From IMG/VR virus record IMGVR_UViG_3300049483_000194, positions 1-22,237 of that record: a stretch of DNA of 22,237 nucleotides; one strand, written 5' to 3'. Positions 1-22,237 of the stretch are shown one piece after another. This DNA is from a virus. The notes beneath the pieces are model-generated. The model had not been told where the DNA came from. It worked only from the letters and a program-made list of their open reading frames with translations, and ran no database searches. How positions within the stretch are numbered: position 1 is the first letter of the stretch; the number at the start of each line of letters is the position of its first letter. The position numbers and the translations under genes were made by a program.

Positions 1-701
1 GCCCAGGCCGTCGCGAAGGCGATCCCCACGGTCCCCGGGCCGAACTTGAGCGGCTCGACCCAGACGCGCGTCACGCCGGCGACCTCGAGGGCCCAGCGTT
101 CGTAGTCCGCGGCCGAGCCGCCGCCCGGGGGATTTCGGACGCGCGAGAGCAGCCGCGCGAGGAGCTGGGCGTCGCTCTCGGGGTCCAGGCCGCCCACGAG
201 TCCGAACGTCTGGACCGTCGCCGGCGAGGCGACCCCGGCGATCGCCGAGACGAGCGTGAGGCGCGTCCCCGCGACCGCGCTCGTCGTGGCCCCGACCGTC
301 GTCGCGTTGACGCGCGCGACGACCCCGCTCGCCCCGATCGTCTTGTCGGCGATCGTCGCGTACAGGATCCCGTCCGTCCGGCGGAGCTGGGTCCCTTTCG
401 GGACGACCGCGCCGAGCGTGCCGGTGAAGAGCACGGGCCCGGACGCGGCGACCCCGGCCTTGCGCTCCAGGCCCCACAGGCTCGCCTGGCGCTCGAGCGC
501 CTCGGGGTCGGCCGTCTCCGGGAAGAGCTGGCGCGAGGTCCACTCGACATAGCCCAGGACCAGGTGGGAGGCGCCGGCGATGACCCTCGAGAGGACGCCG
601 AGCACGGAACGGCGCAGGAGCGGGCCGATCCCGAGCCGCGACGAAATCTCGGCGTCGTTCCGTGCGATCAGCTCGGCCAGGCTCGGGCGTTGGAAGGCCA
701 T
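1..701 (-). CDS. Baseplate assembly protein J (Mu gp47-like), partial
   Basis: This is the first 233 residues of a baseplate J/gp47 family protein; the rest lies beyond the window's left edge. In contractile phages this protein is part of the baseplate wedge, next to the gp46 protein encoded just upstream here. The N-terminus reads MAFQRPSLAELIARND. It is followed by the family-typical stretch LFPETADPEALERQASLWGL (about residues 62-81) and a second typical block, AVVPKGTQLRRTDGILYAT, near residues 99-117. ATG at 701 is chosen because it lies 10 nt after the upstream stop and starts the family's usual N-terminus. The ribosome site is weak (TGAGAACC), but the start context closely resembles those of the tail tube and tape-measure genes. 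The order gp45-gp46-gp47 matches phage Mu. The frame is open to the window edge with no internal stop. Confidence 0.9.
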   Translation of the reverse strand, partial: MAFQRPSLAELIARNDAEISSRLGIGPLLRRSVLGVLSRVIAGASHLVLGYVEWTSRQLFPETADPEALERQASLWGLERKAGVAASGPVLFTGTLGAVVPKGTQLRRTDGILYATIADKTIGASGVVARVNATTVGATTSAVAGTRLTLVSAIAGVASPATVQTFGLVGGLDPESDAQLLARLLSRVRNPPGGGSAADYERWALEVAGVTRVWVEPLKFGPGTVGIAFATAW

Positions 702-711
702 CGTGGGGTTC

Positions 712-2874
712 TCAGCTCTCGACGAAGTCGATCAGGCGCCCGAGCAGGGTCTCGAAGCGGTCGGCGACGTCGGGATGGAGTCCGTCGATCGCCTGGGGGT
801 AGAGATCGTCCTCGGGGCGCTCGTAGTAGCCCCGACGGCCGCTCCCGGGTTGGACCTCGGACGTGATCCGGAAGAAGCGGAACGGGGGCGAGGCGCCCTG
901 GGGGTTCTGGATGATCTTGTCCGTCCCGTCGTTGAAGCTCCGGAGCCACTGATTCGGCGGGATGACCGGGATCGGGGGCGTCCCGCCTGGGTCGCCGTCG
1001 CGGCGCGCGCCGATGGGGGCGAAAATCTCCGCGTAGATGAAGTCCCGCGCCGGCGTCGCCTCGGGGTCCCGCAGAACGGGGAGGAAGCTCCGGCCGTCGA
1101 TCTTGAGCGCGCCGCCGGGGTTCCAGCGGTCCGGGTCGCAGCCGGTGATCTCGAGCACGGTCGAGAAGATGTCGACCGTATGGACCAGGTGGTCGCACGT
1201 CCGGCCGGGCTGGGCGATGACGTCGCTCGAGCCCCAGACCAGGAAGGGGACGCGCTGGCCCTGCTCGAAGATCGTCCGCTTGCTATGCCCTGGATCGTAA
1301 GGGGGAGGGACGGCCTCGGGGACCGTGCCGTTGTCGCCCGAGAGGATGAAGACCGTCCGGGCCAGCTTGGCCGGGTCGATCCGGTCATTGATCCAGCCCA
1401 CGAGCGTGTCGAAGGCCTCCATGTTCGCCCGGTAGACCGCTCGCGTCCGAACCGGGTCCGTCGGAATGAAACCGGGCCCCCCAGCCCCGCCGTTGAGGCT
1501 CTCCATCGTGTGCCGGGTCGCGTCCGAGATCAGGGGGAGGTCGAGACCGGTCGCGCCGACCCCGACGTTGTCGGGGAACGTGAACGGGGGGACCTCGAAC
1601 GGCGCGTGGGGCGGGTTCATGCAGACGACCGCGAAGACCGGCTGCGTGCTCCCGTTGATCCGGAGGATCAGGTCTCGGGCGACCTTGTAGGCGTCCCAGG
1701 CCGCCTTCGGCGTCGTCGTCGTGTCCCAGGCCTTGTAGGGTCCGCCGGCCGGCCAGGTCCCCGCCGCGCCGTAGGTCGTCACGACCGGGACGCCGGCGAA
1801 GGCCGCGGAGATTTCTCGGAAATGGAAGTGCCCGGAGTTCGGCGCTAGAGGGACGTAGCCCGGGTCCCCCGGGTCGTTCGGCTCGGCCTGGCCGTAGGGC
1901 CAATTCTCGAGACTGCTCGCGTTGGGCTGGCATCCGATGTTGCGGCCCCAGCCGTGCTGGACGGGCCAGGTCTCGCGGCCGGCGTCGGAGTAGATGTGCC
2001 CCTTGCCGCCCCAGAATGAGACGTACGTGAAGGCCGCGGCCCCGAGGCTCTGGTCGTCCGTGCCGTCGCGGCCGAGACGAAGCGCGCGAGCGATCATGCC
2101 GGTCTCGAGCGTCGGGAATCCGCCGTACTCGCCCAGGCCGAATCCCGCGGACCCCGCCCCGTCGAGGTTCGCCGCGAGCCCGGTCCGGAACCCGTGCCGG
2201 CCGGTGTGAAGGCAGGCGCGCGTCGGGCCACAAATCGGCGTCGCATAGCCCCGGAGGAACGTCACGCCGCGGCCTTGCATTTCGTGGAGGCGAGGCGTCA
2301 GGGCGTAGGGGTCCGTCGGCGCGTCGAGCTCGCTCCAGTCGAAGAGCTCGGCGCCGCCGTCGTCGAGCAGGAAGACGACGACGTTCTGGTCGGGGATCGT
2401 CGGCGGAGCGGGAACGGCCGAGACGGCCTGGTGAATCCCGACCTTGACGGCCTGGGTCCCCGCCCACAGGTGCGCGAAGAGCTTCGAGGTCCCGCGCTCG
2501 ACGTTCGCCTCGAGGCGCAGGCGGCCGAAGTCGTCGTAGCTCGCCTCGACGGAGACGCGCGAGGCGATCTGGTCCTCGACGAGCCAGGCGAGCGCGTCCT
2601 CGCCGAGCTCGCGCGCGCGCTCGAGCGTGTCCGTGGTCCGCTTCTCGCGCTCGAGCGTCCAGAGCCGCGAGCCGAACCGGTCGCGGACGTTGTCGGCCCA
2701 CCAGCCGCGGATCTCCTCGTGATTGGGGAGAGCTCGTCGCTCCGCGTCGGATCGGCCGTCGGAGAGGATCGAGACGACGAGGGCGGTCGTCAGGCCCTCG
2801 TCGGTGGCGAGGTCGTCCCCGTCGAGGACCAGGTCGGCGCCGTTCGGACCTAGATCGAGTCGCGCGTCGGTCAT
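712..2874 (-). CDS. GP46 baseplate wedge protein fused to a sulfatase
   Basis: This 720-aa protein has two parts. Residues 1 to about 146 look like the Mu GP46 baseplate family, which normally ends near this length. Residues about 160-720 look like a complete alkaline-phosphatase-fold sulfatase. Visible sulfatase features are the metal-binding Asp pair D171-D172, the formylglycine motif C215-G-P-T-R219 followed by T-G-R at 224-226, K291/H293 in GGKGH, H423 in NPPHAPF, D514-N515 in LSGDNG, and K532 with EQGQRVPFLVW. No signal peptide is seen, as expected for a virion protein. The family hydrolyses sulfate esters after Cys is converted to formylglycine by a host or phage enzyme; none is seen here. 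The gene sits between DUF6527 and gp47, exactly where gp46 belongs. The inference is a virion-borne enzyme acting on a sulfated surface glycan. Domain calls are confident; the substrate is unknown. Confidence 0.92.
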   Translation of the reverse strand: MTDARLDLGPNGADLVLDGDDLATDEGLTTALVVSILSDGRSDAERRALPNHEEIRGWWADNVRDRFGSRLWTLEREKRTTDTLERARELGEDALAWLVEDQIASRVSVEASYDDFGRLRLEANVERGTSKLFAHLWAGTQAVKVGIHQAVSAVPAPPTIPDQNVVVFLLDDGGAELFDWSELDAPTDPYALTPRLHEMQGRGVTFLRGYATPICGPTRACLHTGRHGFRTGLAANLDGAGSAGFGLGEYGGFPTLETGMIARALRLGRDGTDDQSLGAAAFTYVSFWGGKGHIYSDAGRETWPVQHGWGRNIGCQPNASSLENWPYGQAEPNDPGDPGYVPLAPNSGHFHFREISAAFAGVPVVTTYGAAGTWPAGGPYKAWDTTTTPKAAWDAYKVARDLILRINGSTQPVFAVVCMNPPHAPFEVPPFTFPDNVGVGATGLDLPLISDATRHTMESLNGGAGGPGFIPTDPVRTRAVYRANMEAFDTLVGWINDRIDPAKLARTVFILSGDNGTVPEAVPPPYDPGHSKRTIFEQGQRVPFLVWGSSDVIAQPGRTCDHLVHTVDIFSTVLEITGCDPDRWNPGGALKIDGRSFLPVLRDPEATPARDFIYAEIFAPIGARRDGDPGGTPPIPVIPPNQWLRSFNDGTDKIIQNPQGASPPFRFFRITSEVQPGSGRRGYYERPEDDLYPQAIDGLHPDVADRFETLLGRLIDFVES

Positions 2875-2895
2875 GCCGAAGAGCCTACGGGCCCG
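2872..2895 (-). promoter_or_regulatory. Repeated start leader, copy at the GP46-sulfatase gene
   Basis: The coding-strand leader GGGCCCGTAGGCT and the following TCGGCATG recur at 6020-6042 in front of the gpN gene (14 bases identical next to the start, one small indel). It holds no strong ribosome site, only AGG. It may be a shared translation-initiation element or the trace of a duplication. Confidence 0.5.
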
Positions 2896-2913
2896 CGGCC
2901 GCGCTTGGAATCG

Positions 2914-3213
2914 TCAGCGGTACTCGCCCCAGGCTTCCCACGGGACGATCGGCACGGTCCGCCCGGCGAGCTCGTGCGTGCAATCCCCCAGGAACTCGAG
3001 CGCGCCGTCGCGCATGAAGGAATGGCAGACCTTCGGGGTCTGGGCCTCGCCCTCGTTCCATCGGCAGCGGATCGACGGCGAGAGCGTCGGCCGCTCGGTC
3101 GATCCGTTCCACGTCCAGGCGTTCTCGCCGGCGATGGGGACGCGGTGGGGGCCCTGGCAGCCCGAGCAGAAGAACCAGAGCCCGCTCCCGTGGATTTCGA
3201 CGAGGTCGGCCAT
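2914..3213 (-). CDS. DUF6527 family protein
   Basis: This small 99-aa protein matches the pattern I associate with DUF6527, whose function is not known to me. It has C16/C19 (CSGC), a W-T-W-N-G segment near residues 33-37, RPTLSPS (41-47), C50, C63-H64 (CHSF), and C78 with H80 in GDCTHELAG. The conserved Cys/His set suggests a small metal-binding fold; that is inference. ATG at 3213 follows the gp45 stop by 4 nt. The gene interrupts the usual Mu order between gp45 and gp46, so it travels in the baseplate operon but need not be a virion part. The next gene starts 39 nt downstream. Confidence 0.75.
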   Translation of the reverse strand: MADLVEIHGSGLWFFCSGCQGPHRVPIAGENAWTWNGSTERPTLSPSIRCRWNEGEAQTPKVCHSFMRDGALEFLGDCTHELAGRTVPIVPWEAWGEYR

Positions 3214-3217
3214 CGTC

Positions 3218-3790
3218 TCAGGTCATCGGGGGGACTGGCGGCCCGGTCGAGCCCGAGCCGGTCTGGACGCCGGGGTGCGTGTGATCGTTGAAGGTCTGGC
3301 GGATCTCGGCCATCGAACCGGCCGCGTCCGAGACGTCCCCGCCGGCCGTGATCGAGCCGTCGACCGTGAGCGAGCCCGAGAGCCGCAGCTCGGGCGCCTC
3401 GATCTTCACGCCTCCCGGCGCCGTGATCTCGATCGCCCCGTCGGCCTTGAGGAGGATCCGGACGCCGAAGGCGTTGTAGGCCAGCGCCTCGCCCTCCTGG
3501 AGCCCCTGGGGCCGCGTGTTCCGGTCCTCGACCGCGACGACGACGCCGTGGTCGCGCGAGCCGCCGAAGAAGAGCGCGACGACCTCGGAGCCGACCGGCG
3601 GCCGCGACGTCCAGCCGAACTCGCCGAACCGCTCGAGCGGCCCGCGGGTCTCGCCCTTGAGGAGCCCGACCTGGAGCTCCTGGAGCTTGTGGGCGTCGTC
3701 GGAGAGCCGCACGACGCCGCGCGAGGCCAGGAGGGCGACGCGGCGCGCGACGGGCCGCAGGAGCGCGCGGAACGTGTCCAGGGGCCGCAC
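3218..3790 (-). CDS. Baseplate spike protein V (Mu gp45-like)
   Basis: This 190-aa protein belongs to the phage baseplate assembly protein V family, the central spike below the hub that pierces the host envelope. The N-terminal half should be the OB-fold (VGLLKGETRGPLERFGEFGW; VGSEVVALFFGGSRDHGVVVA). The C-terminal half is beta-rich (ADGAIEITAPGGVKIEAPEL) and ends in DHTHPGVQTGSGSTGPP. In related spikes such as P2 gpV, an H-x-H motif binds iron at the tip. A GTG start at 3790 is chosen because it lies 2 nt after the gp44 stop and gives the family length. Longer in-frame extension upstream would run deep into the gp44 gene. Translational coupling to gp44 is likely. Confidence 0.9.
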   Translation of the reverse strand: MRPLDTFRALLRPVARRVALLASRGVVRLSDDAHKLQELQVGLLKGETRGPLERFGEFGWTSRPPVGSEVVALFFGGSRDHGVVVAVEDRNTRPQGLQEGEALAYNAFGVRILLKADGAIEITAPGGVKIEAPELRLSGSLTVDGSITAGGDVSDAAGSMAEIRQTFNDHTHPGVQTGSGSTGPPVPPMT

Positions 3791-3792
3791 GG

Positions 3793-4845
3793 TCAATCCT
3801 CCTCGGGATCGGCCAGGTCGTCCGAGAGGTCGTCCTCGCGCTTCAGCGAGGGCTCGGGCGAGTAGGCGTCGGGGTGCACGAGATCGAGCTCGGTCGTCGT
3901 CCCGCCGCGCGGGTCGAGCGTGAAGAGCACGGACGAGACCAGGAGGACGCGATCGATCCGGAGGGTCGGAGAGCGGAGCCGGGCGAGGACGTTCGGGATC
4001 CAGAGCGGCCCGGCCGCCCCCTGGCGCCAGCCCTGGAGCGTGACCTGCAGCGCGGACCCTCGAGCGCGCCGAACCGCGGCCTCCCACTCCGCCCGCTTCT
4101 GGGCCGTCGCGATGTCGACGCCGGCCTCGGCGAGGATGAGGGTCGTCCGGACCGAGCGGACGGCCTCGTCGAAGGCCTCGCCCTCGGTCGAGGTCTCGTC
4201 GGCGAAGAGGAGGTCCGAGCCCTGGAGCTGGCCCCGCACGACGTAGCGCCGGAACCGGCTCGAGCGGTCGAAGCGGCCGGTACCGGCGAGGAGGTTCTCG
4301 CCCTCGACCAGGTCGACCGCGGCGCGCGTCGTGCCGGGCTTCTCGAGCACGAGGCGCCCGAGCCCGTCCGTCGTCAGGAGAACCCCGCGGAGCCGTGCCG
4401 CGCGCTCCAGGGCCTCATGGACGGTCTCCCCGGGGTGCAAGGCGAACCTCTCGAACTCCGCGCCCGGATCGCCGGCGACGACGACCTGGACGCCGAAGGG
4501 CCGCGCCAGGTCCGAGGCCAGGCCGTCGAGCGCGACGTGCTCGAACTGGGCCGAGAGGTCGACCGGCGAGCAGTCGACGAGCTCGGCCGTGCGATCGCGG
4601 CCGGCGATCGTGACCGAGCGCGAGCGCGCGTCGAACGAAGGCCGGACGACGTCGATCCAGCCGGTCAGGATCGGGAACCCGTCGAGGATCGCCTCGACCG
4701 CGGCGCCCTCGGGAATCGGGAAGTCGCGCCGGTCGGAGACCGTGGCGGAGAAGGCGCCGGCGAAAGCCTCGAGCGAGCGCTCGAGCCGGAACGTCTCCCA
4801 GCCCGTGAGCTTCTGGCCGTCGACGCGCAGGACGAGGTCAGGCAT
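3793..4845 (-). CDS. Baseplate hub protein (Mu gp44/P-like)
   Basis: This 350-aa protein resembles Mu gp44, the hub that connects the tail tube to the spike and is structurally related to T4 gp27. It begins MPDLVLRVDGQKLTGWETF, followed by LERSLEAFAGAFSATVSDR, a typical opening for the family. The C-terminus is acidic (EDDLSDDLADPEED). ATG at 4845 overlaps the end of the circularization-protein gene by 8 nt. An upstream in-frame start at 4920 would add about 25 residues with no family resemblance. The gene is followed within 2 nt by the gp45 spike gene, giving the Mu order N-P-V. Confidence 0.88.
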   Translation of the reverse strand: MPDLVLRVDGQKLTGWETFRLERSLEAFAGAFSATVSDRRDFPIPEGAAVEAILDGFPILTGWIDVVRPSFDARSRSVTIAGRDRTAELVDCSPVDLSAQFEHVALDGLASDLARPFGVQVVVAGDPGAEFERFALHPGETVHEALERAARLRGVLLTTDGLGRLVLEKPGTTRAAVDLVEGENLLAGTGRFDRSSRFRRYVVRGQLQGSDLLFADETSTEGEAFDEAVRSVRTTLILAEAGVDIATAQKRAEWEAAVRRARGSALQVTLQGWRQGAAGPLWIPNVLARLRSPTLRIDRVLLVSSVLFTLDPRGGTTTELDLVHPDAYSPEPSLKREDDLSDDLADPEED

Positions 4846-6022
4846 CGGCCAGGACCTCGAGCGTCTGGCCGCCCACGACGACGAGGGGGTTCCGGATCCG
4901 GTTCCGGGCGACGAGCTCATCCGCGCGCGAGACGTCGTCGAAGAGCTCGTAGGCGATCGCGAGCGCGTTCGTCGTCTCGCCCACGGTGTAGGCCTGGATC
5001 TCGGGGAGCGTGCCAGGCGCGAGCGGGAGCGCGCTCGAGAGGGCCTGGGCGACGGCGCCGAGCGCGACGAAGGTCGCGTCGCCCGCGGTGTCCTGGGCGC
5101 TTGTGATCGCCGCGAGCGCGCGATCGCGCGCGGCCTGGGCCTCCCCGAAACTCGCCCAGTCGACCTCGGCCGAAGAGCGCGCGCCGAGCGCGGCGCCGCT
5201 CTCGCGGAAGATCCGCCCGACCGCGTCCCGGTTGCGGTCGGCGTTCTGGGAGGCGCTCGAGTGCCCGAACGAGCGCGAGGGCTTCACGTCGAGCAGGCCG
5301 AGGAAGGCCTCGATCGCGTACTTCGCCGACCCGATCGTCCCGCGGAGACCGTCGAGGAGCGAGGTCACGTCGCGCGCGAATTGTCCGGGCGTCTGGAGCG
5401 CCGCGATCGCGCCGTTGGCGAGCGTGTCGAGCTTGTCGCGCCAGGCCGAGACCTCGTCGAGCGGCCCGCGCAGGTTGAGCCCGCGGAGGTAGTCGAAGAA
5501 GTCCTGGGCCTGGATCGAGCCGGCCTGGACGAGGATCGCCGGCTCGTCCGTCGGATCCCAGCTCGCCGCGAAGTCGTCCTCGGTGGCCGTGAAGAGCGAA
5601 CCGGTCGCCGCGTCGAGCTCGGCCGGCGCGTCGTCCGTCGCCGCGGGCGAGCTCGCCTCCGAGGCCTCGACGAAGGCGATCAGGAAGCGGGCCATCCGGC
5701 CCTCGCGCGAGCTCTCGCGGACCCTCAGGCTCCGCGCCAGGACGCGCAGGGTCCCGAGGTAGGGGTGGACCAGGTCGCCCGGGCCCTCCTGCTCGTCGAT
5801 CGCCGCGATCAGGCGGTCGCGCTGGTCCTGGTAGTCCTCGCCGAGGACGTAGGCCTCGAGCTCGAAGGCCCGCGCGCGCCGGCCCAGGTCCTCGAAGAAG
5901 GGCGGGGCCTGGCCGGGGTACTCGTGCTCGACGACGTTCCGGGAGTAGGCCCCCTCGGCCGTCTCGACGAAGAACGGGACGCCGCGGAAACTCGCCTCCC
6001 GAAGTCGATCGCGCCAGCCCAT
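4838..6022 (-). CDS. DNA circularization / tail protein N (Mu gpN-like)
   Basis: This 394-aa protein has the DNA circularization N-terminal domain at about residues 1-95: MGWRDRLREASFRGVPFFVE, then YPGQAPPFFEDLGRRAR, and AIDEQEGPGDLVHPYLGTL. In Mu the homologue N is a tail/baseplate protein; the family name came from a reported role in DNA circularization. The remainder is Ala-rich and helical. A C-terminal segment ending GGQTLEVLADA, with VGETTNALAIAYELFDD before it, looks LysM-like. ATG at 6022 lies 9 nt after the tape-measure stop. The leader contains GGGCCCGTAGGCT, which also precedes the GP46-sulfatase start. Confidence 0.88.
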   Translation of the reverse strand: MGWRDRLREASFRGVPFFVETAEGAYSRNVVEHEYPGQAPPFFEDLGRRARAFELEAYVLGEDYQDQRDRLIAAIDEQEGPGDLVHPYLGTLRVLARSLRVRESSREGRMARFLIAFVEASEASSPAATDDAPAELDAATGSLFTATEDDFAASWDPTDEPAILVQAGSIQAQDFFDYLRGLNLRGPLDEVSAWRDKLDTLANGAIAALQTPGQFARDVTSLLDGLRGTIGSAKYAIEAFLGLLDVKPSRSFGHSSASQNADRNRDAVGRIFRESGAALGARSSAEVDWASFGEAQAARDRALAAITSAQDTAGDATFVALGAVAQALSSALPLAPGTLPEIQAYTVGETTNALAIAYELFDDVSRADELVARNRIRNPLVVVGGQTLEVLADA

Positions 6023-6042
6023 GCCGACAGCCTACGGGCCCG
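6020..6042 (-). promoter_or_regulatory. Repeated start leader, copy at the gpN gene
   Basis: This is the second copy of the GGGCCCGTAGGCT leader, here overlapping the tape-measure stop codon (the TAG is inside it). Part of the conserved stretch therefore also codes for the last residues of the tape measure, which makes a purely coding reason for its conservation at the other site unlikely. Confidence 0.5.
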
Positions 6043-7747
6043 AGAGGGCGTAGCCCATCGACAGGTCGACGTCGGTCGGGCCCTTCGCCTCGCTCGAGAC
6101 CCGAGTTCCACGTGGAACATTTTGGAAATCGACCCGGACCGTCGTCTCGCTCCGGGCGCCCTGGGAGGGCCCCGCGAGGGTCTCGGCGACCTTTGGGGCG
6201 ATCGTCGGGCCCGAGCTCGAGCCGCCGCCGCTGGGGATCCCGGCGAACTTGAGGGCCCAGTCGGGGACGAGCGCCTTCAGGTCCTCGAGCTTGCCCACGA
6301 TGAAGCCGTAGACCTTCTCGAAGCCCGTCTGGACGCTCGACCAGAGCCCCGAGAAGAAGTCCGCGACCGCTTGCCAGGAGGTCAGGAGCTTCTCCGAGAG
6401 CGTGAACAAGGCCGAGAAGACCCACTCCGCGGCCGCGCCGATCGCGTAGAGCTGGGTCTCGATATAGGCCATCGCGACCTTGCCGAGGAACTGGAGCGCG
6501 CGCGCCGTGGCCGGGAAGCGGGCCGCCAGGTCGTCCCAGTGCGAGATGACGTAGGCGATCGCGATCCCGACCGCGACGAAGGCCGCCGCGACGGCCGTCA
6601 GGACGAGCACGACCCAGCCGGCCGGCGTCCCGACCAGGGCGGCCGAGAGCGTCGCCAGGGCCGCCACGACGGAGAGCACGGCCGGGGCGAGCGTGACGAC
6701 CAGGACGCCGGCGAGGACGCCGAGCGCGGTCCCCACGGGCCCGAGGAGGTCGTAGAGCTTGCCCAGCACGACGCGCACGGGCTCGGTCTTCTCCCAGAAC
6801 GTCGCGAAGGCGTCGGCCGCGCGCATGATCGCCTTCGGGAGATCGCGCGCGAGGCGCTGGGCGAAGTCACGGACCCGGGGAAGGTTCGAGACGACCCACT
6901 CGCGGAAGGCGTTCGCGAGCTGCTCGACGACCGGGAGCAGCTCGGCGCCGATGACGTTCCGGACCCCGCGGAGCACGGCCGAGACGCGCGTGAGGTTGTC
7001 CATGAAGGCCTCGCCCTTCTGGGCCGCGTCGCGCGAGAGCACGATCCCGAACCGGTGCGCCTCGGCCGCGGCCTGGCGCAAGCCCTCGGCGCCGTCGGAG
7101 AGGAGCGGGATCAGGTCGGCGCCGGCCTTGCCGAAGAGCTCCTGCGCGAGCGCGGCCTTCTTGAGCGGGTCGTCCAGACGTCCGAACTTGTCCGCGATCT
7201 CCTCGAGCAGGCTCCCCGCGTCGCGCAGGTGGCCGTTGCCGTCGAGGACCGAGATCCCCAGCCGGTCGAAGCCCTTCGCGGCCGTCGACGAGCCGCGCGC
7301 GGAGAGCGCCGCGTTGCGCGTGAGCTTGATCAGGGCCGTATCGAGGGCCTCGGTCTCGACGTTCCCGAGCTGGGCCGCGTAGCGGAGCTCCTGGAGCTTC
7401 TCGACGCCGATCCCGATCTTCTGCGCGGCCTTGATCGCGGAGTCGCCGGCCTCGGCGAACCCGTGCACGAGCGCGTAGACCGTCCCGCCCGCGGCCGCGG
7501 CGATCCCGCCGACCAGGAAGGCCGCGCGCTTCGCGGCGCCGGCGAGCTCGCCCAGCGCGTCCCCGACGCCGGCGAAGCCCGCCTGCAGCTTCCCGAACTG
7601 GGCGGCCTCGGCCAGGCCGGAGAACGACGTCGAGAGCTTGGTGAGCGGCGAGGTCGCCTTCTGGATCCCGGCCGCGATCGCGCGCGTCTTCGCGGTCGCG
7701 TTGTCGATCGCCTGGATCGCGACGGAAACGGGGAACGTGACGGCCAT
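6032..7747 (-). CDS. Tail tape measure protein
   Basis: At 571 aa this is a short tape measure, the protein that sets tail length and occupies the tube lumen. The N-terminus MAVTFPVSVAIQAIDNATAK is typical of Mu-type tape measures. Long Ala-rich helices follow, then a strongly hydrophobic region at about residues 345-410 (LGVLAGVLVVTLAPAVL; VVLVLTAVAAAFVAVGIAIA) that may enter the host membrane during DNA delivery. The C-terminal 60 residues are low-complexity and beta-like. Its place immediately after the tail assembly chaperone and before gpN is diagnostic. ATG at 7747 has GGAG 10 nt upstream. The tail is predicted to be short, below about 90 nm on the usual 0.15 nm per residue rule. Confidence 0.92.
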   Translation of the reverse strand: MAVTFPVSVAIQAIDNATAKTRAIAAGIQKATSPLTKLSTSFSGLAEAAQFGKLQAGFAGVGDALGELAGAAKRAAFLVGGIAAAAGGTVYALVHGFAEAGDSAIKAAQKIGIGVEKLQELRYAAQLGNVETEALDTALIKLTRNAALSARGSSTAAKGFDRLGISVLDGNGHLRDAGSLLEEIADKFGRLDDPLKKAALAQELFGKAGADLIPLLSDGAEGLRQAAAEAHRFGIVLSRDAAQKGEAFMDNLTRVSAVLRGVRNVIGAELLPVVEQLANAFREWVVSNLPRVRDFAQRLARDLPKAIMRAADAFATFWEKTEPVRVVLGKLYDLLGPVGTALGVLAGVLVVTLAPAVLSVVAALATLSAALVGTPAGWVVLVLTAVAAAFVAVGIAIAYVISHWDDLAARFPATARALQFLGKVAMAYIETQLYAIGAAAEWVFSALFTLSEKLLTSWQAVADFFSGLWSSVQTGFEKVYGFIVGKLEDLKALVPDWALKFAGIPSGGGSSSGPTIAPKVAETLAGPSQGARSETTVRVDFQNVPRGTRVSSEAKGPTDVDLSMGYALSGP

Positions 7748-7771
7748 TGGTGGGGATCTCCGCCGGCGAGT

Positions 7772-8514
7772 CTAGCGCTCGGCGGCCTTGCGGTCGTGAT
7801 CGCGACAGGCCTCGGCCCAGAAGATCAGGTCCCGCCCGGTCAGGACCCACAGCTCCGACGGTTGCCAGCCGAAGCGCTCCGCGAGCGTCACGAGGGCGGA
7901 GCGCCAGTCGGCCGGGAATCCTCGAAAAAACCCGCGGCGACCTCGATCAGGAGCAGAGCGTCGGCGACGTCGAAACGGTCGACGATGGCGCCGGCCTGGA
8001 GCGAGAGGCGCCCGCCGAGGTCGAGGAGGTCCCCGAGCGTCGGCTCGATCGGCATGTCGCGCAGGTGGCGCGCCTCGCACGGCTGGAGCTCGAGCCGCTC
8101 GAGCTTCTCGGTCCCGAGCTGCAGCGGGTATTCGAGCTGGATCGAGACCGCGCCGCTCTGGGCCGTCTTGACCCGCTTCCGCCGCTCCTCGACCAGGTCG
8201 AGCGCGAGGAACTGATTCAGGCCCTCGACGGCCGAGCGGGAGTCGCGGGCGGAGAGCTTGTCGAGGTCCTCGAGGGAGAGGCCGGTGCATCCGGCGACGA
8301 TCCCGAGGAGGTCGCCCCAGGTCGCGCCGCTCTTGCGGTCGCCGTCGCCCTTGAGGACCCGCATCGGCAGGGGCCGGAGCTCGAGGCTCGTCGGCCGCCG
8401 CAGCACGAGCTCGCGGAGCGGGTCGCCTTGGATCGGAACGAGTGCACGGCTCAGCTTGACGGTAACCCGCTCGGGTTTCGTGGAGCTGGGCGCCGGAACG
8501 GGGCGCTTGCTCAT
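7772..8514 (-). CDS. Tail assembly chaperone, -1 frameshift long form
   Basis: This is the predicted long product of the chaperone gene, 247 aa. It reads from ATG 8514 to the slippery heptamer at 7924-7930, then continues in the -1 frame to the stop at 7772. The added 50 residues (RGFPADWRSALVTLAERFGW at the junction, then a helical tail with LIFWAEACRDHDRKAAER at the end) have no start codon or ribosome site of their own. They resemble the downstream partner in phage G/GT- and gp41/gp42-type chaperone pairs. Frameshifting in these pairs is well established, and the gene lies just before the tape measure as expected. That it operates here is inferred from sequence. Confidence 0.78.
7874..7904 (-). 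other. Perfect stem downstream of the slippery site
   Basis: Coding-strand arms GCGCTCCGC and GCGGAGCGC (9 bp, perfect, about 80% GC) are separated by a 13-nt loop. The stem begins about 19 nt after the slippery heptamer, farther than the usual 5-9 nt. It may act with intervening structure or as part of a pseudoknot, or be incidental in such GC-rich DNA. Confidence 0.45.
7888..8514 (-). CDS. Tail assembly chaperone, short form (Mu gp41-like, duplicated domain)
   Basis: This is the zero-frame product, 208 aa, about twice the usual length of Mu gp41-like tail assembly proteins. Two halves look like copies of the same domain. Residues 17-104 contain VTVKLSRALVPIQGDPLREL, LRRPTSLELR and TWGDLLGIVAGCTGLSLEDLDKL. 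Residues 120-197 contain AVSIQLEYPLQLGTEKLERL, LQPCEARHLR and TLGDLLDLGGRLSLQAGAIVDRF. Such proteins hold the tape measure and tube subunits during tail assembly and are not in the finished virion. ATG at 8514 has AGAGGT upstream. The stop of the tail tube gene lies only 4 nt away. Confidence 0.88.
   Translation of the reverse strand: MSKRPVPAPSSTKPERVTVKLSRALVPIQGDPLRELVLRRPTSLELRPLPMRVLKGDGDRKSGATWGDLLGIVAGCTGLSLEDLDKLSARDSRSAVEGLNQFLALDLVEERRKRVKTAQSGAVSIQLEYPLQLGTEKLERLELQPCEARHLRDMPIEPTLGDLLDLGGRLSLQAGAIVDRFDVADALLLIEVAAGFFEDSRPTGAPPS
7924..7930 (-). other. Slippery heptamer for -1 ribosomal frameshifting
   Basis: On the coding strand the bases read T TTT TTC with the zero frame cut as GGT TTT TTC (Gly195-Phe196-Phe197). 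This fits the X XXY YYZ rule exactly, and after a -1 slip both tRNAs still pair (TTT TTT). The new frame stays open for 50 codons and encodes a protein-like tail. The location, near the end of the upstream chaperone and just before the tape measure, is where phages place such sites. Confidence 0.8.
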
Positions 8515-8518
8515 GGGA

Positions 8519-8881
8519 TCAGACCTCTTGGGCGTCGAGGGCGTAGAAGGTGACGTCGATCGCGCTCTCGCTCGTGCTGATGTCGAAGCCGCCGCCGGAC
8601 CAGGCTTGCCGGAAGACGATCGTCTTCCCGGTGCCGGAGACAAGCGTGATCGTCGCGTCCGTGATGTTGGCGAGCTTGCGCACGTCGAGGCCGCGGCGGT
8701 CCGTGACCTGGCCCTTCAGCATCGGCGTACCGGGCGTCTCCTTGAACCCGTGGATCCGATCCGCGCCGACGATCGGCTCCCGGATCGGCGTCCCGAGGTT
8801 GTAGGTGAACTCGCCCTTGGCGTCGAGGACCTCGCCATTGACGGCGATCGAGATCGTTCCAGCGCGGCGGTTGTCGGCCAT
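8519..8881 (-). CDS. Tail tube protein (Mu gpM-like)
   Basis: This 120-aa protein is about the length of the Mu-type tail tube family (about 118 aa). It follows the sheath gene, the standard sheath-tube pairing of contractile tails. Family-like segments include AGTISIAVNGEVLDAKGEFT, then GADRIHGFKETPGTP and MLKGQVTDRRGLDVRKLANI. It should form the inner hexameric rings through which DNA passes. ATG at 8881 has GGAG 9 nt upstream (TGGAGACCCCCACA-ATG) and lies 16 nt after the sheath stop. High expression would be expected. Confidence 0.9.
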   Translation of the reverse strand: MADNRRAGTISIAVNGEVLDAKGEFTYNLGTPIREPIVGADRIHGFKETPGTPMLKGQVTDRRGLDVRKLANITDATITLVSGTGKTIVFRQAWSGGGFDISTSESAIDVTFYALDAQEV

Positions 8882-8897
8882 TGTGGGGGTCTCCAGC

Positions 8898-10733
8898 TCA
8901 GAGAACGAAGGTGAACCGACCGGCCACGACCATGAGCGGGTTCACGAGGTTGGGCGGAATCTGGAAGTTGAGGCGCGTCGGGTCGCTCGTGTCGCGCTCG
9001 ACGAGGAGGTCGGCCTTGAAGCCCTCGACGTCCTCGACGAGGCCCTGGGTCTCCCAGAGCAGCGCGCGCGCGACGAGCTCGCCGCGCATGATGCCCGGCG
9101 TCACGATCGCCTGGCCGGCCGCGAGGCGCGAGGAGTCGTTCGCGAGCTTCGAGCGCGGGTACTTGAGCTTGATCGTCGTCGTCAGGTCGAAGCGCAGGTA
9201 CGAGAGCGTGAAATGGGTCGTCGCGTCGAGGTAGGCCGTGTCCGCGGCCCCGACGGAGTTCGTCCGGTAGCTCGAGACGACGCGCTCGAGCACGACGCGG
9301 CCGCCGTCGTCGACGCGCGTCGTCGAGACGCCGGCGAAGAGGAGCGAGTTCCGCTGGGAGAGCGTCCAGCGGTCCTTCACGAGCGGCGGGACGACGCCGA
9401 TCAGGGGCAGACCGTTCCACGGCCGGGCCGGGTCGATCGCCGCGTAGAACGAGACGACGGCCGCGGCGGCCGCGGCGATCTCGACCGTCCACGTCGGCGA
9501 GCCCTGGGCCGGGATGACGGCCAGGTGGCCGGAGTTCACGACCGACGCGACCGAGATCGCGCCCGAGACGTCGCCCGTCGCGGAGACGAACCCGAAGGCC
9601 TCGTTCGCGCGCAGCGGACCCCAGCGGCTCTCGAGCTCGGCCGCGAAGGCCTGGAGGTTCGTCGAGCCCGCGTAGGGGCTACAAATCACGTTGAACCATT
9701 CGTCGCCGATCGCGGCGAAGGTCGCGGCGAGGTCGATCCCGCCCGCCCCGCCGGCGAACGCCGTGATCGTCAGGCCCACGCCGGCCGGGAGGACCTCGCC
9801 GGCGTTGTGCGAGTGCCGGATGTCGAGGAAGTTCCCGACCAGGCCGAGGTTCCGCGCCGTGAGCGTGATCGTCGCCGAGATCGCCGCGGCCGTGAACGGC
9901 GCGAGCGTGTCGGCGTTGATCGCGGTCGCGATCGAGGCCGCGACGACCGAGGCGGAGTCGCCCGAGGCGACGGCGACCGCGTAGCGGTTCCCGCCGACGT
10001 AGACGTAGACCGTCCCGGCCGCGGTGGCCGGACCGGTGACGGCGATCGTCCCCGACGCGGCCGCGCCGCCGAGCGGGTCGTCGATCGCGATCCCCCAGAC
10101 CTCGGTGAAGGCGTTGTTCGCGAAGAACGCGAGCGCCGCGCGGTGAATCTGGGAACCGGCGCCCCACAGGTTCGAGGCCTCCTGGGCGCTCCCGATCCGG
10201 TAAGCCTGGCCGGTCGTGCCGGAGCCGGTCGCGGTGTAGGCCCCGCCCGTCATCCCCGTGTCCGAGAGGAACGTCGAGACGTTGACCGGTTCGGTGATCG
10301 CGACGTTGCCGACCGTGCCGGCCGCATCGTTCCGGAGGTTGACCGTGTTCCCGCCCGTGACGGTGAGCGCGGTCACGTTGAACGAGGGCGTCGCGTTGAT
10401 CGCGGCGAGCAGCGCGGCGGCCGTCGCGGCGACGTCGACGCCAATCACGACCTGGCGGAGCGTGTTCGTCTGGACGACGCTCGAGTTCGAGTCGAACTCG
10501 AACGTGACCGAGGTCGCGCCGTCGGAAATCACGTACGTGTCCGCGTCGGACGGCTGGCCCCCGAGGACGAGCGTCCCGGTCGCGCGCGTGAGCGTCGCGA
10601 GGCGCTGGCCGATCAGGAGGACCTTGAACGGCTGGATCGCAAGGCCGGCCTGTGCACGGACCGAGGAGAACTCCGCGACGACCGCGGGGGTGCGGAGGTT
10701 GGCGGGAATCGTGTCGAAGGAGATCGTGGCCAT
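8898..10733 (-). CDS. Tail sheath protein (Mu gpL-like) with an inserted module
   Basis: This 611-aa protein is longer than typical Mu-type sheaths (about 490-500 aa). The N-terminus (MATISFDTIPANLRTPAVVA; FKVLLIGQRLA), the segment RIGSAQEASNLWGAGSQIHR (179-198), the block ending TAFAGGAGGIDL (324-335) and the C-terminus (LVNPLMVVAGRFTFVL) fit the sheath family. Its contraction drives the tube into the host. The extra length is mostly residues about 51-168, a Thr/Val/Ala-rich beta domain. This resembles a second segment at 227-328 (GTIAVTGPATAAGTVYVYVG; TLTARNLGLVGN) normal for gpL. ATG at 10733 has GAGG upstream. It is the largest tail structural gene here besides the GP46-sulfatase. Confidence 0.92.
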   Translation of the reverse strand: MATISFDTIPANLRTPAVVAEFSSVRAQAGLAIQPFKVLLIGQRLATLTRATGTLVLGGQPSDADTYVISDGATSVTFEFDSNSSVVQTNTLRQVVIGVDVAATAAALLAAINATPSFNVTALTVTGGNTVNLRNDAAGTVGNVAITEPVNVSTFLSDTGMTGGAYTATGSGTTGQAYRIGSAQEASNLWGAGSQIHRAALAFFANNAFTEVWGIAIDDPLGGAAASGTIAVTGPATAAGTVYVYVGGNRYAVAVASGDSASVVAASIATAINADTLAPFTAAAISATITLTARNLGLVGNFLDIRHSHNAGEVLPAGVGLTITAFAGGAGGIDLAATFAAIGDEWFNVICSPYAGSTNLQAFAAELESRWGPLRANEAFGFVSATGDVSGAISVASVVNSGHLAVIPAQGSPTWTVEIAAAAAAVVSFYAAIDPARPWNGLPLIGVVPPLVKDRWTLSQRNSLLFAGVSTTRVDDGGRVVLERVVSSYRTNSVGAADTAYLDATTHFTLSYLRFDLTTTIKLKYPRSKLANDSSRLAAGQAIVTPGIMRGELVARALLWETQGLVEDVEGFKADLLVERDTSDPTRLNFQIPPNLVNPLMVVAGRFTFVL

Positions 10734-10796
10734 CGTAGAAGACCTCGGGGCGGGGCGTCTGGGCGTCTGGAATCTAGGGAACGGCGAGCCGCGAGG

Positions 10797-11405
10797 CTAG
10801 GACCCTTCGAGCTCGACCCGATCGCGCGCGTCCTCGACGTCGTCGCCGGGCTTGAGCTTCCAGGAGACGTTCGCCCCCCGGAAGGGCTCGAGATCCTCGC
10901 TCCGGCCCTCGGTCGGGCGCTCGAGGAACGAGACCGAGAAGGTGATCCGCTGGCCGGCCAGGGCTCGCTCGGCCGGCCGGTTGTCCTGGTCGAAGGCGAC
11001 GAGGTCGACCGATTCGAGCGTCGAGGTCTCGAGCTCGAAGGTCGGGACGTTCGGCGCGGTCTCCTCCCCGTCGTCGGGCCCGGAGAGGCCCAGGCGGGGG
11101 TCGCGGAACATGAAGCGCTCGACCTGGTCCGCGAGCTCGTCGAGACGGTCGTCGACCAGGTCGTCGGGCTTCCCCTGGTCCTCGTCGACGACGACGATCG
11201 CGAGCGAGAGCGTCCGCCGGTAGATCCGCGGGGCGACCTGGAAGAGCTCCGCGCGCTCCTCGCGCGTGAAGACCAGGACGACCGGCATCGCGTCCTTCCA
11301 GACCGGCCGCGTGCGGTTGCCGAAGATCCGGTCGGCCGCGCGCGTGCGCTCGGCCTTGAGGCCTTGGACGACCGCGTCGCGGATCTTGTGGGCGCCGGAG
11401 CTCAT
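10797..11405 (-). CDS. Putative tail completion/terminator protein
   Basis: This 202-aa protein lies between the head-tail connector and the sheath, where contractile phages encode the protein that caps the tail and joins it to the head. Segments VVQGLKAERTRAADRIFGNR, TREERAELFQVAPRIYRRTL and SLAIVVVDEDQGKPDDLVDD suggest an alpha/beta protein of the gpU/gpZ kind, but I recognise the family only weakly. ATG at 11405 overlaps the previous stop in an ATGA, favouring this start over much longer upstream readings of the same frame. A 63-nt gap with a CAGACGCC direct repeat precedes the sheath gene. Confidence 0.7.
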   Translation of the reverse strand: MSSGAHKIRDAVVQGLKAERTRAADRIFGNRTRPVWKDAMPVVLVFTREERAELFQVAPRIYRRTLSLAIVVVDEDQGKPDDLVDDRLDELADQVERFMFRDPRLGLSGPDDGEETAPNVPTFELETSTLESVDLVAFDQDNRPAERALAGQRITFSVSFLERPTEGRSEDLEPFRGANVSWKLKPGDDVEDARDRVELEGS

Positions 11406-11740
11406 GGGGTCGGGGCCAATTGGAGCACGAGCCAGGCCCCGCCCTGGCCGTCGGGCTCGAGCGCCGCGACGACGTAGCGCCGTCCGTCGAGCTCGAGGCC
11501 GTCGTCCTCGATCGGAAGCCGCGGAAGGTCCGCGAGACGGATCCAGGCGGCCGATTGAGCGGTCGAGATCATGGCGCCCGTATCGGGGTCGAACGTGCGG
11601 TGCTCGCGGCGGAAGATCGCCTGCAAAGGAACGCCGAAGGGCAGGGAAACGTCCCCGCCCTTCGGAGTCCAAACGGCCGCGATCCCGAGCGCCGAGGAGA
11701 CGGAGCGGTTGACCTGGTCCGCCAGCTCCTCGAAGCCCAT
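11402..11740 (-). CDS. Head-tail connector protein (gpFII-like)
   Basis: This 112-aa protein occupies the slot of a head-tail joining protein after the decoration protein. The pattern of an N-terminal helix (MGFEELADQVNRSVSSALG), a beta segment (LPFGVPLQAIFRREH), AAWIRLADLPRLPIEDDGLE and a closing GRRYVVAALEPDGQGGAWLV resembles lambda gpFII-type connectors. It would bind the portal-connector stack so the tail can attach. The start ATG at 11740 has no clear ribosome site and lies 18 nt after the DUF2190 stop. The stop overlaps the next start (ATGA). The family call is by order and general pattern. Confidence 0.7.
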   Translation of the reverse strand: MGFEELADQVNRSVSSALGIAAVWTPKGGDVSLPFGVPLQAIFRREHRTFDPDTGAMISTAQSAAWIRLADLPRLPIEDDGLELDGRRYVVAALEPDGQGGAWLVLQLAPTP

Positions 11741-11758
11741 AGCGCGAGGCGGCCCGGC

Positions 11759-12094
11759 TCAGGCCGTGCCGTTGAGCCGGACGAGGCCGGTCGTGTCGCC
11801 CGAGGCCGCCGCGGCGGCCGCGCAGCCCACCTTGGTGTTCCCCGAGCTCGTGCCGGTGATCTTCTTCGCCGTGTCGTCCCAGTAGAGGACCTGGCCCTCG
11901 GTCCAGGCCGCGCCCGTCGCCTTGGGGAGCGAGTAGACGCCGCGGGTCCCGCCCGTGAACGGGAGGGTCTGGGCCGCGGTGATGTTGGCGACGACCAGGA
12001 GGCCGCCGATCAGGTAGGCGGTTCCCGAGACGACCCCGCCCGTCGGGGCCGTGAAGGTCATCTGGTCGCCGGTGTTTCGAGAGTTCGTCGCCAT
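11759..12094 (-). CDS. Capsid decoration protein (DUF2190 family)
   Basis: This 111-aa protein has the DUF2190 pattern. The N-terminal beta region has MTFTAPTGGVVSGTAYLIGG, then VVANITAAQTLPFTGGTRGV, then YWDDTAKKITGTSSGNTKVG, ending in a short DTTGLVRLNG strand. DUF2190 proteins sit on the capsid exterior as cement or decoration in other phages. It follows the capsid gene after a 114-nt gap holding two hairpins. The leader contains repeated GAACC-type units. High expression, close to the capsid level, would be expected from its role. Confidence 0.88.
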   Translation of the reverse strand: MATNSRNTGDQMTFTAPTGGVVSGTAYLIGGLLVVANITAAQTLPFTGGTRGVYSLPKATGAAWTEGQVLYWDDTAKKITGTSSGNTKVGCAAAAAASGDTTGLVRLNGTA

Positions 12095-12143
12095 AGGAAG
12101 GGCTCGGGGTTCGGGTTCGAGGTTCGAGGTTGTGGGAGAAGGT

Positions 12144-12202
12144 GGCGCCGGCGGACGTCAGGAGCGCCCGCCGGCGCCTTCGGATGGCCCGCTTGCGCGG
12201 GC
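12144..12202 (-). terminator. Two tandem hairpins just after the capsid gene
   Basis: On the minus strand the capsid stop is followed by a 6-bp stem with a GCAA tetraloop (arms GCCCGC and GCGGGC at 12187-12202). Next comes an 11-bp perfect stem (arms GGCGCCGGCGG and CCGCCGGCGCC at 12144-12154 and 12168-12178, 13-nt loop). There is no clear U tract, so a strong Rho-independent stop is unlikely. A partial terminator, an RNA end protector or a processing site are alternatives. The pair occupies most of the only gap over 100 nt in the structural part of the window. Confidence 0.45.
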
Positions 12203-12208
12203 GTTCGT

Positions 12209-14191
12209 TCAGTCGGTCGTGCCGGCGCTGGACCAGAGGCCGCGGAACTCGACGGCCTTCGCCGCCGCGTCCATGACGACCTTGATCTCGACCCCTTCGA
12301 CCTCCCAGCCGGCGCGCGATTCGATGCGCGGCCCGTCGCCCTGGCCCTCGAGGAACGAGACCTGCATCCCGTCCATCTGGGCCGGATCCGAGGCGCCGTA
12401 CCACTTGGCCGTCGAGTTCGCGTCGAGGCGGGCTTCGATGACCGGGACCATCGTCCCGCGGTAGACGTTCGCGTTCCCGGTCGTCGCGGCCGTGATCTCC
12501 GCGAGCAGGAGCTGCAGCGCCTCCTGCTCGAGCGCCGCGGGAGCGATGACGTAGCGCGGCGCGACGTTGAGAACCGTCCCGCCCGGGCCGGTCTGGATCC
12601 GCATCGCCGCGCGCATTTCCTTCGCGCCCGCTTGCGTGAGCTTCTTCACGCCGAGGTTCTTGTGCGTGCCGCTCTCGAAGAGCGCGATGCCGTCGCTCAT
12701 GTTCGCGTTCGCCGTGAGGACGCCGTAGACGAGGTCCGACACGAGCGAGGCGGCCTGGAAGCCGTAAGCCTCGGGGATGCGCGTCAGCGCGCCGAGGTCG
12801 TCGTTGATGATCGCCTGGCGCGTGATCCCCGTCTTCCGCGCGTAGGTCTTGAGCGAGTACTTCTCGGCGTTGTCCGTGAAGGCGCCGGTCTGGATCTCGC
12901 CGTGTTCGGTGAGCTCGAGCAGCTTCGGCGCGTCGCTCAGGTTGACCGAGGACATTTGCTTGAAGTCCGCGGCCGGGACGATCCGGACCCAGGTCCGCCA
13001 CGTCTGGGGCGCGAGCATGTAGGCGTTGCGGAGCGTCTTGGTCGCGACGTTCGCGAGGATCTCGGGGAAGTCGCTCGTGCTCTGGAGCGCGGCCGTGACG
13101 AGCCGCATCCGATCCATGCCGCGGTGATCGAGTCCGCGCAGGCGCAGGCATTCGCGCGCGAGCTCGACCATCGAGAGCCCGACGTACTCGCGTCCGCGCG
13201 TGTTCTCGAGCTTGAACTTCTCGGGGTTCGAGCGGTGCAACAGCGCGGCCTCCATCGCGGCCGTCACGCCGTCGCCCTCTTCGCGACCCACTCCGACGCG
13301 CTGCTCGGTCGGCGTCTTCTGGTCGGCCGCGGCGAGCTGGTCGAGCATCGCAGTCTTCGCCGCGGTTATGCTCGTCCCGTCCGTGACGAACTTCGCGGTG
13401 ACGGCCGGGTCCAGCTTGAGCTTGGCGCCGAGGCGTTGGATCTCGAGGACGCGGCCGCGCTCGTCGGCGCGCGCGCGCTCGGCGGCCTGGGTATCCGCGG
13501 CCGCGCGTTCCGCGGTCTCTCGTGCCTTCCGATCGGCCTCTTCCTTCGCGAGGCGCTCGGCGGTTTCGCGGGCGGTCTTGGTGGGGTCGATTTCGTCGGG
13601 CATGGCTTCACTCGAAAGGAGAATGGTGCAGGGGGTGGTACGTCGCTCGCGCGACAGAACGACGGCGCCGGGATCGGCACCGATGGCGACGAGAGAACCC
13701 TCGAACGGTCGCCAGCTCGTCGCGAGCAGTCGCCGCATTTTCGCGTCGGGAGGCGTGACGTCTTTCGTCGCGAGGATGTCCGTCCCGACGGATACGTTCC
13801 GAAGCGTGCCCTCCTCGATCCCCTGGAGGATGCTCGCGAACTCGGGGCGTCCAGACGCTCGGACCTCGCCGAGCAGCTTCCCGCCCTCCATCCAGGCGCG
13901 CGTGAAGACGCCGGCGACGGAGTCGGAGACGCTCCAAGCGTTGTGATCGAGCAGGAAGGGGGACGTCCCCGAATTGAGCCGCGAGAGATCGCAGGCCTCG
14001 CCGCTCATGTCGAGCTGGAGCTCGAAGACCTCGTCGCGGGCCCAGGAGTACCGTTGCATGATCGCGCCCGTCTGGAGCACGACGACGAACGTCTTCGCCT
14101 TCGCGTCGAACGTGCCGGGCTGGATCGCCGCGAGCAGCATCGCGGGCGGGAGCTGGATCGTCTCGGTCCGGGGCTTCGCGGTGGCAGGCAT
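12209..14191 (-). CDS. Prohead protease / scaffold / major capsid fusion protein
   Basis: This 660-aa protein joins three head functions. Residues about 10-180 look like an HK97-type prohead protease, with H83 in LLDHN, S134 in RNVSVG and WRPFEGSLVAIGADPGA at 160-176. Residues about 203-253 are a charged Ala-rich coiled coil, as expected of a scaffold segment. Residues about 370-660 resemble the Mu gpT-like major head subunit (EILANVATKTLRNAYMLAPQ; KTYARKTGITRQAIINDDLG; APAALEQEALQLLLAE). The protease would cut the scaffold away during maturation. Such protease-capsid fusions are known in databases. ATG at 14191 is preceded by a 44-nt gap from the portal stop, with no good ribosome site. No separate protease or scaffold gene is present. 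Confidence 0.9.
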   Translation of the reverse strand: MPATAKPRTETIQLPPAMLLAAIQPGTFDAKAKTFVVVLQTGAIMQRYSWARDEVFELQLDMSGEACDLSRLNSGTSPFLLDHNAWSVSDSVAGVFTRAWMEGGKLLGEVRASGRPEFASILQGIEEGTLRNVSVGTDILATKDVTPPDAKMRRLLATSWRPFEGSLVAIGADPGAVVLSRERRTTPCTILLSSEAMPDEIDPTKTARETAERLAKEEADRKARETAERAAADTQAAERARADERGRVLEIQRLGAKLKLDPAVTAKFVTDGTSITAAKTAMLDQLAAADQKTPTEQRVGVGREEGDGVTAAMEAALLHRSNPEKFKLENTRGREYVGLSMVELARECLRLRGLDHRGMDRMRLVTAALQSTSDFPEILANVATKTLRNAYMLAPQTWRTWVRIVPAADFKQMSSVNLSDAPKLLELTEHGEIQTGAFTDNAEKYSLKTYARKTGITRQAIINDDLGALTRIPEAYGFQAASLVSDLVYGVLTANANMSDGIALFESGTHKNLGVKKLTQAGAKEMRAAMRIQTGPGGTVLNVAPRYVIAPAALEQEALQLLLAEITAATTGNANVYRGTMVPVIEARLDANSTAKWYGASDPAQMDGMQVSFLEGQGDGPRIESRAGWEVEGVEIKVVMDAAAKAVEFRGLWSSAGTTD

Positions 14192-14235
14192 TGGGCGAAA
14201 GACTGCCCGGCGCGCGGCCCCGGTTCAAGGGGCCG

Positions 14236-15810
14236 TCAATCCTCGGCCTTGGGGTCAGCCGGCGTGTCGCCCGAGCCGTCCTCCGCCGGAGTGTTCCCCG
14301 CCGGCGGGTTTCCAGGGGTTGCCGACCCGTCCCCGGGCTGGCCGTTCGAGGGCCGGCGGGCGTCGGATTCCAGGACCAGGCCGCGCTTGTCGAGGTCCTT
14401 CTGGTGCTGCTCGAGCTCGTCGAGGAGCTCGTCGGGGTCGTCCCCGCGCTCGCGCACGGCCGCCGGCCAGCTCTTGAGACCGGCCCGGATCTCGCTCCGC
14501 GTCGCCACGACCTCTTTCGTCGGGTCGATCATGTCCGCCCGCGGGGGCGTCCAGGTGGCGGTGACCTCGCGCACGTCGAGGCCCGCCGCGACGTCGGCGA
14601 GCTCGAGGAACCAGGCGAAGACAGGGGAGCAGAGCCGCGGGACGACGATCCGCCAGCGCCAGGCCTCGAGCCGGCGCCGGTGCTTGAGCCAGCCCATGCG
14701 CGCGCTCGAGTAGTTCACGTTCGAGAGGTCGCCCGTCAGGGCCTCGTACGTCGTCCCGAACCCGGCCGCGATCCCGCGGAGGACGCTCCGCGAGTAGCTC
14801 TCGTGATCCTGGACGCCGGGGGGAGCGGCGAAGGAGATCTCCTTCCCGGGCTCGAGGCGCTCGATCATGCCGGGGTAGACGCGCTCGACCGGGGGCTTCT
14901 TGCCGGCCGGGGAGTCGTCAGGGGTGCCGGCGAGCGCCGCGGGCGAGGTCCCCTCGGCGTCGTAGATGAAGACCGAGAAGCAGGCCGCGATCTTCTGGCG
15001 GACGAGGTGGGCGTCCTCGAACTCGTCGAAGTCGCGCAGGCGCACGACCGCGCTCGCGCCCCAGGGGATGCCGCGGACCTGGCCGGAGCGCTCGACGCGG
15101 TAGACGTGGAGGATCTCCGAGGCGGGGACGAAGGACGACGCTCGGCCGGAGATGAAGCGCCCGAAGGCCTCCCCGGGGTGTTCGGGGAAGAGCCAGTAGC
15201 CCGTCCGCCGGCCGAGCACGTCGAACGCTACGCCGCCGATGATGCGCGAGCCGTCGTCGTTCACGACGTCGCGCGACGTGTCCAGGAAGTCCGGCTCGAG
15301 AATCTGGAGCTGGAGCGGGATCGGGAGACCGTCCTCAGGACGGCGCCGGCGCCGGCGAATCAGGACCTCGCCGCTCTCGGCGATCGTGCGGAACGCGAGG
15401 GCCTGGAGCCCGAAGAAGTCGTTGAGCCCGTCCGCGTCGCAGGCGGTCGTCTCCGCCCAGGCCTTCCAGAGCGCAACCACGGCCGCTTGGCCGCGTTTCG
15501 TGCGCGCGACGATCTTCGGGACGATCCCGGTCCCGACGACGTCGTTCTCGAGGTCCTCGATCGCGTTCCGCGCCCACGGGTTGTTTCGGACCAGGTCTCG
15601 CGAGCGATCGCGGAGCTTGGGGAGCGTGATCGCGCTCGCGGCCGTCGGGCCCGTACTGGGCGCGCGCCAATTGTCGGTACGTCGCCCGGTCGAGCCGCCC
15701 TCGTAGTGCGCGGTGAGCGTCCGAGCGGCCGCGCGGTACTGGAGGCGCTTGAACTCGGTCCGCGGGGAGACGAGCCCGATCGCGCGGTCGAGCCAGGTAC
15801 GCTCGAGCAT
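14236..15810 (-). CDS. Portal protein (lambda gpB family)
   Basis: This 524-aa portal forms the ring at the capsid vertex through which DNA is packaged. Typical lambda-portal segments are LPKLRDRSRDLVRNNPWARN (about 84-103), EDLENDVVGTGIVPK (105-119), and later GQVRGIPWGASAVVRLRDFD, GMIERLEPGKEISFAAPP and NVNYSSARMGWLKHRRR. The last 45 residues are a Pro/Gly/Asp-rich, likely disordered tail. ATG at 15810 has a good AAGGAG 9 nt upstream and starts 3 nt after the gpW stop. The length is close to lambda gpB (533 aa). Confidence 0.93.
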   Translation of the reverse strand: MLERTWLDRAIGLVSPRTEFKRLQYRAAARTLTAHYEGGSTGRRTDNWRAPSTGPTAASAITLPKLRDRSRDLVRNNPWARNAIEDLENDVVGTGIVPKIVARTKRGQAAVVALWKAWAETTACDADGLNDFFGLQALAFRTIAESGEVLIRRRRRRPEDGLPIPLQLQILEPDFLDTSRDVVNDDGSRIIGGVAFDVLGRRTGYWLFPEHPGEAFGRFISGRASSFVPASEILHVYRVERSGQVRGIPWGASAVVRLRDFDEFEDAHLVRQKIAACFSVFIYDAEGTSPAALAGTPDDSPAGKKPPVERVYPGMIERLEPGKEISFAAPPGVQDHESYSRSVLRGIAAGFGTTYEALTGDLSNVNYSSARMGWLKHRRRLEAWRWRIVVPRLCSPVFAWFLELADVAAGLDVREVTATWTPPRADMIDPTKEVVATRSEIRAGLKSWPAAVRERGDDPDELLDELEQHQKDLDKRGLVLESDARRPSNGQPGDGSATPGNPPAGNTPAEDGSGDTPADPKAED

Positions 15811-15813
15811 GGG

Positions 15814-16017
15814 TCAAAGCTCCTTGTCGATCGTGGCCCGCGAGCGGCCGGCGTTGGGGTCGGGCGGGTTGAGGCTCTTCCGGATGATGTCCCGGAGACG
15901 GAGGAGCTCGGACGTGGAACGGTACTCGACCTCGCGATCCTCGAACTTGACGCGGCGCGTCCCGTTCGCGATCGCGAGCTCGATCCGCTCGAGGTCGGTC
16001 AGTGTCCAGCTTGCCAT
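15814..16017 (-). CDS. gpW family head-tail joining protein
   Basis: This 67-aa protein matches the size and pattern of lambda gpW (68 aa): MASWTLTDLERIELAIANGT, then VKFEDREVEYRSTSELLRLR, then DIIRKSLNPPDP. gpW binds the portal after packaging to complete the head for tail joining. ATG at 16017 lies inside the end of the large terminase gene (19-nt overlap). An alternative longer reading upstream would run into that gene with no family resemblance. GAGGA lies upstream of the start. The order terminase-gpW-portal copies lambda A-W-B. Confidence 0.9.
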   Translation of the reverse strand: MASWTLTDLERIELAIANGTRRVKFEDREVEYRSTSELLRLRDIIRKSLNPPDPNAGRSRATIDKEL

Positions 16018-17983
16018 CGTTTCCAGTAGTCCTCGCCCGGTCGATCTTGCCGGACCTCGCTCGCGCCTTCGGGGCTCTCCCGGGGTGGGGTCACGGCCGG
16101 AGCTCGTCCGGGCTGGGCCCCAGCTTGCCCGGCCTTCGCCGTGGGTTCCAGACCGAGAGCGCGCTCGAGTCTCGTCCACTGGCCCGGCTCGAGCCGATCG
16201 ACGCCGAGAACGGCCGCGGCCGCGCGCGCGTAGACCCGGCAGTCGAGCGCCTCGTTCCGCTCGCGCATCTTCTCCCACTCGTGCACGGCGTAGCCTCGCC
16301 GAGTCCTGCGCGGAGCAGCTCCGCGCAGAGCTGGCGGAAGAACTCCTCGGGGAGGAGGGGGAAATGGCAGAAGCCGCGCGGGTAGCCCTTGTCGGGGTCC
16401 GTCGGGGGCTCGACCTTGAGCCAGCCGTACAGCTCGCTCTTCGCGATCCCGACCCCGACGGGCCAGAGCTTCGCGCCGCGGTGGACCTTGCGCCCGTGGG
16501 TCTCGACGTCGACGACCTTCGGCTGACCGATCAGGATCGGGTAGCGCCCGTGTCCCTTGACCGCGAGGACCCGGTCGGTCGGTTGCTTCCTGGTCCAGGA
16601 GAGGACGCGGTTTTGATTGAAGGACGCGTCGACGGCCGCCATCCGCACGGGGAGGCGTGATCCGCCCTCGTGCGGGAAGCTCTGGGCGAGCAGCTCCTCG
16701 AGCGGGACCCAGGTCGAATCGAGTTCCGTGTCGCCTGGGAACGTCAGGTAGGCGACCGTCCAGCTCTCGAGGTTGCGGCCCCAGGCGACGACCTCGACCT
16801 CGATCCGGTCCTTCTGGACGTCGACGCCGGCCGTCAGGATCAGGCCGCGGCGCGGGACGATCCCGAGGGGGTAGGTCTCGCGGCGATTGTAGAGCCGCTC
16901 CCACTCGGGCGCCTCGCCCTTGACCGTCCAGGGCTCGCCCCAGACCGTGTTCGCGAAGACGCGCAGGAGCGGGAGGCTCTCCTTCGCCCGGAGGAAGTCG
17001 CGGACGGCCTGGGGCCAGGAGTACCAGGGGATCGGCGAGTAGAGGGCCGAGAGGTGGTAGCTCCGGCGGTTCGCCGGCGCGCGCGGGTTGCGGGCGACCC
17101 AGCGGCCGCCGGCGAGCATCGCGGTCTTGTGGGCCCCCTCCTCGATCGCGGCGCCGCAGCCCGAGCAGTAGTAGCGCACGGTCTCGGGATCGTCGTTCTC
17201 CCATCGGAGGTTGATCCACTCGAGGACCTGGAACTTCGAGCAGAAGGGGCAAGGGACCTCGTATCGGCGCTGGTCGCCCTGCTCGAACTGCGCGGCGATC
17301 CGGCTCCGGCCCTCGATCGTGGGCGTCGACGTGACGAAGATCTTCCGCCGGTGATAGGTGCGCGCGCGCACGATCGCGAGCTCCATCGGATCGCCTTCCC
17401 CGTCGACGTCGGGCGGGTAGACGTCGACCTCGTCGAGGAAGAGCTTCCCGCAAGGCGTGGAGCGCAGGCCGGCCGAGGAGTTCGCCCCGGTGATGAGCAG
17501 GATCCCGCCCGGGAACTCCTTCGAGAGGATCGTGTTCCCCGAGTCGCGCTCGCGATTGGGGCGGACCTTCGCGGCGAGGATCGGCGTCGATTCGATGAGG
17601 GGCCCGATCCGGAGCTTCGAGTTCTTCTTCGCGACCTCGACGGTCGGCCAGACGACGAGCATCGCGCCGGGCGCCTGGTCGATCGTCGCCCCGATCCAAT
17701 TGTTCCCGGCCTCGGTCTTCCCGACCTGGGCGCCGGCCATGAAGGCGACGAGCTCGACGGGCGAGTTCGGCGAGAGCGCGTCCATGATCTCGCGGAGGTA
17801 CGGGGTCCGGTCCGTGCGCCAGCGCCCAGGCTCGGCGGCCGCGCGCCCCGACAGAACCCGGTACCGGTCGGCCCAGTCCGAGACGGAGAGCTGCTCGGGA
17901 GGCCGGAGCGCGCGGAAGAAGGCGCGATCGACGGCCTCGACCTCAGTAGGGGCGGGCGAGTTCGGCGAGCTGCTCGAGCGCAC
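15999..17983 (-). CDS. Large terminase subunit (lambda gpA family), frame disrupted
   Basis: The ATPase/nuclease packages DNA into proheads. It has a Walker A-like FMAGAQVGKTE (81-91), Walker B LFLDEVD (181-187), Cys pairs CPFC (245-248) and CSGC (273-276) and a nuclease region starting TAGVDVQKDRIEVEVVAWG. The zero frame runs to a stop at 16091, but after about residue 556 it becomes Arg/Ser-rich and unlike the family. The correct C-terminus (GYAVHEWEKMRERNEALDCR, VYARAAAAVLGVDR) lies in the -1 frame and stops at 15999. So about one base is missing near 16300-16330, within or next to a perfect palindrome. Corrected length is about 661 aa, like gpA (641). The GTG start at 17983 overlaps the small-subunit gene by 41 nt; no better start is seen. 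Confidence 0.92.
16307..16327. repeat. Perfect palindrome at the terminase frame break
   Basis: Arms TGCGCGGAGC and GCTCCGCGCA (10 bp, perfect) are separated by one base. It lies exactly where the terminase reading frame changes. Such tight GC-rich hairpins are prone to sequencing compression and to polymerase slippage, so it may explain the missing base. It could also be an ordinary chance palindrome in very GC-rich DNA. Confidence 0.6.
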
Positions 17984-18611
17984 GGTCGATCTCCTCCTGC
18001 AGGCGCTCTTCGATGCGAGCGGGGACGGTTTCCGCGGCGAGCTCGCCGGCGATGCGCGCGGGAATGTTGCGGAGCGCGTCGCGGACCATCGTCCCGACGT
18101 TCTCCGAGCGCTCGCGGACGGCCTTCGCGTCGACGAGCTGGCCGGTCTCTTTCAGGTAGCGCAGGCGCGAGAGCTGGGCCTCGAAGGTCTCGCGCGCGGC
18201 GCGCGATCGCGTGTAGGCCGCGGTCGGGGCCTCCTTCCCGTCGCGCTTGTCGGCGGCCGCGGCGATCGCCTCCTCGCGCTCGAGCTCGGCGTCCTCCTCG
18301 TGGAAGAGCGGCGCCGTCTCGGGCTTGCCAGGCGCCCCGCCGGCGCGGTTCTCGCGCTGGGCGCTCGGGTCCGTGTTCTGCTCGAGCAGCTCGTCGGCGA
18401 GCTCGGGGTCGATGAATGGCCGGCCCTGCTCGTCGCGGAAGACCGCGGCCGCGATCCGGCCCGACGCGATCGCCTTCCCGATCCCCGTATGGGAGATCGG
18501 ATGCCCGGCCGCGGTCCGCCGGCGGGCGTACTCGCGGACCCCGACGCTCCCCGCCGGCGGGCTCTTGATCTTCGCGTCGGGGACGGCGACGCGCTGGGCC
18601 TTGCGGGTCAC
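17943..18611 (-). CDS. Small terminase subunit (Nu1-like)
   Basis: This 222-aa protein is the DNA-recognition subunit of the packaging machine. An N-terminal HTH-like segment (SVGVREYARRR, then HTGIGKAIASGRIAAAVF at about 40-57) resembles Nu1/small terminase proteins. A charged linker follows. The C-terminal segment LRYLKETGQLVDAKAVRERS, with NIPARIAGELAAETVPARIE, is typical of this group. A GTG start at 18611 is 4 nt after the beta-helix stop and has no better alternative. The next gene, the large terminase, overlaps its end by 41 nt. It should bind the phage packaging (cos or pac) site, which is not evident here. Confidence 0.85.
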   Translation of the reverse strand: MTRKAQRVAVPDAKIKSPPAGSVGVREYARRRTAAGHPISHTGIGKAIASGRIAAAVFRDEQGRPFIDPELADELLEQNTDPSAQRENRAGGAPGKPETAPLFHEEDAELEREEAIAAAADKRDGKEAPTAAYTRSRAARETFEAQLSRLRYLKETGQLVDAKAVRERSENVGTMVRDALRNIPARIAGELAAETVPARIEERLQEEIDRALEQLAELARPY

Positions 18612-18615
18612 GAGG

Positions 18616-19536
18616 TCATCCCAGGGCGCCCGCGGCGACGCGAAGGCCTCGGAGCCGGCGGTACCGGCCGAGGATGTCCTGCAGCGTCGCGAAGCGGATC
18701 CCGGCCTCCCAGAGCGTGCCGCCGGCGACGAGCGGGCGGAGGTTGTCCAGGGCGCCCCAGTCCCCGCCGAGCTTGTCGCGCGTCGCCAGGTCGAAGCCCT
18801 TCGGCCAGACCCCGGCCAGGTCGTCGGGCCGCGCGCCGAGCACGACGGCGCGGCCCTCGAGGCCGAGCGCCGGCGCGTTCGCGACGTTGCCGACGAACGT
18901 CCCGACGTCTGGACCGTTCGGGACCAGGACCGAGTAGCCCGAGGCCCCGGCGCCCGTGTCGCGCTCGAGGATGAGCGAGTTCGCGAGCAGGTGCCCCTCG
19001 CCGGCGCGCCAGCCCGCGAGGCCGATCCCGTAGCCGTGCGGGTCGAGCACGGTCAGGTGGCGGAGCCGGACGCGGCGCGGGGCCAGGAAGCCCGGGCCGC
19101 GGTGCGAGCAGTCCACGGCCTTGTTCCCGACGGGCCCGAGCACGACGACCGAGCGGAGGTCCGCGCCCTGGGGGCTCTCGAGCTGGATCCCGTTGTCGCC
19201 CGCGCGCTGGACGACGACATTGGAGACGCTCGTCTCCTCGCCGTGGCCGATCCAGAGCCCGACCCCCTTCGCGTCGCGGATCCAGACGCGCTCGAGCGAG
19301 ACGCGGCGCGCCTCGTTCCGGACGTTGACGCCGATCTCCCCGCCGACGAGCTCGAGCTGCTCGAGGCTCCCGGTCGTGGCTTCGACGGCCGGGCGATCGG
19401 TGAAGGTCGCGACGAGGCGCGTCCCCTGGCGGTCGCCGCGAAGGCGTCCGGAGAGGACCAGGGGGGCGCGGAGCTCGAAGGTCCCGGGGGGGAGCTGGCC
19501 GGCGCCGGCGGAGAGAACGTCCTGTGCTTGGCTCAT
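18616..19536 (-). CDS. Right-handed beta-helix protein
   Basis: This 306-aa protein has the short repeats of a parallel beta-helix (pectate-lyase-like) fold: LEQLELVGGEIGVNVRNEAR, RVSLERVWIRDAKGVGLWIG, VSNVVVQRAGDNGIQLESPQ, LRHLTVLDPHGYGIGLAGW and VGTFVGNVANAPALGLEGR. There is no signal peptide. In phages the fold occurs in tailspikes, polysaccharide depolymerases and capsid-bound proteins, but no tail-attachment domain is seen. ATG at 19536 is chosen because the N-terminus (MSQAQDVLSAGAGQLPPGTF) matches a beta-helix lead-in, and the longer frame upstream overlaps the preceding gene. A role on the virion or in glycan binding is inference; its place before the terminase genes is unusual for a tailspike. 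Confidence 0.75.
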   Translation of the reverse strand: MSQAQDVLSAGAGQLPPGTFELRAPLVLSGRLRGDRQGTRLVATFTDRPAVEATTGSLEQLELVGGEIGVNVRNEARRVSLERVWIRDAKGVGLWIGHGEETSVSNVVVQRAGDNGIQLESPQGADLRSVVVLGPVGNKAVDCSHRGPGFLAPRRVRLRHLTVLDPHGYGIGLAGWRAGEGHLLANSLILERDTGAGASGYSVLVPNGPDVGTFVGNVANAPALGLEGRAVVLGARPDDLAGVWPKGFDLATRDKLGGDWGALDNLRPLVAGGTLWEAGIRFATLQDILGRYRRLRGLRVAAGALG

Positions 19537-19562
19537 GGGTTCGGGCTTTCGTGGGTTGAGGA

Positions 19563-20054
19563 TCAGGAGCGGCGACGGCGGCCGGTCGATTCCGGGCCCG
19601 CGGCCGGTTCCCAGCTCGCGAGCCACTCGAGCAGCTCGGACGAGCCGACGAGGATCGCGCTCGCAAGCCGGGCCATGAGCTCCGGCTCGACCTTGCCGGC
19701 GCCGGCGACCTCGTCGGGGAAGTAGACCGCGGTCAGCTTGCCAGCCCCGACGGACCATCCGAGCTCGAGGTGCGCGCTCCGCCCGCAAGGGTGCACGAGA
19801 ACGCAGGCGTCCGCCCAGCGCATCCCCTCGAAGTCCGAGAAGAAGCCGGCGGCCGCGACCGGATGCGTCAGGGCGCGCCGGTACTGGTCGGCCGTCCAGC
19901 TCTCCCAGTCCGGATCGAGCTCCTTCCAGCCGAACCCGTGACGGTCGGGGCCTGGGTTGCGGAAGTCATAGACCTCGTGCCCGTGCTCGCGGAGCAGGGC
20001 GACGACGGGGGGCTGGTGGGGGTTCCGCCAGGAGGAGGCGACGTAGATCTTCAC
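19563..20054 (-). CDS. Nucleoside 2-deoxyribosyltransferase-like protein
   Basis: This 163-aa protein fits the nucleoside 2-deoxyribosyltransferase superfamily: start VKIYVASSWRNPHQPPVVAL, then EVYDFRNPGP, then MRWADACVLVHPCGRSAHLE (79-97) with LELGWSVGAGK ending the motif. E97 is in the position of the catalytic Glu. The known family swaps bases on deoxyribose or hydrolyses nucleotides. The GTG start at 20054 overlaps the upstream stop in a GTGA and has AAAGGAA before it. Next to DUF5131 and a DNA methyltransferase, it could act in modified-nucleotide metabolism. The substrate is unknown. It ends in a basic GRRRRS tail. Confidence 0.8.
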   Translation of the reverse strand: MKIYVASSWRNPHQPPVVALLREHGHEVYDFRNPGPDRHGFGWKELDPDWESWTADQYRRALTHPVAAAGFFSDFEGMRWADACVLVHPCGRSAHLELGWSVGAGKLTAVYFPDEVAGAGKVEPELMARLASAILVGSSELLEWLASWEPAAGPESTGRRRRS

Positions 20055-21097
20055 GGGCTGGGTTCCTTTGTAGAGACGCGGGAAGCGGCCGGCAGCTCTC
20101 GCCGGCGAAGGTCGGACGGCCACTCGGACGGATCCTCGCCCTTCCTGGAGCGAAGGCCGTAGGCCTCATGGGCCGGCGCGGGCTCCGCCAGACGGCATTC
20201 GACGTGCTCGGGCCAGGCAGCCGGCCATTCCGAGGCGTCCTGGTCCTCGAACGGCACGGCGCCGAGCTGCTTCACGAAGACGGGGACGTCGGCCGCGTCG
20301 CATTGACGGACGAGGTCGCGAATCCAGGAGACGCGACACGGTCGAGCGCCTGGGCCGCTCTCTCCGCCGACCACGATCCAGTCGAGGCCCGGAGTCCCGA
20401 TCGGGTCGGCCACGAGGTCGAGGGCGATCCCGCGGAGGTAGCTCGTGTCCTCGTCCTGGAGCTCGACGGGCCCGAGAAGCGGCTCGACGGAGAGCCAGCG
20501 CACGGCCGCGGGAGTGTCGAGCAGGATCGGGACGCGCTCGTCGGCCGAGCGCTGGTCCTCGACGCTCGCGCCGATCCAGACGTTCGGAAGGGGTAGGCGC
20601 CGGCCCGCGATCATCGTCGCTCGGCGGTCCGGTCCTCCCCCGAGCCTCCGATTCGCGCGGAGTTCGGCGTCGACGACGGCCTGGATCCGCTCGGACCGAT
20701 CCGCCGTCGTCAGGTAGGCGCGCGCGCGTTCTGGCCGTTTCGTGAGGACGAGGAAGTCGTGCCAGTCCGCCGCGAGCATGACCGCGAAGACGCGATCGAT
20801 CGCCTTGTCCGAGAGCTTCTCGTGGAAGAGGTCGGACATCGAATTGACGAAGATCCGCCGCGGTCGTCGCCATCGGAGCGGCTGGTCGATGCCGTCCCAA
20901 TTGACCGCGAGCTCGCCGGTCCAGCGCGGGCCGCTCGCGCTCGAGCGCACGAGGCCCTCGTAGGCCTGGCCGGGGCCCGCCTGGCGGATCGCCTGGCGCT
21001 CGGCGTAGCAATGCTGGCAGCCGGCGGAGACGCGCGAGCAGCCCCGGACGGGGTTCCAGGTCGCGATCGCCCAAGAGATCAGGGTTCTATCGCCCAT
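20051..21097 (-). CDS. Phage Gp37/Gp68 (DUF5131) family protein
   Basis: This 348-aa protein begins MGDRTLISWAIATWNPVRGC, followed by SRVSAGCQHCYAE. The Cys set C20-x6-C27-x2-C30 is typical of the DUF5131 family, which resembles radical-SAM proteins but with altered Cys spacing. Other family-like blocks are GIDQPLRWRRPRRIFVNSMS, SDLFHEKLS, DWHDFLVLTKRP, NVWIGASVEDQRSADERVPI, WIVVGGESGPGARPC and VFVKQLGA. Its reaction is not established to my knowledge. ATG at 21097 is preferred over 21139 because it has GGAGG upstream and the family N-terminus. It is coupled to the deoxyribosyltransferase gene by a 4-nt overlap. Confidence 0.9.
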   Translation of the reverse strand: MGDRTLISWAIATWNPVRGCSRVSAGCQHCYAERQAIRQAGPGQAYEGLVRSSASGPRWTGELAVNWDGIDQPLRWRRPRRIFVNSMSDLFHEKLSDKAIDRVFAVMLAADWHDFLVLTKRPERARAYLTTADRSERIQAVVDAELRANRRLGGGPDRRATMIAGRRLPLPNVWIGASVEDQRSADERVPILLDTPAAVRWLSVEPLLGPVELQDEDTSYLRGIALDLVADPIGTPGLDWIVVGGESGPGARPCRVSWIRDLVRQCDAADVPVFVKQLGAVPFEDQDASEWPAAWPEHVECRLAEPAPAHEAYGLRSRKGEDPSEWPSDLRRRELPAASRVSTKEPSP

Positions 21098-21317
21098 CGC
21101 GGGCGCCCTCCTGGACGCGCAGCTCGACGAACATCGCATCCCAGGTCGAGACGTGCCGGCCCGTGATCCGCTCGAACGAGCGGGCCTCGAGGTAGCTCGA
21201 GACGACCCAGAACCCGAGGAGCAGGAGGACGGCGCCGACGAAGACGATCGCGACGAGCAGCCGGTAGCCCCGGTCCTGCTCGTGCGCCTCCCGAACGGTA
21301 GGAGGGAGCGATCTCAT
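21087..21317 (-). CDS. Small one-TM protein
   Basis: This 76-aa protein has one clear membrane segment at about residues 20-40 (LLVAIVFVGAVLLLLGFWVV) and a C-terminal RSFERITGRHVSTWDAMFVE, then LRVQEGARDGR. The ITG-x-x-V-S/T-T-W-D/E-A pattern recurs in small hypothetical proteins of phages and prophages; I know of no function. ATG at 21317 overlaps the lipoprotein stop in an ATGA, so the two are translationally coupled. It ends 11 nt inside the next gene. Membrane topology would be N-in, C-out by the charges. Confidence 0.75.
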   Translation of the reverse strand: MRSLPPTVREAHEQDRGYRLLVAIVFVGAVLLLLGFWVVSSYLEARSFERITGRHVSTWDAMFVELRVQEGARDGR

Positions 21318-21652
21318 CGGCCGGTCTCCTCGTCGTCGAAGCCGCCGAAGACCTCGGGCCCGTCGACGAGCTGGCCGATCGTGATCGTCGCCCGGTAGCG
21401 CTCGCGGAATTGGACGTTGGTCTGGCCGTCGAAGATCGAGACGACGAAGAGCGTCGGGTCGTTCAAGTCGCGCGCGATCGAGACGAGCTGGAAGGGCCGC
21501 ACGAACTCGGTCCCGGGGCCGTGGCAGAACTGCCCGACGAGCTGGAGCGCGGGCGGGTCGGGCTCGACCGGGCGCGGCGCCGCGGCGGACGCCGGCGAGC
21601 ACGAGACGAAGAGCAGCGGGACGAGCAGGAGCAGGGCGAGGAAAGCCTTCAT
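21314..21652 (-). CDS. Small putative lipoprotein
   Basis: This 112-aa protein starts MKAFLALLLLVPLLFVSCSP. The hydrophobic stretch ends in a lipobox-like F-V-S-C18, so it is likely a secreted lipoprotein; the following ASAAA could instead be a signal peptidase I site. The mature part (about 94 aa) is acidic at the end (GGFDDEETGR) and has a second Cys (C43). I do not recognise a family. ATG at 21652 overlaps the end of a possible upstream 52-aa ORF, and its stop overlaps the next start. Its pairing with a small TM protein suggests a joint envelope role. Confidence 0.75.
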   Translation of the reverse strand: MKAFLALLLLVPLLFVSCSPASAAAPRPVEPDPPALQLVGQFCHGPGTEFVRPFQLVSIARDLNDPTLFVVSIFDGQTNVQFRERYRATITIGQLVDGPEVFGGFDDEETGR

Positions 21653-21807
21653 GGGTTCGAGTCCTTCGGGTCAGGGGTTGCGGCCGTCCGGCGAACGGTG
21701 CCGGACGGAGTGCGGGACGCGCTCGAGGCGCGAGCGAGCCGCGGGCGCGCCCGGGAGGGCGCCGCGATCGGCTCGAGTTCGGACGTCTGGACGGGAACGG
21801 TGTCCAC
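21649..21807 (-). CDS. Possible small ORF, 52 aa
   Basis: A GTG at 21807 opens a 52-codon frame, MDTVPVQTSELEPIAAPSRA at the start, rich in Ala, Arg, Ser and Pro, ending in an ATGA overlap with the lipoprotein start. GAGGG lies 6 nt upstream of the GTG and the frame begins 9 nt after the methyltransferase stop. The tight spacing on both sides favours translation, but the composition is low-complexity and no family is recognised. Without it, 21653-21816 would be a gene-free gap. Confidence 0.4.
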   Translation of the reverse strand: MDTVPVQTSELEPIAAPSRARPRLARASSASRTPSGTVRRTAATPDPKDSNP

Positions 21808-21816
21808 GAGAGGCCC

Positions 21817-22236
21817 TCAGGTGGCGGCCGGCGTCGCCGGCTCCGGGCTGGGCGGGTCGGCCGCGGCCGCGCGCTTCTTCTTCGGCGTGGAAGACTTCGG
21901 CCCGACGCTCGGGATTCTGCCCAGGCGCTCGCGCGCGACGTGGTCGAAGCCCTGGCCCAGGAGCGCCGCGGCGCCCGAGCTCGCCTCGAGGATCGGCTCG
22001 ACGTTGAGGGCGCCGCGCAGGCGACGCAGGGCTGTGTCGACCTGGAGCGGCTCGACCTCGACGCCGGAGGCCTGGCGCCCGAGCTGGGCCGCGGCGATCA
22101 GGGTCGAGGCCGAGCCGGCGAACGGATCGTAGACCCGAGCCGTCGCGCGGCCGGTCGCCTCGTCGCCCTTGAGGATGTGGGCGAGCAGCTCGACGGGCTT
22201 CTCGGTGTAGTGGTGAAGGTTCCGGGCCCGCTTGAA
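21817..22236 (-). CDS. DNA methyltransferase, C-terminal part
   Basis: The last 139 residues of an N4/N6-type DNA methyltransferase reach the right edge of the window; the N-terminus lies outside. Visible are HHYTEKPVELLAHIL (8-22) and the SAM-binding DPFAGSAS (37-44), followed by TLIAAAQLGRQASGVEVEP. This order, with the DPFxGS motif near the C-terminal end, is typical of beta-class enzymes in which the DPPY-type catalytic motif comes first. The last 30 residues are a Lys/Pro/Ala-rich tail (STPKKKRAAAADPPS). Phage methyltransferases often protect against restriction; here the target is unknown. Confidence 0.85.
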   Translation of the reverse strand, partial: FKRARNLHHYTEKPVELLAHILKGDEATGRATARVYDPFAGSASTLIAAAQLGRQASGVEVEPLQVDTALRRLRGALNVEPILEASSGAAALLGQGFDHVARERLGRIPSVGPKSSTPKKKRAAAADPPSPEPATPAAT

Positions 22237-22237
22237 G

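Follow-up and report, generated by a model that had tools for sequence, protein, structure and literature searches.

This locus raises the question of whether a Mu-type phage baseplate protein carries a sulfatase and, if so, what such an enzyme would do on a virion. The window analysed is the whole 22,237-nucleotide stretch of IMG/VR virus record IMGVR_UViG_3300049483_000194; its features, and those of two comparison contigs, are listed in Table 1.

Results

A baseplate wedge gene that runs into a sulfatase

The first-pass annotation had described a single frame in which a GP46-like domain continues into a sulfatase, and this was borne out. The frame comprises 720 codons, for a protein of 78 kDa, with no stop codon between its two halves, and both halves match their Pfam families. 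The GP46 family (PF07409) matched residues 28-127 (E 6.8e-25; 87.4 bits against a curated cut-off of 28.6), the PHROG baseplate wedge profile (phrog_180) matched residues 2-128 (E 6.3e-30), and the Sulfatase family (PF00884) scored 67 bits against a cut-off of 25 (E 2.2e-18). When the fusion was compared with the PDB, the top match was the Mu-type baseplate gp46 9ki1 (E 4.6e-20), followed by a long series of sulfatases beginning with S1_16 9fo1 (E 5e-13).

The gene order is gp43-gp44-gp45-DUF6527-gp46::sulfatase-gp47, all on the minus strand and Mu-type. The fusion shares with Mu gp46 the domain, its length of about 145 residues and the gp45-gp46-gp47 order, whereas Mu gp46 ends at that length and the fusion continues for a further 574 residues. 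The DUF6527 gene interposed between gp45 and gp46 is absent from the Mu operon. Ordinary gp46 proteins terminate in the alignment roughly where the linker of the fusion starts. Judged from these matches, a complete S1 sulfatase is joined by a short linker to the natural C-terminus of gp46.

Table 1. Features of the analysed contig, and two sulfatase genes of AT-rich phage contigs
Feature	Contig	Position	Strand	Basis or remark
gp47 (baseplate J / BW2), truncated by contig end	window	3..701	minus	PF04865, E 6.2e-47
gp46::sulfatase fusion gene	window	712..2874	minus	720 aa; ATG start; stop at 712-714
S1-type (formylglycine) sulfatase domain, residues 163-720	window	715..2388	minus	Pfam; structure model and Foldseek; catalytic table
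CGPTR, C-x-P-x-R formylglycine maturation motif, Cys215-Arg219	window	2218..2232	minus	sequence
Pro/Ala-rich linker, residues 147-162 (16 residues)	window	2389..2436	minus	
Mu gp46 / BW1 baseplate wedge domain, residues 1-146	window	2437..2874	minus	PF07409; phrog_180; PDB 9ki1; alignment
DUF6527 small protein, between the gp45 and gp46 genes	window	2914..3213	minus	PF20137, E 7.1e-13
gp45 baseplate spike	window	3218..3795	minus	PF06890, E 5.1e-24, and Apex motif; frame open up to 4087, real start ~3795 an estimate
gp44 baseplate hub	window	3793..4920	minus	phrog_177, E 1.6e-102
gp43 DNA circularisation / tube initiator	window	4838..6022	minus	PF07157, E 3.2e-30
DUF5131 protein	window	20051-21139	minus	E 4.9e-77
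AT-rich phage giant sulfatase protein	L210	8567-13828	minus	
AT-rich phage giant sulfatase protein	L217	114-5315	minus	

A gene represented by one instance on one metagenome contig could owe its form to an assembly or sequencing artefact. Such an origin is very improbable here, since correct same-strand neighbours lie on either side, gp47 starts 10 bases past the stop of the fusion, and GC and codon use are even across the region. The sulfatase part has a GC3 of 0.915, compared with 0.93-0.97 in the other late genes, and its codon usage correlates with theirs at 0.974, which shows that it is coding sequence belonging to this genome. The gp46::sulfatase fusion is confirmed as real and not a product of chance. 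No ATG, GTG or TTG codon occurs in residues 120-198; a sulfatase containing the D171-D172 pair is therefore producible only as the fusion.

Three other genes of the window were recorded. The tail sheath (8898-10733, minus) has an additional N-terminal domain at about residues 47-165, and six other viral contigs (L012-L017) match the sheath only over about that range; this pattern would fit a mobile decorating domain. A protein beside the terminase genes (18616-19788, minus) shows beta-helix-like repeats by eye and had no matches in Pfam, PHROGs, NCBIfam or the PDB; this may be a second virion protein that acts on surfaces. A fragment resembling a DNA methyltransferase (21817-22236, minus; DPFAGSAST motif) is truncated by the contig end.

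Occurrence of the fusion

The search for other GP46-sulfatase fusions returned none. The sulfatase extension was confined to this fusion among about 80 gp46 frames from viral contigs and phage records, and a sulfatase-sized C-terminal extension was found in none of the 29 prophage gp46 above the cut-off, drawn from sampled genomes of Alphaproteobacteria (289), Gammaproteobacteria (369) and Planctomycetota (392). With the full-length fusion as query, the viral contigs yielded no relatives and the phage isolate records only gp46 matches. The sulfatase half alone gave weak matches to unannotated gut contigs among the phage records, one of which (L008) is probably bacterial DNA because it holds a run of secreted sulfatases. 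The exact fusion is found on one metagenome contig only, and a near relative for a selection test is lacking. A long gp46 frame of 398 aa (G446/L181) proved to be an upstream open frame and was ruled out as a fusion.

Two gp46 proteins carry additions of another kind. A prophage-type gp46 of 428 aa in a gammaproteobacterial genome (L183, 1057-2340, plus) has ~280 residues in its N-terminal arm, ahead of the GP46 domain proper and possibly jelly-roll-like, and a viral gp46 (L033, 667-1347, plus) has a partial Ig-like C-terminal extension (Big_6, E 2.8e-5, under the curated cut-off). These insertions indicate that gp46 accepts additional modules.

Active site and predicted fold

The residues named in the first-pass annotation (C215-G-P-T-R219, D171-D172, K291/H293, H423, D514-N515 and K532) were all located at the numbers it gave. 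The ten catalytic residues of an S1 sulfatase and the C-x-P-x-R motif are complete in the fusion, so that the formylglycine motif is intact. The eleven positions checked (D171, D172, C215, P217, R219, K291, H293, H423, D514, N515 and K532) were identical in 14 of 14 sequences, namely the fusion and 13 relatives from phages and cells. The catalytic residues are the same in the fusion, in its closest phage relative and in the large sulfatase proteins of AT-rich phages (both described below), although overall identity is low, which argues for selection for catalysis.

An AlphaFold model of the sulfatase half was built from an alignment with 23 relatives (pTM 0.84, mean pLDDT 73). The predicted structure of the full-length fusion was poor (pTM 0.48) and was not used. 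The top Foldseek matches of the sulfatase-half model were all S1-type sulfatases, in agreement with the fold that had been proposed; the best was the carrageenan sulfatase PsS1_19B (E 2.5e-20, TM 0.68 by target length, 18% identity), followed by mucin, chondroitin and arylsulfatases. Among predicted viral structures, Foldseek returned no phage proteins, and good matches came only from giant eukaryotic viruses. The fusion resembles solved S1 sulfatases (PsS1_19B, 6psm/6prm; S1_16, 9fo1) in predicted fold, active-site residues and C-x-P-x-R motif, whereas it differs from them in its 18% identity, its lack of an apparent signal peptide and its attachment to a phage baseplate protein.

At 18% identity to solved structures, the substrate of the sulfatase is not readable. 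This leaves room for a hydrolase of the alkaline phosphatase superfamily with another specificity, acting on phosphonate monoesters or phosphodiesters, and the PehA phosphoric/sulfuric ester hydrolase model does match, weakly and far under its cut-off (E 2.3e-9). The formylglycine motif, the S1-typical residue set and the carbohydrate sulfatases that head the structural matches make this specificity quite improbable.

Maturation of Cys215

FGE (PF03781) and Radical_SAM matches were absent from the 22-kb contig, so that maturation would fall to the host or to a gene off the fragment. The DUF5131 protein, a conceivable anSME-like maturase, was set aside because it lacks a Radical_SAM family match. 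In Chromohalobacter phage YPCBV-1 (L002), which has a Mu-type baseplate, a gene annotated as SUMF1/EgtB/PvdO-family (5668-6321, plus) lies right behind the baseplate genes; its product is probably a lectin-fold receptor binder, though the family includes formylglycine-generating enzymes.

The absence of a maturase from the contig would suit a domain that is virion-borne but serves mainly as a receptor module binding sulfated glycan, with weak or absent catalysis and Cys215 left unconverted in the host, and the two other gp46 additions (L183, L033) likewise look non-enzymatic. If binding were the main function, some loss of the active site would be expected, but the catalytic residues and the C-x-P-x-R motif are retained in all phage relatives compared. 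We consider such a binding role unlikely and favor an active enzyme.

Sulfatases beside baseplate and tail genes of other phages

The closest relative of the sulfatase half is a stand-alone, phrog_19870-like sulfatase on a 58-kb siphovirus-type contig (L104, IMGVR_UViG_3300037465_000050) that encodes a tape measure, a lambda J-type central fibre, a portal and a terminase. It is about 40% identical to the fusion over the full domain (MAFFT; 36% by tblastn) and shares the ICGPTRA motif, but it has only a short N-terminal extension and is not fused to gp46; no GP46 was found in the L104 record.

A strict scan for PICGPTRA recovered one relative and six chance matches, and an alignment of five sulfatases was not specific enough for scanning and was dropped. 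The pattern C-x-P-T-R-A-x-phi-x-T-G located 60 loci in viral contigs, about 31 frames of which were sulfatases by our own profile. Many of these were AT-rich (GC 0.37-0.43), as whole proteins or fragments, and wherever the N-terminus was present the domain came after 200-970 residues of other sequence. Uncultured AT-rich phages contribute proteins of 800-1,750 aa with the same active site (L210, L217, L194, L195, L232, L235, L216, L202 and others). When two of these giants (L210 and L202) were compared with 50,697 phage records, no matches were obtained. Viral sulfatases without a large structural part also occur (e.g., L219 and L236).

A gp25-like baseplate wedge gene lies immediately downstream of the sulfatase gene in L210, L194, L195, L232 and L235; these five loci count as four independent sequences, because the sulfatase domains of L194 and L232 are identical. 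A gp6-like wedge gene came next after the gp25-like gene in all four loci checked (L210, L194, L195 and L235; L232 was left out). In T4-type baseplates, gp25 and gp6 correspond to gp46 and gp47. The giants share with the fusion an identical active site and adjoining wedge genes (gp25/gp6-type), but their sulfatase is on a separate protein, not on gp25 or gp46, and belongs to a distant sulfatase branch. The sulfatases in baseplate regions of other phage groups probably serve the same role as the one proposed for the fusion.

Our literature search found no description of a phage tail or baseplate sulfatase. Mentions of "FGE-sulfatase" in the phage papers examined referred to formylglycine-generating-enzyme-like domains and were ruled out as sulfatases. 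The parts are known; their combination and the link between baseplate and sulfatase are undescribed in the literature searched. A baseplate-associated phage sulfatase is nevertheless not confined to this contig: sulfatases adjoin wedge genes in uncultured AT-rich phages, and a related one occurs in a lambda-type siphovirus.

Descent of the sulfatase domain

A maximum-likelihood tree was built from 83 sulfatase domains, sampled by the motif and by the fusion itself, with an arbitrary root. The fusion and the L104 sulfatase are sisters (support 100) inside a set of 29 rows (support 98) made up of 24 viral and 5 planctomycete-type rows; four further viral rows fall among cellular enzymes. Given this sampling, some long branches and the arbitrary root, the "largely viral branch" should be taken as no more than a lead. 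Among cellular sequences, secreted enzymes of the planctomycete type come closest; L125, the nearest one examined, carries what looks like a signal peptide and lies in a non-phage neighbourhood. Read by eye, the phage forms have no apparent signal peptide, in contrast to L125, which makes tail assembly a plausible export route.

Secreted cellular kin, together with viral sulfatases such as L219 and L236, would also fit an enzyme that acts late or elsewhere, in the escape of progeny from a sulfated matrix or lysed-cell debris, or a sulfate-scavenging gene that was fused by accident. An in-frame fusion without an internal start, however, binds the enzyme to the virion, and the location beside baseplate genes is repeated in other phages. 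We doubt that the sulfatase has such a late or metabolic role, and we prefer a function during adsorption.

Discussion

The reading that we find probable, based on sequence and on analogy with Mu, is a virion-borne desulfating enzyme, six per baseplate, matured by the host and acting on a sulfated surface glycan during adsorption. We infer the presence of the sulfatase in virions from its fusion to a structural protein without an internal start. The peripheral baseplate of Mu contains six copies of gp46 (BW1), the protein that initiates the sheath (PMC11915804). By this analogy the fusion would likewise be present in six copies; of the "six or more" first suggested, the number six is retained and "or more" is not. 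Cys215 would be converted to formylglycine in the host cytoplasm ahead of assembly, and the fusion protein would then assemble around the baseplate, giving six sulfatases per virion. As the tail adsorbs and before it contracts, these would strip sulfate esters from the surface glycan or the surrounding matrix, and desulfation would expose a receptor or loosen the layer, giving the tail access to the envelope. Because gp46 lies near the tube and the first sheath ring, a contact known for Mu only (PMC11915804), the room for six 60-kDa sulfatase domains is in doubt.

A broader reading is that a largely viral S1 branch has been attached repeatedly to the baseplates or tails of unrelated tailed phages, as the Mu-type gp46 fusion, in the giants beside T4-type wedge genes and in the lambda-type siphovirus, and that desulfation is a general entry step. 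We put this reading forward tentatively, at slightly less than even chances. If true, the step would have been overlooked because the phages concerned are uncultured.

The tailspike depolymerases and esterases known from virions cleave glycosidic bonds or deacetylate glycans. To our knowledge, none of these virion-associated enzymes removes sulfate and none is located on a baseplate wedge. The role proposed for the fusion resembles theirs in that a host surface glycan would be modified during adsorption, and a desulfating baseplate, if true, would be a new chemistry in phage entry. It would imply a sulfated glycan on the host, and virion activity would depend on a formylglycine-making enzyme of the host (FGE or anSME), with the prediction that virions from hosts lacking a maturase would carry an inactive sulfatase. 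It would also provide a phage-derived tool for work on sulfated polysaccharides. The data suggest that some phages may remove sulfate from host coats on landing.
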